A stretch of 64,000 nt of DNA from Candidatus Kuenenia stuttgartensis (GTDB taxonomy: Bacteria; Planctomycetota; Planctomycetia; Pirellulales; UBA1268), in assembly GCA_945891385.1 (NCBI GenBank), contig CAMDDJ010000001.1:92921-156920 (forward strand). Reading direction: 5' to 3'. Below, one piece after another: positions 1 to 64,000 of the stretch. The position numbers and the translations under genes were made by a program. Numbering within the stretch: the first letter of the stretch is position 1; every line of letters begins with the position of its first letter. The notes beneath the pieces are model-generated. The model worked only from the letters and a program-made list of their open reading frames with translations, was not told the origin of the DNA and ran no database searches.

Positions 1-2
1 GT

Positions 3-1040
3 CGCCGGTTCAAGATCGACACGGCCAACCAGGATCAGGATGCCGTCGAGCAACTCCTCGAGGAAGCATTCCCCGGCCGGCTGGCCACCCACTCGATGTC
101 GTTTGGTGAACTCGAGGTAATTCCGGGAGGCGCCGACGGGCCGACTGCGACAGGTGATGGCGAGTCAGCGGCAGCTCGGCTCGCCGTGACGGCGCCGCTC
201 ACGTTCCCGGAGAAAATCGGCCGTCAGGCGCTCGCGGCCACGGTTCGGGCGGCGCTCGAGGCGGAAGGGGCGGGCGACGCGGAGTTCGACCTGCAGGCCG
301 ATGACCCGACCGCCGGCAACGACAAGCCGTGCCGGGCCTGGGCCCTCTCGACCTCGCTCGACGCCGACGCGACCAGGAAGGTGCTCGACCGGATGGCAAC
401 CGATCTGGCCGACACGCCCGTCTACCTCTCCGCCAACGCGATCGGCGGCAAGGTTGCGGGCAATACCCGTGTGACGGCTGTCTACGCCTTGGCGGCCAGC
501 CTCGGGCTGATCGTGCTCTACATCTGGGTCCGATTCCAAAACGTGGCCTTCGGTCTGGCTGCCGTGGTCGCCCTCATCCACGACGTGGCGGTGGCGCTCG
601 CCTGCCTGGCGCTCAGCCGGTTCGTCGCCCCGTTCATGGGCTGGGCACTGGTGGACGAGTTCCGGATCAGTCTCGACGTGGTGGCTGCCCTGCTGACGAT
701 CGTCGGCTTTTCGATCAACGATACGATCGTGATCTTCGACCGCCTGCGGGAGATTCGCGGGAAGGCCAAATATCTGACGGCCGAGATGGTCGACCGGGCG
801 GTCAATCAGACCTTGAGTCGGACGATCCTCACCTCGGGCACGGCCTTTCTGGCAGTCTTGGTCCTCTATCTGGTCGGCGGCCAGGGCATCCATGCCTTTG
901 CCTTTACGATGCTCGTAGGCGTCGTGACCGGCACGCTGAGTTCGATCTACATCGCGGCGCCGCTCGTGCTCTGGCTCCAGCATCGCTTCGGCGAGGCGAC
1001 GGATCAGGCCCGTACGTCCGCCCTGCGGCAGCCGGCGTGA
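3..1040 (+). CDS. secDF: SecDF protein-export membrane protein, C-terminal (SecF) part, cut by window edge
   Basis: The frame is open from the first bases of the window, so the ORF-track start at 96 is internal and the gene is truncated on the left. The visible 345 residues hold the end of a periplasmic head region, then several membrane segments beginning VTAVYALAASLGLIVLYIW. The SecF/SecD signature GFSINDTIVIFDRLREIR follows, then two more hydrophobic helices. SecDF works with SecYEG and SecA, using the proton-motive force to complete export of preproteins. Many planctomycetes carry SecD and SecF as one fused chain, so a fused gene is inferred, although only the SecF half is visible here. 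secA lies in the same window at 36.4-40 kb. Confidence 0.9.
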   Translation, partial: RRFKIDTANQDQDAVEQLLEEAFPGRLATHSMSFGELEVIPGGADGPTATGDGESAAARLAVTAPLTFPEKIGRQALAATVRAALEAEGAGDAEFDLQADDPTAGNDKPCRAWALSTSLDADATRKVLDRMATDLADTPVYLSANAIGGKVAGNTRVTAVYALAASLGLIVLYIWVRFQNVAFGLAAVVALIHDVAVALACLALSRFVAPFMGWALVDEFRISLDVVAALLTIVGFSINDTIVIFDRLREIRGKAKYLTAEMVDRAVNQTLSRTILTSGTAFLAVLVLYLVGGQGIHAFAFTMLVGVVTGTLSSIYIAAPLVLWLQHRFGEATDQARTSALRQPA

Positions 1041-1212
1041 CGGTTCACGCCCTGGAAAACCTTGCGGCTGGTGCAACTTGGTTCGATGAGTGCGGCCGGG
1101 AGGGGGGTTGGTTTCCGCGGCTGCTGGCCAGCCTGGCGGGCGGCGGGTGGCATGATTGCCTTGCGGCCGCGCCCGGCTCCGGTTTGTTGGGCACGGCTTC
1201 GAGGAGGCTGCC

Positions 1213-1956
1213 GTGGATCAATTGGCGCGGATGATCAGGCTCGTGGCCGGGCTGGGCATGATTGCCGCCGGTACGTCGGCTGCCGTGCCGGCCGCTCTCG
1301 ATCTCCACCGCCGGTGGCAGGCCACCGCAGCCACGGTATCCCAGGCTCCGGCCGGCGCGGCTGAGCCGGGTTCTCCAGCTCAGGCCGAGGCGGAGGTCTG
1401 CTCCGGTCCGGAAGACTGGTCGTTCTCCGGGCGTTCGGTGGCCGGGATTCCCGATGGGGTCGGCCCGGTCACCCTGGATCGCGACTATGTGCTGCCGCCG
1501 CCACCCAGCCCGCTGCCGCCGGTAGGCTCGCTACCGCCCCCGGCCAACGCCGCACTCGCGACCGCCTATCGTTCGACCCTCGAAGTTCCGCCACCCCCTC
1601 TCCTCGACGGCCAGCAGCCACCGCCACTCGCTCCTGGTTGGTCCGGCCGGCAGCCAGACGCGGGGCAGCGGCCGGTGTCGCCGGCCCCACAAGCCATGGT
1701 CTACGTGATTCGCGACGGGGATGATCTCACTGGGATCGCCAGCCGGTTCTATGGTCATCCAGCCGCCGCTGCCGCGATCTGGGAGGCCAACCGCGGACTC
1801 CTCGCCGATCCTGGCATTCTCCCGATCGGTGCGACCATTCTCCTGCCGCACCCCGACGCCATGGCGGGGCTCGCCGCTGTCGGGGCCCGCGGCCCGACAA
1901 TCGAGCCGGCTGGCTTTTCGGGTCGTGTCAGGGGGATCGGGCAGACGTCGCCTTGA
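1213..1956 (+). CDS. Membrane-anchored LysM-domain protein with proline-rich linker
   Basis: Start chosen as GTG at 1213 because GAGGAGG lies five bases upstream; the longer ORF start at 1156 has no such site. About 247 residues. An N-terminal hydrophobic stretch (roughly residues 7-27) looks like a signal anchor. The middle is rich in proline (runs such as LPPPPSPLPPVGSLPPP), as in wall-spanning linkers. A C-terminal LysM domain (about residues 160-212) begins VYVIRDGDDLTGIASRFYG and ends IGATILLP. LysM binds N-acetylglucosamine polymers such as peptidoglycan, so a peptidoglycan-associated role in the periplasm is likely. The 3' end overlaps the convergent hydrolase-like gene by 29 bp. Confidence 0.75.
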   Translation: MDQLARMIRLVAGLGMIAAGTSAAVPAALDLHRRWQATAATVSQAPAGAAEPGSPAQAEAEVCSGPEDWSFSGRSVAGIPDGVGPVTLDRDYVLPPPPSPLPPVGSLPPPANAALATAYRSTLEVPPPPLLDGQQPPPLAPGWSGRQPDAGQRPVSPAPQAMVYVIRDGDDLTGIASRFYGHPAAAAAIWEANRGLLADPGILPIGATILLPHPDAMAGLAAVGARGPTIEPAGFSGRVRGIGQTSP

Positions 1957-2950
1957 TGAATGCCGCGACCAGGAACGCGGGGTCGCCGCGGCCGCTCTCG
2001 GAGCGGAACGAGGCGAAGGCATCGCCTGTGAGCATCACCCCGCGCTGATCCCGGGCCGGAATCTCCGCGTAGATGAAGGTCGCGTCACCCTGCTTGGCAG
2101 GCGAGCGGTTGAGCAGTCGACTGTCGAACCAGTCGTCTGGCCTCGCCTTCTTCAGTTGATCACAGACCTTGTCGGCGTCGCGGTTGTTCGGGCCGGCGAC
2201 GACCATCACTGGGAGTTTCGTCCTGACCGGCTCCTGGTCGAGGGCGAGCCGGATCTGAAAGCCTTTGGTCGCAAGGGCCGGTTCGATGAGCACGAGCCCC
2301 TTCACATCGCCTCCCTGCGGACCGCTCGTGATCGGCGGCCAGGCGGCGTCGCCATTGGTCCAGTAGGCCGCTACTGCGGCCCCCAGGCCGGAGCCGACCA
2401 CATACAGGCGGTCGAGGCTCACACCCTTGTCGGGGTGATCTGCGATCCATTTCCGCACGGCTTCGACGTCGCCCCGGAGCGTCGCCTGATTCCTCACCCT
2501 GCCACCACCGGTGGCGACCATGGCGAGAAAGTCCGGTCGCTTGAGGAGGTCGGCCGGCAGCCTACTGCCGGCTGCTCGCTCCATCTCCGGCGCTACCGAT
2601 TCTCCGTGGCCACGGAGATCGGGCACGATGACCGTGTAATCTGCCTCCTGCAGACCCACCGCCAGGGCGTCGACCGTTTCATGGGATCCGCCCAGATCGT
2701 GGATCAGAATCACCGTTGCCGCCGGTGTCGCTCCCTGGCGGAGGGGGTAGTGCCAGGCGACGATGTCGTGCCGATCTCCGGTCTTCAACTCGATCCGGTT
2801 GGGGGGAAGCCGCTCCGGAGTGTCCGGCGTGGGTGCCGGATCGGCGGCGCCGCAGACGCTGGCGACCAGGCCGATCACCAGGACGACCGGCAGCGCGAAA
2901 CGGGACGCCAGGACCGAGTGGGGAACAATCCGTGCGGCGGCGACGTGCAT
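1928..2950 (-). CDS. Secreted alpha/beta-hydrolase-fold protein apparently lacking the nucleophile serine
   Basis: 340 residues with an N-terminal signal peptide (LPVVLVIGLVASVCGAAD). The fold is recognisable from VILIHDLGGSHE (oxyanion-hole HDxGG strand) and VIVPDLRGHGES. At the nucleophile elbow, where active members read GxSxG (for example GHSLG), this protein reads VVGSGLGAAVA. The aligned nucleophile position is glycine and a serine sits one place earlier. Either the protein is a non-catalytic binding protein or catalysis is unusual. It is likely exported to the periplasm. Its stop overlaps the end of the LysM gene, and it diverges from the von Willebrand A gene across 193 bp in which I see no convincing promoter. 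Confidence 0.75.
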   Translation of the reverse strand: MHVAAARIVPHSVLASRFALPVVLVIGLVASVCGAADPAPTPDTPERLPPNRIELKTGDRHDIVAWHYPLRQGATPAATVILIHDLGGSHETVDALAVGLQEADYTVIVPDLRGHGESVAPEMERAAGSRLPADLLKRPDFLAMVATGGGRVRNQATLRGDVEAVRKWIADHPDKGVSLDRLYVVGSGLGAAVAAYWTNGDAAWPPITSGPQGGDVKGLVLIEPALATKGFQIRLALDQEPVRTKLPVMVVAGPNNRDADKVCDQLKKARPDDWFDSRLLNRSPAKQGDATFIYAEIPARDQRGVMLTGDAFASFRSESGRGDPAFLVAAFIKATSARSP

Positions 2951-3143
2951 CGATGATCCTTGGCAGGGGGGTGACTCGCTCCAGACTGGCGGCCAATCCG
3001 CTCGTTCGGGACACCCTCCAAGAATATCCCGATCGCCCCCTTGGATACCACGTTGGGCCGGTTCGAGTTCCGACGGTGGAATCGGGACTGAATGCTACGG
3101 TACGATTCCCTATCGAGGATAGTCGCGCGAGCGAGGCACTACC

Positions 3144-5120
3144 ATGCTTGGAATTGATCGGTTTCGCCGCGTCCCCGGTCTGCCGGTCGCCGACTCCCCA
3201 ACGCACCCCGACCGGACCGCGCCTGCCTGGCTGGTGAGTCTGGTCGTCCATGTGGTGGTGCTGCTGGGCCTCGCCCTCGCCGGTTGGCAGCCGATCGCGA
3301 TGCCGCCCCAGCGGGTGACGATGCTCGACCCGACGGTCGAGCCCGAGCCCGAGATCGTCGAGCTTCGCCAGGAAATCGACGTGGCTGACGAGCCGACCAC
3401 GCAGGTGGGAGGTGAGCCCGATCGTGGTCTGGGAGCGGCTGACTCCTTCGCCCCGCTTCCCGCCGTCGAGCCGGTCGTCCAAGTGGCACTCCCGGAGTTG
3501 GAGGCAGCGGCTGTCGAGGTCGAGGTCACCGACGCCCTGGCGGCAGATGCGTTCGTGGAGCCCTTTTCCAGCCTGGGTGGAGCCCAGGGCGTAGGCGAAG
3601 CCCGAGTGGCCGGAGCGGTCGATCGATTGACACGGGAAATCGTGGCTTCCCTCGATGAGCGGCCCACCCTCGTCTGCTGGGTCTTCGACCAGTCGGTCAG
3701 CCTGGCAGGCCAGCGGCAGGAGATCGCGAATCGGCTGACACGGGTCTTCGATGAATTGGGGGTCACGGCGGCCGGCCGCATCCACGAACTCAACAATCTG
3801 GTCTTCGCCTACGGCAAGGACGTCACGGCGGTGACGCCGGCACCCACCGAGGATGTCTCGCAGGTCGTGGCGGCGATCACGTCGATTCCGATCGACGAGT
3901 CGGGCATCGAGATGACCTTCACGGCGATCGAAGCCGCGGCCCGGAAGGCCGACAGCACCAAGATCGACGGAGGCCGGAAGAATACGCTGGTGATCGCCTT
4001 CACAGACGAGGTGGGCAACGACCAGCAAGTCGTCGATCGAGTGGCGGATTTCTGCCGCCGCGAGGCGATTCGAGTATTCGTGGTGGGCGTGCCGGCCCCC
4101 TTCGGCCAGCAGAGTGTGCGATTCAGGTTCGTTGAGTTCGACCCCCGTTACCAGTCGACGGAGCAGTGGGCCAAAGTCGATCAGGGGCCCGAAACCTTCT
4201 ATCCCGAGGTGGTGCAGGTGCGGCCGAAGGATGCCCCGGACGAGCCGATCGACTCTGGCTTCGGGCCCTTTAACCTCTCCCGGCTCTGCGCCGAGACGGG
4301 GGGCGTCTACTTCGCCGTGCATGCCAATCGCGAGGCGAAGGGAAGGGTCAGAGACGGGGCGGTGGCCCCGATGTCGGCGGCCCTCCGCTATTTCTTCGAC
4401 CCGGTGGTCATGCGGGCGTATACCCCTGATTACCTCAGCACCGCAGAACTCGACAAACGGATCGCGGCCAATCAGGCCAAGCGGGCCCTGGTCGAGGCGG
4501 CCCGTGCCGCGGCGCTCGAACCGCTCGAGGGGGCCACGATGGAGTTTCCGCGGCAGGACGATGGGCGGCTTGTCGGGCTCCTGAGCGAGGCCCAGAAGCA
4601 GGCCGCCCTGCTCGAGCCGAAGATCGACCGGCTCCACGGGCTGTTGGCGAAGGGGCTCGGCGACCGGCCGAAGCTCAAGCCTGACGAGAAGCGGTGGCAG
4701 GCGGGCTACGATCTCGCCATGGGCCGCGTTCTGGCTGCGAAGGTTCGCACCGAGGCCTACAACGCGATGCTGGCCTCGGCCAAGCGAGGGATGAAGTTCA
4801 ATGACCCCAAGAGCGACACCTGGCGGCTGGTGCCGAGCGACGAGGTATCGATGGCCGTTGTGGGGGCCCAGGTGGCCAAGCAGGCCGACGAGGCGAAGCA
4901 GTTTCTCTCACGGGTGGTGGCCGACCATCCCGGCACGCCCTGGGCCAAGATCGCGGCCGACGAACTGGCCATTCCGCTGGGCTACGAATGGAAGGAGGCC
5001 CACACGGGCGTGAATGCTCCGAAGCCCCCGGGCGGGGGCGGTGGCAATCCAAATCGCGGCGACGACAAGAAGCGGATGCTCGCCCCGCCGAAGCCTCCGC
5101 GGGATATTAAGAACCTCTAG
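3144..5120 (+). CDS. Membrane-anchored von Willebrand factor A (VWA) domain protein
   Basis: 658 residues. The start ATG at 3144 has GAGG eight bases upstream. One membrane helix lies near residues 29-48 (WLVSLVVHVVVLLGLALAGW). An acidic linker follows, then a VWA domain from about residue 172 (PTLVCWVFDQSVSLAGQ) with the metal-binding DxSxS motif as DQSVS. A conserved-looking C-terminal half of unknown function follows, and the tail is rich in glycine, proline and lysine (PPGGGGGNPNRGDDKKR). VWA proteins of this anchored type act in protein-protein contacts at the cell envelope. No binding partner is encoded nearby, so the function is unassigned. Downstream lies the non-coding repeat region. 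Confidence 0.8.
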   Translation: MLGIDRFRRVPGLPVADSPTHPDRTAPAWLVSLVVHVVVLLGLALAGWQPIAMPPQRVTMLDPTVEPEPEIVELRQEIDVADEPTTQVGGEPDRGLGAADSFAPLPAVEPVVQVALPELEAAAVEVEVTDALAADAFVEPFSSLGGAQGVGEARVAGAVDRLTREIVASLDERPTLVCWVFDQSVSLAGQRQEIANRLTRVFDELGVTAAGRIHELNNLVFAYGKDVTAVTPAPTEDVSQVVAAITSIPIDESGIEMTFTAIEAAARKADSTKIDGGRKNTLVIAFTDEVGNDQQVVDRVADFCRREAIRVFVVGVPAPFGQQSVRFRFVEFDPRYQSTEQWAKVDQGPETFYPEVVQVRPKDAPDEPIDSGFGPFNLSRLCAETGGVYFAVHANREAKGRVRDGAVAPMSAALRYFFDPVVMRAYTPDYLSTAELDKRIAANQAKRALVEAARAAALEPLEGATMEFPRQDDGRLVGLLSEAQKQAALLEPKIDRLHGLLAKGLGDRPKLKPDEKRWQAGYDLAMGRVLAAKVRTEAYNAMLASAKRGMKFNDPKSDTWRLVPSDEVSMAVVGAQVAKQADEAKQFLSRVVADHPGTPWAKIAADELAIPLGYEWKEAHTGVNAPKPPGGGGGNPNRGDDKKRMLAPPKPPRDIKNL

Positions 5121-5162
5121 GGTTCGCTGGCGGGGTCGGATCGCGGGGTGGAAGCAGTGTCA

Positions 5163-5407
5163 CCTGGCGGGTCGGGATTGCCCATGCCCCGGCGCTGGAG
5201 GTTCGCTGCTGCATGGAGGGGCGGAGGCTGGGCTGCCTGGCGGGTCGGGATTGCCCATGCCCGGCGCTGGAAGTTCGCTGCTGCATGGAGGGGCGGAGGC
5301 TAGGCTGCCTGGTGGGTCGGGATTGCCCATGCCCGGCGCTGGCGGTTCGCTGCTGCATGGAGGGGCGGAGGCTGGGCTGCCTGGTGGGTCGGGATTGCCC
5401 ATGCCCC
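5163..5407. repeat. Tandem array of a 72-73 bp unit, about 3.4 copies
   Basis: The phrase CCTGGYGGGTCGGGATTGCC recurs at 5163, 5236, 5308 and 5380, giving periods of 73, 72 and 72 bp. Three full units are followed by a partial fourth that runs directly into the inverted-repeat element at 5391. Each unit contains GGTTCGCTGCTGCATGGAGG and GGGGCGGAGGCTGGGCTG. Units differ by only a few bases, so the amplification looks recent. The unit resembles the left flank plus left end of the dispersed element found again near 29.3 kb. ORFs called across the array in both directions are low-complexity shadows. Confidence 0.9.
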
Positions 5408-5523
5408 GTCGCCGGACGTTCGCTACGGACATCCTGTCCTTCGCTCACTCGGAGGAAACCTTCGCTGCGCAATCCTTGCTGCGCTCGGTTTCCTACGCCG
5501 GCTCTCGGGGCACAGGCAACCCC
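5391..5523. repeat. Dispersed intergenic element, about 133 bp, with terminal inverted repeats (copy 1)
   Basis: Left end GGGATTGCCCATGCCCC is matched, inverted, by right end GGGGCACAGGCAACCCC. The interior contains GTCGCCGGACGTTCGCT, then TTCGCTCACTCGGAGGAA, and a GGAAACC...GGTTTCC stem. A second complete copy lies at 56396-56526 and a left half at 29324-29375. Size, terminal inverted repeats and intergenic location fit a MITE or a structured repeat of REP/BIME type. No coding capacity is credible. Confidence 0.7.
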
Positions 5524-5687
5524 GACCGGAATGCGATTCCTGAAGTGCCCGAAGCCCACGTTCCTCGGCTTCCCCGTCTCAGGCACGCAGCGAGGCGCAG
5601 CCTTGCGCAGCGTGCCATCCGCGTCGCCCCGACTCGACGACAATCCGCGCAGACGAGGCCACCACTCCGCGCAAGCCGCACGCCATC

Positions 5688-5758
5688 GGCCGCCCGGAAG
5701 GCGGCCGGCCGGGCGGAGGCCCGGCAAGCTCAGCGGGGCCAGGGATGGCCCGCTGAGC
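5688..5758. terminator. Three consecutive GC-rich hairpins between convergent genes (possible bidirectional terminator or REP cluster)
   Basis: Three perfect or near-perfect palindromes follow each other: GGCCGCC-cggaa-GGCGGCC (5688-5706), GCCGGGC-ggag-GCCCGGC (5708-5725), and GCTCAGCGGGGCCA-ggga-TGGCCCGCTGAGC (5728-5758, one bulged G). The last begins 15 bases beyond the stop of the leftward lipoprotein gene. No T-tract follows, so classical intrinsic termination is uncertain. A related GCCGGGC hairpin occurs at 59258-59276. The remaining bases 5524-5687 show nothing I can name. Confidence 0.5.
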
Positions 5759-5772
5759 GCTGAGCGCTGAAG

Positions 5773-6411
5773 TCAAAACGTCAGGCTGTCTTCGGCGAAG
5801 ACTTCTCGGCTCTCGTAGGAATGGAAGAGCCGTGAGACCTGCAGCGACAGCATTTGGAGAAACATGCCACGGAATTCGTTCTCGGACCGATCGGCTGCTG
5901 GGATCGCAGAATTCGCAGGGAAGGCGAAGTCGTCGATCCGCTTCTGGTAGACGAGTTTTTTGTCGTCGAGGTCGTAGACCTTCACATGGGCCGTGGCCCG
6001 GCCCCGGTAGAGGGTGGAGCCTTCGTGATAACGAAACTCCTCGAGGTCGATGCCCACGACGTAGTCGGCATCGAGTGCACGGCCGACGGTCTGATAATCG
6101 ACCCAGGCGTTCTCGTCGATCCAGCGGGCCACTTCGTGTTGGCCGATCACGGTCGAGCGGCGGACGTTCTGCTCGATCTGGCCGCCGACGAGGCCGGCTA
6201 GTTCGCGGGCCGAGCCGGCGTCGGTGAATTCGAGTTCGATGATCGGCCGACAGACGACGGCGACGGTCTGGCCCTTCAGCCCGGCGAATTCGGCCGGCAT
6301 GTCGGCCGGCTGAATCAGGTAGGCGACGGTCAGGAGGGTCGAGCAGCCCGTCGCCAGGGGCACGAGGGTAAGCGGTGCGAGCAGGAGGAGCCGACGCGGG
6401 AAGCCGGTCAT
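5773..6411 (-). CDS. Putative lipoprotein of unknown function
   Basis: Start set at ATG 6411, which gives a clean lipoprotein signal: a basic start (MTGFPRR), a hydrophobic run, then the lipobox PLATGC with the acylated cysteine at residue 23. AGAGGA lies upstream. The mature protein, about 190 residues, has regions such as VVCRPIIELEFTDAG and YVVGIDLEEFRYHEGSTLY, consistent with a small alpha/beta envelope protein. I recognise no named family with certainty; similar lipoproteins are common in planctomycetes. It diverges from tilS (155-bp gap) and converges on the repeat region. Confidence 0.75.
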   Translation of the reverse strand: MTGFPRRLLLLAPLTLVPLATGCSTLLTVAYLIQPADMPAEFAGLKGQTVAVVCRPIIELEFTDAGSARELAGLVGGQIEQNVRRSTVIGQHEVARWIDENAWVDYQTVGRALDADYVVGIDLEEFRYHEGSTLYRGRATAHVKVYDLDDKKLVYQKRIDDFAFPANSAIPAADRSENEFRGMFLQMLSLQVSRLFHSYESREVFAEDSLTF

Positions 6412-6566
6412 GGGATGATCCTCTGAAACGGGGGCTGCGGCGGGGCCTGCCGCGAGGTTGGGACGGTAGCCTTCCGGGCGAGGCCGCTCAATGCCGCTCT
6501 GACTCTCCGGGGAAAAGGCCGGACGGCAGCAGACGCCACCGGCCGATGGCACAATCGAGGTTTCCC

Positions 6567-7595
6567 ATGCTTCCCACTCCCTCCAGCCGCCGCGCTTCGG
6601 AGCCGCCGTCCGTCCGTTTTCTGGCGGCGTTGGCCGCCGGGCTGCCGCCCAGCAGCCCCGGCGGGTTTCCCCTGGTCGTCGGGGTGTCGGGCGGGGCCGA
6701 CAGCGTGGGACTGCTCGTGGGGATGTGCCGCCTCGTCTCGGGGCCGATCGTGGTGGCCCACGCCCAGCACGACCTACGCGACGACGCTCACACTGACAGG
6801 GTGTTCGTCGAGGAACTTGCGGCCGCTCTCGGGCTTCCGTGCGAGTGGCGGCGGCTGGCCGTTCGGGATGAGCGGAGCGAGTCGGGAGAGGGGCTCGAGG
6901 CCCGGGCCCGGCGGCTGCGGTACGACTTTCTCGCGCGTGTCGCGCATGCCTGCGGTGGCCGGCATGTGCTCGTGGCCCACACCGCCGACGACCAGGCCGA
7001 GACGATCCTCCATCGTATCCTGCGGGGCACCGGGATCGCCGGCCTCGCCGGCATGCGCCGGGCCCGGGAACTCTGCGACGGGGTGGCGCTCGTCCGGCCG
7101 CTCCTCGACGTGCCGCGGGCCGACGTGCGGCGGTATCTCGAGGAGGTGGGCACCGACTGGCGGGAAGACGCGACCAACGCCGACACGGCGCGGGCCCGAA
7201 ACTTTCTCCGCCACGAGGTGCTGCCCCGCTGCCTCGGTGGTCCCTATCCTGCGGCTACCGCAGCGGTGGTCCGGCTCGGGGAGCAGGCTGCGGGCGTCGC
7301 CGAGGCACTGGCCAGCGCGGCTGACCGGCTTCTCGAGGAGCATGCCGTTCGAACCGAGGGTGGTGGGATTTGGCTCCGGACTCGGCGACTGACCGGGCTC
7401 CATCCGCACCTCGTGGCCGAAGTCTTCGCGGCCCTGTGGCGGCGGGAGGGTTGGCCTCGCCGCGACATGACGACCGCCCACTACCGGGCGCTCGCCGACC
7501 GTGTGGGCCGGACGACCGGCGATCAACTCGCACTTCCCGGCCGGATGCAGGTCACGTCGGTTGACGACGGTCTCCTGCTCCGACGCGAGGCCTGA
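6567..7595 (+). CDS. tilS: tRNA(Ile)-lysidine synthase
   Basis: TilS modifies C34 of the CAU-anticodon tRNA-Ile to lysidine with ATP, switching decoding from AUG to AUA. The PP-loop ATPase motif SGGADS is at residues 41-46 if the chain starts at ATG 6567, which has CGAGG upstream; ATG 6546 is the alternative. Other landmarks are VVAHAQHDLR, VLVAHTADDQAETILHRILRGTG and DWREDATNAD, all typical of TilS. The product of about 342 residues is shorter than E. coli TilS because the C-terminal domain is reduced, as in many bacteria. Cytoplasmic. Confidence 0.95.
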   Translation: MLPTPSSRRASEPPSVRFLAALAAGLPPSSPGGFPLVVGVSGGADSVGLLVGMCRLVSGPIVVAHAQHDLRDDAHTDRVFVEELAAALGLPCEWRRLAVRDERSESGEGLEARARRLRYDFLARVAHACGGRHVLVAHTADDQAETILHRILRGTGIAGLAGMRRARELCDGVALVRPLLDVPRADVRRYLEEVGTDWREDATNADTARARNFLRHEVLPRCLGGPYPAATAAVVRLGEQAAGVAEALASAADRLLEEHAVRTEGGGIWLRTRRLTGLHPHLVAEVFAALWRREGWPRRDMTTAHYRALADRVGRTTGDQLALPGRMQVTSVDDGLLLRREA

Positions 7596-7620
7596 CGGCA
7601 GACAGAGAGGCCCGCGGTAT

Positions 7621-9216
<1,596 letters not shown>

Positions 9217-9380
9217 GCCGGGTGCCTTGTGCCTGAAGATGAAGGATGGGGAGCCACGGAATCCGCTGGCGAAAGCGGCTGCCGGCGTCCCCCCGGGATG
9301 CAAAACTGGGCAAGACTATAGCAACCGGTTCGGCGGGGCGGAATGGCGGGTTTGGGGGGGCCAGCGAGGGAGACGGCGGC

Positions 9381-9409
9381 TTGACCCTGTTTCCGACCAT
9401 TTCTACTCT
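9381..9409 (+). promoter_or_regulatory. Putative sigma70-type promoter for the AsmA-like gene
   Basis: TTGACC at 9381-9386, a 17-bp spacer, then TACTCT at 9404-9409. Predicted transcription would start near 9416, giving a leader of about 76 nt before the GTG at 9492. The longest-ORF start at 9246 lies upstream of this promoter, which supports the shorter protein. Confidence 0.4.
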
Positions 9410-9491
9410 CCCGCCCCTGCGTGGCATCCCGCTGGCGGCCGCGCGCGTCGGCCGTGGCAGGTCCGCGCTTCCTCGACGGTCTCCTTTTCGC

Positions 9492-12400
9492 GTGAAGTCC
9501 CTCGCCGACATTCTCTGGACCGTCGTCCGCTGGGCGTTGCCGTTGACCGTCGCTGGCGTGATCGTCGCCGTGGGTCTGGGATCCCATCGGGTCAGCGAGG
9601 AGGTGCGGCGGCGGGTGGAGGCTCGGCTTCAGGAGCGGTTCCCCGATCTCACGATACGGGTTCGATCAGCCGGCCTCGTGGAAGGAGAGGGGATCCTTGT
9701 TCGCGGAATATCCTTCACCGATCCGGCGGCGGGCGGCCACGAACTCGGGACGGTTGAGGAGGTTCATCTGGCTTGCGGTACGACCTTGGCGGAACTCGTC
9801 GCCGGCCAGCCGACGATCACTGCCGTGCGGTTGCGGCGGCCGGTCGTGCACGCCGTTCGGTCCGCGGAAGGACACTGGAGTCTGGGCCCGCTGTTCGAGA
9901 AGCGGGGCATGGGACTCACGATCCCGGTGACGGTGGAGGATGCGACCCTCGAGGTCGAGGATATCCATGGTGGCAGGCGGTTCATGCTGCGAAACGTCGG
10001 GCTCGAACTGACGCCGGAGGCGATTCCGGGAGGCGCGGGGCGAACGGCGATTCGAGGGCAGGTGGGCGGGGATCTGTTCGAGCGTGCCGACTTCACGGGG
10101 CAGCTCGCCGCCGACGGAACCTTCAGCCTGGAAGGCCATGTCGAGGCCCTCGATCTCTCACCCCGACTGCGAAGCCTGTTGCCGATGTCCGCGCCGGTCG
10201 CCGACTGGCTCGTCGGTTTGCGGGGACGGGTCGACCTGGACTGGACCTCGTCCGGCTCGCTCACGGAGGTCGAGGCGGCGGCCTTCAGCGTCCGGGGCCG
10301 GCTGGAGGCCGGCCATTTCGAGCATGCTTCGCTGCCGCTCGCCTTCAGCGATCTTTCGGCGGCCTTCTCGGCCGACCGGTCCGGGGTCACCTGCGAGCGG
10401 CTCGAGGGGCACTCGGGCTCGACGCTCGTGCGTGGATCGGGCCGGCTGGCTGGTTGGCAGCCCACGGCCGATTTCGACCTGCTGGTGGAGGCGGAGCGGC
10501 TGATGGTGGGCCGCCATTGGGAGCCGTTTCTACCCGATGCTGTCGCCTCCCAGTGGAGCAAGCTGCTCCCCGCCGGCGAGGTCGATCTCCGCGCACGCCT
10601 GGTGCGACAGGCTGGCCGTGTGACGCCCGACCTCTCGGTTCGGTGCCGCAACGTGTCGCTCACCTACTACCGGTTTCCGTATCGAGTTGATCGAACGGTC
10701 GGCACCGTTACCTATCGGGACGGTGATGTGGCCATCCATTTGACAGGTTCCGCCGGTGGGCATCCGGTGCACGTCGAGGCCGCCCTCGATGGGGCGGCAG
10801 GTGGCGTTCCCGGCGTGGTGGAGGTTCGCGGCGAAGGGATGCGGATCGACGACACGCTGCTGGCGGCGCTCCCCGCACGGAACGCCGACATCATTCGCAA
10901 GCTCCGGGCTACCGGAACGTTCGACTTCGTGTTTCGACACACGCGGGGACCGCAGTTTGAACGTGGGTTTGCCAACACCCTGGGCATTCGGCTGGGCCGC
11001 TGCACGCTGTCCTACGCCGGGTTTCCCTATCCGCTTTCGAACGTCACCGGGAGCATCCTGATGGATGAGGGCCGCTGGACGATCCGCGACGTCAGCGGTA
11101 CGAACGACACGGGACTCGTGCGATGTACGGGTGGACTGGAGCCGGATCCGGATGGGGGAGGGATTCTCACGCTTCATTTGACGGGAACGCGGGTGGTGCT
11201 CGAGCAGGAGTTGCGTGACGCCTTGCCCCCCGGCGTACGCCGCATCTGGGACGACGTAGATCCGAGGGGAACAGCTGAATTCACGGCCCGCGTCGAACAT
11301 CATGTGAAGGAGCGACGGACGTCGGTCGAACTCGAGGCGACACCGCTCGCCGACACGGTCTCGATCGAGCCGGCCTGGTTTCCCTACCGATTGGAGCAGC
11401 TCCGCGGCCGGCTCTCATGGAAAGACGGCCTGCTTCGCTTCGAAGAGGTGCGGGGTGTGCACGCCCGCACGACGCTTTCGACCGAGGGAACCTGCCGATT
11501 CTCGCCTGACGGAGGCTGGCATGTGTCGTTCACCCGGCTCGTGGCCGATCGATTTCGCATCGATCACGAGGTGCTCCGGGCGCTCCCCGCCGGACTCCAG
11601 CAGGCCGTCTCGGGTGTGCGGCTCAAGGGGCTTCTCTCGGTCGACGGTGCGGTCGACATCTACTCCACGGCGCCGCGCGAGGTGGCACTTCCCGACGGGC
11701 GGAGTGAGTTCGTGCCCGGGCCGGCGGCGGCGGCGTGGGACATGCAGCTCGACATGGAGCAGGCGACCCTCGATGTCGGCATTCCGCTGGCCCATGTGCA
11801 CGGTGGGATCCGCCTCCGGGGCACGAGCGACGGTACGACCTGGCGGTCGTTGGGTGAGATCGGGATCGACAGCGCGATCTGGAGGGGGCTGCAACTCTCG
11901 GCCATCCGTGGCCCGCTCGTGATCGATGCGGCCGGTGCGCGGTTCGGGGCCCCCGCCGCCGCCGCGGTGGCCGAGCCGGGCGCCTCCCGCCGGCTCACCG
12001 CGAAGGTGGCCGGGGGTACGCTGCAGGTGGACGGGAGTGTCGCCGCGAGCGACGCCGGGCGATTCACCGTCGGCCTGGCATTAGCCGATGCCGACCTCGA
12101 GCGACTCACGGCCGACCTCGGTGGCGGACCGACGAGTTCGCGCGGGCGGGTGCACGGAGCCGTCGAGATCAGCGGCTCGCGAGCGGGGAGCCACTCGCTG
12201 AGCGGCAGAGGCCAGCTCCGGCTGCGGGATGCCGATCTGTACGAACTCCCCGTGGTCGTCGCGCTGCTCAAGATCCTCAGGGTGAAGGCTCCCGACCGCA
12301 CGGCGTTCGAGAGCAGCATGGTTGACTTTCGCATCGAAGGCCCGCGGGCCTATCTCGACACGATCGAACTTTCCGGGGACGCCATCAGCCTGGTCGGGGC

Positions 12401-12680
12401 AGGCGAGGTCGACCTCGATTCTCAGGTGCGGCTCACCTTTCGACCGATCATGGGCGAGGCGGAGACCCAACTCCCGGCCATGAAGCGGTTGCTGGGGGGC
12501 GCAGGTGGCCAGTTTCTCGTCGTCCACGTCGATGGGACACTCGCCGACCCGATCACCTCCACCGAGGCTTTTCCGACGCTCGCCGCCGCGGTCCAGAAGC
12601 TTCAGAGCCAGCGGGAGACGGCAGGAGAACGGGCAGCCTTGCGGACGGAAGCGTCCCGGGAAGCGGCGGGCTCCTGGTAG
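9492..12680 (+). CDS. Large AsmA-like envelope protein, single N-terminal anchor
   Basis: About 1062 residues from GTG 9492 (reads VKSLADILW), chosen because the preceding 82 codons of the ORF look non-coding and a promoter lies within them. One membrane helix (WALPLTVAGVIVAVGL, about residues 14-29) anchors a very long beta-rich periplasmic region of repeated short strands. The C-terminal part reads GAGEVDLDSQVRLTFRPIMG and FLVVHVDGTLADPI, as in AsmA/YhdP/TamB-like bridge proteins that move phospholipids between membranes. Assignment is by style and C-terminal motif, not by strong sequence identity. The gene leads a rightward set with dapF and the DUF374 acyltransferase, consistent with envelope building. 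Confidence 0.7.
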   Translation: MKSLADILWTVVRWALPLTVAGVIVAVGLGSHRVSEEVRRRVEARLQERFPDLTIRVRSAGLVEGEGILVRGISFTDPAAGGHELGTVEEVHLACGTTLAELVAGQPTITAVRLRRPVVHAVRSAEGHWSLGPLFEKRGMGLTIPVTVEDATLEVEDIHGGRRFMLRNVGLELTPEAIPGGAGRTAIRGQVGGDLFERADFTGQLAADGTFSLEGHVEALDLSPRLRSLLPMSAPVADWLVGLRGRVDLDWTSSGSLTEVEAAAFSVRGRLEAGHFEHASLPLAFSDLSAAFSADRSGVTCERLEGHSGSTLVRGSGRLAGWQPTADFDLLVEAERLMVGRHWEPFLPDAVASQWSKLLPAGEVDLRARLVRQAGRVTPDLSVRCRNVSLTYYRFPYRVDRTVGTVTYRDGDVAIHLTGSAGGHPVHVEAALDGAAGGVPGVVEVRGEGMRIDDTLLAALPARNADIIRKLRATGTFDFVFRHTRGPQFERGFANTLGIRLGRCTLSYAGFPYPLSNVTGSILMDEGRWTIRDVSGTNDTGLVRCTGGLEPDPDGGGILTLHLTGTRVVLEQELRDALPPGVRRIWDDVDPRGTAEFTARVEHHVKERRTSVELEATPLADTVSIEPAWFPYRLEQLRGRLSWKDGLLRFEEVRGVHARTTLSTEGTCRFSPDGGWHVSFTRLVADRFRIDHEVLRALPAGLQQAVSGVRLKGLLSVDGAVDIYSTAPREVALPDGRSEFVPGPAAAAWDMQLDMEQATLDVGIPLAHVHGGIRLRGTSDGTTWRSLGEIGIDSAIWRGLQLSAIRGPLVIDAAGARFGAPAAAAVAEPGASRRLTAKVAGGTLQVDGSVAASDAGRFTVGLALADADLERLTADLGGGPTSSRGRVHGAVEISGSRAGSHSLSGRGQLRLRDADLYELPVVVALLKILRVKAPDRTAFESSMVDFRIEGPRAYLDTIELSGDAISLVGAGEVDLDSQVRLTFRPIMGEAETQLPAMKRLLGGAGGQFLVVHVDGTLADPITSTEAFPTLAAAVQKLQSQRETAGERAALRTEASREAAGSW

Positions 12681-12740
12681 AGTGCGGGGACAAACCGGCT
12701 TTCGCGGACTGGTCGCAGGAGATCGCAGGACGAAACGACG

Positions 12741-13610
12741 ATGAATTTCGTGAAGATGCATGGTGCTGCCAACGATTACGTCTACGTCGATTGCTTCGTC
12801 GAGCCGGCGCCGGTCGATCCGGCTCAGCTTGCGCCGCGGATCGCGGATCGCCATCGGGGCGTCGGCGGTGATGGCCTGATTCTCGTGGAGCCTTCCGACC
12901 GGGCGGCGGCCCGGATGCGGATGTTCAACGCCGATGGCAGCGAGTCGGAGATGTGCGGCAACGGGGTGCGGTGCGTGGCCCACCTCGTGGTGGCTCGCGG
13001 GTACGCGGCAGCTGGGGCGGTGACGATCGAAACTGGCCGGGGTGTGCTCGCGGTCGACGTCCGGCCTACAGGACTGCGGACCAGCCAGGTGCGGGTCGAC
13101 ATGGGCGAGCCGCTCCTGGCGGCGGCCGACATTCCGGTGGTCGGTGTGGGGCCGGGCCCGGTGGTCGAGGCCACCTGTTCGTTCCTGGCCGGAGTCGAGC
13201 CCTGGTGGGAAGACTCGGGCTTCGATCCCCGGATGACGTGCGTGTCGATGGGCAACCCTCATGCCGTCTTCTATTGTCGGGACATCGCACGTGTTCCACT
13301 CGAAACGGTTGGGCCGCGCATCGAGCGTGCCGAGGCGTTTCCCCGCCGGGTGAACGTGCATGTCGTCGAATGCGTCGGGCCCGGGCATGTCCGGATGCGG
13401 ACCTGGGAGCGGGGCAGTGGCGTCACCCTCGCCTGTGGCACGGGGGCGTCGGCGGTGTGCGTGGCCGGCGTGCTGACCGGCCGCTCAGGTCGTCGGCTCG
13501 TCGCCGATCTGCCTGGAGGCAGGCTCGAACTCGAGTGGCTTGAGAGCGGCCATGTGTTCATGACGGGGCCGGCCGAGGAGGTCTTCACAGGCGATTGGCC
13601 GGAGTCCTGA
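12741..13610 (+). CDS. dapF: Diaminopimelate epimerase
   Basis: DapF converts LL- to meso-diaminopimelate for lysine and peptidoglycan synthesis, using two cysteines as acid and base. Both are present: Cys72 in EMCGNGVRC and Cys232 in ACGTGASA. The N-terminus MNFVKMHGAANDYVYVD matches the family (a usual HGxGND is here HGAAND). 289 residues is a normal length. The gene starts 60 bp after the AsmA-like gene and ends 40 bp before the acyltransferase gene, suggesting one transcript. Its presence shows that the organism makes DAP, in line with peptidoglycan-containing planctomycetes. Confidence 0.95.
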   Translation: MNFVKMHGAANDYVYVDCFVEPAPVDPAQLAPRIADRHRGVGGDGLILVEPSDRAAARMRMFNADGSESEMCGNGVRCVAHLVVARGYAAAGAVTIETGRGVLAVDVRPTGLRTSQVRVDMGEPLLAAADIPVVGVGPGPVVEATCSFLAGVEPWWEDSGFDPRMTCVSMGNPHAVFYCRDIARVPLETVGPRIERAEAFPRRVNVHVVECVGPGHVRMRTWERGSGVTLACGTGASAVCVAGVLTGRSGRRLVADLPGGRLELEWLESGHVFMTGPAEEVFTGDWPES

Positions 13611-13650
13611 GTCGGGCGGTGGACGTCTTCCAGGGAGGGAAGCAGCAGCG

Positions 13651-14460
13651 GTGAAAATCACGACCCCCTTTGCCATCGGCGGCTGGTCTCTCGTCTCGAC
13701 GGCGGCGATCCGGCAGTGGATGGGTACGCTCGACTACCGGGTGGACTTTGGCGATCCCGAGGTCGATCCGGTGCATCCGCGATTTCGCGGCGCAAAGATC
13801 TACGTGTTCTGGCACGAGAACATCCTGATGCCGCTCTACCTCCGCGGGCATTCCAACATCTCGATGCTTCTCTCCCGGCACGCCGATGCCAATATTCTCG
13901 ACCGCGTGGCCCGGATGATGGGATTCGGCGTGGTGCGGGGCAGCACGTTTCGCGGGGGCTCGGTGGCGTTGCGAGAGCTTGCCGAGCGAGCGGCGGTCGG
14001 CAACCTGACGATCACTCCCGACGGCCCCCGCGGACCGCGGCGCCGGTTGGCGCCCGGCTGCGTGTTTCTGGCAAGCACCCTCGGGATCCCGATCGTGGCG
14101 ATGGGACTGGGCTACGACCGCCCCTGGCGGTTCGGCACCTGGGATCGGTTCGCCCTGCCGCGACCATGGTCTCGGGCGCGGGGGATGGTGAGCCGCGCGA
14201 TCACCGTGCCGCCCGATCTCGATCGGGACGGCCTCGAGGTCTATCGCCAGGGAATCGAATCGCTGCTGACGCATCTTTCCGATGCCGCCGAAGCCTGGGC
14301 CAATGCCGGCGATCGCCGCCCCGGCCAGCAACGCGTCCGGAAAGAGCCTTCCCGCGTGGCCTTTCGAACCGCCGCAGAGCCGGGCGGCCCCGGGGTCGCC
14401 CTAGGCGAAGAATTGGCTCGGCACGGTCTCCCGCTCGCCGAACCTCGGGCCGCCGCCTGA
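13651..14460 (+). CDS. DUF374 lysophospholipid/LPS acyltransferase-like protein
   Basis: 269 residues from GTG 13651, with GGGAGGG upstream. The DUF374 pattern is clear: KIYVFWHENILMPLYL (HxxxL-type catalytic region), SMLLSRHADANILDRVARMMGF, RGSTFRGGSVALREL, and ITPDGPRGPRRRLAPG. DUF374 proteins are related to LpxL-type acyltransferases and are thought to acylate lipid A or phospholipids at the inner membrane. Waa and AsmA-like genes in the window agree with LPS assembly. The last 50 residues are disordered. It converges on the PDZ gene with a 12-bp gap. Confidence 0.85.
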   Translation: MKITTPFAIGGWSLVSTAAIRQWMGTLDYRVDFGDPEVDPVHPRFRGAKIYVFWHENILMPLYLRGHSNISMLLSRHADANILDRVARMMGFGVVRGSTFRGGSVALRELAERAAVGNLTITPDGPRGPRRRLAPGCVFLASTLGIPIVAMGLGYDRPWRFGTWDRFALPRPWSRARGMVSRAITVPPDLDRDGLEVYRQGIESLLTHLSDAAEAWANAGDRRPGQQRVRKEPSRVAFRTAAEPGGPGVALGEELARHGLPLAEPRAAA

Positions 14461-14472
14461 CCGCCGTGGGTT

Positions 14473-15897
14473 TCAACGGTTCTGGGAGTCGAGACGCTGC
14501 TCGAGGATCGTGAGTCTGGTCCGCAGCCAGCGGATTTCGTCTCGGATGGCAGCAGCCGTGCTGGCATCGAGCCGACTGACGGGCCTCCGGGCGATCGTTC
14601 CCCCCGGACTCGGTTCGAGCGCCGGAACCCCGGTCGCTCTCGGCTCGGTGGACCCGGTCAACGCGGCTTCCATAGGCTTTTCCAGCGTCTGCAGTACCAC
14701 ATCGGCCCGCTGGGATGCCCCGCCGGGCAAGACGTATTCGAGCGCGACCGGCCGGCCCACCGGGCCGGCCGTGACCAGCTGCGTGAGTTCGTCGGGAGAA
14801 CGCACAGGACGAGCGTCGAGTGACACGATCACGCTTCCGGGAGGCACGCCCGCCCTCGAGGCAGGCAGGTCCTGCACGACGCCGATCACATAGGCCCCGC
14901 TGGCGGCTGGCAGCCGAAACCGTGATTGCATGGCGTCGTCAACCGGCACCGTGCGAACGCCCAACGCCGTCCGGCCTCCACTCGGCCGGCCGTCGGCGGT
15001 TTCGGTGATGGGGGCGGTGCGTGCTGGGGCGAAGGCACGTGCTCCCGCCTCATCGCGCGGTGTGACGGGAGGTGCTGCAGTGGCCACGGGGGGGATGGAA
15101 GCGGCCGGGGAAGCAGCGGCAGGACCAGCGAACCGCGGTGCCGGCCGGGTGGGAACGGTCGGAATTCCTTCGGCGGCCGCAAAGTTCGGAGACGGTCCCC
15201 CGAGGTCGGACGGGGGCGGTGCAGCGGGGGCTGCCGCGGCAGCCACAGCGGCGATTGGGGGAGCCGCTGCAAACGGGGCGACGGCAGGCCGGGCCGTGGC
15301 GGTCAATTGCACGTCGCGAACCTGTTCGCCGCGGGCGATCGCCATGCCGACGATCTGTCCCGGAGCGATCGCGGTGATGGCCTGCGACACCTCGTCCGCA
15401 TTGCGGAGCGGCAGACCGTTGATTCCACGCACTTCGTCGCCAGGAAGAATCCCTGCCTCTGCTGCCGGCCCGACCGGAGCGACCGTCGCCACGATCCATC
15501 GACCGGCCACCGAGGATTCGGCGACAGCCAGGCCAAGCCAGCCCTGGCCGGCCATCGCCGTGGTGGCTGTTGCCGCTCCGGGAGGGGCCTGGTTGGGCGG
15601 GCTGACCGATCCTTCCGTTGGACGCAATCCGAGCGGCGAGAGGCGGTCGCGGATGGGAGTCAGATCGGGGGCCGCTTCAGGTCCGGCAGGGCTCGCTCGC
15701 TCCGGCTGCGCCGCTGGCTGCAGCGGTGGCGAATCGGCGGCAGCCGCACCGCTTCGGGGGCCGACAAACGGGAGGGCGATCGGCTCGCCGATCGAAATGT
15801 CTCCGGGCTCGAACGACGGCGACTCCGCGGCCTGGCCTCGGACCGAATCGGCCACGGCTGCAGTGAGCGCGAGCACGGCAAACAAGAAGAACTGCAT
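14473..15897 (-). CDS. Secreted protein with two PDZ domains and no protease domain
   Basis: About 474 residues from ATG 15897, where a signal peptide begins (MQFFLFAVLALTAAVADS); upstream codons of the ORF are unlikely to be coding. PDZ1 spans about residues 118-200 (GWLGLAVAESS, then EAGILPGDEVRGINGLPL). An Ala/Pro-rich linker follows. PDZ2 lies at about 310-400 (TALGVRTVPVDD, then RAGVPPGSVIVSLDARPV). A C-terminal helix with coiled-coil character closes the chain (IRDEIRWLRTRLTILEQRL). PDZ pairs resemble the tail of HtrA/DegP, but no trypsin-like domain is present here, so a periplasmic scaffold or substrate-recognition role is inferred. Confidence 0.8.
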   Translation of the reverse strand: MQFFLFAVLALTAAVADSVRGQAAESPSFEPGDISIGEPIALPFVGPRSGAAAADSPPLQPAAQPERASPAGPEAAPDLTPIRDRLSPLGLRPTEGSVSPPNQAPPGAATATTAMAGQGWLGLAVAESSVAGRWIVATVAPVGPAAEAGILPGDEVRGINGLPLRNADEVSQAITAIAPGQIVGMAIARGEQVRDVQLTATARPAVAPFAAAPPIAAVAAAAAPAAPPPSDLGGPSPNFAAAEGIPTVPTRPAPRFAGPAAASPAASIPPVATAAPPVTPRDEAGARAFAPARTAPITETADGRPSGGRTALGVRTVPVDDAMQSRFRLPAASGAYVIGVVQDLPASRAGVPPGSVIVSLDARPVRSPDELTQLVTAGPVGRPVALEYVLPGGASQRADVVLQTLEKPMEAALTGSTEPRATGVPALEPSPGGTIARRPVSRLDASTAAAIRDEIRWLRTRLTILEQRLDSQNR

Positions 15898-16197
15898 TCG
15901 AATGCCGGGAGTGTTGGAGGAGCGAACCGCGAGTCTTCGCTGCAGCTGAGAACTGGGGCCGCCGTCAGCGCCCCCGCGTCTCCAAGATATCGCACGGATC
16001 GCTCCAACTGAAGGGCCGGCATTCGGGCGGCTTGGATCGTGAAAAAACGGTCCGACGGTTTGAATCCACAGGTTTTGCACCGGCGGGGAAGCCCCGCGAC
16101 ACCGGTGGTCAAAGCGGCTTGGCACGCTTCTCACCGAGGGAGTCGGGTGCTGCGCGAGCAACCTTGAAGTGTTCCTTGCGACGTGCCTGGAGGTGGT

Positions 16198-16225
16198 TTG
16201 ACAGCAATGCAAGCACTCCTATACT
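16198..16225 (+). promoter_or_regulatory. Near-consensus sigma70 promoter upstream of dnaA
   Basis: TTGACA at 16198-16203, a 16-bp spacer, then TATACT at 16220-16225. It sits about 108 bp before the dnaA ATG and is the best match to consensus seen in the window. No DnaA box (TTATCCACA) was seen beside it, so autoregulation is not evident. Confidence 0.65.
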
Positions 16226-16333
16226 CGCGCCACGATGAGGCCGGTGGTCGCCACCAGGGCTTGTCCTTCAGTCGGACACGGATGGATCGCGGGCGGGCGT
16301 TGCTGCCTCCTGCGTGGATTCAGGAAGGATTCC

Positions 16334-17782
16334 ATGGGCAAGGCCGTCGCCGCTGCGACAGTGAGTTCGCGAACGCTCGCCGAGGGTGTACGCGAAGCGG
16401 TTCGCGAGCGAATCGGTGACGAGCGGTTCGCGGTCTGGTTCGGCGATTCGTTGTGGAGTGTTCGGACGACCGAGGCGGGCCAGGAGGTGGTGATCCGCGT
16501 CGGGCAGGGCGTGACGCATGAGTGGCTCCGCCGTACCTTTCGGGGTGAACTCGAGGCGGTGGTCCGCAATGGCTTCGGTCCGCGGCTGAGCGTCGCCTGG
16601 GAGTCGGCTGCGGAGACCGACGACGCCGTCGCCTCGGCGGTCGCTCACACCCAGGTGACTCCGCGTCGTCCATCGCTGCGTGTTCGGCGGACGACGCCAG
16701 AATCCGCCAGCGTTCAGGCCGCCGGCCCGCGGATCGGCGGCAGCAGGCGGGCCGATCGGAGTCTCGGCGAGTTCGTCGTGGGCACGAGTAATCGAATGGC
16801 CTTTGCAGCCATCGAGATGGCCGTGGCCCGCCTCGGAGAACTCTCGCCCTTGGTCATCCACGGGCCCAGCGGCGTGGGGAAGACACACCTGTTGGAAGCC
16901 GCATGTCGTCGCTGCCGGGAACTCCATCCCGAGAAGGCCGTTGCCTTCCTCTCCGGCGAGCAGTTCACGACGGGTTTCCTCCAGGCGTTGCACGGCAGCG
17001 GTCTGCCGGGATTCCGCCGAACCTGCCGGGCCGCCGATCTGCTCGTGATCGACGACCTCCAGTTCTTCGTCGGCAAGCGGGCCACGATTCAGGAACTCCA
17101 ACAGACCATCGACGCGGTGCAGCGGCAGGGAAGCCAGTTGATTTTCGGATGCGATCGTGAATTGGACGCCCTCGCCGATCTTGGCGCCGATGTATTGACC
17201 CGGCTGCGGGGTGGGATGAACGCCCGACTGATGCCCCCGGATTACGACGTGCGTCGAGGAATCGTGGCAGGAATCTGCCAGGCTCGTACGATCGAACTGC
17301 CGGAAGACGTCGTTCACTACGTCGCCACGCACATGACGCGGCACGCGCGGGAGTTGCTCGGCGCGGTCAACCGGCTCGAGGCGACGAGCCTGATGCTCGG
17401 CGTGCCGGTCTCGCTTGATGTGGCTCGCGAAGCGCTGGCCGACCTGGTGCGATCGAGCAGTCGGAGCGTGCGGCTGGCTGATGTGGAGCGGGCGATCTGC
17501 AAAGCCTTCGGGATCGAGCCGGGCACACTTCAATCAGGCCGGCGCTCCCGATCGGTGAGCCATCCTCGGATGCTCGCCATGTTCCTGGCGCGGAAGCACA
17601 CGCACGCCGCCTTGTCTGAAATCGGCAGCTACTTCGGTCGCCGCAGTCATTCGACCGTGGTCGCGGCCCAGAAGACTGTGGCTGATTGGCTGGCCAAGGG
17701 AACACCGGTGGTTCTGGCCGAGACTGCCTGGGACGTGGAAGAGGCGATCCGTCGAGTCGAAGACATGCTCCGGTCCGGGTGA
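16334..17782 (+). CDS. dnaA: Chromosomal replication initiator protein DnaA
   Basis: Start ATG 16334 has AGGAAGGA upstream; 482 residues. Domain I covers about residues 10-85, followed by a linker. The AAA+ domain opens with the DnaA-typical FVVGTSNRMAF, with Walker A GPSGVGKT (177-184) and Walker B LLVIDDLQF. The DNA-binding domain IV contains the signature region ALSEIGSYFGRRSHSTVVAA. DnaA binds origin boxes and opens oriC. The gene is not followed by dnaN or recF; it is flanked by a PDZ protein and a secreted protein. The scattered arrangement is known for planctomycetes. No cluster of DnaA boxes is visible here. Confidence 0.95.
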   Translation: MGKAVAAATVSSRTLAEGVREAVRERIGDERFAVWFGDSLWSVRTTEAGQEVVIRVGQGVTHEWLRRTFRGELEAVVRNGFGPRLSVAWESAAETDDAVASAVAHTQVTPRRPSLRVRRTTPESASVQAAGPRIGGSRRADRSLGEFVVGTSNRMAFAAIEMAVARLGELSPLVIHGPSGVGKTHLLEAACRRCRELHPEKAVAFLSGEQFTTGFLQALHGSGLPGFRRTCRAADLLVIDDLQFFVGKRATIQELQQTIDAVQRQGSQLIFGCDRELDALADLGADVLTRLRGGMNARLMPPDYDVRRGIVAGICQARTIELPEDVVHYVATHMTRHARELLGAVNRLEATSLMLGVPVSLDVAREALADLVRSSSRSVRLADVERAICKAFGIEPGTLQSGRRSRSVSHPRMLAMFLARKHTHAALSEIGSYFGRRSHSTVVAAQKTVADWLAKGTPVVLAETAWDVEEAIRRVEDMLRSG

Positions 17783-17796
17783 GGTCGATTCGACCG

Positions 17797-18669
17797 TCAC
17801 TCTTCGGCCACGAGCCGCTCTTCCAGGCTCGCCTTGTACCGCACGCTGGATTCCGGGCCGCCGAAGCCGACCACACGCCGGTCGATGCTGGTGCGCCGGC
17901 TCACGATTCGGCCGGACTCGACATCGAAGCGGATCTCGCCGTCCCAGATCCGCTCGAGCAGCCGGGCCTCGAGGCGAGGGTCGTCCACGGGCGTGAGCAC
18001 GGTCGTGTCCACCGCGATGGTCGCCAGGCCGTCCTGCATCGCTTCGAGCCGATACCGCAGCCGGGTGCGGACGGCCTTTCGCGGCCCTCCAGGAACTTCG
18101 ACGACCACCTCCTGCGGAATCGTCCACTCATGCCCGACAGAGATCGGCTCGTCGGGCAAGGGCACGACCACGAGGTCCCCCGTGGCCGTGGCTGGGCACG
18201 GTCGCAACTCTCGGCGTTCGAGGATCCGGCCGTCGGCTGCGACCCGCATCCGCACCAGCGGCACCCTGAGGGAGAGCCGCACTCCCTCATAGCCCGGCGG
18301 CGGTTCGGCATCACTTGCGCTGCTCCAGCGGACCTCGCCACGATCACTCGTACGGGAGGTCATCGTGACGTCGTCCACCGATTGCTCGAGCGTAGCGGCT
18401 CCCCCGGCGTCGACGGCCGTGACCGTCCAGGTGCGGGTTGAATCGGTCATCGTCTCAACCGATTGGGTCACACCGTTCATCGTCGTCTCGGTGACCGCCC
18501 GGTGTTCAACGCGGCTGGCGATGGCGTCACCCTGTCGAAAGCGATAGCGGAGCAGGACCGGTTGATCGGTCTCCTTCGGGGAGACGTCGGCAGCCAGGCC
18601 CACGGCGGAGACCAACCCCAAGGCGGCGGTTGCCAGCAGCAGTCGTAGGCCCGGGCGATGAGGGGTCAT
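17797..18669 (-). CDS. Secreted protein of unknown function (DUF6263-like)
   Basis: About 290 residues from ATG 18669, with a signal peptide (LRLLLATAALGLVSAVGLAAD). The mature chain reads like a beta-rich periplasmic protein: VLLRYRFRQGDAIASRVEH near the N-terminus and GEIRFDVESGRIVSRRTSI near the C-terminus. That pattern resembles the DUF6263 group of planctomycete proteins, but I cannot confirm the family. Its ATG overlaps the nadK stop as ATGA, so translational coupling with nadK is likely. Confidence 0.7.
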   Translation of the reverse strand: MTPHRPGLRLLLATAALGLVSAVGLAADVSPKETDQPVLLRYRFRQGDAIASRVEHRAVTETTMNGVTQSVETMTDSTRTWTVTAVDAGGAATLEQSVDDVTMTSRTSDRGEVRWSSASDAEPPPGYEGVRLSLRVPLVRMRVAADGRILERRELRPCPATATGDLVVVPLPDEPISVGHEWTIPQEVVVEVPGGPRKAVRTRLRYRLEAMQDGLATIAVDTTVLTPVDDPRLEARLLERIWDGEIRFDVESGRIVSRRTSIDRRVVGFGGPESSVRYKASLEERLVAEE

Positions 18670-19583
18670 GTCGCCCCCCGTGGAGGCGTCGTGGCCGCCC
18701 GAAGGCCACCGCCCCACCCGAGCTTGTCCCGGAGAGTTGCGTAGTAACCTTGTCGGCCCACTTCAACCAGCACGAACCGGGGGACGGCCCTGCGAACGGT
18801 GATCGAGTCGCCTGCCGCCAGCGGGCCGATCACGCGGCCGTCCACCACGCAGGCGGAGCCGGGATTGGGATGCGGCACGCGGAGCTCATACGATCGATCG
18901 GCCGAGTCGATCACCGTGCGGTTGGTGAGCGTATGAGGACTGAGCGGTGTGAACACGAAAGCATCGAGCTCCTTTCGCACGATCGGACCACCAGCCGAGA
19001 GGTTGTAGGCGGTCGAGCCGGCCGGCGTCGAGACGATCAGGCCGTCTGCTCGGTAGGTGGTTGCCGGCTCGCCGTCCACGAGCAGATCGATCTCGATCAT
19101 CGTGAACGGGGGGCCCGCCAGGACCGACACCTCGTTGAGGCCGAGTTCCTGTCGGGTCCCCTGCCGGTTTCGCAATTCGCATTCCAGCATCATGTGCGGC
19201 ACGAGGCGGAAGCGGCCGGCGAGCAAGTCGTCGACCGCCGCCTCGGCCTGCCGGGGCGGCGTATCGGCCAGAAAGCCGAGCCGGCCGAGGTTGATGCCCA
19301 GCACGGGCACTTGGGCGTAGCCCATCCAGCGGGCCGCTCGGAGGATCGAGCCGTCGCCACCCAGCACGATCACGAGATCCGCCCCGTCGAGGACCGCGGC
19401 CGAGGCCGCCGCCGCGACAGGTTCATCGCTCTCCTGAACCACGCGGATCACATCGTGGCCACGGGCTGCGAGAAACTCGGTGACGCGGGCCACCTCGGCG
19501 GCACCCTTGGCGGGTCCCACGAGAAGAATCCGGAGCTGAGCCGGGGGTGTCTGCTCGGCATGCAGGCGGGACGGGCGCGGCAT
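18666..19583 (-). CDS. nadK: NAD kinase
   Basis: NadK phosphorylates NAD to NADP. About 305 residues from ATG 19583 (MPRPSRLHAEQ). Family motifs are present in order: the catalytic GGDGSILRAAR, the substrate loop GINLGRLGFLAD, and DGLIVSTPAGSTAYNLSAGGPI. The C-terminal region VDGRVIGPLAAGDSITVRR is also normal. It lies 16 bp downstream of dxs and is coupled by a 4-bp overlap to the following secreted-protein gene. NADPH is consumed by the MEP pathway that Dxs feeds, which makes the linkage sensible, though this is inference. Cytoplasmic. Confidence 0.93.
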   Translation of the reverse strand: MPRPSRLHAEQTPPAQLRILLVGPAKGAAEVARVTEFLAARGHDVIRVVQESDEPVAAAASAAVLDGADLVIVLGGDGSILRAARWMGYAQVPVLGINLGRLGFLADTPPRQAEAAVDDLLAGRFRLVPHMMLECELRNRQGTRQELGLNEVSVLAGPPFTMIEIDLLVDGEPATTYRADGLIVSTPAGSTAYNLSAGGPIVRKELDAFVFTPLSPHTLTNRTVIDSADRSYELRVPHPNPGSACVVDGRVIGPLAAGDSITVRRAVPRFVLVEVGRQGYYATLRDKLGWGGGLRAATTPPRGAT

Positions 19584-19599
19584 GGGGGCATCTCGATGA

Positions 19600-21540
19600 T
19601 CAGTCGTGGGCGGCTGCGTGCGGCACCGACGTCGCCGTCCCTCGGCCCGCCAGCCGCCGGCAGGCGGCGGCGATCCCTGCGGCATCGAGCCCGAGGTCTG
19701 CCAGCAACTCGGCGCGTTCGCCGTGTTCGACGAACCTGTCGGGGAGGCCCAGTCGCAGGATGGGGCCATGCTGAATGCCGGCATCCGACACGAGTTCGAG
19801 CACGCTGCTCCCGAATCCGGTCGGCAGGGCGTTTTCCTCAACCGTCACCGTCCAAGGGGCCGCTTCGATCCGATCCTTCAGTTGCTCGTCGAGTGGCTTG
19901 ACGAATCGGGCGTTGATCACGGTGATGTCCAAGCCCTCCCCGCGGAGCACGGCAGCGGCCTCGAGGGCAGCCCCCAGCAGCGTGCCGCAGACGATCAGCA
20001 ACCCGTCGCCCCCTTCGGCCAGCGTCTCCGACCGGCCCAGGGCCAGCGGCGTTCGGGGCAGGGCATGGGTCTCCACGCCGGTCTTCGGGTACCGGATCGC
20101 GACCGGCCCGGCCTGCTCAATCGCCCACTGCACCATCGTGACGAGGTCGTGCTCGTCGCCGGGCGCCAACACGACCATGTTGGGGAACAGACGGAGGTAG
20201 CCCAGATCGTAGGAGCCGTGGTGCGTCGGACCATCGGGGCCGGTCAGACCCGCGCGGTCGAGCATGAAGACGACCGGCAGATTTTGGAGCGACACTTCCT
20301 GGAAGATCTGGTCGTAGGACCGCTGCAGGAAGGTGCTGTAGATATCGACGATCGGCCGGCAGCCGGCCTTGGCCTGTCCGGCGGCGAAGGCCACGGCATG
20401 CGACTCGCAGATGCCCACGTCGAAGAAGCGTTCGGGGAACTCCGCCCGCACCTTCTCCAGCTTGTTGCCCTGGCACATGGCGGCAGTGATGGCCGTCACC
20501 CGCGGATCCCGCCGCATGGCTGCCCCGATCGCGGCCGCCGCCACGTCGGTGTAGGCCCGAGCCGACGACTTCTTGACGGTCACGATCCCATCTTCGTCGT
20601 CGCATTCGAAGGGGGCGGGTGTGTGGAAGAAGACCGGATCCGCTTCGGCCGGCTTGAAGCCATGCCCCTTCTCGGTGAGGACATGGAGGAGGATCGGCCC
20701 CTCCTCGTCCTTCACGAGTTCCAGATAGCGGATCAGGTTCGGGAGCGAATGGCCCTCGACGGGACCGAAGTAGCGAACGCCCAATGCCTCGAAGAGCGCC
20801 CCGCCGTGAAGCGAGTTCTTGATCGAGTCCTTGACGCCCGTGATCATCCGCTCCATTTGCTCACCGACCACCGGCACGCCCTTGATGATCTCGCCTGCCT
20901 GGTGCTTGATGCCCCGATACCAGGAGTTGGTCCGGACGATATCGAGGTATTCCGCCAGCGCTCCGACCCGCGGGCAGATCGACATCCGATTATCGTTGAG
21001 GATCACGAGCAGCCGCTTCTTGAGAAAGCCTGCATTGTTGAGCGCCTCGAAGACGATCCCCGACGGCAGCGCGCCGTCGCCGATCACCGCCACCGAATGT
21101 CGGTCGGTCTCGCCGCAGAGTCCGTCGCCACTGGCCAGACCGAGCGCGGTCGACACGCTGCAGCCGGCATGGCCCGTCATGAACAGGTCGTAGGGACTCT
21201 CCTCAGGATTGGGATAGCCCATCAGACCCCCACGGGTCCGAATCGTGCCGAACTGGGCGAACCGACCCGTGATCAACTTGTGTGGATAGATCTGGTGGCC
21301 GGTGTCCCAGATCAGCCGATCGCGGCTGAAGTCAAAGACCCGATGCAGCGCGAGGCAGAGTTCGACGACGCCGAGATTCGAGGCGAAGTGGGCCGTTCGC
21401 GACGTGGCCACGTCGCAGAGCGCCCGCCGCATCTCCGCGGCGAGCGACTCCAGCTCGTCGGGTGAGAGGTCGCGAAGATCGCGCGGGGATTGGATCGTGG
21501 GAAGTATTGCTGCCATGGTTGGGAGTTCCGCGGTCGCCAT
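19600..21540 (-). CDS. dxs: 1-deoxy-D-xylulose-5-phosphate synthase
   Basis: Dxs condenses pyruvate and glyceraldehyde-3-phosphate, the first step of the MEP isoprenoid pathway, using thiamine diphosphate. The transketolase-like thiamine motif is GDGALPSGIVFEALNNAG. N-terminal SRTAHFASNLGVVELCLALH and the second-domain DRAGLTGPDGPTHHGSYDL are diagnostic. 646 residues is full length. The start at 21540 overlaps the ispA stop by one base (TGATG); ATG 21516 is an alternative. It sits in the classic xseA-xseB-ispA-dxs order. Confidence 0.96.
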   Translation of the reverse strand: MATAELPTMAAILPTIQSPRDLRDLSPDELESLAAEMRRALCDVATSRTAHFASNLGVVELCLALHRVFDFSRDRLIWDTGHQIYPHKLITGRFAQFGTIRTRGGLMGYPNPEESPYDLFMTGHAGCSVSTALGLASGDGLCGETDRHSVAVIGDGALPSGIVFEALNNAGFLKKRLLVILNDNRMSICPRVGALAEYLDIVRTNSWYRGIKHQAGEIIKGVPVVGEQMERMITGVKDSIKNSLHGGALFEALGVRYFGPVEGHSLPNLIRYLELVKDEEGPILLHVLTEKGHGFKPAEADPVFFHTPAPFECDDEDGIVTVKKSSARAYTDVAAAAIGAAMRRDPRVTAITAAMCQGNKLEKVRAEFPERFFDVGICESHAVAFAAGQAKAGCRPIVDIYSTFLQRSYDQIFQEVSLQNLPVVFMLDRAGLTGPDGPTHHGSYDLGYLRLFPNMVVLAPGDEHDLVTMVQWAIEQAGPVAIRYPKTGVETHALPRTPLALGRSETLAEGGDGLLIVCGTLLGAALEAAAVLRGEGLDITVINARFVKPLDEQLKDRIEAAPWTVTVEENALPTGFGSSVLELVSDAGIQHGPILRLGLPDRFVEHGERAELLADLGLDAAGIAAACRRLAGRGTATSVPHAAAHD

Positions 21541-22523
21541 CAGTGGTTTCGGGAGACGATCCAGTGCGCCAGGGCCGCCAGGTCGGCTCCGGCGGGGCCG
21601 AAACCGGCAACCGCAGCCGCTGCGTCGGCGGCCAGTTGATCGGCCCTGTGGCGGGTGGCTTGGCTGCCGAGCACGGTGGGAAAGGTGAGCTTGCCCCGGC
21701 CCGCATCCTTGCCGACCCGTTTGCCCATCGTGGCCTCGTCGCCTTCGGCATCGAGCAGGTCGTCGGCAATCTGGAAGGCGAGCCCGAAGGCGGCTCCGAA
21801 ACGATCGAGCGCATCGAGTTGAGAGGCATCGGCCTCGACTGCGAGTCCGCCCAGCGCGAGCGACGCCCGGAACAGCGCGCCGGTCTTGCGGCGATGGACC
21901 CGTTCCATCCAGCAGACCTTCTGCTCGGCCGAGGCCTCGGCGAGGTCGTCATTCCAGCCGCGTTCGACCGCCAGGTCGTCGACCTGGCCGCCGACCAGCG
22001 CTTCGGCCCCGGCCGCACGGGCCAGCGTCAGGCAGGCGGCACCGGCCACGGCCGGCGGGAGACCACGGGCGAGGGTTTCAAACGCCAGCGGCTGGAGGGC
22101 GTCGCCGCAGAGAATCGCCGTGGCCTCGTCGAAGGCCCGGTGGCAGGTTGGGCGTCCCCGCCGGAGGTCGTCGTCGTCCATGGCCGGAAGATCGTCGTGC
22201 ACGAGCGAATACGCGTGGATCAATTCCACGGCGACCGCCGGGGCCGCAGCGGCCTGCCAGGCCGCGAGTTCACTCAGGTCGGGGCGACAGCTCCGGGCGG
22301 CCCAGAGCACGAGCGCCGGCCGGAGCCGTTTCCCGGGCGCGAGAACCGCGTGCCGCAAGGCGGCGATCAGCCGAGCGGGAGCCTCCGGGGAGAGTTCGAC
22401 AGCCTCGGCCAGCAACGGATCGACGAAGGCCTGAACCTGCCGCAGCCGTTCCGGCATGGAGGTGACCGCGTCTGCGACGCCGCCAAGCGCCGGTGGGCCG
22501 GCGGTAGCCTGACAGCTTGCCAT
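21540..22523 (-). CDS. ispA: Polyprenyl (farnesyl/geranylgeranyl) diphosphate synthase
   Basis: It elongates allylic diphosphates with isopentenyl diphosphate. The first aspartate-rich region is HDDLPAMDDDDLRRGRPTCH (DDxxxxD type, as in bacterial FPP synthases) and the second is ADDLLDAEGD. PGKRLRPALVLWA is the conserved N-terminal helix. About 327 residues if ATG 22523 is used; ATG 22457 is possible and neither has a strong Shine-Dalgarno site. It lies between xseB and dxs, whose stop and start nearly touch it. Chain-length specificity cannot be settled by eye. Confidence 0.9.
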   Translation of the reverse strand: MASCQATAGPPALGGVADAVTSMPERLRQVQAFVDPLLAEAVELSPEAPARLIAALRHAVLAPGKRLRPALVLWAARSCRPDLSELAAWQAAAAPAVAVELIHAYSLVHDDLPAMDDDDLRRGRPTCHRAFDEATAILCGDALQPLAFETLARGLPPAVAGAACLTLARAAGAEALVGGQVDDLAVERGWNDDLAEASAEQKVCWMERVHRRKTGALFRASLALGGLAVEADASQLDALDRFGAAFGLAFQIADDLLDAEGDEATMGKRVGKDAGRGKLTFPTVLGSQATRHRADQLAADAAAAVAGFGPAGADLAALAHWIVSRNH

Positions 22524-22597
22524 CCGAGGCCTTGCAGGGGGAGGGGAGGACGGGAAGCCGACTCCTGCCTCCCTCGAACAACTGTGCATCGTGCAGT

Positions 22598-22996
22598 CTA
22601 GGGCTCGTCGGAAGCTTCGTCCATCCCGGGGAGGGGGCGTGAACGGGTCGCCTTGGACCGGCCAGGCCGCTTCGCCGGCCGGTCTTGCTGGCCGTCGGTG
22701 TGGGCCGCGAGCACGGGCCGGCCGTCTTCGTCAATCCGCACGAGGACGCTCACTCGGGCTTCCGTCCGGGCCAGCTCCTCATGCAGCCTCCGAACCAGCG
22801 TCACGCCCCGCTCATAGGCGGCGATTGAGTCCGATAGGCCGAGCGTGCCCGACTCGAGGCCGGTCACGATTCGGCCGAGTTCGGCGAGTTCTTCTTCGAA
22901 CGTGGCCGTCTCAGCCGACCCGTCCGTTTGGGTGGTCTGGAGGGCCGCGGTTCGTTCGGCCGCCTCGTCCGTCTGGGCTTCAGGTGGGCGTCTCAT
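22598..22996 (-). CDS. xseB: Exodeoxyribonuclease VII small subunit
   Basis: 132 residues. The central 60 residues match XseB: FEEELAELGRIVTGLESGTL, then SIAAYERGVTLVRRLHEELA, forming the helical hairpin that caps the XseA filament. N- and C-terminal tails are disordered, making it longer than E. coli XseB (80 residues). The start overlaps the end of xseA by 17 bp, so the two are translationally coupled. XseA-XseB degrades single-stranded DNA in recombination and mismatch repair. Confidence 0.92.
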   Translation of the reverse strand: MRRPPEAQTDEAAERTAALQTTQTDGSAETATFEEELAELGRIVTGLESGTLGLSDSIAAYERGVTLVRRLHEELARTEARVSVLVRIDEDGRPVLAAHTDGQQDRPAKRPGRSKATRSRPLPGMDEASDEP

Positions 22997-24236
22997 GGCA
23001 TTCGATCCTTTCTACCGAACTCCAGACCCGGCCGTCGGTCAACCGCGTGACGAGCCTCGTGCCCAACGGGACGTCGACCACGCTTCGAACGGTCTGCCCT
23101 CCGGCTTCGCCGTCGCGCCAGGTCAGCGACCAGCCTCGGGCCAGGAGTCGCAGGGGATTGCCCGCTTCCAGCCTCGCGGTGGCAGCGGCTACCCGCTCTC
23201 CGCTGCGGGCGATCACGCCGGCAGTGAGCCGAGCAAGTCGCACCGTCTGGCGGTCGATCTCATCCCTCCGGTCGCGGATGAGGCGGGTGGGATCGGCGAA
23301 GATCCTGGCTTTCGTCAACTGCCCGAGGAGTTCCCGGGCCCGAGCGACCCGCCTGGTCAGTCCAGTTTCGAGCCTCATTCCGAGGTCGGCCACGGCGGCC
23401 GCAACCTGGGCTCCATCGGGCGAAACCTTCACTGCCGCGTCGGTGGGTGTCAGTGCGCGAAGATCGGCGGCGAGATCAGCCAGGGAGACGTCGATCTCGT
23501 GGCCGACACCGGCCACGACTGGAATCGGTGAGGCTGCGATGGCACGGACGAGCACCTCCTCGTTGAAACTCCAGAGATCCTCCAGGCTGCCGCCGCCGCG
23601 CACCAAGGCAATCACGTCGGCCGGCGGCATGAGGTGGCTCGCCGTGTGTACGGCCGCAGCAAGTTCCTCGGCGGCGCCGCCCCCCTGCACCCGCGAGGGC
23701 ACCAGAATGACCTCGCTGCTCGGCCAGCGACCGTGAAGCGTCCGGAGAAAATCGGCGATGGCCGCACCGGTGGGGCTTGTGACAACCGCGATCCGGCGCG
23801 GAAAGGCGGGAATGGGCCGTTTTCGCTCGGCGGCGAAGAGTCCCTCGGCGGCGAGTCGCGCATGAAGCCGGCGCAGTTGCGCCTCGAGCGTGCCGGTTCC
23901 CAACGCGTGGAGTCGGTCGATGGTGAGCTGGTAGGTTCCCCGGGGAGGATAGACTTCGATGCGACCATGGCAGACCACGGCCATGCCGTCGGCCGGCTCG
24001 ATGGCCAACCCGGCCGCCGCGGACCGCCAGATCACGGCCCGCAGCAGGGCCGATTCGTCCTTGAGGGACAGGTAGACATGGCCCGATGACGCCCGGGTGA
24101 GGTTGCTCACTTCCCCGGCCACCCAGACGTCGGCGAACCGGCTTTCCATCGCCTCCTTGACGCGGGCGGTCACCTCCGAGACGCTCGGCGGCTGATCGGG
24201 CGGACTCTGGTGGTCGGAGCGACGTCGGTCAATCAT
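22980..24236 (-). CDS. xseA: Exodeoxyribonuclease VII large subunit
   Basis: 418 residues. An N-terminal OB-fold (VWVAGEVSNLTRASSGHVYLSLKD) is followed by the catalytic region (RRIAVVTSPTGAAIADFLRTL and ALVRGGGSLEDLWSFNEE, then GHEIDVSLADLAADLRALTP). The C-terminal coiled coil ends in the strand domain with RGWSLTWRDG. First gene of the leftward train with xseB, ispA, dxs and nadK. A divergent MFS gene begins 58 bp away, so both promoters must lie in that short space; I see no consensus boxes there. Confidence 0.95.
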   Translation of the reverse strand: MIDRRRSDHQSPPDQPPSVSEVTARVKEAMESRFADVWVAGEVSNLTRASSGHVYLSLKDESALLRAVIWRSAAAGLAIEPADGMAVVCHGRIEVYPPRGTYQLTIDRLHALGTGTLEAQLRRLHARLAAEGLFAAERKRPIPAFPRRIAVVTSPTGAAIADFLRTLHGRWPSSEVILVPSRVQGGGAAEELAAAVHTASHLMPPADVIALVRGGGSLEDLWSFNEEVLVRAIAASPIPVVAGVGHEIDVSLADLAADLRALTPTDAAVKVSPDGAQVAAAVADLGMRLETGLTRRVARARELLGQLTKARIFADPTRLIRDRRDEIDRQTVRLARLTAGVIARSGERVAAATARLEAGNPLRLLARGWSLTWRDGEAGGQTVRSVVDVPLGTRLVTRLTDGRVWSSVERIECHETPT

Positions 24237-24294
24237 CAGTGGCAGAGTGTAGCATGGTCGTCACGCTTCCTTCCCCGTCTGCCGAGCCTCCTGC

Positions 24295-25635
24295 ATGACG
24301 TCTGGTTCCTCGAGTTCGTCGCCCGCGCCGCCTCCCCGGGGAGCGCTCCTGGTCGTCTTCCTCACGGTCTTCATCGACCTGCTGGGTTTCGGCATCGTCC
24401 TCCCCGTCCTGCCGCGGCAGGTCGAGCCCTATCTCAACGCCCTCGGCATGCCTCCGCTCGAGGGTGGTGCCGGCGGCGCCGTGATCGGCGTGCTGTTCGC
24501 CGTCTTCTCGCTGATGCAATTCATCTTCAGTCCGATCTGGGGACGGCTCTCGGATCGGATTGGACGGCGGCCGATCCTGCTCGTCAGCCTGACGGGTTCG
24601 GTGATCTTCTACGCCCTCTACGGCTACGCGGTGAGCGGGCCCGTGGAGCCAGCCCCGACCCGAAGTGCCGCCGTCACGGCCCTGACGCTGATCCTCCTGG
24701 CCCGCATTGGGGCCGGCATCGCCGGAGCGAGCGTGGGCACGGCGGCTGCTGTGATCGCCGATTGCACCACTCCCGAGAATCGGGCCCGCGGGATGGCCTT
24801 GATCGGGATCGCCTTTGGCGGCGGATTCACCCTCGGCCCGCTGATCGCCTACTTCGGCCTGGCGATCTTCGACGAAGCCCGCTGGGGTGTGGGCGGGATC
24901 GCCTCGCTGATGTCGTTCATCGCGCTGTTGATCGCCATCTTCGTGTTTCGCGAGACCCGGCGCCCCGGGGCGGGGGCCACCAAGGAGTTTCCCAGCGTGA
25001 CGCGGAGCCTGGCGGTGCTGCGGATGCCCAGCGTCGGAGGGCTCGTGCTCGTCTACTTTCTCTCGATCTTCGCCATGGCGAGTTTCGAGTCGACCTTGGC
25101 CCTCCTCACGAAGGCGGCGTTCGGCATGGGCGACGACGCCAACTTCCTCGTCTTCGCCGCCATTGGCTTCACGCTCATGCTGGCCGGCGGCGGCTATCGT
25201 CCGCTGGCCAAGCGGCTCCCTGAGCGGCGGCTGCTGGCCGCCGGCGTCGTGCTGCTTCTCGTCGGAATGGTGGCCGTCGGCGGCGTGGCGTGGGCCGTGA
25301 TGGGACGCGGCATCGTCGCCGAGGCGGGCAGTCCGTGGCGGGTTGCCTTTTACGTCGCCGCCACGCTCGTCGTCTGCGGCTTCGCATTCGTGAATCCCTC
25401 GGTGTCGGCGCTCATTTCCCGCCGCGCCGACCCCGATCGGCAGGGGGAGGTGCTTGGGGTGAACCAGTCGTTCGCGTCGCTGGCGCGGATCCTGGGGCCG
25501 ATGGCGGGGCTCAGCCTGTTCTCTCTCCATTCCTCGCATGCGTTGCCCTATCTGGCCGCGGTTATCGTGCTCGCCGCGGTGGCGGCGCTCCTGCCGGGGA
25601 TCACTCGCGAGTCGGTGGATTCCGCTGCCGCGTGA
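24295..25635 (+). CDS. MFS transporter, TetA/DHA1-like efflux type
   Basis: 446 residues with about twelve helices. The first helix FIDLLGFGIVLPVLP is the DHA1/TetA-type opening. SPIWGRLSDRIGRRPILL is the MFS loop 2-3 motif (GxxxDRxGRR). LARIGAGIAGASVGTAAAVIAD followed by RARGMALIGIAFGGGFTLGP is the antiporter motif C region. These features point to proton-coupled drug or metabolite efflux at the inner membrane; the substrate is unknown. The 3' end overlaps the convergent FHA-GAF-Fis regulator gene by 35 bp. Confidence 0.88.
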   Translation: MTSGSSSSSPAPPPRGALLVVFLTVFIDLLGFGIVLPVLPRQVEPYLNALGMPPLEGGAGGAVIGVLFAVFSLMQFIFSPIWGRLSDRIGRRPILLVSLTGSVIFYALYGYAVSGPVEPAPTRSAAVTALTLILLARIGAGIAGASVGTAAAVIADCTTPENRARGMALIGIAFGGGFTLGPLIAYFGLAIFDEARWGVGGIASLMSFIALLIAIFVFRETRRPGAGATKEFPSVTRSLAVLRMPSVGGLVLVYFLSIFAMASFESTLALLTKAAFGMGDDANFLVFAAIGFTLMLAGGGYRPLAKRLPERRLLAAGVVLLLVGMVAVGGVAWAVMGRGIVAEAGSPWRVAFYVAATLVVCGFAFVNPSVSALISRRADPDRQGEVLGVNQSFASLARILGPMAGLSLFSLHSSHALPYLAAVIVLAAVAALLPGITRESVDSAAA

Positions 25636-26776
25636 TGTCCCAGGCCTCGAGTCGACGGTAGAGCGTGGCGCGGCTGACGCCGAGGAGGGTTGCAGCCGCA
25701 GGGATGTGTCCGCCGGTGCGGCGAAGAGCCTCGAGCGTCAGCGCCTGCTCCCACTCGTCGACCCGCAGCGACACGGCATCGCTTGGGAGCGCGACCGGCG
25801 CGGCGTGCCAGCCGAGCAGAGACTCCGGCCCAAGTGCGATGGTGCCGTCGTCGGGGAGCCGGGCGTCGGCAGGCATGCCAGCGGTCGGTGGGGCGAGCGG
25901 ATCGGCCGCGGCCGCGGGGGGATGTGGCTCCGGTTCGCGGCCCGACTGGGCCGCTGCGGCGAACGTCGCCAGGGCGAGCAGACGGTCGAAGTCGGAATCC
26001 CGCAGGCCTCCGGCGGCGGCTACCGCGAGCACGGCCAGGGGACGGGGACCCGCCAGGAGCGGAACGCAGGCGACGCCCGTGCCATCGGGCTTGGTGAGCC
26101 ACACCGCTCGGCCGGCGGCGAGCTCCCGCTCACCCTGTCCGGCGACGAGGGCTGAGAGTCCGCTGCCGGGCGGGATGACGCAGACCGGTTCGAGGTCGCC
26201 TGCGTCCCCGAAGCGGAACCAGCCGAAGCTGGACGCCGTGGTGAACTCAGCCGCCAGTTCCAAGGTTGCCGTCACGATCTCGTGCGGATCCCGGGCGGCC
26301 AACAGGCGAATCCCTGCCTGGTAGAGGACCATCGACCACCGGCCTTCTCCCGCTGCGACGGCCCGGTGAATGGCCGCACCTTCGAGTTCGCCTGGCGAAC
26401 CGCTGCGGACGATCTCCGATTCCCCTGCCGGAGCAGTCGCCCCCGCCAGGCGAAACACGAGTTCGGTCGTGCCGACGCGGATCAGGCTGCCCTCCCGAAG
26501 CATGGCCTCGGTGACCGGCAGGCCGTCGAGCCAGGTTCCGTTGCGACTGCCGAGATCCTCGAGGAGCCAGCCGGGCTGTGCCGGTTCGAAGCGGATCGCC
26601 AGATGGCTGCGGCTGGCAAGCCGGTCGGCGAGCGCCACGAGCGAATCCTCGCCTCGGCCGATGATGTTTCGGCGGGCAGGATCGAGCAGAAACGCCGGCC
26701 CCTCCAGGCCTGCGATCCGCAACACGACCACGGCGGCCGCCGCCGCGACCGACTCAACGGGAAACGGCGTTGCCAA
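25601..26776 (-). CDS. FHA-GAF-Fis regulator without an AAA+ domain
   Basis: 391 residues in three parts. An FHA domain (about residues 30-110) has NIIGRGEDS and the SRSHLAIRF...LGSRNGTWLDG core that binds phosphothreonine. A GAF-like sensory region occupies about 140-270 (VLYQAGIRLLAARDPHEIV to VACVPLLAGPRPLAVLAVA). A C-terminal Fis-type helix-turn-helix closes the chain (ALTLEALRRTGGHIPAAATLLGVSRATLYRRL). Sigma54 activators such as NtrC-like proteins pair FHA or GAF with an AAA+ domain and Fis; here the AAA+ domain is absent. It probably links Ser/Thr kinase signalling to DNA binding without sigma54 activation. Confidence 0.85.
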   Translation of the reverse strand: MATPFPVESVAAAAAVVVLRIAGLEGPAFLLDPARRNIIGRGEDSLVALADRLASRSHLAIRFEPAQPGWLLEDLGSRNGTWLDGLPVTEAMLREGSLIRVGTTELVFRLAGATAPAGESEIVRSGSPGELEGAAIHRAVAAGEGRWSMVLYQAGIRLLAARDPHEIVTATLELAAEFTTASSFGWFRFGDAGDLEPVCVIPPGSGLSALVAGQGERELAAGRAVWLTKPDGTGVACVPLLAGPRPLAVLAVAAAGGLRDSDFDRLLALATFAAAAQSGREPEPHPPAAAADPLAPPTAGMPADARLPDDGTIALGPESLLGWHAAPVALPSDAVSLRVDEWEQALTLEALRRTGGHIPAAATLLGVSRATLYRRLEAWDITRQRNPPTRE

Positions 26777-27098
26777 GGGAAGCGACCGGTGAGCAAGTGT
26801 GGGGGCCGATGACCTTCTTTATAAAGGGTCGGAGTCCCGAGTGAAGAGGCCGCCCATGAGCCACTGCGGCTACAGCCGCATCGATGCGGTCGATCCATCC
26901 AGGCCTGGCCTGCGTAGAATCATCGGACAGCCGCCCACGCGGCCGTCGAACGCGCTTGCGATGTGCGTCCGAAACGCCAAACGGCCCTGTTGGAGGGCTG
27001 AAAACGTCTCGTCAAACCGGCGATCAAACGTCACAATACCGTGTCGGCCCTCGGCTTCGAGAGGTCCGAGAGGCCCCCTGGTTCGGAGGAGTCAACGA
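26777..27098. other. 322-bp divergent intergenic region (FHA regulator / Prc)
   Basis: No gene is supported. It holds a small perfect hairpin, GCGGC-taca-GCCGC, near 26869-26882 and an AT-rich patch CTTCTTTATAAAGG near 26813-26826. GGAGGA at 27085-27090 is the ribosome-binding site for the Prc gene. I see no clear -35/-10 pair. Confidence 0.5.
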
Positions 27099-29267
27099 GT
27101 GAACGGCATGCATGAGGCGATGGCGGGGGGTTCGTCGGCTGCGGCCCGCAGGTGGTGGCGTACCCGCCGCCCGACGCTCTGGTCGCTGGCAGCGGTGGCA
27201 CTCGCCGGTTGTACGACGGCAGCCTGCACGGCCGAGGAGCCACCACGCGCCGCGCCGCCGGCGATCGCGAGCGACTCGGGAGTGGCCCAGCCCGGTCCCA
27301 ACGACCGGCATATCGCCGTGGCTGTCCGACGGCACCTCGAGCGGGAGCACTTCCTCCGCCAGCCGATTGACGACGCCATGGCACACCGCTGGTTCGACGC
27401 CTTCCTCGAATCGCTCGACCCGTGGAAGCTCTATTTCCTCCAGTCCGACATCGACGGCTTTCTGGCCAAGCGTGATTCGCTCGACGACCTGGTGAAGCGG
27501 GGCGATGTGACCTTCGCCTACGAAGTGCTCGCCAGGTTTCTCCAGCGAGTGGATCAGCGGCTCCCGCTGGTCGAGAAGCTGATCGACGCACCGCTCGACT
27601 TCACCAAGGATGAGTCGATGGTCGTCGATCGTGAGGCCACGCGGTGGGCCCAGAGCGAGGCCGAGGCTGAAGACACCTGGCGGAAGCGGATCAAGTACGA
27701 CCTGCTCGTGCAAAAGATGGAAGAGATTCCGCCCGAGGAGGCCAAGGACAAGCTCCATCGCCGTTACCGAAGCTTCGCCAAGCGCATGCATCAGATGACC
27801 GCCGACGAACTGCTCGAAACCTACCTCTCGTCGTTGACGAGCAGTTTCGACCCTCATACCAGTTTCATGTCGCCTGGCACGCTGGAGAACTTCGAGATCC
27901 AGATGCGACTGCAGCTCGACGGCATCGGCGCCCAGCTCAAGAGCGAAGATGGCTACACCACGATCGTGGACCTCACTCCGGGCGGAGCCGCCGAGCGGGA
28001 CGGCCGACTGAAGTCGAAGGATCGGGTCGTAGGCGTGGGGCAGGGCAACGTAGGTGAGATCGTCGACACGGTGGACATGAACCTCAACGAGGTGGTGAAG
28101 ATGATCCGCGGCAAGCGGGGCACCGTGGTCCGCCTCAAGGTGATCCCGGTAGGCGAGACCGCTCCCAAGATCTACGACATCACCCGGGACAAGATCGAAC
28201 TCAAGGACTCCGAGGCCCGCGGCGAGATCATCGAGCATGGCTTGAAGGCCGACGGCACGCCCTATCGAATCGGGGTGATCAATCTGCCGAGCTTCTACAT
28301 GGACATGGCTGGGGCCCAGCAGGGCCAGTCCGAATACAAGAGCACGACGCGAGACTGCCGGAGGCTGCTCGACGATTTTCGGCAGCAGAAAGTGGACTGC
28401 GTGGCGCTCGACCTGCGGAACAACGGCGGCGGCTCGCTGCCTGAGGCCATCAAGCTGACCGGCCTGTTCATCGATCGCGGGCCGGTGGTTCAGATCAAGG
28501 ATGCTGACCAGCAGGTGCGGCCCTACGACGACGTCGATCCCGGCGTCGCCTGGGACGGCCCGCTTGTCGTGCTGACCAACAAGTTCAGCGCCAGCGCCAG
28601 CGAGATTCTCGCCGGTGCGATCCAGGATTACCGCCGCGGTCTGATCGTGGGCGACGATGCCACCCACGGCAAGGGCACGGTTCAGAGTCTGCTCGATCTG
28701 GGGCGGCAACTCTTCCAACGCTTCGATAACGCTCCGTCGCTCGGCGCGATCAAGATCACGATGCAGCAGTTCTACCGGCCCAGCGGCGCAAGCACGCAGC
28801 TCGAGGGTGTGAAGAGCGACGTGGTGCTCCCGAGCATCACGAGCCACCTGCCGGTCGGGGAATCTGACCTCGATCATGCGATTCCGTTCGATCGGGTGCA
28901 GCCGGCGCGATTCCAGCCCGAGGGTCGGGTGAACGACCGGGTGGTCGACCAGCTCCGCAGGCTTTCGGCCGAACGGGTCGCGGCTGATGAGAAGTTTGGT
29001 GAGAAGGCCCAAGACATCGCCCGGTACGAGAAACGGAAGAACGAAAAGACGATCTCGCTCGTTGAAGACGAGTTTTCGAAGCAGTGGAATGAGGGGAAGG
29101 CAGCCGAGGAAGAGGAGGAGAAGCGGCTGGAGGAGTCTGAATTCTCACAGCGGCCCGTGGTCAAGCGGGACTACTACTTCGACGAGGCGATGAACGTCAC
29201 GATCGACTACCTCCGCGCCCTGTCCGGTGCCGGCGGCCTCGCGGAAGCGGCCCAGGCCACTCCGTGA
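27099..29267 (+). CDS. prc: Prc-type carboxy-terminal processing protease (S41), probable lipoprotein
   Basis: Start GTG 27099 has GGAGGA eight bases upstream; 722 residues, close to E. coli Prc. A basic N-terminus (RRWWRTRR) and hydrophobic run end in VALAGC, a lipobox with Cys38, so the protease is probably lipid-anchored. The N-terminal Prc domain follows (WKLYFLQSDIDGFL). A PDZ domain reads TIVDLTPGGAAERDGRLKSKDRVVGVGQ. The S41 core has the catalytic serine in KFSASASEILAGAIQDYR and the lysine in THGKGTVQSL. The C-terminal FDEAMNVTIDYL matches the Prc tail domain. Role: trimming or degrading periplasmic proteins recognised by their C-termini. Confidence 0.93.
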   Translation: MNGMHEAMAGGSSAAARRWWRTRRPTLWSLAAVALAGCTTAACTAEEPPRAAPPAIASDSGVAQPGPNDRHIAVAVRRHLEREHFLRQPIDDAMAHRWFDAFLESLDPWKLYFLQSDIDGFLAKRDSLDDLVKRGDVTFAYEVLARFLQRVDQRLPLVEKLIDAPLDFTKDESMVVDREATRWAQSEAEAEDTWRKRIKYDLLVQKMEEIPPEEAKDKLHRRYRSFAKRMHQMTADELLETYLSSLTSSFDPHTSFMSPGTLENFEIQMRLQLDGIGAQLKSEDGYTTIVDLTPGGAAERDGRLKSKDRVVGVGQGNVGEIVDTVDMNLNEVVKMIRGKRGTVVRLKVIPVGETAPKIYDITRDKIELKDSEARGEIIEHGLKADGTPYRIGVINLPSFYMDMAGAQQGQSEYKSTTRDCRRLLDDFRQQKVDCVALDLRNNGGGSLPEAIKLTGLFIDRGPVVQIKDADQQVRPYDDVDPGVAWDGPLVVLTNKFSASASEILAGAIQDYRRGLIVGDDATHGKGTVQSLLDLGRQLFQRFDNAPSLGAIKITMQQFYRPSGASTQLEGVKSDVVLPSITSHLPVGESDLDHAIPFDRVQPARFQPEGRVNDRVVDQLRRLSAERVAADEKFGEKAQDIARYEKRKNEKTISLVEDEFSKQWNEGKAAEEEEEKRLEESEFSQRPVVKRDYYFDEAMNVTIDYLRALSGAGGLAEAAQATP

Positions 29268-29288
29268 CGTGGCCGCTCTGCCGCACCG

Positions 29289-29375
29289 GATGAAGGGGCG
29301 GAGGCTGCGTCAACTGGCGGGGCGGGGTTGCCCGTGCCCCGTCGCCGGACGTTCGCTGCGGGCATCCATGCCCTC
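29289..29375. repeat. Left half of the dispersed inverted-repeat element plus flank (copy 2, truncated)
   Basis: GATGAAGGGGCGGAGGCTGC then GGGGTTGCCCGTGCCCC (29324-29340) and GTCGCCGGACGTTCGCTGCG match the left flank, terminal repeat and first interior block of the 5.4-kb copy. The right end is not found. It lies in the 135-bp gap between the convergent Prc and SDR genes. Confidence 0.65.
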
Positions 29376-29402
29376 CGCCGCCACCGTTTCAGGGGTGCCT
29401 GG

Positions 29403-30242
29403 TCATCCCCGCACCAGCTCGGGAAAGTCGGCGAAGAGGCGGGCGGGGTTCACGCGCTTGTCGCCGCCGCGGCTGCGGGCGGCAGCGGCATCCCAGGTCG
29501 GGGTAGGGCTTCCGGTGCGTTCAGCCAGTTGGCCGTACCAGTCGCGGCGGCGAACCGGCCGCCCGTCGGAGACGACGTAGAGCGGTGCGGGGGCGGGGGC
29601 ATCCGCCACGGTCAGGACGACCCGCGCCGCGTCGTCGATGTGGATGAGATTCAGCCAGGTGTCGGGGTCGGCTGCAATCGGGCGACCGGCCTTGAGGTCG
29701 TCGAGCCGGGGCATCCGTTCGGGCCCGTAGAGTCCGGCAAAACGGAGCGCCGTTCCGGGGCCGGCCGGATGGGCCCGTAGCAGGGCTTCGGCCTCCACCA
29801 GGGCCCGGCCTGCCTCACGGGACGGATTGACCGGCGTTGACTCATCGACGACCTCGCCGGCTTCGTCGCCCCAGACGCCGGTCGAACTGGAAAAGACAAC
29901 CCGGCAGGAGCGAATTGGAGGTGGCACTCGGAGAAGGGCGTCCAGCATCCGGGCCAGGCCCGTCGCCTGAACGTCGTGATAGGTGGCACCGCCGGACCGG
30001 TCGAAACTCACGCTCCAGAAGATGGTCTCGGGTCGGCCGCTCCGGGCACACAGGGATTCCCAGTCGGCCGTGGTGACGTCGAGGATCACGGGCTCGATGC
30101 CCTCGGCTGCCAGCGACTCGGCCCGGGCGACCGACCGGGTGGTGCCGATCACGCGGTCGCCTCGGGCCGTCCAGAGCCGTGCCACACGGACGCCGAGATA
30201 CCCGGTGCCAACCACGAGTCGCAGCGGAGCGGACGGCGTCAT
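29403..30242 (-). CDS. NAD(P)-dependent epimerase/dehydratase-like (extended SDR) protein
   Basis: 279 residues with an N-terminal Rossmann motif VVGTGYLGVRVARLW (GxGxxG) followed by GTTRSVARAESLAAEGIEPVILDVT. The catalytic SDR YxxxK is not obvious, and the motif arrangement resembles YeeZ-type atypical SDR proteins. STGVWGDEAGEVVDESTPVNP corresponds to the S/T-rich catalytic region of nucleotide-sugar epimerases. Its ATG overlaps the ruvX stop by 4 bp, so it is part of the manC-lipase-ruvX train. Substrate unknown. Confidence 0.78.
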   Translation of the reverse strand: MTPSAPLRLVVGTGYLGVRVARLWTARGDRVIGTTRSVARAESLAAEGIEPVILDVTTADWESLCARSGRPETIFWSVSFDRSGGATYHDVQATGLARMLDALLRVPPPIRSCRVVFSSSTGVWGDEAGEVVDESTPVNPSREAGRALVEAEALLRAHPAGPGTALRFAGLYGPERMPRLDDLKAGRPIAADPDTWLNLIHIDDAARVVLTVADAPAPAPLYVVSDGRPVRRRDWYGQLAERTGSPTPTWDAAAARSRGGDKRVNPARLFADFPELVRG

Positions 30243-30721
30243 GACGGCATTTTTCCTGGTGGCTCCGAGCCGACGTCTGGGCGGGCGTCCATCCAGGCTT
30301 GGAGTACCAATTGGGCTGCCACGGCGTCGTTTCGCTTCTTCTTGTCGGCCCGGCTCAGGCCGACGCCGGCCAGCATCCCCGCAGCCTCGTGCGACGTATA
30401 TCGTTCGTCCTGGTAGGCGACCGGCAGTCCGGTGGCCCGCCCGAGCCAGCGGCCGAAGCGTGCTGTCTCTGCGGCCATTTCGCTGATCCGACCATCGGTA
30501 TGGAGCGGCAAACCCACCACGAACCCGACGAGTTCTTCCCGAGCGACGAGCTGCTGAAAGAACACGGCGTCGGCGACGGAATCGCCACTGGTGGCGTGGA
30601 TGCAGAGCGGGCTGGCGATGATTCGTTCGGCGTCGCAGACCGCCACGCCGATCCGGCGCCGCCCATAGTCGATGCCAGCCACGCGGCCGGACGGCAGCGG
30701 CTGCGAGATGGGGAGGCTCAT
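30239..30721 (-). CDS. ruvX: Holliday junction resolvase-like / pre-16S rRNA nuclease (RuvX/YqgF)
   Basis: 160 residues of the YqgF family. RNase H-like fold motifs: AGIDYGRRRIGVAVCD with the first acidic residue, VVGLPLHTDGR, and YQDERYTSHEAA; the final NDAVAAQLVLQAWMD supplies the last aspartate. In E. coli, YqgF matures the 5' end of 16S rRNA. ATGA overlaps tie it to the lipase-like gene upstream and the SDR gene downstream. Confidence 0.92.
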   Translation of the reverse strand: MSLPISQPLPSGRVAGIDYGRRRIGVAVCDAERIIASPLCIHATSGDSVADAVFFQQLVAREELVGFVVGLPLHTDGRISEMAAETARFGRWLGRATGLPVAYQDERYTSHEAAGMLAGVGLSRADKKKRNDAVAAQLVLQAWMDARPDVGSEPPGKMPS

Positions 30722-31710
30722 CGGACGTCGGGCTCGGTGGTGCCGGTGAATCGTCCGTGGCGGAGAAACGTTTCAGTGGCCCGCTGGACCTCCGGATGCC
30801 GCATCATCGATGCGTGATGCACGGGGACCACGAGAAAGTCTCGGGCGCCCGGCAGGCGGGTCTCGTCCACGCAGACGATCGCATCGTCGTCACCGGAGAG
30901 CAGCAGGCTGTAGCCGGTGGTGTCGCCCCGCCCTCCGGCCACGATTCCGAACTCGCAGGGAGGAATCGCCAGGCTCGGGGCCACATCCGGCCAGTTGAAG
31001 ACGAGATCCCGTGCGGCGCCCTCGACATAGTCCGAGACGCCCCACAAGCCGGAGGCCATCCGGGCGAGCTGCGAGCCTTGGTTAGGCGGTCCGAGCATCA
31101 CCATCCGGTCGACCCTGGCCAGGTCATCGGGATCGGCCAGGCTCATCCAGCGGCGGACGACGAGGTTGCCGAGGCTGTGGCCGACGAACGACAGCGAATG
31201 GCCCGCCGGCAGGCCGGCCACCACCTCGGCCAAGGCTCGCCCGTGGGCCTCTATGTCGGCCTTCACGCTCGCGTAGCCGAACAGGACGACCGTCGCGTCG
31301 AGCGACCGCCGTAGATAGTCCGCCAGCGGCAGCATGGAATCCCGGCCCTCGCCCAGGCCGTGGAGGAGCACCACGGTGGGGCCTTCCTGCCTGGGGATAG
31401 TGCCATCAGCCTCCAGGGCGGCAAACGCTTGCCGGCACTCCGCCTCGGTGCCCGTCCGCACGGTGCCGTCGCGGGGATCGAGGATCCGGCAGCCTTCTTC
31501 CCCGGTCCGCCGCTGGAGCCGCCAATCGTGCTGCACGACCGCGTCGGTCCACTCGAGTGCTTCCCGCGACCGCCGGAAGGCGACCAGCCAGGTGTCGCCA
31601 CGTTCGCCAGACGGTTGGTCGGCCTCTGCCCGGCTCCCGATGGCGAGCAGCAGCACGGCCATCAGCCGCCAGGCGAATCCCGTTCGGCGCACTACAAAAA
31701 CTCCACCCAT
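30718..31710 (-). CDS. Secreted alpha/beta-hydrolase (lipase-like)
   Basis: 330 residues with an N-terminal signal (AWRLMAVLLLAIGSRAEA). TVVLLHGLGEGRDSML is the HG oxyanion-hole strand and LSFVGHSLGNLVVRRW is an intact GxSxG nucleophile elbow, unlike the paralogous fold protein at 1.9 kb. PGAP1-like or triacylglycerol-lipase-like folds match best. HHASMMRHPEV near the C-terminus may carry the catalytic histidine. The start overlaps manC by 19 bp and the end overlaps ruvX by 4 bp, so it is co-translated with housekeeping genes. Substrate unknown. Confidence 0.82.
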   Translation of the reverse strand: MGGVFVVRRTGFAWRLMAVLLLAIGSRAEADQPSGERGDTWLVAFRRSREALEWTDAVVQHDWRLQRRTGEEGCRILDPRDGTVRTGTEAECRQAFAALEADGTIPRQEGPTVVLLHGLGEGRDSMLPLADYLRRSLDATVVLFGYASVKADIEAHGRALAEVVAGLPAGHSLSFVGHSLGNLVVRRWMSLADPDDLARVDRMVMLGPPNQGSQLARMASGLWGVSDYVEGAARDLVFNWPDVAPSLAIPPCEFGIVAGGRGDTTGYSLLLSGDDDAIVCVDETRLPGARDFLVVPVHHASMMRHPEVQRATETFLRHGRFTGTTEPDVR

Positions 31711-32774
31711 CCGCGGCTCTCGAGTTCGGTCACCACCTTCCGCACCGCCTCCTCGCGGTCTCGGCTCGCCACGAGCGTGGCATCGGGGGTGTGTACCACC
31801 AGCATATCCACGAGGCCCATGGTGACGACGAGATGGCCATCGGCGGCGTGAACGATCGTGCCGCTCGAATCGATGCCGAGGTGCCGGCCGACAACGGTGT
31901 TTCCGCTCTGATCAGTGCCCCGCTGGCGGGCCACCGCTGACCAGCCGCCGAGGTCGTCCCAGCCGAACGGGGCCTCGATCACCGCGACATCGCGGGCGTG
32001 CTCCAGCACGGCATAGTCGATCGAAATGCCCTTGATGGCTGCGAACTCCTCGGCGAAGACCCGGTCGCGATCGGGGCCGTCCCAGGCGGCGGCGATGGCT
32101 TCGAGCCGCGTCAGGCACTCCGGCTGCCGTTCCGCCAAGGCCTCCAGGATCGTGGCGGCCTTCCAGACGAAGATGCCGGCATTCCAGAGGTAGGTGCCTG
32201 CCGCCACGTATTCGGCCGCCACGCTGGCCGGAGGCTTCTCGCGAAAGGCGGCGACGACGTGGGCCGGCGCTTCGTCGGGTCCCCCCGACAGCGGCGTTCC
32301 CTGTTGGATGTAGCCGAAACTCTCGGCCGGGTAGGTCGGACGAATGCCGAAGGTCACGAGTCGGCCGGGGTGTTGTTCGACAAGCCTCGCCGCTTGGCGG
32401 ATCGCATCGCGAAACGTTTCGGCCGGACGAATCACGTGATCAGAGGGCATGACGGCCATCGTGGCGTCGGGGTCGGCCCGCGATACGAGCAGGGCGGCAA
32501 GGCCGATGCAGGGGGCCGTATCCCGCTTGCAGGGCTCGCCGACCAGGCAGGCGGAGGGAATTCCGGGCAGTTGGCGGCGGGCGGCGTCGAGCAGCCGGGC
32601 GGAGGTGACCACGAGCGTGCGGTCAGGAGGCACGAGCCCTTCGAGTCGGGCCACGGTGTCTTCCAGCAGGGTGCGGTCTCCTGCCAGCGGCAGGAGTTGC
32701 TTGGGCAAGGCCGCCCGGCTGGCCGGCCAGAATCTGGTGCCGGATCCTCCGGCCATCACGATCGCGTGGAGCAT
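31692..32774 (-). CDS. manC: Mannose-1-phosphate guanylyltransferase
   Basis: It makes GDP-mannose from mannose-1-phosphate and GTP for surface glycans. 360 residues, nucleotidyltransferase domain only, lacking the C-terminal isomerase domain of the bifunctional enzyme. The signature MAGGSGTRFWPASRAALPKQ opens the protein, with MPSDHVI (usual MPADHxI) and FGYIQQG following. It appears to be the first gene of the manC-lipase-ruvX-SDR train. Confidence 0.93.
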   Translation of the reverse strand: MLHAIVMAGGSGTRFWPASRAALPKQLLPLAGDRTLLEDTVARLEGLVPPDRTLVVTSARLLDAARRQLPGIPSACLVGEPCKRDTAPCIGLAALLVSRADPDATMAVMPSDHVIRPAETFRDAIRQAARLVEQHPGRLVTFGIRPTYPAESFGYIQQGTPLSGGPDEAPAHVVAAFREKPPASVAAEYVAAGTYLWNAGIFVWKAATILEALAERQPECLTRLEAIAAAWDGPDRDRVFAEEFAAIKGISIDYAVLEHARDVAVIEAPFGWDDLGGWSAVARQRGTDQSGNTVVGRHLGIDSSGTIVHAADGHLVVTMGLVDMLVVHTPDATLVASRDREEAVRKVVTELESRGWVEFL

Positions 32775-32867
32775 GGTCGCGTCATCCTTTCAGTGGGCTG
32801 TTCGATCCTGGGTTTGAAGAGTCTGGCTGCGTCGCGTTGGAGTGGCCAGGCGACGTTGGGGACCCCA

Positions 32868-32978
32868 TCATCCCCCTCGCACCCAGAGCCAGAACAGGAG
32901 GCAGAGCAGGGGAAAGCCGATGAAGATGACGCCGTAGGTGAAGAGCGTCGTCCAGAGGTGGGTGGGCCAACGGGCCAT
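32868..32978 (-). CDS. 36-residue single-pass membrane micro-ORF
   Basis: Too short for the ORF track. It reads MARWPTHLWTTLFTYG, then a hydrophobic helix IFIGFPLLCLLFWLWV, and ends RGG. It lies 23 bp after the stop of the membrane-protein gene at 33002 on the same strand, and before manC. The positive-inside pattern (Arg at both ends) and tight spacing suggest a real small membrane protein. The ribosome-binding site is weak, so the call is tentative. The overlapping 62-aa ORF at 32782-32970 in another frame is less protein-like. Confidence 0.5.
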   Translation of the reverse strand: MARWPTHLWTTLFTYGVIFIGFPLLCLLFWLWVRGG

Positions 32979-33001
32979 GGGTGGCAGATCTCGTCAGGGT
33001 G

Positions 33002-33850
33002 TCAGGGGGTCAAGCGAGCCTCGAAGTCGACGGGAATCTCGAGGGGTTCTTCGGCAGGCTCGGCCAGCCGGCACTCCAGTCGCACGCCCCACGGAAGGGC
33101 CTCGGCGACGATCAACTCGGCTTCGACTCCGTCATAATCGCTGGATACCTCGACCAGCGGCAGGGCGGCGAACGATGGGCAAAAGCCGACATGGGCGAAT
33201 CCCGTGCGGCTGCCGGTGGCCACCGCGAGGATGGCCCGGCCGCGGAGGCAGTCAGCCCCGGTCGCGGTCTCGTATCGCTCGCTTCGCTGCCTGAAGCCGG
33301 CAGCCGCCCTGGTCTCGCCGGAGATCGGATCGCTCCCGGCCGGCGAACGGGCGACTCGTCGAGGCGACGCCGGCGGCCGGGCTTCGGAATGTCGGTGCCG
33401 ATCGCGGCGAACGCGGCGGCGGTCGCCGACGTGTCCGCCGCTCCTGATCGAGGCGGGCAGGAGCGCGGCGACGGCCGCCATCAAAGGCGGCCCGAGTCCG
33501 ACGAGAGGACCGGCCCAGCCCAGCGGTGGCAGAAGCGGGGTGACCGCAAGGGTCGCCGCCACCAGTCCAACGCGGGCGACCAGCCGAGGCCAGCGCGGCC
33601 CTCCGGCCGCATCGACGGCCATGATCACGACGATACCAGCGGCCGCCGTCAGCCAGCCAATGGCGGGCGAAGGAGCCTCGGCAAAGCCGCCGGCGACTCG
33701 CCGCATCAGCAGCGTCAAGCCACCAGCGGCAGCAGCCGCTGCCGCTCCCGCCGTGGCTATGGCCCGGATGCCACCGACCGGATCGAGCCGCCGTTGCCGC
33801 GGCAGCACCGCGACGGCGTGGAGGCTCGATCGGCCGGGGAACGCCACCAT
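33002..33850 (-). CDS. Multi-pass membrane protein of unknown function
   Basis: 282 residues. Four or so hydrophobic segments in the first half (AIATAGAAAAAAAGGLTLL, AIGWLTAAAGIVVIMAV, LVARVGLVAATLAVTPLL, LVGLGPPLMAAVAALLP) are followed by an Arg-rich cytoplasmic loop. A soluble C-terminal domain follows, with ILAVATGSRTGFAHVGFCPSF and VSSDYDGVEAELIVAEALPWG. The C-terminal domain looks well structured and conserved, but I recognise no family. It lies 7 bp downstream of metK and is followed by the membrane micro-ORF. Confidence 0.7.
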   Translation of the reverse strand: MVAFPGRSSLHAVAVLPRQRRLDPVGGIRAIATAGAAAAAAAGGLTLLMRRVAGGFAEAPSPAIGWLTAAAGIVVIMAVDAAGGPRWPRLVARVGLVAATLAVTPLLPPLGWAGPLVGLGPPLMAAVAALLPASIRSGGHVGDRRRVRRDRHRHSEARPPASPRRVARSPAGSDPISGETRAAAGFRQRSERYETATGADCLRGRAILAVATGSRTGFAHVGFCPSFAALPLVEVSSDYDGVEAELIVAEALPWGVRLECRLAEPAEEPLEIPVDFEARLTP

Positions 33851-33857
33851 CGAGGCC

Positions 33858-35036
33858 TCAAGTCACCGCGCCCGCGGCACCGGCCGCCTCGGCGAGGGCG
33901 GGTGCCTTGTCGGTCTTTTCCCAGCTGAACTCGGCGCGGCCAAAGTGGCCGCCCGCGGCGGTTCGCCGGTAAATCGGCCGCCGCAGTTCGAGGTAGTCGA
34001 TGATGCCCCGCGGCGTCAGCGGGAACACCTCGCGAACGATGTCGCAGAGCCGCTCGTCTTCGACCTTGCCCGTACCTTCGGTGTCGACGTGCACGCTCAC
34101 CGGCTCGCTCACGCCGATCGCGTAGGCCAGTTGAACCTCGCAGCGGTCGGCGAGGCCGGCGGCCACGATGTTCTTGGCGACGTGGCGGGCCATGTAGGCC
34201 GCCGAGCGGTCGACCTTGGTCGGGTCCTTGCCTGAGAAGGCGCCCCCTCCGTGCCGGCCCCAGCCGCCGTACGTATCGACGATGATCTTCCGACCCGTGA
34301 GCCCGCAGTCGCCGTGAGGGCCACCCACCACGAACCGCCCGGTCGGGTTGATGTGGTAGGTGATGTGGCTCGTGTCGAGGTCGGTCGGCAGGAGCGGCTT
34401 GATGATCGTGTCGATGATGAACGAGCGGATCTCGTCGTTCGAGACCTCGGGCGCGTGTTGTGTCGAGACGACGATCGTGTCGATCCGCACAGGCTTGTTG
34501 CCCTCATACTCGACCGTCACCTGGCTCTTCGAGTCGGGCCGCAGCCAGCTCACCTCGCCCTTCTGCCGGGCCTCCGTGAGCCGGTTGAGGATCCGGTGGG
34601 ACAGGGCGATCGGCAGCGGCATCAGTTCGGGCGTCTCGTTGCAGGCGTAGCCGAACATCAGGCCCTGGTCGCCGGCGCCGACGTCCTTTCCCTTCGCGGC
34701 GTCGTCGTTCACGCCCATCGCGATGTCGGGGCTCTGCTTGCCGACGGCCACGAGCACCGAGCAGGTGTCGGCGGCGATCCCCATCTCGTCGTCGGTGTAG
34801 CCCACCTCGCGGATCACGTCGCGAACGACCTGCTGGTAATCGATCGTTCCCTTCGAGGTGATCTCGCCGGCGATCACGGCCAGGCCGGTCGTCACCATCG
34901 TTTCGCAGGCGACGCGGCTGAGCGGATCCTGGGCGAGGTAGGCGTCGAGCACGCCGTCGGAAATCCGGTCGGCCAGCTTGTCGGGGTGGCCCATGGAGAC
35001 GGATTCGCTGGTGAACAGATACTTGCCTTGTGCCAC
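33858..35036 (-). CDS. metK: S-adenosylmethionine synthetase
   Basis: MetK forms S-adenosylmethionine from methionine and ATP. 392 residues, full length, beginning at a GTG codon at 35036 (GAGG nine bases upstream). Motifs: [20 protein letters not shown] with the catalytic histidine, [16 protein letters not shown] (hexapeptide ATP site), and [19 protein letters not shown] (P-loop-like). It follows waaA by 69 bp. I looked for a SAM- or SAH-type riboswitch in that gap and saw none that I recognise. Confidence 0.96.
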
Positions 35037-35105
35037 GACAATAGCCTCGTGCTTGGGGGGAACGAACGGTGGGCCACGGCTGTCGGAGGCCCGGAATGAA
35101 GTGAC

Positions 35106-36422
35106 TTAGTATGCGGGATCGATCCCGCGGTCGGCAACCGGCAGTCCTTTCAGCACGAGTCTGGCCGTCGCGGCCGTCGCCCCCCGGTGGTCGGCCACGA
35201 GAGCGGCGGCCCGTTCGCCGAGGCCGCGCGCCCAGGCTGGGTCCGTGAGACAGCGGTCCACGAAAGCCGTCAGGGCCGGGCCATCGGTGACGACCACGGC
35301 GGCCTCGGCCGCTCGGAACAGGGCGACCTCGTCGTGAAAGTTGCGGGTGTGGGGGCCGAAGGAGATGGCGGCGGCATATGCCGCCGGCTCGAGCATGTTC
35401 TGGCCGCCGCGGCTGCCGTCGAGGCTGCCACCCACGAAGGCAATCGTGGCCGTGCCCCACCACCAGGAGAGTTCACCCGTGGAATCGACGAGCAGAACGC
35501 GGGCTGCAGGGTCGAAGCCCTCGTGCTCGAGTCGGCTGCGGGCCTGCCAGGCGACTCCGAGACCGTCGAGTATTCGGCCGATCTCACCGGCCCGCTCCAC
35601 ATGGCGGGGCACGAGCACCAGCCGCAGCGCCGGGTGCGCGCCGCGGAGGGCGAGGTAGGCCTCGGCGGCGAGCCGCTCCTCCGGGTCCTGGGTGCTGCCG
35701 GCCAGGAACACGACGTCGTCGGCCGCGATGCCGGCCAAGCGTCGCAGCCGCTCCACCTCCGGGGCGTCGCGGTCGCCGCGGACACCGTCGAACTTCATCG
35801 AGCCGGTCGTCCGCACGTCGGCCGCGCCCAGCGTGAGGAACCGTTCGGCATCGGCCTGCGAGCGGCTGCTGACGACGGCGATCCTGCGAAGCATGGCGGC
35901 GACCAGGCCGGGAACCCGGCGATAGCCACGAAAGCTCCGGACGCTCATTCGGGCATTGGCTACCACGACGGGGATCCGCCTCCGGGCGGCAGCCGCCAGG
36001 AGGTTGGGCCAGAGCTCCAACTCACCGAGCACGATCAGCTCGGGACGAACGTCGTCCATGACGCGGTTCACCGCCCATGTGAAGTCGAGCGGACAAGGGA
36101 AAACTCGATCTGCCCCGAAGCGACGACCCGCCACCTCCAGACCGGTCGTCGTCGAACTCGAGACCACGACCTCGATCCGCTGGGCCGTCGCGGCGGCCTG
36201 CCGTTCGAGTTCGGCGGCCAGCGACGCCAGCAGTTGCACCTCGCCGACGCTCACACCGTGGAGCCAGATCCGCCGCAGGCCGGGCTCGGGCGGCGGCACG
36301 TCCGCGTAACCCATGAACCGTTGCCAGGGAGCGGCGACGGGCCGTCCTCCTGTGAGCCGTCGCCAGGCCACCCAGGGCAGGGCGAGGATCACGACCACGA
36401 GGTAGACAACGTTCAGGAGCAT
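35106..36422 (-). CDS. waaA: 3-deoxy-D-manno-octulosonic acid (Kdo) transferase
   Basis: WaaA transfers Kdo from CMP-Kdo to lipid A precursor at the inner membrane, so the organism makes LPS. About 438 residues from ATG 36422, starting with a membrane anchor (MLLNVVYLVVVILALPWVAW). Landmarks are IWLHGVSVGEVQLLASL (the conserved HxxSVGE), VFPCPLDFTWAVNRVMDDVRPEL, and in the second half FLAGSTQDPEE and VGGSLDGSRGGQNMLEPAAY. The 95 codons upstream in the ORF are antisense-like shadow sequence. It lies 16 bp downstream of secA on the same strand. Confidence 0.93.
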   Translation of the reverse strand: MLLNVVYLVVVILALPWVAWRRLTGGRPVAAPWQRFMGYADVPPPEPGLRRIWLHGVSVGEVQLLASLAAELERQAAATAQRIEVVVSSSTTTGLEVAGRRFGADRVFPCPLDFTWAVNRVMDDVRPELIVLGELELWPNLLAAAARRRIPVVVANARMSVRSFRGYRRVPGLVAAMLRRIAVVSSRSQADAERFLTLGAADVRTTGSMKFDGVRGDRDAPEVERLRRLAGIAADDVVFLAGSTQDPEERLAAEAYLALRGAHPALRLVLVPRHVERAGEIGRILDGLGVAWQARSRLEHEGFDPAARVLLVDSTGELSWWWGTATIAFVGGSLDGSRGGQNMLEPAAYAAAISFGPHTRNFHDEVALFRAAEAAVVVTDGPALTAFVDRCLTDPAWARGLGERAAALVADHRGATAATARLVLKGLPVADRGIDPAY

Positions 36423-36438
36423 TGGCCGAGTGCCGGAA

Positions 36439-39400
36439 CTACCCGGCGGCGACGCCGCTCGACTTGCCGCAGCAGTTCTTGAACTTCTTGCCACTCCCGC
36501 ACGGGCAGGGATCGTTGCGCCCCACCTTCTGGGCCAGATTCCGAATCGGTTCGACGCTGGTCGGCTCCGAGCGATGGCTCTCGGCCGGACCGGCTTCCTG
36601 GGCGGCGAGGGCGGTCGCGCTCTGGGCCTCGGCGTGAACGGCGGCCGTCTCGTGCCAGGTGCTTCGCAGGGCGCTCTCCTCGACCTGTTCGATCCGGTAG
36701 ACGACATCGACGACCCGCTCGTCGATTCCCTTCCACATCAGGTCGAAGGTCCGCATGCCCTCCCGCTTGAACTCCACTTTCGGATCGACCTGGGCATACC
36801 CGCGGAGTCCCACGCTCGACCGGAGGTGGTCCATTGCCAGCAGATGATCCTTCCAGGCGTTGTCGAGGATCTGCAGGAGCACGGCGCGTTCCATCCGCTT
36901 CATTTCGTCCCGTGGATCGTCGCCCTGCTTCTGTCGCCGCCGGCTTGCCGTGACGAGCACGCGGCGGAGTTCGTCGAGATCGGCGGAGGCCAGGTCGTCG
37001 GCGGTGAGGTTCGGATCGAACCGCTGCTGGGCCCAGGCGAGCAGTCCCTCACGATCGAGCCGGCGGGAGCCATCGGGCTGCCGGCCGCTGAAGTGCGTCA
37101 GGCCGACGAGCACCGGATATTCGACGTCGCGATGGGCGTAGGACTCTCGCGAGATCGACTTCACCATCGCCTTGAAGCCGGCCGGGTCGAGGCCGCCCTG
37201 GCGGAGTTTCTCCACGGCAGACGGATCCACCGGGATGCCGAACCGCCATTCGGTCCAGCCGCAGGCGCTGCGAATGCCGAAGTCCGGGTCGAGAAACCTT
37301 CTTCCCTCGGAAAGGTCGATCCTGTGGATCGCGTCGGCCGCCCGCTCACGGAGGAATTCGATGATCACATCGCGGCCGACCCGCTTCAGTTCGCGGTCGC
37401 TGACAGAGATCTTCCAGCGGGCGTTGGCGAACGAGGCGAGCGCCGCCCAGTTCCACTCGCCCTCTTCTTCACCGTGGGGCAGGTTCTCCTCGACCGCCTC
37501 GAAGATCTGGGTCTCGGACTGCCGTACCGCCTCGTCGACGGCCAGCCGTTCGGCCTCCTCGGGGGCCATGCCCCGAAAGTCGTTGCCGTCGAGTTCGCAG
37601 GAGAGATGGCCGGAAGCCCAGGTGGCGTAGGTCTGCGGGCCGTAATCCTTGTCGAGAAACGTGCTGATGTTCTGTTCGATCTGCCGATCGACCATCTCCA
37701 GGATCATTTCGCGGCAGTCCGCATCTCCGTCGGTGAAGTCGAGGATCCGCTGGCGGAAGCCATAGACCCGTTTCCGCTGTTCGTCCATCACCTCGTCGTA
37801 TTCGAGGAGGTTCTTGCGGACCTCGAAGTTCCGTTCCTCGACCTTCTTCTGGGCCGCCTCGACCCGGCGGGTGACCATCCGGCTCTCGATCGCCTCCCCG
37901 TCCTGCATCCCGAGCCGGGTGAGCACGTTCTTCACCCACTCGCCGGCGAAGATACGCATCAGGTCGTCTTCGAGCGAGAGAAAGAACCGGCTCGAACCCG
38001 GGTCGCCCTGGCGGCCGCATCGCCCCCGGAGCTGGAGATCGATCCGCCGGGCCTCGTGCCGCTCGGTGCCGATGATCTGCAGGCCACCCATCTGGCGAAC
38101 CTGCTCACCCTGGGCCTTCATCTGCTCGCGGGCCGAGATCTCCGCGACGAGGGAGTCCCATTCGTCTTTGGGCACGTCGAGCCGGGTGGGGTAGGTGTCT
38201 TGGAGCTTGGCCCAGGCGAGTGTCTCCGGATTGCCGCCAAGGATGATGTCGGTGCCGCGGCCAGCCATGTTGGTGGCGATCGTGACGGCCGCGGGCCGCC
38301 CGGCCTGGGCGATGATCTCCGCTTCGCGCTTGTGGTGCTTGGCGTTGAGCACCGCATGGTCCACGCCCCGCTTGTCGAGCAGGGCCGAGAGATGCTCGCT
38401 CTTCTCGATCGATACCGTGCCCACGAGCACCGGCAGGCCCCGCCGTTGGATCTCCTTGACCTTCCCCCGCGGAATGGTCTCGGAGGCTGTGGTGCCCTTC
38501 TCCTCGAACGTGACCCCGGTGTCGGTCTCCCCAGTGATCCGGCCGACCTTCCAGGAGCCGTCGGCGAGGGCGAGGGTGTCCCAGCGGTGAATCCGCTCCA
38601 CCTCGTCGGCCACGGCGACCCACTTCTCCCGCTCGGTCCGGTAGATCACGTCGGGGTGGTTGATCCGCTGGAGGCCACGGTTGGGCGGAATCGCGATCAC
38701 GTCGAGCTTGTAGATCTTCCAGAACTCGGTCGCCTCGGTCATGGCGGTGCCGGTCATCCCACCGAGCTTCTTGTAGAGTTTGAAAAAGTTCTGGAGGGTG
38801 ACGGTGGCGAGCGTCTGCGACTCCTCCTTGATCCGCACCCCTTCCTTGGCTTCGACCGACTGATGGAGCCCGTCGGACCATTGCCGCCCAGGCATCAGCC
38901 GACCGGTGAACTCGTCCACGATCACCACCTCGCCCTGCTGGACGACATAGTTCACGTCCCGCTTGTAGAGATGGTGGGCCTTGAGCGAATTGTCGATCAG
39001 ATGAGGCCACTCCATGTTGCCAACGGTGTAGAAGCTTTCCACGCCGGCGAGCTTCTCGGCCGTTCGCACGCCTTCTTCGGTGAGGGCGACGGTGTGCTCC
39101 TTCTCCTTGATCTCGAAGTGCTGGTCGGGCTTGAGCTGGCGGGCGATCTGGTCTGCCCGGGCGTATTTGGTGACGTCGTCGTGGGCGGGCCCGGAGATGA
39201 TCAACGGCGTCCGAGCCTCGTCGATCAGGATGTTGTCGACCTCGTCCACGATGGCGAAGTTCAGCGGGCCCTGGGCCTGCTGCATGTGCTTCGGGAAGCG
39301 GTCGTCGCCCCGGGCCGCCATCCGCATGTTGTCGCGGAGGTAGTCGAACCCGAATTCGTTGTTCGTGCCGTACGTGATGTCGCAGGCATAGGCCTGCTGC

Positions 39401-39957
39401 CGCTGTCCGGAGTCCATGCCCGACTGGATGGCACCGACGGTCAGGCCGAGGCCGAGGTAGAGCGGCCCCATCCACTCCATGTCGCGGCGGGCGAGGTAGT
39501 CGTTGACCGTGACGACGTGTACCCCCTTTCCCTCGAGCGCGTTCAGGTAGGCCGGGAGCGTGGCCACGAGCGTCTTGCCCTCGCCCGTGATCATCTCGGC
39601 GATCGCGCCTGAGTGGAGCACCATCCCGCCGATCAACTGCACGTCATAGTGCCGCATGCCCAGGAACCGCCGGCCTCCCTCCCGGCAGACGGCGAAGGCC
39701 TCCACGAGGAGATCGTCGAGCGTCTCGCCGGCGGCCAGTCGCCGCCTGAATTCGGCCGTCTGTCCCCGGAGTTCGGCATCGCTCATCGCCTGGTAGCGGG
39801 CCTCCAGGAGGCCGATCGCCTCGATCTTGGGCTCCAGCCGGCGGATGGCGCGGGCATTGGACGAGCCAAACAAGCCGGTGATGAACCGTTCGGCCCGGGT
39901 GCTGAGCGAGGCGGCGCCATTGGAGACGGCGTCCCAGACGCGTTCGATGGTTTCCAT
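36439..39957 (-). CDS. secA: Preprotein translocase ATPase SecA
   Basis: SecA drives post-translational export through SecYEG. 1172 residues from ATG 39957 (METIERVWDAV), longer than E. coli SecA (901) because of inserts in the C-terminal half. The first nucleotide-binding fold has MITGEGKTLVATLPAYLNAL (Walker A) and FAIVDEVDNILIDEARTPL (Walker B). The second fold has ATNMAGRGTDIILGGNPE, then RRIDLQLRGRCGRQGDPGSS. The C-terminus carries the zinc-binding SEC-C motif PCPCGSGKKFKNCC, which contacts SecB or ribosomes in other bacteria. A 1060-aa ORF on the opposite strand is a shadow. Confidence 0.97.
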   Translation of the reverse strand: METIERVWDAVSNGAASLSTRAERFITGLFGSSNARAIRRLEPKIEAIGLLEARYQAMSDAELRGQTAEFRRRLAAGETLDDLLVEAFAVCREGGRRFLGMRHYDVQLIGGMVLHSGAIAEMITGEGKTLVATLPAYLNALEGKGVHVVTVNDYLARRDMEWMGPLYLGLGLTVGAIQSGMDSGQRQQAYACDITYGTNNEFGFDYLRDNMRMAARGDDRFPKHMQQAQGPLNFAIVDEVDNILIDEARTPLIISGPAHDDVTKYARADQIARQLKPDQHFEIKEKEHTVALTEEGVRTAEKLAGVESFYTVGNMEWPHLIDNSLKAHHLYKRDVNYVVQQGEVVIVDEFTGRLMPGRQWSDGLHQSVEAKEGVRIKEESQTLATVTLQNFFKLYKKLGGMTGTAMTEATEFWKIYKLDVIAIPPNRGLQRINHPDVIYRTEREKWVAVADEVERIHRWDTLALADGSWKVGRITGETDTGVTFEEKGTTASETIPRGKVKEIQRRGLPVLVGTVSIEKSEHLSALLDKRGVDHAVLNAKHHKREAEIIAQAGRPAAVTIATNMAGRGTDIILGGNPETLAWAKLQDTYPTRLDVPKDEWDSLVAEISAREQMKAQGEQVRQMGGLQIIGTERHEARRIDLQLRGRCGRQGDPGSSRFFLSLEDDLMRIFAGEWVKNVLTRLGMQDGEAIESRMVTRRVEAAQKKVEERNFEVRKNLLEYDEVMDEQRKRVYGFRQRILDFTDGDADCREMILEMVDRQIEQNISTFLDKDYGPQTYATWASGHLSCELDGNDFRGMAPEEAERLAVDEAVRQSETQIFEAVEENLPHGEEEGEWNWAALASFANARWKISVSDRELKRVGRDVIIEFLRERAADAIHRIDLSEGRRFLDPDFGIRSACGWTEWRFGIPVDPSAVEKLRQGGLDPAGFKAMVKSISRESYAHRDVEYPVLVGLTHFSGRQPDGSRRLDREGLLAWAQQRFDPNLTADDLASADLDELRRVLVTASRRRQKQGDDPRDEMKRMERAVLLQILDNAWKDHLLAMDHLRSSVGLRGYAQVDPKVEFKREGMRTFDLMWKGIDERVVDVVYRIEQVEESALRSTWHETAAVHAEAQSATALAAQEAGPAESHRSEPTSVEPIRNLAQKVGRNDPCPCGSGKKFKNCCGKSSGVAAG

Positions 39958-40375
39958 AAATAAGTAGCGAAGGGGCGAACTGAGCGGCCGGAGGGGGCGG
40001 CAGGGCAGGGGCCGGCAGGCCATACCCGCCGGGACCTCGAAAAAACGCAAGGCAACCTGGGATTCTCGCGGCCGGGCCGCCGATGGGTCAAGGCGACTGG
40101 CCCGGGCGCCCCGCCGCGGCCGCTCGGCAGCCGTCGAGTGGCGCCGCCGGGACCGAGATCCTTCCCAGCGAGGAATTGCCCTTCGCGATCGCGTATCCCC
40201 GGCCGGGACGTGACGTGTGCCGCCCCCGAGCCGGGAGCGCAGAGACCCGGGGCAGGGTACCCCGGCGGACGTGAGGTCGCGCCACGGCGGCGACCAAAAG
40301 GTTTCCCTGATGAAAACCTTTGTCTACGCTACGGTCACTAAGACGGGGTGTCATTCACCGAAAGGGGCAATGCTC
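39958..40375. other. 418-bp divergent intergenic region with an A/T-rich hairpin (secA / PEP-CTERM)
   Basis: It is GC-rich apart from AAAGGTTT-ccctgatga-AAACCTTT at 40297-40321, an 8-bp perfect stem with a 9-nt loop lying 55 bp before the PEP-CTERM start. AAAGGGG at 40361-40367 is the ribosome-binding site for ATG 40376. No gene is supported; the hairpin could be an operator, an attenuator or a leader RNA structure. Confidence 0.55.
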
Positions 40376-42184
40376 ATGCTCGGAATTCAGAGGCGATCAG
40401 GTTTCAAGGCTGCGGCTGCAGCGGTGTGTTTGGCCGGATGGACCTCGGCGTCGGGGCAGGTCGTGCTCGTGAACGAGACCTTCGACGCCTACACCTCGGA
40501 TTCAGAGATGCGGGCCACCTGGGTGCCGACGGTCGGCAATGGCACGCTGCCCGCCAACTTCGTCGACGAGACGAGCGGCATCCTTACGACCGACGCCGTG
40601 ACGTTTCCTGGCATCGAGGGCCAGGCGCTCGACCATGTCGGCGGCACGGCCACGAATCCGGGCATGGTCAATCAATATGGCGGCGTGATCGACCAATTGA
40701 ACGGGCTGCAGCCGGCATTCCAGGCGATCCCGAGCCCCACGCAGAACGTCTCGGTCAGCGTCGACATCTTCGAGTCGGGGGGCGGCAACGAGCGAATGAC
40801 GCTCGGCCTGCGGTACATCGACACCTCGGGCGGCAGCGTGGTGACGCAGAACATCCTCGAGCTTGGTCTCTACAATTCGGTCGTCACCGATCCGACCGGC
40901 GGCGCCGATCCGAACTTCTTTGCCGGCACCGGGCTGGGCTACCGGGTGATCCTGTTCGGCGGCTTCGACGCTCCGCTGACAGCCCAGCCCAACTACCAGT
41001 ACTTTCAGCTTCCGGCCGAACTCGACCGGCCGACCGACGCCGACACCGTGACGAACATCGGCGATGTCGGGGCTGGCTGGCATCGCTATACGGCGCTCGT
41101 CGAGCCGGAGCAGGTCACGCTCTCGATCGACCTCTGGCGGGACGGCCTGCGGAACACGTCGAAGACACCCGACGCCGAGACCGGTATCCGTCCAGGTGAC
41201 CCTGGGGTCGATGCCACGGTCACGTGGCCCGTACGGGTCACGGCCAACGGGTTCAACAGCCTCCGGCTCGGTGGTCCGTCGGGCGTGACGTCACCCGGCG
41301 TCGGCGCGATGGCCTTCGACAACGTGCTGCTCCAGATGGTGGACGCGGGGGCGCCGTCAAACGACGTTGTGATCGACGTGTCGAGCGGCTCCCAGACCCA
41401 GGCCGACGCCGGGTATCCCACGATCGCCACCGCGGACTCGGTGACGAAGATCGGAGCCGGCACCGTCGTCTTCGATGCGGCCAACGCCTACACCGGTCCG
41501 ACGCTGGTCTCGGCCGGCACGCTCCGGGTGACCAATGCGAATGCCGTGGCGGCCACCGCCGTGACGGTGCAGACCGGCGGCAGGCTCGCCCTGCCACAGG
41601 ACGCGCGGTTGAGCGCGACCGTCGCCGGCCTGTCGGTCGATCAGGCAAGTGGCGGTGGTCTCGTCGATCTCGGGGCTGGCCAGCTGGTGGTCGCCGCGGG
41701 TGGCATCTCCGCGGCCGACCTCCGGGCCGACATCATCGCCGGCCGCAACGGTGGGGCGTGGAACGGCGCCGCTGGGATCACGTCGAGTGCCGCTGCGGCC
41801 GCGGGTGGCTCGCGGGCGGTCGGCTATCGGATCGCCGGGGATGGCACCGCGACCGTGTCGTTCGCCGCCCCGGGTGATACCGACATCAACGGCGCGGTGA
41901 ACGTGTTCGACCTCGTCACGATCAACTCCTCCGGCAAGTATGGCACCGGCCAGCCGGCGGCCTGGGCTGACGGCGATGCCAACTATGATGGCACGACGAA
42001 CGTCTTCGACCTCGTGTCGGTCAACGGCGGCGGCGCCTACAACCAGGGCAACTACTTCCCGGCGGCGGCAGCGGCCACGGGGGCGATCACGGCGGTGCCC
42101 GAGCCGGCGGCGCTCTCCGCGGGGATCGCCTGTCTGGCCGGGGCGATGATGCTGCGGCGGTTGCGGTGGCGTGGCCGGGGCTGA
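40376..42184 (+). CDS. PEP-CTERM sorting-signal protein with beta-helix (PATR) and dockerin-like segments
   Basis: 602 residues from ATG 40376, supported by AAAGGGG eight bases upstream. A signal peptide (GFKAAAAAVCLAGWTSASGQ) leads into a jelly-roll-like domain (about residues 30-330). An autotransporter-associated beta-strand repeat follows (KIGAGTVVFDAANAYTGPT, then AGTLRVTNANAV). Next come two dockerin-like calcium-type repeats, DTDINGAVNVFDLVTIN and DANYDGTTNVFDLVSVN. The C-terminus has the PEP-CTERM signal: VPEPAAL, a hydrophobic helix and the basic tail MLRRLRWRGRG. Such proteins are cut by exosortase and placed at the surface or in extracellular polymer. No exosortase gene lies in the window. 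Confidence 0.87.
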   Translation: MLGIQRRSGFKAAAAAVCLAGWTSASGQVVLVNETFDAYTSDSEMRATWVPTVGNGTLPANFVDETSGILTTDAVTFPGIEGQALDHVGGTATNPGMVNQYGGVIDQLNGLQPAFQAIPSPTQNVSVSVDIFESGGGNERMTLGLRYIDTSGGSVVTQNILELGLYNSVVTDPTGGADPNFFAGTGLGYRVILFGGFDAPLTAQPNYQYFQLPAELDRPTDADTVTNIGDVGAGWHRYTALVEPEQVTLSIDLWRDGLRNTSKTPDAETGIRPGDPGVDATVTWPVRVTANGFNSLRLGGPSGVTSPGVGAMAFDNVLLQMVDAGAPSNDVVIDVSSGSQTQADAGYPTIATADSVTKIGAGTVVFDAANAYTGPTLVSAGTLRVTNANAVAATAVTVQTGGRLALPQDARLSATVAGLSVDQASGGGLVDLGAGQLVVAAGGISAADLRADIIAGRNGGAWNGAAGITSSAAAAAGGSRAVGYRIAGDGTATVSFAAPGDTDINGAVNVFDLVTINSSGKYGTGQPAAWADGDANYDGTTNVFDLVSVNGGGAYNQGNYFPAAAAATGAITAVPEPAALSAGIACLAGAMMLRRLRWRGRG

Positions 42185-45090
42185 ACCAACGCCGGGGGCG
42201 GGGCGTACAATCGCCGAGTCCCCGTCCGTTCGCCCCCGAGGCCACTCCGATCGACGCTCCGGTCGCCACGCTTCCTTCGACAGAACCTTCGCAGGCCCGT
42301 GGAGCCTCACCACGCGCCGCCTGGTTCTCGCTCGACACCGACGTTTCGCTGGCGGGTTCGCCCGCCAGCGAGTGGCTCGCCGTGTCGCCCGACGGCCTGG
42401 CCGTGGTGGATCGGCGGGTCGAACGGGGCGAGTCCGTGCCGGCTGAGCCGCTGCGGCAGGTCGTCTGGGCCGACGTCGATCGGATCCGGACGGCGGCCGG
42501 CATCGGCGGCGGGATGCTGCAGGTACGGGAGCGGGGCGACTGGGTCGATCTCGTTCGCTACTCCAATGCCTTCGCCAGCCGGTTCCACAAGGTCGCTCGG
42601 GCGCTCGAGACCGCCCGCGAGGCCGCTGCGGACGAGTGCGGCTCGGTGGCCGAGCCCGCGCTCGACGTCGGCCCCCTCGACCCGCCGCACTGCCCGAGCT
42701 GTCACCTGCGGCTGGTGACGGCCGACGACGCCTGCCCCCGCTGCCTGCAGAAGGGCCGGATCCTCAGGCGGGTGGCCGATCTCGTGGCGCCCCATACCCG
42801 GGGCGCGGTGTTGCTCGGGGCGCTGACGGTGCTCGGGGTGGCGGCCGAACTCGTGCCGCCGAAGCTCCAGCAGTATCTCGTCGACGACATCCTCTCCGGC
42901 CGGGCGGCTCCCGGCGGCGGGGAACAGCCCGATTTTCGTACGGCCCTGCTCGTGGTGGTGCTCTCGCTGGCTGCGTCGCGGGTGTTGCTCTCGATCGTGG
43001 CTGTGTTCAAGGGGCGGCTGGCCTCGACGATCGGAAGCGGGCTGACCTCGCGGCTCCGGCGGGAGATGGTCGAGAAGCTCCAAGGCCTCTCGGTGGGCTA
43101 TTTCGACCGGCATCAGGTCAGCTCGATGATCAGTCGGGTGGCCCACGACAGCGAGGTCCTGCACGGGCTGGTCCACCAGTTCACCGGCGGGTTTCTCCTG
43201 CAGATCGTGCAGCTCGTGGCCGTCGGGGCGATGCTCGTCTGGATCAATCCCAAGCTGGCCGCCTTCACGCTGATTCCGGTGCCGCTCGTGATCCTTGGCT
43301 CCTGGATCTTCTGGCAATACGTCTACCCGCGGCACTACCGGCTCTGGGACGCATCGAGCAAGCAGATGGCGGCCCTCTCCGGCATGCTCTCCGGGATCCG
43401 CGTCGTGAAGGCGTTTGCCCAGGAGTCGCGAGAAGAGGAGCGGTTTCAGGCGGCTAGCGACCACCTGCGGAACTGGCGGCAGTGGGTCGAACTGACCGGC
43501 TCCACCTACTCGGCCGCGATGCAGATCGTGTTCAGCCTCGGTGGGCTGATCGTCTGGTACGTCGGCGGCCGCGACGTGCTCGGCCAGCAGATGACGCTCG
43601 GCCAGCTGATCGCCTTCCTCGCCTACCTGGCGATGTTCTACGCGCCGCTCGGTGCCCTCTCGAGCTTCACGACCTGGCTGACGAGCTTTCTCTCGGGAAG
43701 CAAGCGGGTGCTCGAGCTGCTCGACACGCCGGCCTTGATCCACGAGCCGGCCGAGCCCGCCGCCTGGGAGGAGACCCGCGGGGCGATCGCCTTCCGCGAC
43801 GTCACCTTCGGCTACGACGAGAATCAACCCGTTCTCCGCGACGTCTCGTTTTCAGTAGCGCCAGGGGAGATGGTGGGGATCGTCGGCCGCAGCGGCTCCG
43901 GCAAGTCGACGCTCGTGAATCTCCTGGCCCGGTTCCACGACGTGCAGCAGGGGTCGGTCGAGATTGACGGGATCGACGTCCGGCAGCTGGCCGGCCGTCA
44001 GCTGCGGGAGCGGCTGGGGATCGTGTTTCAGGAGTCGTTCCTGTTTCGGGGCACGATCTGGAAAAACCTCGGCTACGGCCGGCCCGAGGCCACGATCGAA
44101 GAGGGGCTGACGGCGGCCAAGGCGGCCGGGGCCCACGACTTCATCTGCCGCCAGCCGGCCGCCTACGAGACGCTGCTCGGTGAGCGAGGGGCCGGGCTCT
44201 CCGGGGGCGAGAAGCAGCGGCTCTCGATCGCCCGCACGCTGCTGGCCGATCCGCAGATCCTCGTGCTCGACGAGGCCACTAGCAGCATCGACGCGGAGGC
44301 CGAGCGGGAGATCCAGCAGGCGCTCGCCGCACTCGTCCGCGGGCGGACGACGATCGCGATCGCCCACCGCCTCTCCACGCTCCGCAATGCCGACCGGATC
44401 ATCGCCTTCGATCGGGGCCGGCTGGTGGAGCAGGGCACCCACGCGGAATTGCTCGCGGCCGACGGTCTCTATGCGCGGCTCGTGCGAATCCAGACGCAGG
44501 TCTCGCGTCAGCCCACCGTCGACACCTTGTTGGCCGAGCCCGTAGCCGAGCCGGTGGAGGAGCCGGCTACTGTGCCGGTCGAGTCGGCGATCCAGTGGCT
44601 CGAGCCTGCCGGCCACCGGTTCACGACAGGCCAGCACGGCCGGATCGAACTCTGGGCGGGCGATACCCGGCTCGCCGCCGGGGTGTTCGTGGTGCCCACC
44701 TTCCCGGCCTCGCACCCCGACGCCTATCTCTCCGTCCGCGGCTGGACCGACGACGGGGAGGAGCACGAGCTCGGAATCATCCGCCGGCTCGCCGACTGGC
44801 CGGCGGCCGACGCGGCAATCCTGCAAGACGCCGTGGCCCGGCGGATCCTCGTCCGCACGATCCGCCGGATCCACACACTCCGGCTCGACCATGGCTACCT
44901 CGACTTCGAAGTTGAGTCTGACTCTGGCCCGGGCCGATTCACGACCCGCTGGACCCAGAGCCAGGCCCTCGATTTCGGCGAGGACGGCAAGCTCCTGATC
45001 GACTCCGAGGAGAATCGCTGGGTGGTGCCCCGGGTGGCCGACCTGCCTGCCGCCGATCGCGAGCGGTTCGAGCGGTACGTCTACTGGTGA
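42166..45090 (+). CDS. ABC transporter, fused permease/ATPase with zinc-ribbon N-terminus and DUF1854 C-terminus
   Basis: 974 residues. Order: an N-terminal region of about 160 residues that may be PH-like (VWADVDRIRTAAG); a zinc ribbon HCPSCHLRL...CPRC; a six-helix exporter membrane domain; and an ATPase domain with Walker A GRSGSGKST, signature LSGGEKQRLS and Walker B ILVLDEATSSID. The last 165 residues match DUF1854 (GRIELWAGDTRLAAGVFVV to ELGIIRRLADWP), a domain known at the end of certain exporters. The GTG start at 42166 overlaps the PEP-CTERM gene by 19 bp and is uncertain; the true start may be downstream. Substrate unknown; a glycan, peptide or lipid exporter is inferred. Confidence 0.88.
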   Translation: MAWPGLNQRRGRGVQSPSPRPFAPEATPIDAPVATLPSTEPSQARGASPRAAWFSLDTDVSLAGSPASEWLAVSPDGLAVVDRRVERGESVPAEPLRQVVWADVDRIRTAAGIGGGMLQVRERGDWVDLVRYSNAFASRFHKVARALETAREAAADECGSVAEPALDVGPLDPPHCPSCHLRLVTADDACPRCLQKGRILRRVADLVAPHTRGAVLLGALTVLGVAAELVPPKLQQYLVDDILSGRAAPGGGEQPDFRTALLVVVLSLAASRVLLSIVAVFKGRLASTIGSGLTSRLRREMVEKLQGLSVGYFDRHQVSSMISRVAHDSEVLHGLVHQFTGGFLLQIVQLVAVGAMLVWINPKLAAFTLIPVPLVILGSWIFWQYVYPRHYRLWDASSKQMAALSGMLSGIRVVKAFAQESREEERFQAASDHLRNWRQWVELTGSTYSAAMQIVFSLGGLIVWYVGGRDVLGQQMTLGQLIAFLAYLAMFYAPLGALSSFTTWLTSFLSGSKRVLELLDTPALIHEPAEPAAWEETRGAIAFRDVTFGYDENQPVLRDVSFSVAPGEMVGIVGRSGSGKSTLVNLLARFHDVQQGSVEIDGIDVRQLAGRQLRERLGIVFQESFLFRGTIWKNLGYGRPEATIEEGLTAAKAAGAHDFICRQPAAYETLLGERGAGLSGGEKQRLSIARTLLADPQILVLDEATSSIDAEAEREIQQALAALVRGRTTIAIAHRLSTLRNADRIIAFDRGRLVEQGTHAELLAADGLYARLVRIQTQVSRQPTVDTLLAEPVAEPVEEPATVPVESAIQWLEPAGHRFTTGQHGRIELWAGDTRLAAGVFVVPTFPASHPDAYLSVRGWTDDGEEHELGIIRRLADWPAADAAILQDAVARRILVRTIRRIHTLRLDHGYLDFEVESDSGPGRFTTRWTQSQALDFGEDGKLLIDSEENRWVVPRVADLPAADRERFERYVYW

Positions 45091-45218
45091 AAGACGAGAT
45101 TGTTCGCCGACCGCGGACTGATCCAATCGTTGTCACCCAGCTCCGTCGCCATGAATGCGGGATCGCCATCGACCCGGTCAATTCGGGTGAGTTGCGATTC
45201 GGGATCGAACTGCTGCAT
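45081..45218 (-). CDS. Possible small ORF or gene remnant (45 residues)
   Basis: It follows the stop of the bd-partner gene on the same strand and overlaps the ABC gene end by 10 bp. The peptide begins MQQFDPESQLTRID and ends SPRSANNLVFHQ. It has a protein-like composition with mixed third-position bases. No ribosome-binding site is evident, and the same frame stays open upstream inside the previous gene, so this may be the end of a decayed gene. No family recognised. Confidence 0.3.
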   Translation of the reverse strand: MQQFDPESQLTRIDRVDGDPAFMATELGDNDWISPRSANNLVFHQ

Positions 45219-45238
45219 CCCCGCGGGCCCCGTCGGAA

Positions 45239-46350
45239 TCAGGTTCCATCCGACCTGGTCGCGAGCTGGCCACGCACGGTTCGGATGCACCAGCCGATGG
45301 CGACGGCATTGAGGACAGCGAACAGGAGAAACACAGGCAGGCCGCCGATGCCGAGGGCCGTCTGGTGGAGCTCCTTTCCGGTCGCGAGATCGACCGCCGC
45401 CAGCCGGATCGTTTCCCGCAGCACGGCGATGCCGAGGAGCGTTGTCACCCAGGCGGCTGTCATCACGATCAGCATGCCCCGCGTCAGTCGCTCGGAAACG
45501 AGCGTGATGCTCCAGGCCACGATCTGCATGACGAGGGCCATTGCCGCCATGATGAGCCAGGGGCCGCCGAGCGGTCCCGTGATCGCTGTGCGTGCCGCAG
45601 CGGGGATGGCGGGCCAATAGGCCCAGGCGGCCAGCAGCGTTCCCGCCCACCCAGACAGGGCCGTCACGGCCAGCCGCCGCACGGGGGAGAGCCCCAGCAC
45701 ACGGGTGTTGGCCGCGGCCGGCTCGTCGAGGCGGTCTCCCAGGAGCCGGCCCTGCCAGGCGAGCTCGATCGCGAGGCTGGGAAACGCCACGAAACACCAG
45801 GCCGCCAGCCGGGGCAGCACGCCGGCCGATTCATACCAGAGTGAACTGGTGGCATACATGCCCGGCCAGGCGGCTCGGTCGAGCATCAGGAGATGGTTTT
45901 CGGTCCAACTCCAAGCGATGAATAGGAACCCGGCGCAGGCAGTCGCTGCGATCGCGGGCCGCCAGGCCCAGGCCCGGCGGGCGATCCACGCCGACTTCTG
46001 CAGGTAGAGGAGGTAGAAGCACACGATCAGCACCGGCAGGATCGCCATCCAGCGGTGGGACAGCAGCAGATTGGCCGTGGCGAATTCCCGGCCGTAGAGG
46101 ATCTGCGCGAACAACAGCGGCCCCACGCCGGCCGTGATCGCCAGGCCGGTCGCAAAGGGGAGCCAGTCAACGATGATCGATTGCCAGTTGCAGGCCTGAC
46201 ACCGGGCCCTACCCATCACCCGGCCGACCGCCAGATAGATCGACCCGGCCAGCACGTAGTGCATAAACACCAGGTGCACCACGAGTGTGGCCAGATAGAG
46301 GCAGAGGTAGAAGGCCGTCGCTGCGGGGAGGCCGAGTGGAAATAGCGTGT

Positions 46351-46354
<4 letters not shown>
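45239..46354 (-). CDS. Membrane partner of the bd-like oxidase (CydA-like second subunit)
   Basis: 371 residues from ATG 46354, about eight membrane helices. The first helix contains HLVFMHYVLAGSIYLAVG, resembling the haem-ligating first helix of CydA-type chains. Other helices include ITAGVGPLLFAQILYG and WMAILPVLIVCFYLLYLQK. Its start overlaps the stop of the upstream CydA-like gene as ATGA, so they form one unit. By analogy with bd oxidases, which pair CydA with CydB or a CydA-like second chain, this is probably the second integral subunit. It has no soluble domain and no CxxCH. Confidence 0.68.
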
Positions 46355-47769
<1,415 letters not shown>

Positions 47770-47873
47770 GGAAAGTCACCATGAAGTCTACACAGGGGTC
47801 ATCGAGTGCCGAGTCTGGTCGCGCCGCTGCCGGAGGTCGACCGCACGAACCAGCGAATGTCTCGTGATACCAG

Positions 47874-49049
47874 TCACACCAGCCGGGCGCCCGCGGAGGG
47901 CCGCGAGGCGAAGATCTCGGGCGTGATGCCGGTCGCCGCGAGGTAGTCGGCGTGGAGCCGGGCGGCGATCGCTTCGGCCCTGCCGGAATCGCAGAGGGTG
48001 ACGGTCGAGCCGCCGAAGCCGCCGCCGGTCATCCGGGCCCCGATCACGCCTCCCGAGCGGCCGATGCTCCGGGCGATCTCCACCATCGTGTCGAGTTCCG
48101 GACAGGAGACCTCGAAGTCGGCGCGGAGTGAGTCGTGGCTGGCCGCCATCAACGGCCCGAGGGCCTCGATGTCGCCTGCCTCGAGGGCCCGGGCGGCGGC
48201 GACGGTGCGGGCGATCTCGCCTACGACGTGCCGGGCCCGGCGGTTGACCGGGCCGCCGAGCCGATCCCAGGCGGCCTCCACGTCGGCCATGGTCACGTCT
48301 CGCCAGGAGGGCTTGCCGAGGATCGCGAGCCCATCCTCGGTGTTCTTCCGGCGGGCCGCATAGCCGCCGTCGGTGAGCTCATGATGGACATTCGTGTTGG
48401 CGACAAGCACGGTCAGGCCGGGATCGGTGAAGGGCACGAGGGTCGGCTCCCCCGTGCGGCAGTCGATCAGCACGAGCCGGTCGGCCTGGCCGAAGGCCGA
48501 GGCAAACTGGTCCATGATCCCGCAGGGCACGCCGGCAAACGTGTGCTCGGCCTGCTGGCAGAGCAGGGCCTTGTCACGGGTGGCGAGCGACGTGGTGGTC
48601 AGGCCTTCGAGCAGCGTGGCCGTGGCGCACTCGAGCGCCGCCGACGAGGAGAGCCCCGCCCCTATCGGCACCGACGACACGACCCAGGCGTCGAACCCCG
48701 GAATGGTGAGGCCGCGATCCTGGAAGCCACGGATCACACCGCGGACGTAATTCGCCCACTTCGGCTGCCCCGGCTCGATGGGCTGGTCGAGCGGGATCGT
48801 GGCCGTGTCGCCCGCGGCCGACCCGATCCGTGCCTCCTGGCTGCCGTTGGCCGCCGCGGCGATCACGACGGCGCGGTCGAGCGCGAAGGGCATCACGAAT
48901 CCGTCGCAGTAGTCGATGTGCTCGCCGATCAGGTTCACTCGCCCGGGGGCAGTGGCCGTGAGCGTGGCCTCGCGACCGAAGGCGGCGTGCAGGCCGGCGG
49001 CTGCGGCTGCGGCGAGGTCGGCGAGGGGTATGGCGGGGATCAGGGTCAT
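47874..49049 (-). CDS. galK: Galactokinase
   Basis: GalK phosphorylates galactose at C1, the entry step of the Leloir pathway. 391 residues. The galactokinase signature appears as PGRVNLIGEHIDYCDGFVMP. The GHMP ATP site is PIGAGLSSSAALECAT and the third motif is GARMTGGGFGGSTVTL. It begins 28 bp downstream of the beta-galactosidase stop on the same strand, so the pair forms a beta-galactoside utilisation unit. galT and galE are not in the window. Confidence 0.95.
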   Translation of the reverse strand: MTLIPAIPLADLAAAAAAGLHAAFGREATLTATAPGRVNLIGEHIDYCDGFVMPFALDRAVVIAAAANGSQEARIGSAAGDTATIPLDQPIEPGQPKWANYVRGVIRGFQDRGLTIPGFDAWVVSSVPIGAGLSSSAALECATATLLEGLTTTSLATRDKALLCQQAEHTFAGVPCGIMDQFASAFGQADRLVLIDCRTGEPTLVPFTDPGLTVLVANTNVHHELTDGGYAARRKNTEDGLAILGKPSWRDVTMADVEAAWDRLGGPVNRRARHVVGEIARTVAAARALEAGDIEALGPLMAASHDSLRADFEVSCPELDTMVEIARSIGRSGGVIGARMTGGGFGGSTVTLCDSGRAEAIAARLHADYLAATGITPEIFASRPSAGARLV

Positions 49050-49077
49050 GGCAACTCGCTGGCTGACAGGAAACGGG

Positions 49078-52968
<3,891 letters not shown>

Positions 52969-53023
52969 CTACCTGCCGGTGGAGCGACCCATCCACGGCC
53001 TGATTGCCGTCCACGCCGCAGCG

Positions 53024-54493
53024 TTAAGTCCCGCAGAATGTGCGATACGGACCGCAGCCAGGAGGCGGACCAGCGCGGTACGGCTCATTGGCCGGCGTCT
53101 CGACGAAGGGGTCGCGGAGCACCGCGAGGAGCCGCTCGAAGACCGTGAGGTCGCCCGCCGCCGCCGCCGCCAGGGCTTCCTCGACACGATGGTTCCTCGG
53201 GATGACCACCGGGTTGGACCGCCGCATCAACGCCGCCGCCGTTGTCGTGCCCCCCGGTTCGCGGGCCAGGCGTTGCAGCCATCGTCCGCACCAGGCGGAA
53301 AACCGGCCGTCGGCATGCTCGTCGTTTGGAGGCTTACCCGACTCGGCGATCGCCGCGAGCCCGGCGAACGTCGCCGTGAAATCCGCCGCGGTGTCGCTCA
53401 TGAGGCCCAAGAGATCGCCGAAGAGTCGGCGATCATCGGGATCTTCCGTGGTGAGGCCGAGCTTGGCCCTCGCACCGGCGAGGTGATGCCGATCGTACCG
53501 GTCGGAAAACGTGGCCAAGACCCGCCGCACCGCATCGATCGCCGCGTCTTCGTCGCCGCCCACCGCCGGCAGGAGGCTCTCGGCAAGCCTGGTGAGATTC
53601 CACAACGCGATCGTGGGCTGGTTGCCGTAGGCGTACCGTCCGTGCTGATCGATCGAACTGAAGACGGCGGCAGGGTCATAAACGTCGAGAAAGGCGCACG
53701 GGCCGTAATCGATCGTCTCACCGGATACGGCCATGTTGTCCGTGTTCATGACGCCATGCACGAATCCGACGAGCATCCAGCGGGCCACGAGCGCCGCCTG
53801 CACCTCCACGACTCGGTCGAGAAACGCGACGGCCGGGGCCTCGGCTGCGGCCGCTTCCGGCGCGTGCCGGGCGATCGCATGCGTAAGCAGGGCGGGCAGC
53901 AGCCCAGGGGCGTCGACGGCGGCGGCAAACTGGAAGGTGCCGACGCGGATGTGGCTGGCGGCCACGCGGGTGAGCACCGCACCTGGCAGGGGCGATTCTC
54001 GCATGACCCACTCACCCGTGGAGGCGACGGCGAGGCTCCGCGTGGTGGGGATCCCCAGGCCGTGCATCGCCTCGCTGATCAGAAACTCCCGGAGCATCGG
54101 CCCTTCGGCAGCCCGCCCGTCGCCGCCCCGGGAATAGCGGGTTCTGCCCGCTCCTTTGAGCTGCACATCGACACGGCGGCCGACCGGCGTGATCTGCTCC
54201 CCGATCAGGATCGCGCGGCCATCGCCGAGGTTCGTGAAGTGCCCAAACTGATGGCCTGCGTAGGCCTGGGCGATCGGCTCCGCTCCCGGTGGCAGCGTCA
54301 TGCCGACAAAAACCCCTGCGTCGTTGCGGAGCGGCTCGACCTCCAGGCCGAGTTCAGCCGCCAAGGGTTCATTGAGCACCATCACCGCGGGGCTCCGTAC
54401 GGCCACCGGAACAGCCGGTGCGTGGAGCGGCTCCGGCAATCGAGCGTAGGTGTTGTCGAACCGCCAGCCGGTCTCGTCGAGCGAACGCGTCAT
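53024..54493 (-). CDS. selO: Protein adenylyltransferase SelO (YdiU family)
   Basis: SelO is a pseudokinase-fold enzyme that transfers AMP to Ser/Thr/Tyr of proteins and is linked to redox control. 489 residues. N-terminal motifs: AQAYAGHQFGHFTNLGDGRAILIGE, DVQLKGAGRTRYSRGGDGRA (active-site region) and SEAMHGLGIPTTRSLAV, all typical. The C-terminus ends GPYRTFCGT, where the terminal cysteine matches the position of the Sec/Cys pair known in the family. An intramolecular disulfide with the GCGPY cysteine is possible. Confidence 0.94.
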   Translation of the reverse strand: MTRSLDETGWRFDNTYARLPEPLHAPAVPVAVRSPAVMVLNEPLAAELGLEVEPLRNDAGVFVGMTLPPGAEPIAQAYAGHQFGHFTNLGDGRAILIGEQITPVGRRVDVQLKGAGRTRYSRGGDGRAAEGPMLREFLISEAMHGLGIPTTRSLAVASTGEWVMRESPLPGAVLTRVAASHIRVGTFQFAAAVDAPGLLPALLTHAIARHAPEAAAAEAPAVAFLDRVVEVQAALVARWMLVGFVHGVMNTDNMAVSGETIDYGPCAFLDVYDPAAVFSSIDQHGRYAYGNQPTIALWNLTRLAESLLPAVGGDEDAAIDAVRRVLATFSDRYDRHHLAGARAKLGLTTEDPDDRRLFGDLLGLMSDTAADFTATFAGLAAIAESGKPPNDEHADGRFSAWCGRWLQRLAREPGGTTTAAALMRRSNPVVIPRNHRVEEALAAAAAGDLTVFERLLAVLRDPFVETPANEPYRAGPPPGCGPYRTFCGT

Positions 54494-54532
54494 GACCGGC
54501 TCGCCCCCGCTCGGGAAGGCCGTTCGATCACC

Positions 54533-56212
54533 CTACTCGCCATGAGTCTGCACCACGGCAGTGATCTTCTGCGGCTGGCTCGGCGAGAACGAGGCGAAGC
54601 CGGCGTAGATCGCCACCACGATCGCCACGAGTGCAAGGCTCGCCCAGGGGGCGCCGGCCCAGGGCGTCATGTCGATCGGGGTGTTGGTGGCGAGTTTCCA
54701 GGGCGTGGCCCGGGGGGCGGCCGCGGCCCAGGCGAGCATCAGGACGACGAGCGTTGCGAACACGGCCCCGAGGAAGTGGAAGTTGTAGGTGAAGGCCCGG
54801 TCCACGACGGCGCCGACGCCGGGCACGAAGTACTTCACGGCGATCAGCACCAGGCCCAGGGCCATCGCCCAGAAGGCCGCCGGAGCGGGCACCCGCGGGT
54901 GGAGCATGCCGACCAACACCACGGCGAAGATCGGGATGAAGTAGATCGCGTTCATGTCCTGGAGGTAGGCGAAAATGCTCTCCTGGCCCGCCAGGAGCGG
55001 GGCCACGAACATCGCTGCGATCGCCGTGCAGACCACGAACACCTTGGCCGCCCGCACCATCTGCTCATCGGAGCCGTTCGGGTTGATTACGTGGTGGTAG
55101 AGCCCGATCGAGAACAAGGCCGAGGTGCTGTTCAGGGCGGCGTTGAAGGAACTGAGGATCGCCCCGACCATCACCGCGGCGAAGAAGCCGGTCAGGTGGG
55201 AGGGCAGCACCTCGCGGACGAGCGTGCCGTAGGCCATGTCGTTGGCGATCCCGTCCTTGGCGAAGAGGTGGTAGGCCACGATCCCGGGGAGCACGAGGTA
55301 GATCGGCCCCAGGAGCTTGAGCAGCCCCGTCAGGAGCACGCCCTTCTGGCCCTCCGCCAGGCTGCTCGCGCCGAAGGTCCGCTGGATGATCTGCTGGTTG
55401 GTGCACCAGTAGAAGAGGTTCAGCAGGGCGACGCCGGTGAAGAGCGTGCTGAAGGGGACGCTCGTCGTGGCGGTGCCGATCGAGTTGAGCCGGTCGGGGT
55501 TGGCCGCCTGGAGTTGCCGAAAGCCCTCGAGCACACCCCGGCCGTCGCTGACTCTGTTCAGGGCGAAGGCGGCGATCATGAAGCCGCCGACGAGCAGCCC
55601 GATGCCGTTGATCGTGTCGAGCGTGGCAAGTGTCTTGAGACTGCCGAACCGGGCGTAGAGCGAGCCCATGATGCCGATCATGAAGACCGTGCCCCAGAGG
55701 ATGACCGTGTCGGGGGCGACCTCGCGGCCGAGCAGGTTCACCGGCTCGGTGATCCCCGTCAGCGTCTTCAGGTCGAGCATCTGCGAGAGCCCGACCGCGC
55801 CGCTATAGAGGATGATCGGAATCAGGATCAGGGCGTAGGCCGTGAGGAAGATCATGTTGGCCAGGGTCTGCGTGCGGCGGTCGAATCGCTGCTCGAGGAA
55901 TTGGGGCACCGTCGTGATCCCGGCCCGGAGAAACCGCGGCAGGAAGAAGAGGGCCATCAGCACCAGCGCGATCACGGCCACAACCTCCCAGGCCATCACA
56001 CAGAGGCCGTCCTTGAAGGCCGCGCCATTGAGGCCCACCATCTGCTCGGTCGAGAGATTCGTGAGCAACAGCGAGCCGGCGATCACGGGGAACGTGAGCG
56101 ACCGGCCACCGAGGAAAAACCCGTCGGATGACTGCTGGTCGCTGCCCCGGGTCAGGACGTAGGTGAGGAAGGCGGCGAAGAGCGTGAAGCCGAGAAACGA
56201 GAGCAGCGTCAT
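54533..56212 (-). CDS. Sodium:solute symporter (SSS/SLC5 family)
   Basis: 559 residues from ATG 56212 (MTLLSFLGFTLFAAF), with GGAAGG seven bases upstream; the longer ORF runs over the repeat element and gntK and is not real. About thirteen or fourteen helices, with the SSS features FFLGGRSLTFPVIAGSLLLTNLS (helix 1 sodium site) and GITTVPQFLEQRFDRRTQTL. FGASSLAEGQKGVLLTGLLK follows, as in SLC5-like sugar or solute symporters. The adjacent gluconokinase could hint at a sugar or sugar acid, but this is inference. Confidence 0.9.
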   Translation of the reverse strand: MTLLSFLGFTLFAAFLTYVLTRGSDQQSSDGFFLGGRSLTFPVIAGSLLLTNLSTEQMVGLNGAAFKDGLCVMAWEVVAVIALVLMALFFLPRFLRAGITTVPQFLEQRFDRRTQTLANMIFLTAYALILIPIILYSGAVGLSQMLDLKTLTGITEPVNLLGREVAPDTVILWGTVFMIGIMGSLYARFGSLKTLATLDTINGIGLLVGGFMIAAFALNRVSDGRGVLEGFRQLQAANPDRLNSIGTATTSVPFSTLFTGVALLNLFYWCTNQQIIQRTFGASSLAEGQKGVLLTGLLKLLGPIYLVLPGIVAYHLFAKDGIANDMAYGTLVREVLPSHLTGFFAAVMVGAILSSFNAALNSTSALFSIGLYHHVINPNGSDEQMVRAAKVFVVCTAIAAMFVAPLLAGQESIFAYLQDMNAIYFIPIFAVVLVGMLHPRVPAPAAFWAMALGLVLIAVKYFVPGVGAVVDRAFTYNFHFLGAVFATLVVLMLAWAAAAPRATPWKLATNTPIDMTPWAGAPWASLALVAIVVAIYAGFASFSPSQPQKITAVVQTHGE

Positions 56213-56395
56213 GAATGGGCCTTCCGATACTTGAATGCAGATCGGAGGCGCAGGTGTTCGCCCCCAATGGACCCATAGTCTCGACTGCGACCCGGCCGCT
56301 GCCAAGGGGTGCGAGCGTTCGCCGACCCCCGAGCCTCCCGCGCTCTGAACGGAGGTGGTCCGGCTCGCGGCTTCGGGGGTCTGTCCGAACTCGCC

Positions 56396-56526
56396 GGAGT
56401 TACCCGTGCCAGCTCGTCGGACGTTCGCTCCGGCCATCCTGGTCTTTCGCTCACTCGGAGGAACTTCGCTTCGCCTTCGTGGCTCTGCTCGGTTTCCGAC
56501 GCCGCTCGATTGGCACGGGCAACTCC
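56396..56526. repeat. Dispersed intergenic element, about 131 bp, with terminal inverted repeats (copy 3)
   Basis: Left end GGAGTTACCCGTGCC and right end GGCACGGGCAACTCC are inverted repeats with one mismatch. The interior GTCGGACGTTCGCT, TTTCGCTCACTCGGAGGAA and CTCGGTTTCCGACGCCG matches copy 1 block by block. The terminal repeats differ from copy 1 at positions that change on both ends together, so pairing is preserved. It lies in the 399-bp divergent gap between the SSS and gntK genes; the rest of the gap holds the gntK promoter and the SSS ribosome-binding site. Confidence 0.72.
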
Positions 56527-56551
56527 TCCACCCCGTGCGTCTGCACGCTGT

Positions 56552-56582
56552 TTGACAGATTGCTGCTCCAGCCATTGATAAT
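56552..56582 (+). promoter_or_regulatory. Putative sigma70 promoter for gntK
   Basis: Perfect TTGACA at 56552-56557, then TTGATA at 17 bp or GATAAT at 19 bp spacing (ending at 56582). It lies 25 bp to the right of the repeat element and about 30-55 bp before the gntK start, giving a short leader. Confidence 0.5.
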
Positions 56583-56611
56583 CCAACTGCATCGAATCGA
56601 GGATGACAGGC

Positions 56612-57145
56612 ATGACCGCACCGGCCCGTACTGTGCTCGTGATCATGGGCGTTGCCGCCTGCGGCAAGACCGTGGTGGGGCGGACCCTGGCCGAGCAACT
56701 CAGGGGGCGGTTCGTGGATGGTGACGACTACCACCCGGCCGACAACGTGGCAAAAATGGCAGCGGGCAGCGGGCTCACGGACGCCGATCGGTGGCCGTGG
56801 CTCGATCGGCTGCACGCAATCCTCTCCGAGCATCTCGCCGGTGATTCGCCGGTTCCGCTGGTCGTCGCCTGCTCGGCCCTGGCCCGCCGGTATCGCGATC
56901 GCCTGCGAGGCGGCCTGCCGTTTGAGCGAGTCCGGTTCGTCCATCTCGCCGCGGACTTCGACACGATCCTCGGCCGGCTCGAGGCCCGGCAGGGCCACTT
57001 CATGAAGGGGCGGGCCATGCTCGAAGATCAGTTCGCGACGCTCGAACCGCTCGCACCGGACGAGGTGTCCGCCGGGAGTCTCGTTCTCGATGCGGCGAAC
57101 CCGGTCGCGGCGATCGTCGAGCGGCTCGTGGGTTGCTCGGGCTGA
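56612..57145 (+). CDS. gntK: Gluconokinase
   Basis: GntK phosphorylates gluconate to 6-phosphogluconate. About 177 residues from ATG 56612, preferred over 56603 because GAGG is nine bases upstream. The P-loop is IMGVAACGKTVVG (GxxxxGKT-type). The gluconokinase motif FVDGDDYHPADNVAKMAAG follows, then LTDADRWPWLDRLH and VVACSALARRYRDRLR, all normal for the short GntK family. It is transcribed away from the SSS symporter. Confidence 0.93.
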   Translation: MTAPARTVLVIMGVAACGKTVVGRTLAEQLRGRFVDGDDYHPADNVAKMAAGSGLTDADRWPWLDRLHAILSEHLAGDSPVPLVVACSALARRYRDRLRGGLPFERVRFVHLAADFDTILGRLEARQGHFMKGRAMLEDQFATLEPLAPDEVSAGSLVLDAANPVAAIVERLVGCSG

Positions 57146-57191
57146 CGCCTTCCGGGCCGGGACGGTGGATCAGCGCGGCGCCGATCGCTCT

Positions 57192-59132
57192 CTATCGTGC
57201 AGCCGGAAGCACGAGTTCGCCGATCAGGTTCGTTCGCCGGCTCGCGCCCGGCTGACGCATCAGGTTCTGGAGGAGATCGACGTGCTGCTCGTAGACGCCG
57301 CGGGGGCTCGTGTCGTGCCGCACGCAGATCCAGGCCGCCTTGCCCACGATCTCACCCATCATTCCGCAGGTTCGCATCACCCGCACCGGCCCGAGCGCCT
57401 CGCGTTCCACGCTGATGTCGCGGCCCGCCATGAAGAGGTTGCCCACGTTCCGACTGTAGAGGCAGCGGTAGGGCGCCCAGTAGGGGCCCTCGTAGCGATA
57501 CTCCTTGCCGGTCGTGCAGATCGAGATGAACTCATCGCCCGTGAGGCCCTGGCTGTAGTCGGGGTGGGGCTCGTGGATGTCGATGTGCCAGGTGTTGGGA
57601 AAGGCCGGATCGGGGAACTTCCGGCTTTCCTTGAAGTCCTTGACGGTGAGGATCACGTCGCCCAGCAGGCGCCGGGATTCCCGCTTGCCGGCGATGAAGG
57701 CCGACCAGCCGAGCCTGTGGTTGGCGTACTTGCCGTCGGTGTTCTTGAGTGCGTCCCACGCCCCATACATCGCCCGGAGGTTGCGGTCGCGGATCCGCTC
57801 CAGGTCGGTAAAGGGATCGTCGCCGAAGCCGCTCTCCCAGAACCAGCCGCCCAGGCCCGCCAGGCCCTTGCCCGCCCACTGGCCGGTGAACGAGGCCCGG
57901 CCGGGAAACGGCTTGTCGGTAAGGTCGAGGGCCCACTCGAGTCGCGGGAAGGGGGCGGCCACCTGCCCCGCCTCCGTCTGCACCGTGAGCGCTTCCTTGT
58001 CCTTACATTCGCAGCCGAGCACCTCGGTCTGGTTGGCCTGGTCGAGCACGTTCCAGAGATTGCTCGCCCCCATCAGCCCCTCGTTCGAGATCTCGTAGTC
58101 GGCGCCGGCGAGGTAGCCGACCGTGGCGTCGCCGGTGCAGTCGGCAAACAGCCGGCCCCGGATCGACACGCGGCGAGCCGAACGCGTGCTCTGGGCGGTG
58201 ACCGCCCTGATCAGGCCGGCATCAGCCTCGACCGCGTTGACCCGATGCTCGAGGAAGAGCGTGATCCGCGGCTCGGCCCGGACCGCCGCGAGCTTGCGGT
58301 CGTCGGCATAGATCGCCCCCCGCTTGGCGTTGCCATCGCCCGGGCCTTTGGGCGGGCAGAGTTCCTCGACGATCTCGCCGACATGCGGAAACGGCTCCTG
58401 GCAGGTGTGGCCCTCGGGCCAGACCCGCACCTCGCTGCTGCCGTTGCCGCCGAGCACCGGTCGATCCTGGATCAGGGCCACGGTCAGCCCGTTGCGGGCC
58501 GCCGACAAGGCCGCCGCCGTGCCCGCCACGCCGCCGCCGACCACCACCAGGTCAAACTGGCCGCCGTCCTCAGGCTGCTCCTGGAGCCCGAGCAGCTTGC
58601 GTCGCCACCCGGCCATCTCAGGGCCTGCATTCGGCCGAAACGGATCGGCATCGGTCGCGAATAGGATCGCATCGCAGCGGCCTTCGAAGCCGGTCAGGTC
58701 GTGGAGGGCCAGTTCAGCCTCGCGGCCGACCGTAACCGTTCCGCCCGGCTGCCAATGCCACTCGGCCCCCGTGGTGCCGAACGTCTCAGCCAGCGGCACG
58801 CCATCGACCACCACCTGAAACCGCCCCGGTGCGCCCGGAGCGTTCCAGGGTGCGACCCAGTCGCGGGTCCGCACCCAGATGTGGTAGGTGCCGGCGGCCG
58901 GAAACGTGACGCGCGTCGTCGCATCGGCCACCGGCACGCCGAGGCCGTGGGCCAGGAGATAGGGCGAGCCCATCTGATCCATCGACTGCTGGTCGAGATC
59001 CCAGCCGCCGAGTTGGGCGAATTGCTCCGCCTCGACGAGGAGTGTGTCGGCAGCGACGAAACCTCCGCCCGCGTGCAGCGACGCGGCGAGCCCGACGACC
59101 AGTGCTCGGATGAACCAGATCGCGGTGCGCAT
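57192..59132 (-). CDS. Secreted FAD-dependent oxidoreductase with N-terminal carbohydrate-binding-like domain
   Basis: 646 residues with a signal peptide (AIWFIRALVVGLAASLHAGGG). AGAAGGAGAC just upstream provides a ribosome-binding site. Residues about 30-165 form a beta-sandwich like CBM modules (LVEAEQFAQLGGWDLDQQ, then AAGTYHIWVRTRDW). The FAD domain (PF12831 type) starts about residue 190 with DLVVVGGGVAGTAAALSAARNG and ends near GNLFMAGRDISVEREALGPVRVMRTCG. Such proteins are expanded in planctomycetes, and sugar or polysaccharide oxidation is suggested. It follows the DUF1501 gene. Confidence 0.85.
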   Translation of the reverse strand: MRTAIWFIRALVVGLAASLHAGGGFVAADTLLVEAEQFAQLGGWDLDQQSMDQMGSPYLLAHGLGVPVADATTRVTFPAAGTYHIWVRTRDWVAPWNAPGAPGRFQVVVDGVPLAETFGTTGAEWHWQPGGTVTVGREAELALHDLTGFEGRCDAILFATDADPFRPNAGPEMAGWRRKLLGLQEQPEDGGQFDLVVVGGGVAGTAAALSAARNGLTVALIQDRPVLGGNGSSEVRVWPEGHTCQEPFPHVGEIVEELCPPKGPGDGNAKRGAIYADDRKLAAVRAEPRITLFLEHRVNAVEADAGLIRAVTAQSTRSARRVSIRGRLFADCTGDATVGYLAGADYEISNEGLMGASNLWNVLDQANQTEVLGCECKDKEALTVQTEAGQVAAPFPRLEWALDLTDKPFPGRASFTGQWAGKGLAGLGGWFWESGFGDDPFTDLERIRDRNLRAMYGAWDALKNTDGKYANHRLGWSAFIAGKRESRRLLGDVILTVKDFKESRKFPDPAFPNTWHIDIHEPHPDYSQGLTGDEFISICTTGKEYRYEGPYWAPYRCLYSRNVGNLFMAGRDISVEREALGPVRVMRTCGMMGEIVGKAAWICVRHDTSPRGVYEQHVDLLQNLMRQPGASRRTNLIGELVLPAAR

Positions 59133-59150
59133 GTTAGATGGTCTCCTTCT

Positions 59151-59200
59151 TCAACTCAAAATCCCCTTGACCAACTCTCCGTGCACGGCTGTTTCACGCA
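59151..59200 (-). pseudogene. Relic of a second DUF1501 gene end
   Basis: On the minus strand the codons read AVHGELVKGILS and stop, the same tail as the intact DUF1501 protein 128 bp away. Over the last 12 codons (stop included) the two copies differ at four bases, all synonymous. Just before them LRETA weakly matches FRLTD of the intact gene, then similarity ends. This looks like the surviving 3' end of a deleted paralogous gene, not a fresh duplication. Confidence 0.55.
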
Positions 59201-59230
59201 ACCCCTCAGCCTCGTGCTTCGGTTTGCTTG

Positions 59231-59276
59231 GCGGCCGTCCGGCCGCTGGCGAGCGGGGCCGGGCATCCCGCCCGGC
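59231..59276 (-). terminator. Two GC hairpins after the DUF1501 stop
   Basis: GCGGCC-gtcc-GGCCGC (59231-59246) and GCCGGGC-loop-GCCCGGC (59258-59276) lie just after the stop at 59279 in the direction of transcription. They could end the PSCyt1-DUF1501 transcript. No T-tract is present. The second resembles the hairpin at 5708-5725. Confidence 0.45.
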
Positions 59277-59278
59277 AA

Positions 59279-60730
59279 TCAACTCAGAATTCCTTTCACC
59301 AACTCTCCGTGCACGTCCGTCAACCTGAAATCCCGTCCCTGGTAGGGGAAGGTGAGCCGCAGGTGGTCGATGCCGAGCAGGTGGAGGATCGTGGCGTTCA
59401 GGTCGTGGACATGCACCTTTTGATCCGGCGTGGTCACGTTGTAGGAGTACTCGTCGGTCGCTCCCCAGGTGAGGCCGGGGCGAATCCCCGCCCCCGCCAG
59501 GAGCATCGTGAAGCAGCGGGGATGATGGTCGCGGCCGTAGTTCGTTTCGGTGAGCGTGCCTTGCGAGTAGATCGTCCGCCCGAACTCGCCCCCCCAGACC
59601 ACGAGCGTCTCGTCGAGGAGGCCCCGCTGGTCGAGATCGTCGAGCAGGGCCGCCGTGGCCTGGTCGGTGTCGCGGCATTGCCCCTTGATCGCGGCCGGGA
59701 GGCCGCCGTGGTGGTCCCAGCCCATGTGGAAGAGCTGCACAAACCGTACGCCCCGCTCCGAGAGCCGGCGGGCGAGCAGACAGTTGGCGGCGTAGCTGCC
59801 CGGCCGGGCGACGTCGGGCCCGTAGGACTCGATCACGTGCCGGTGCTCGTCCGAGAAGTCGACGATCTCCGGCACGCTCGTCTGCATCCGGAAGGCCATC
59901 TCATATTGGGCGGTGCGGGCTGCGATCTCGGGATCGCCGACGAGCGTCTGCCGCATCCCGTTGAGCGCGGCGATCCGATCGAGCGTGGCCCGGCGACGAT
60001 CCCGGTGCAGGCCAGGCGGATCGGCGAGGTAGAGCACGGGGTCGCCCGCGTTGCGGAACCGCACCCCCTGATGCTCGGTGGGGAGAAAGCCAGCCCCCCA
60101 GAGCCGATCGTAGAGCGGCTGGTCGTCGGTCCGGCCGCTGCCGAAGCTCGTGAGCACGATGTAGGCGGGCAGGTCGGCGTTGTCGCTTCCCAGGCCATAG
60201 CTCACCCACGACCCGATGCTCGGCCGGCCGGCCAGTTGATGGCCCGTCTGAAAAAAGGTGATCGCCGGGTCGTGGTTGATCTGCTCCGTGACCATCGAGC
60301 GGATCATGCACCAGCGGTCGGCATGCCGGGCCATGTGGGGCACGAGGTCGCTGAACCACATGCCGGATTCACCGTGCTGGGCGAAGCGGAAGATCGAGGG
60401 AGCGACCGGGAAGGTTTTCTGCCCGCTGGTCATCGTGGTCAGCCGCTGGCCCTGCCGGATCGAATCGGGCAGGTCTTCGCCCCGCCGCTTCTCCATCTCG
60501 GGCTTGGGGTCGAAGAGGTCCATCTGGGACGGGGCGCCCGATTGGAAGAGGTAGATGATCCGCTTGGCCTTGGCCGGCAGATGCGGCCCCAGACTTGCTG
60601 CCTGCGCCATGGCCGGTGGCACGAGCAGGCTGGCGAGCGCCGTCGACCCGAGCGCCCCCGCGGTGGATGAGAGGAACACCCGGCGATTGAGGGCGTCTTG
60701 GGTCTGGAGAACGCGACGGGTGTCGGTCAT
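59279..60730 (-). CDS. DUF1501 secreted protein (sulfatase-fold, Tat signal)
   Basis: 483 residues. The N-terminus has a Tat-like signal, NRRVFLSSTAGALGSTALAS, ahead of VPPAMAQA. Family features: IIYLFQSGAPSQMDLFDPKPEME, SDLVPHMARHADRWCMIRSM, LVVWGGEFGRTIYSQGT and GRDHHPRCFTMLLAGAGIRPG. DUF1501 has an alkaline-phosphatase/sulfatase-like fold. It is nearly always paired with DUF1549/DUF1553 proteins in planctomycetes, exactly as here: the partner gene ends 4 bp upstream. Function is not established; a role in complex-polymer breakdown is suspected. Confidence 0.93.
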   Translation of the reverse strand: MTDTRRVLQTQDALNRRVFLSSTAGALGSTALASLLVPPAMAQAASLGPHLPAKAKRIIYLFQSGAPSQMDLFDPKPEMEKRRGEDLPDSIRQGQRLTTMTSGQKTFPVAPSIFRFAQHGESGMWFSDLVPHMARHADRWCMIRSMVTEQINHDPAITFFQTGHQLAGRPSIGSWVSYGLGSDNADLPAYIVLTSFGSGRTDDQPLYDRLWGAGFLPTEHQGVRFRNAGDPVLYLADPPGLHRDRRRATLDRIAALNGMRQTLVGDPEIAARTAQYEMAFRMQTSVPEIVDFSDEHRHVIESYGPDVARPGSYAANCLLARRLSERGVRFVQLFHMGWDHHGGLPAAIKGQCRDTDQATAALLDDLDQRGLLDETLVVWGGEFGRTIYSQGTLTETNYGRDHHPRCFTMLLAGAGIRPGLTWGATDEYSYNVTTPDQKVHVHDLNATILHLLGIDHLRLTFPYQGRDFRLTDVHGELVKGILS

Positions 60731-60734
60731 GGCA

Positions 60735-63700
60735 TCACTCCCGCATCACGAATTCGTCGAGGTTGATCAGCACGTTGGCGGCCACGATCGAGGCGGCGAA
60801 CTCCGGGGGCGACACGCCCGCCGGCGGCGGTGCTGGTCCGGCGGCGATGAGGTGCCCGGCCGCCTCGGGGTCGGCTGCAAAGGCCGCGAGGTCGGCCTCG
60901 AATCCCGCCCTGAGCGTCGCGAGTTCGCGGTCGCTCGGCGGCCGGCCGATGGCCACGCGGAAGCCATGCCGCAGGCGGTCGGCCGTGGCCTCGCCCCCCT
61001 CCGTCAGCATCCGCCCGGCGAGCGCCTGGGCGGCCTCGACGAAGGTCGGCTCGTTGAGCAGCGCCAAGGCCTGCAGCGGTGTGTTGGTCCGCGACCGCCG
61101 GACCTGGCAGGTCTCGCGGTTGGGCGCGTCGAAGAGCAGCATCGTCGGCGGCGCGGCCGTCCGTTTCCAGATCGTGTACATGCTCCGCCGGTGGCGGCCC
61201 GGGCCGGTGTCGGGCTTGTAGCCCCGCAGGTCGCCGTAGCGACTCGTGTCGTCCCAGACGCCCTCCGGCATCCAGGGCCGCACGCTCGGTCCGCCGATCG
61301 TCGGCACGAGTTGGCCCGCGACCGCGAGCGCCTGGTCGCGGACGATCTCGGCCGGTAGCCGAATCCGGCTCGCCCGGGCCAGCAGCCGGTTTTCCGGATC
61401 CCGGGCCAGATGATCCGGCGTGATGGCGGCCGACTGCCGATAGACGCTTGACATGACGAGCAGCTTGATGACAGCCTTCATGTTCCAGGGGCCGGCCGGT
61501 CGGCCATCGACCGAGGGCAACGAGCTGCCTTCCATGAACTCGACCGCGAGCCAGTCGAGGAGTTCAAGATGGCTCGGATACTCGGCCTGACTCCCGAGGT
61601 TCTCACTCGTCTTCACCAGCCCGGTGCCGAAGAACCGCTCCCACAGCCGGTTCACCTGCACCCGCGCGGTCAGCGGGTTGTCACGCGACACGATCCAGCG
61701 GGCCAAGGAGAGCCGATCGGTCGCGGTGCCGGGCGGGAGCGGCGGCAGGAACGCGGGCAGGCCGGCCGTGACCTTGTCGCCGGGCTTGTCGTATTCACCG
61801 CGGACGAGGATGAACGCATCGCGGGCTGGCCCCTCCCGCATCACCATGGCGGAGGGCAGCGTATTGCGAAAATCGGCGAGGCTCTTCTTCGCGGCCTCGC
61901 GGGCCGCTTCCGCCCGGCGGATCGGCCCGTCCACTCGGCTGCGATACAGCTTCCGCACGGCGGCCCGCTGCTCGGGGGATCGTTGCTCGGCCGAGATGGC
62001 TAAGGCCGTCCGCACGTCGTCGGGCAGGTCGAAGCCTTTGACGCCGAGCACCGACGGGTCGGCGGCTGTGATCGCCAGGCGGAATCGTCCGATCGAATGG
62101 TGGTCGAGCGCCTCCTGGCGGATCCGCACGATGATCCGCGAGTTCTCCGAGACAACCGTGGCCGCGGCAGGAAACACCGCCAGCCTTCGCGGCTGCCGCT
62201 TGGCCGGATCGTGACCGTCGATCGCCCAGCCCTTCCCGGCGCGGCCGGCGAGCACCGCTGCCGCCGGCCAGTTTCGCTGCTCGTAGTCGGCCTCCGCCCG
62301 CGCGAGTTTCACCGGGATCGGGTCGCCGCCCTCGGCAGGTTCGATCTCCAGCTCGATCTTCGAGACCACGATGTTGCCGTTGCCCCGGCGGCCGAAGCCG
62401 CCCTGCGCCAGGGCCGGGTCGGGCACCACTTCCAACTGCAGCCCGCCGAAGGATTGTCCCGGCAGCAGCGCCTCGAACTCGTAGGTGTCGCGGGGGGCTT
62501 CCGTGCCCTCGACCTGCCACGAACCGTCTTCGAGTCGCTTGAAGCTCGCGCCGCTGGCGGATGCGAACTCGAGGGGCTCGAAGGCCGACCAGGCTGCGGC
62601 GCCGGTGTCGATCACCGGGCCGAGCGACCGCTCCCAGCGGGCCACGAGCTGATCGATGTCTTTGAGCTCTGCCGCCACCGCGGCCTCCGCGTCGGAGACG
62701 ACCTGGGCGAGCCGGGCCAGTTCCAACTCCTGCTCCGGGCCGGGCAGCTCGAGCAGCGGATCCGAATTGCCGCCGGCTCGGTTCTGCCCGCCCATGATCG
62801 TGCCCGTCTCGGGCACGTTGTTGAAGATCGCGTAGAGCGCGTAGAACTCCCGCTGCGAGAGTGGATCGTATTTGTGGTCGTGGCAGCGGGCGCAGCCGGC
62901 GGTGAGCCCGAGCCAGGTCTGGCAGGTGGTCTCGACCCGATCGATGACGGTCTCCACCCGCCATTCTTCGGCGATGATGCCCCCTTCGCCGTTGATGCGA
63001 TGGTTGCGATTGAAGCCCGTGGCCACGATCTGTTCGCGACTCGGATCGGGCCGCATGTCGCCGGCGATCTGGTCGACCGTGAACTCGTCGAAGGGAAGAT
63101 TGGCGTTGAAGGAGCGGATCAGCCAATCCCGCCACGGCCAGTTGGAGCGGCTGGAGTCGGTCTGATACCCGTGGCTGTCGGCGTAGCGGGCGGCATCGAG
63201 CCAGTCGATCGCCAGCCGCTCGCCGTAGTGTGGGCTGGCGAGCAGCGCATCGACGTAGCGCTCGTAGCCGGCTGCCGAGGGATCGGCCAGGAAGCGGTCG
63301 ACGGCGTCGGGCGTGGGGGGAAGGCCGGTGAGGTCGAGAGCCAGCCGCCGGGCGAGGGTGACGGGATCAGCTTCGGGATTCGGCCGCAGGCCCTCGGCCT
63401 CGAGCCGCGCCAGGATGAAGCGGTCGACCGGAGTCGTCGGCCAGGCCGCGTCATGAACCGCCGGCAGCTCCGGCTGCTCGATCCGCTGAAACGCCCAGTG
63501 GTCCTCGTATTCGGCGCCTTCCTCGATCCAGCGGCGGAGCACCGCTGCTTCCGCGGCGGTGAGCGGCTTGCCAACCTCGGGGGGCGGCATCACCGTGTCG
63601 GAATCGCTGCTCGCGATCCTTGCGACGAGTTCGCTCGAGCCGGCGTCGTGGGGCACGATCGCCGCCGCTCCGCTTTCGAGCGAAGCGATGGCGGTCGCGC

Positions 63701-63914
63701 GGGTGTCGAGCCGCAGGCCGGCCTGACGATCCTCCTCGTCGGGGCCGTGACAGGCGAAGCAGCGATCCGAAAGCAGCGGCCGCACGTCGCGATTGAAATT
63801 GAGCGGAGCATCCGCCGCCCTGAGGGATGGTGCCAGCAGGCAGGCACCGAGCACGAGGCCGCAGCGCACGGCAGACATGGCGACAGCGTGGCCCATGACC
63901 GTTGTGAGCATCAT
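60735..63914 (-). CDS. PSCyt1-DUF1549-DUF1553 secreted protein
   Basis: 1059 residues from ATG 63914, chosen because GAGGAG lies eight bases upstream and the ATG overlaps an upstream stop as ATGA. Signal peptide first (CGLVLGACLLAPSLRAAD). Then PSCyt1, with haem c site CFACH (Cys52, Cys55, His56). DUF1549 (PSCyt2) follows, with TPVDRFILARLEAEGLRPNPEA and ERYVDALLASPHYGERLAIDWLDAARYADSHGY. A second CxxCH-type site is in TAGCARCHDHKYDPL. DUF1553 (PSD1) ends the chain (LTARVQVNRLWERFFGTGLV, then QALALLNEPTFVEAAQALAGR). A region between DUF1549 and DUF1553 looks like a ligand-binding beta domain. It is paired with the DUF1501 gene. Confidence 0.95.
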   Translation of the reverse strand: MMLTTVMGHAVAMSAVRCGLVLGACLLAPSLRAADAPLNFNRDVRPLLSDRCFACHGPDEEDRQAGLRLDTRATAIASLESGAAAIVPHDAGSSELVARIASSDSDTVMPPPEVGKPLTAAEAAVLRRWIEEGAEYEDHWAFQRIEQPELPAVHDAAWPTTPVDRFILARLEAEGLRPNPEADPVTLARRLALDLTGLPPTPDAVDRFLADPSAAGYERYVDALLASPHYGERLAIDWLDAARYADSHGYQTDSSRSNWPWRDWLIRSFNANLPFDEFTVDQIAGDMRPDPSREQIVATGFNRNHRINGEGGIIAEEWRVETVIDRVETTCQTWLGLTAGCARCHDHKYDPLSQREFYALYAIFNNVPETGTIMGGQNRAGGNSDPLLELPGPEQELELARLAQVVSDAEAAVAAELKDIDQLVARWERSLGPVIDTGAAAWSAFEPLEFASASGASFKRLEDGSWQVEGTEAPRDTYEFEALLPGQSFGGLQLEVVPDPALAQGGFGRRGNGNIVVSKIELEIEPAEGGDPIPVKLARAEADYEQRNWPAAAVLAGRAGKGWAIDGHDPAKRQPRRLAVFPAAATVVSENSRIIVRIRQEALDHHSIGRFRLAITAADPSVLGVKGFDLPDDVRTALAISAEQRSPEQRAAVRKLYRSRVDGPIRRAEAAREAAKKSLADFRNTLPSAMVMREGPARDAFILVRGEYDKPGDKVTAGLPAFLPPLPPGTATDRLSLARWIVSRDNPLTARVQVNRLWERFFGTGLVKTSENLGSQAEYPSHLELLDWLAVEFMEGSSLPSVDGRPAGPWNMKAVIKLLVMSSVYRQSAAITPDHLARDPENRLLARASRIRLPAEIVRDQALAVAGQLVPTIGGPSVRPWMPEGVWDDTSRYGDLRGYKPDTGPGRHRRSMYTIWKRTAAPPTMLLFDAPNRETCQVRRSRTNTPLQALALLNEPTFVEAAQALAGRMLTEGGEATADRLRHGFRVAIGRPPSDRELATLRAGFEADLAAFAADPEAAGHLIAAGPAPPPAGVSPPEFAASIVAANVLINLDEFVMRE

Positions 63915-64000
63915 GCGCATCGCTCCTCGGAGACGCCCACGTCGCCGTCGCGAGCCAGGCTCTCGACGCGGCCCCGAGCGAAGATGACGGAGCGATCAGC
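63911..64000 (-). CDS. C-terminal end of an upstream gene, cut by window edge
   Basis: From the right edge leftward the frame reads ADRSVIFARGRVESLARDGD, then VGVSEERCA and stop. The TGA at 63913-63911 overlaps the ATG of the PSCyt1 gene by 4 bp, which argues that the frame is real. Another frame is also open here, so the call rests on this overlap. The family cannot be told from 29 residues. Confidence 0.45.
   Translation of the reverse strand, partial: ADRSVIFARGRVESLARDGDVGVSEERCA

Follow-up and report, generated by a model that had tools for sequence, protein, structure and literature searches.

A conserved planctomycete FHA-GAF-Fis regulator without the AAA+ domain of sigma54 activators

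Among the sigma54 enhancer-binding proteins (bEBPs), those of the FHA/GAF-AAA+-Fis type have an orthologous N-terminal FHA-GAF part and a C-terminal HTH_8 domain in common with a regulator of Candidatus Kuenenia stuttgartensis, encoded in the window analysed here (the whole stretch of 64,000 nucleotides, positions 92,921 to 156,920 of contig CAMDDJ010000001.1), although the module which defines bEBPs, the AAA+ ATPase with its Walker A/B motifs and GAFTGA loop, is wholly absent from the latter. Activators in which GAFTGA alone was lost act at sigma70 promoters, as is the case for Rhodobacter and Caulobacter NtrC, TyrR, DhaR and HupR (PMC10274813, PMC3162934), and every architecture in the list of PMC3162934 retains the central domain. 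Like the window regulator, these proteins (R. capsulatus and Caulobacter NtrC, TyrR, DhaR, HupR) are former sigma54 activators which do not contact sigma54 and carry a Fis-type HTH, but they have kept AAA+ and lost only the loop, whereas the window regulator lacks the domain entirely. RegA/PrrA/ActR are two-domain regulators composed of a receiver and a Fis HTH: they resemble the window regulator in joining a sensor domain to a Fis-type HTH without AAA+, but differ in having a receiver instead of FHA-GAF as input and in their separate origin. In EmbR of Mycobacterium tuberculosis an FHA domain is found in a DNA-binding regulator controlled by a Ser/Thr kinase, the DNA-binding part being a SARP-type winged helix and the FHA C-terminal, with no Fis HTH and no GAF. 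The likeness lies in the FHA domain, whose phosphothreonine (pThr)-binding residues are intact in the window regulator; unlike the EmbR/SARP family, the latter has no OmpR-like winged helix and BTAD. No FHA-GAF-Fis protein without AAA+ was found described in the literature searched, the coverage of which is incomplete.

The regulator is encoded on the minus strand (25601..26776) as a protein of 391 residues with a TTG start, no other start codon lying between the FHA domain and the stop that precedes it. The initial annotation had described it as joining an FHA domain, a GAF-like sensor and a Fis HTH without AAA+, and Pfam, AlphaFold2 and the homologues agree on this architecture. The domain search which it proposed matches FHA and places HTH_8 above its cut-off and GAF_2 slightly below, with GAF models above in the orthologues. 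The FHA domain (residues 15-110; 26447..26734, minus strand) is matched by Pfam over residues 38-102 (2.2e-13), and its pThr-binding positions (GR, SRxH and NGT) are all present and invariant across the family of the window; its closest PDB structures are the FHA domains of FhaA and GarA, and EmbR (2ff4, 2fez) is among the matches through its FHA. The GAF-like domain (residues 145-278; 25943..26344, minus strand) matches GAF_2 over residues 161-276 (4.7e-6) with 27.3 bits against a curated cut-off of 28.6; its assignment is backed by a confident alpha/beta fold and by the orthologues, in which GAF models pass the cut-off. A disordered linker (residues 288-337, pLDDT <50; 25766..25915, minus strand) occupies in the alignment the position of the AAA+ domain of the orthologues, and is followed by the Fis-type HTH (residues 339-378; 25643..25762, minus strand), matched by HTH_8 over residues 341-379 (1.2e-10), the only DNA-binding model over its cut-off. 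In agreement, the AlphaFold2 model comprises confident FHA, GAF-like and three-helix HTH units separated by the disordered linker, and leaves no space for an AAA+ domain. In the window regulator no match was obtained to AAA+/sigma54-activator models (PF00158), to SARP or BTAD models or to a receiver (PF00072; FHA and GAF are present instead), the GAFTGA loop is absent, and the NCBIfam sigma54-regulator matches span the HTH alone; no AAA+ was found in the flanking ORFs scanned. The protein hence has Fis homology and no AAA+ domain, the two points on which the initial reading had been made to depend. Chance or misassembly is excluded, because about 30 genomes from separate projects hold homologues in the same gene order.

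A distinct architecture is found in other families of the same order, where the orthologous single-copy regulator has about 600-640 residues and the arrangement FHA-GAF-AAA+(sigma54)-Fis. In these long orthologues Walker A (GESGxGKE) and GAFTGA (or GAFTSA) are intact, as reading and alignment show, and Pfam reports Sigma54_activat at about 1e-65 together with AAA_lid_14; the C-terminal HTH motif is nearly identical in the alignment of forms with and without AAA+. As a side observation, in four AAA+-bearing orthologues (L071, L114, L121 and L127) GAFTGA is replaced by GAFTSA or GSFTSA. In a set of 60 relatives, full-length homologues of the short form occur in several genomes from the window's genus and family, and a wider draw from the order gave matches in 153 of 247 genomes. 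The gene is present in 30 of the 72 genomes of the window's family, many of which therefore do not carry it, and AAA+ is missing in all 28 copies readable to the end, the other two being cut and left out of the judgement. Among the copies listed outside this family the open frames have at least 556 residues, with the exception of that in genome G058 and of three copies cut by contig ends; the short copies in G049, G253 and G139, considered as further AAA+ losses, were rejected since contig ends cut them. AAA+ is also lacking in 20 copies from named MAG records, whose titles are mostly Pirellulales, Planctomycetaceae or Planctomycetota, while outside the order the matches are weak and mostly partial. 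Orthology, as judged from sequence, tree and synteny, demonstrates that the window regulator shares descent with bEBPs. It descends by deletion of AAA+ from a sigma54 enhancer-binding protein, the ancestral form being FHA-GAF-AAA+-Fis: in the window's family AAA+ was removed in frame, and a flexible linker joins FHA-GAF to the same Fis HTH.

In a tree built on FHA-GAF, the copies of the window's family form one clade on a long branch with a support of 1.0. The copy of G058 (L070, G058:C139:63493-64593), from another family, is a complete ORF for FHA-GAF-Fis without AAA+, and groups with G045 and with G040, the other sampled member of its own family, in which AAA+ is intact; the support is 0.967 for the group and only 0.43 for the inner branch. 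The deletion in G058 is thus apparently a second, independent loss, in a clade other than the window's family. In G045 (L035/L077, G045:C157) the orthologue is a full-length FHA-GAF-AAA+-Fis protein with ruined GAFTGA and Walker B residues (GHAAADCSLPDCDH; LILKE): the Walker B acid is lost and a Walker A-like motif is still there, which makes it an intermediate in the decay of AAA+. The HTH has also been lost, in four genomes of group g6 (L065, L068, L097, L098) and in G028 (L067), where FHA-GAF alone remains and no trace of the HTH was found in other frames; a similar loss considered for G090 and G063 was rejected, these copies having frameshifts instead. The states observed among living relatives are AAA+ intact, AAA+ decayed, AAA+ deleted, HTH deleted and gene deleted.

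The short form without AAA+ is conserved and under purifying selection, and is not a relic. Pooled dN/dS values in the AAA+-less clade are lowest for the HTH (0.046), followed by FHA (0.087), GAF (0.119) and the second linker (0.234); as these are Nei-Gojobori estimates from eight partly overlapping pairs, their ranking is more reliable than the values. Pairwise dN/dS mostly lies between 0.05 and 0.25, reaching 0.47 in one very close pair and up to 0.37 in some more distant pairs. As constraint is strongest in the HTH, DNA binding is argued to be the retained output. The g6 copies, devoid of HTH, are still constrained (FHA 0.115, GAF 0.089), from which it follows that FHA-GAF also has a role independent of DNA binding.

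In respect to the neighbourhood, a conserved MFS transporter gene (24295..25635, plus strand; MFS_1 1.1e-48, synteny) is convergent with the regulator and overlaps its 3' end. On the other side lies the prc/tail-specific protease ORF (26799..29267, plus strand; TSP_NTD, Peptidase_S41, DUF3340), also a conserved neighbour by synteny, whose start was assigned mechanically and is probably near 27100. Across the family the genes follow one another as MFS - regulator - cbiX - prc, and the regulator is read from the other strand; divergent regulator/cbiX pairs recur in several further families, and in many families the AAA+-bearing orthologues are likewise arranged divergently with cbiX/prc. In most relatives the cbiX product between regulator and prc has two CbiX domains. 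This gene has been lost at the locus in the genome of the window, where a single-domain protein (C1:228367) is the one CbiX that remains; synteny comparison identifies the intergenic region 26777..27098 as the site of the loss, and neither a cbiX remnant nor a -24/-12 site was found in it. Since it was the loss of the intervening cbiX that made prc the nearest divergent neighbour, the link to prc proposed in the initial annotation is a by-product of gene loss. In addition, relatives without the regulator (L145-L157) keep cbiX and prc; ten of them also keep MFS, which is directly followed by cbiX, usually at a distance of no more than about 100 bp and possibly on one transcript, with no remnant of the regulator. 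A -24/-12 promoter scan upstream of the regulator loci gave scattered weak matches and no consistent sigma54 site, and a search for a shared inverted-repeat operator near the gene gave nothing convincingly above shuffled controls. With the adjacency secondary, the MFS-cbiX-prc order unchanged in regulator-less relatives and neither a sigma54 site nor a common operator motif found, control of prc or of the MFS efflux gene was rejected as unsupported. Two sequence elements are recorded at the locus: a palindrome, CTTTATAAAG, upstream of the regulator at about 26815-26825 of the window, and, in many relatives, a CTATAA-like element in a comparable position, perhaps a -10 element.

The genome of the window encodes 11 sigma54-activator domains, 7 FHA domains, a canonical FHA-GAF-AAA+-Fis paralogue with intact AAA+ and GAFTGA (C6:52195), and a receiver-HTH_8 protein without AAA+ that resembles RegA/PrrA (L243, G000:C17). 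Sigma54 is found in 57 of the 60 relatives, including this genome, and since it is retained, a loss of sigma54, considered as the cause of the AAA+ deletion, was rejected. The initial annotation had invoked an abundance of Ser/Thr kinases in planctomycetes; this genome has 18 such kinase domains, and a route from kinase to promoter through the regulator is plausible. Of 53 loci only one, other than that of the window, has a kinase motif near the regulator, kinases not being regular neighbours.

We consider it likely, on the basis of sequence comparisons, that the window regulator is a former sigma54 activator turned into a sigma54-independent DNA-binding regulator under FHA/GAF control. Probably dimeric, it would bind DNA by its Fis HTH and would either repress sigma70-type promoters or activate them by contact; the FHA domain may set its activity by reading a pThr, be it in the regulator or in a partner, and the GAF domain by binding a ligand or by dimerising. 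The best candidate for an ancestral target would be the divergent two-domain cbiX, gone in this genome. Purifying selection and the strong constraint on the HTH fit a regulator that binds DNA without activating sigma54, and against this reading count the lack of a conserved operator near the gene, the HTH-less copies of g6 and G028 and the many genomes of the family without the gene. The HTH-less copies, with no trace of the domain in other frames and with FHA and GAF still constrained in g6, would be accommodated if phospho-dependent protein docking by FHA-GAF were the conserved job and DNA binding an accessory output of a signal adaptor, one that some lineages have given up; this we regard as rather unlikely, since the HTH is the most constrained region wherever it is kept, as it is in the window regulator.

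The presence of sigma54 and of an intact paralogue (C6:52195) raises a different prospect, that the short protein acts as a negative modulator which occupies the sites of an intact sigma54 activator or pairs with it; this is improbable, as the HTH sequences differ (IERSTLERKL in the paralogue versus VSRATLYRRL) and no consistent -24/-12 site accompanies the gene. Finally, the graded losses across relatives, the frameshifted copies in G090 and G063, and the smaller genomes with fewer sigma54-activator domains of the window's family could reflect a plain erosion of AAA+, then HTH, then gene, with no function retained; given the mostly low pairwise dN/dS, the domain-specific constraint and the open reading frames in most gene-carrying members, we give this explanation the least credence. 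Returning to the sigma54-independent regulator, the loss of the motor very probably means that it controls genes in a simpler way. A broader proposal, which falls somewhat short of an even chance and is put forward tentatively, is that throughout one planctomycete family a sigma54 activator has become a Fis-type regulator of sigma70 promoters that lacks the motor and is gated by phosphothreonine, with the relatives displaying intermediates.

The regulator is a real, conserved and lineage-specific variant of sigma54 activators. The deletion of AAA+ from the ancestral activator is visible by comparison with relatives and invisible in the window alone, and the case of prc cautions that a neighbouring gene need not be a target. 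These relatives form a natural series that leads from an ATP-dependent sigma54 activator to proteins which have shed the motor and kept the sensor and DNA-binding parts, so that the change in sigma-factor dependence becomes testable. In planctomycetes Ser/Thr kinases are many and characterised outputs few, and the protein is a simple candidate for a link between such kinases and gene control.
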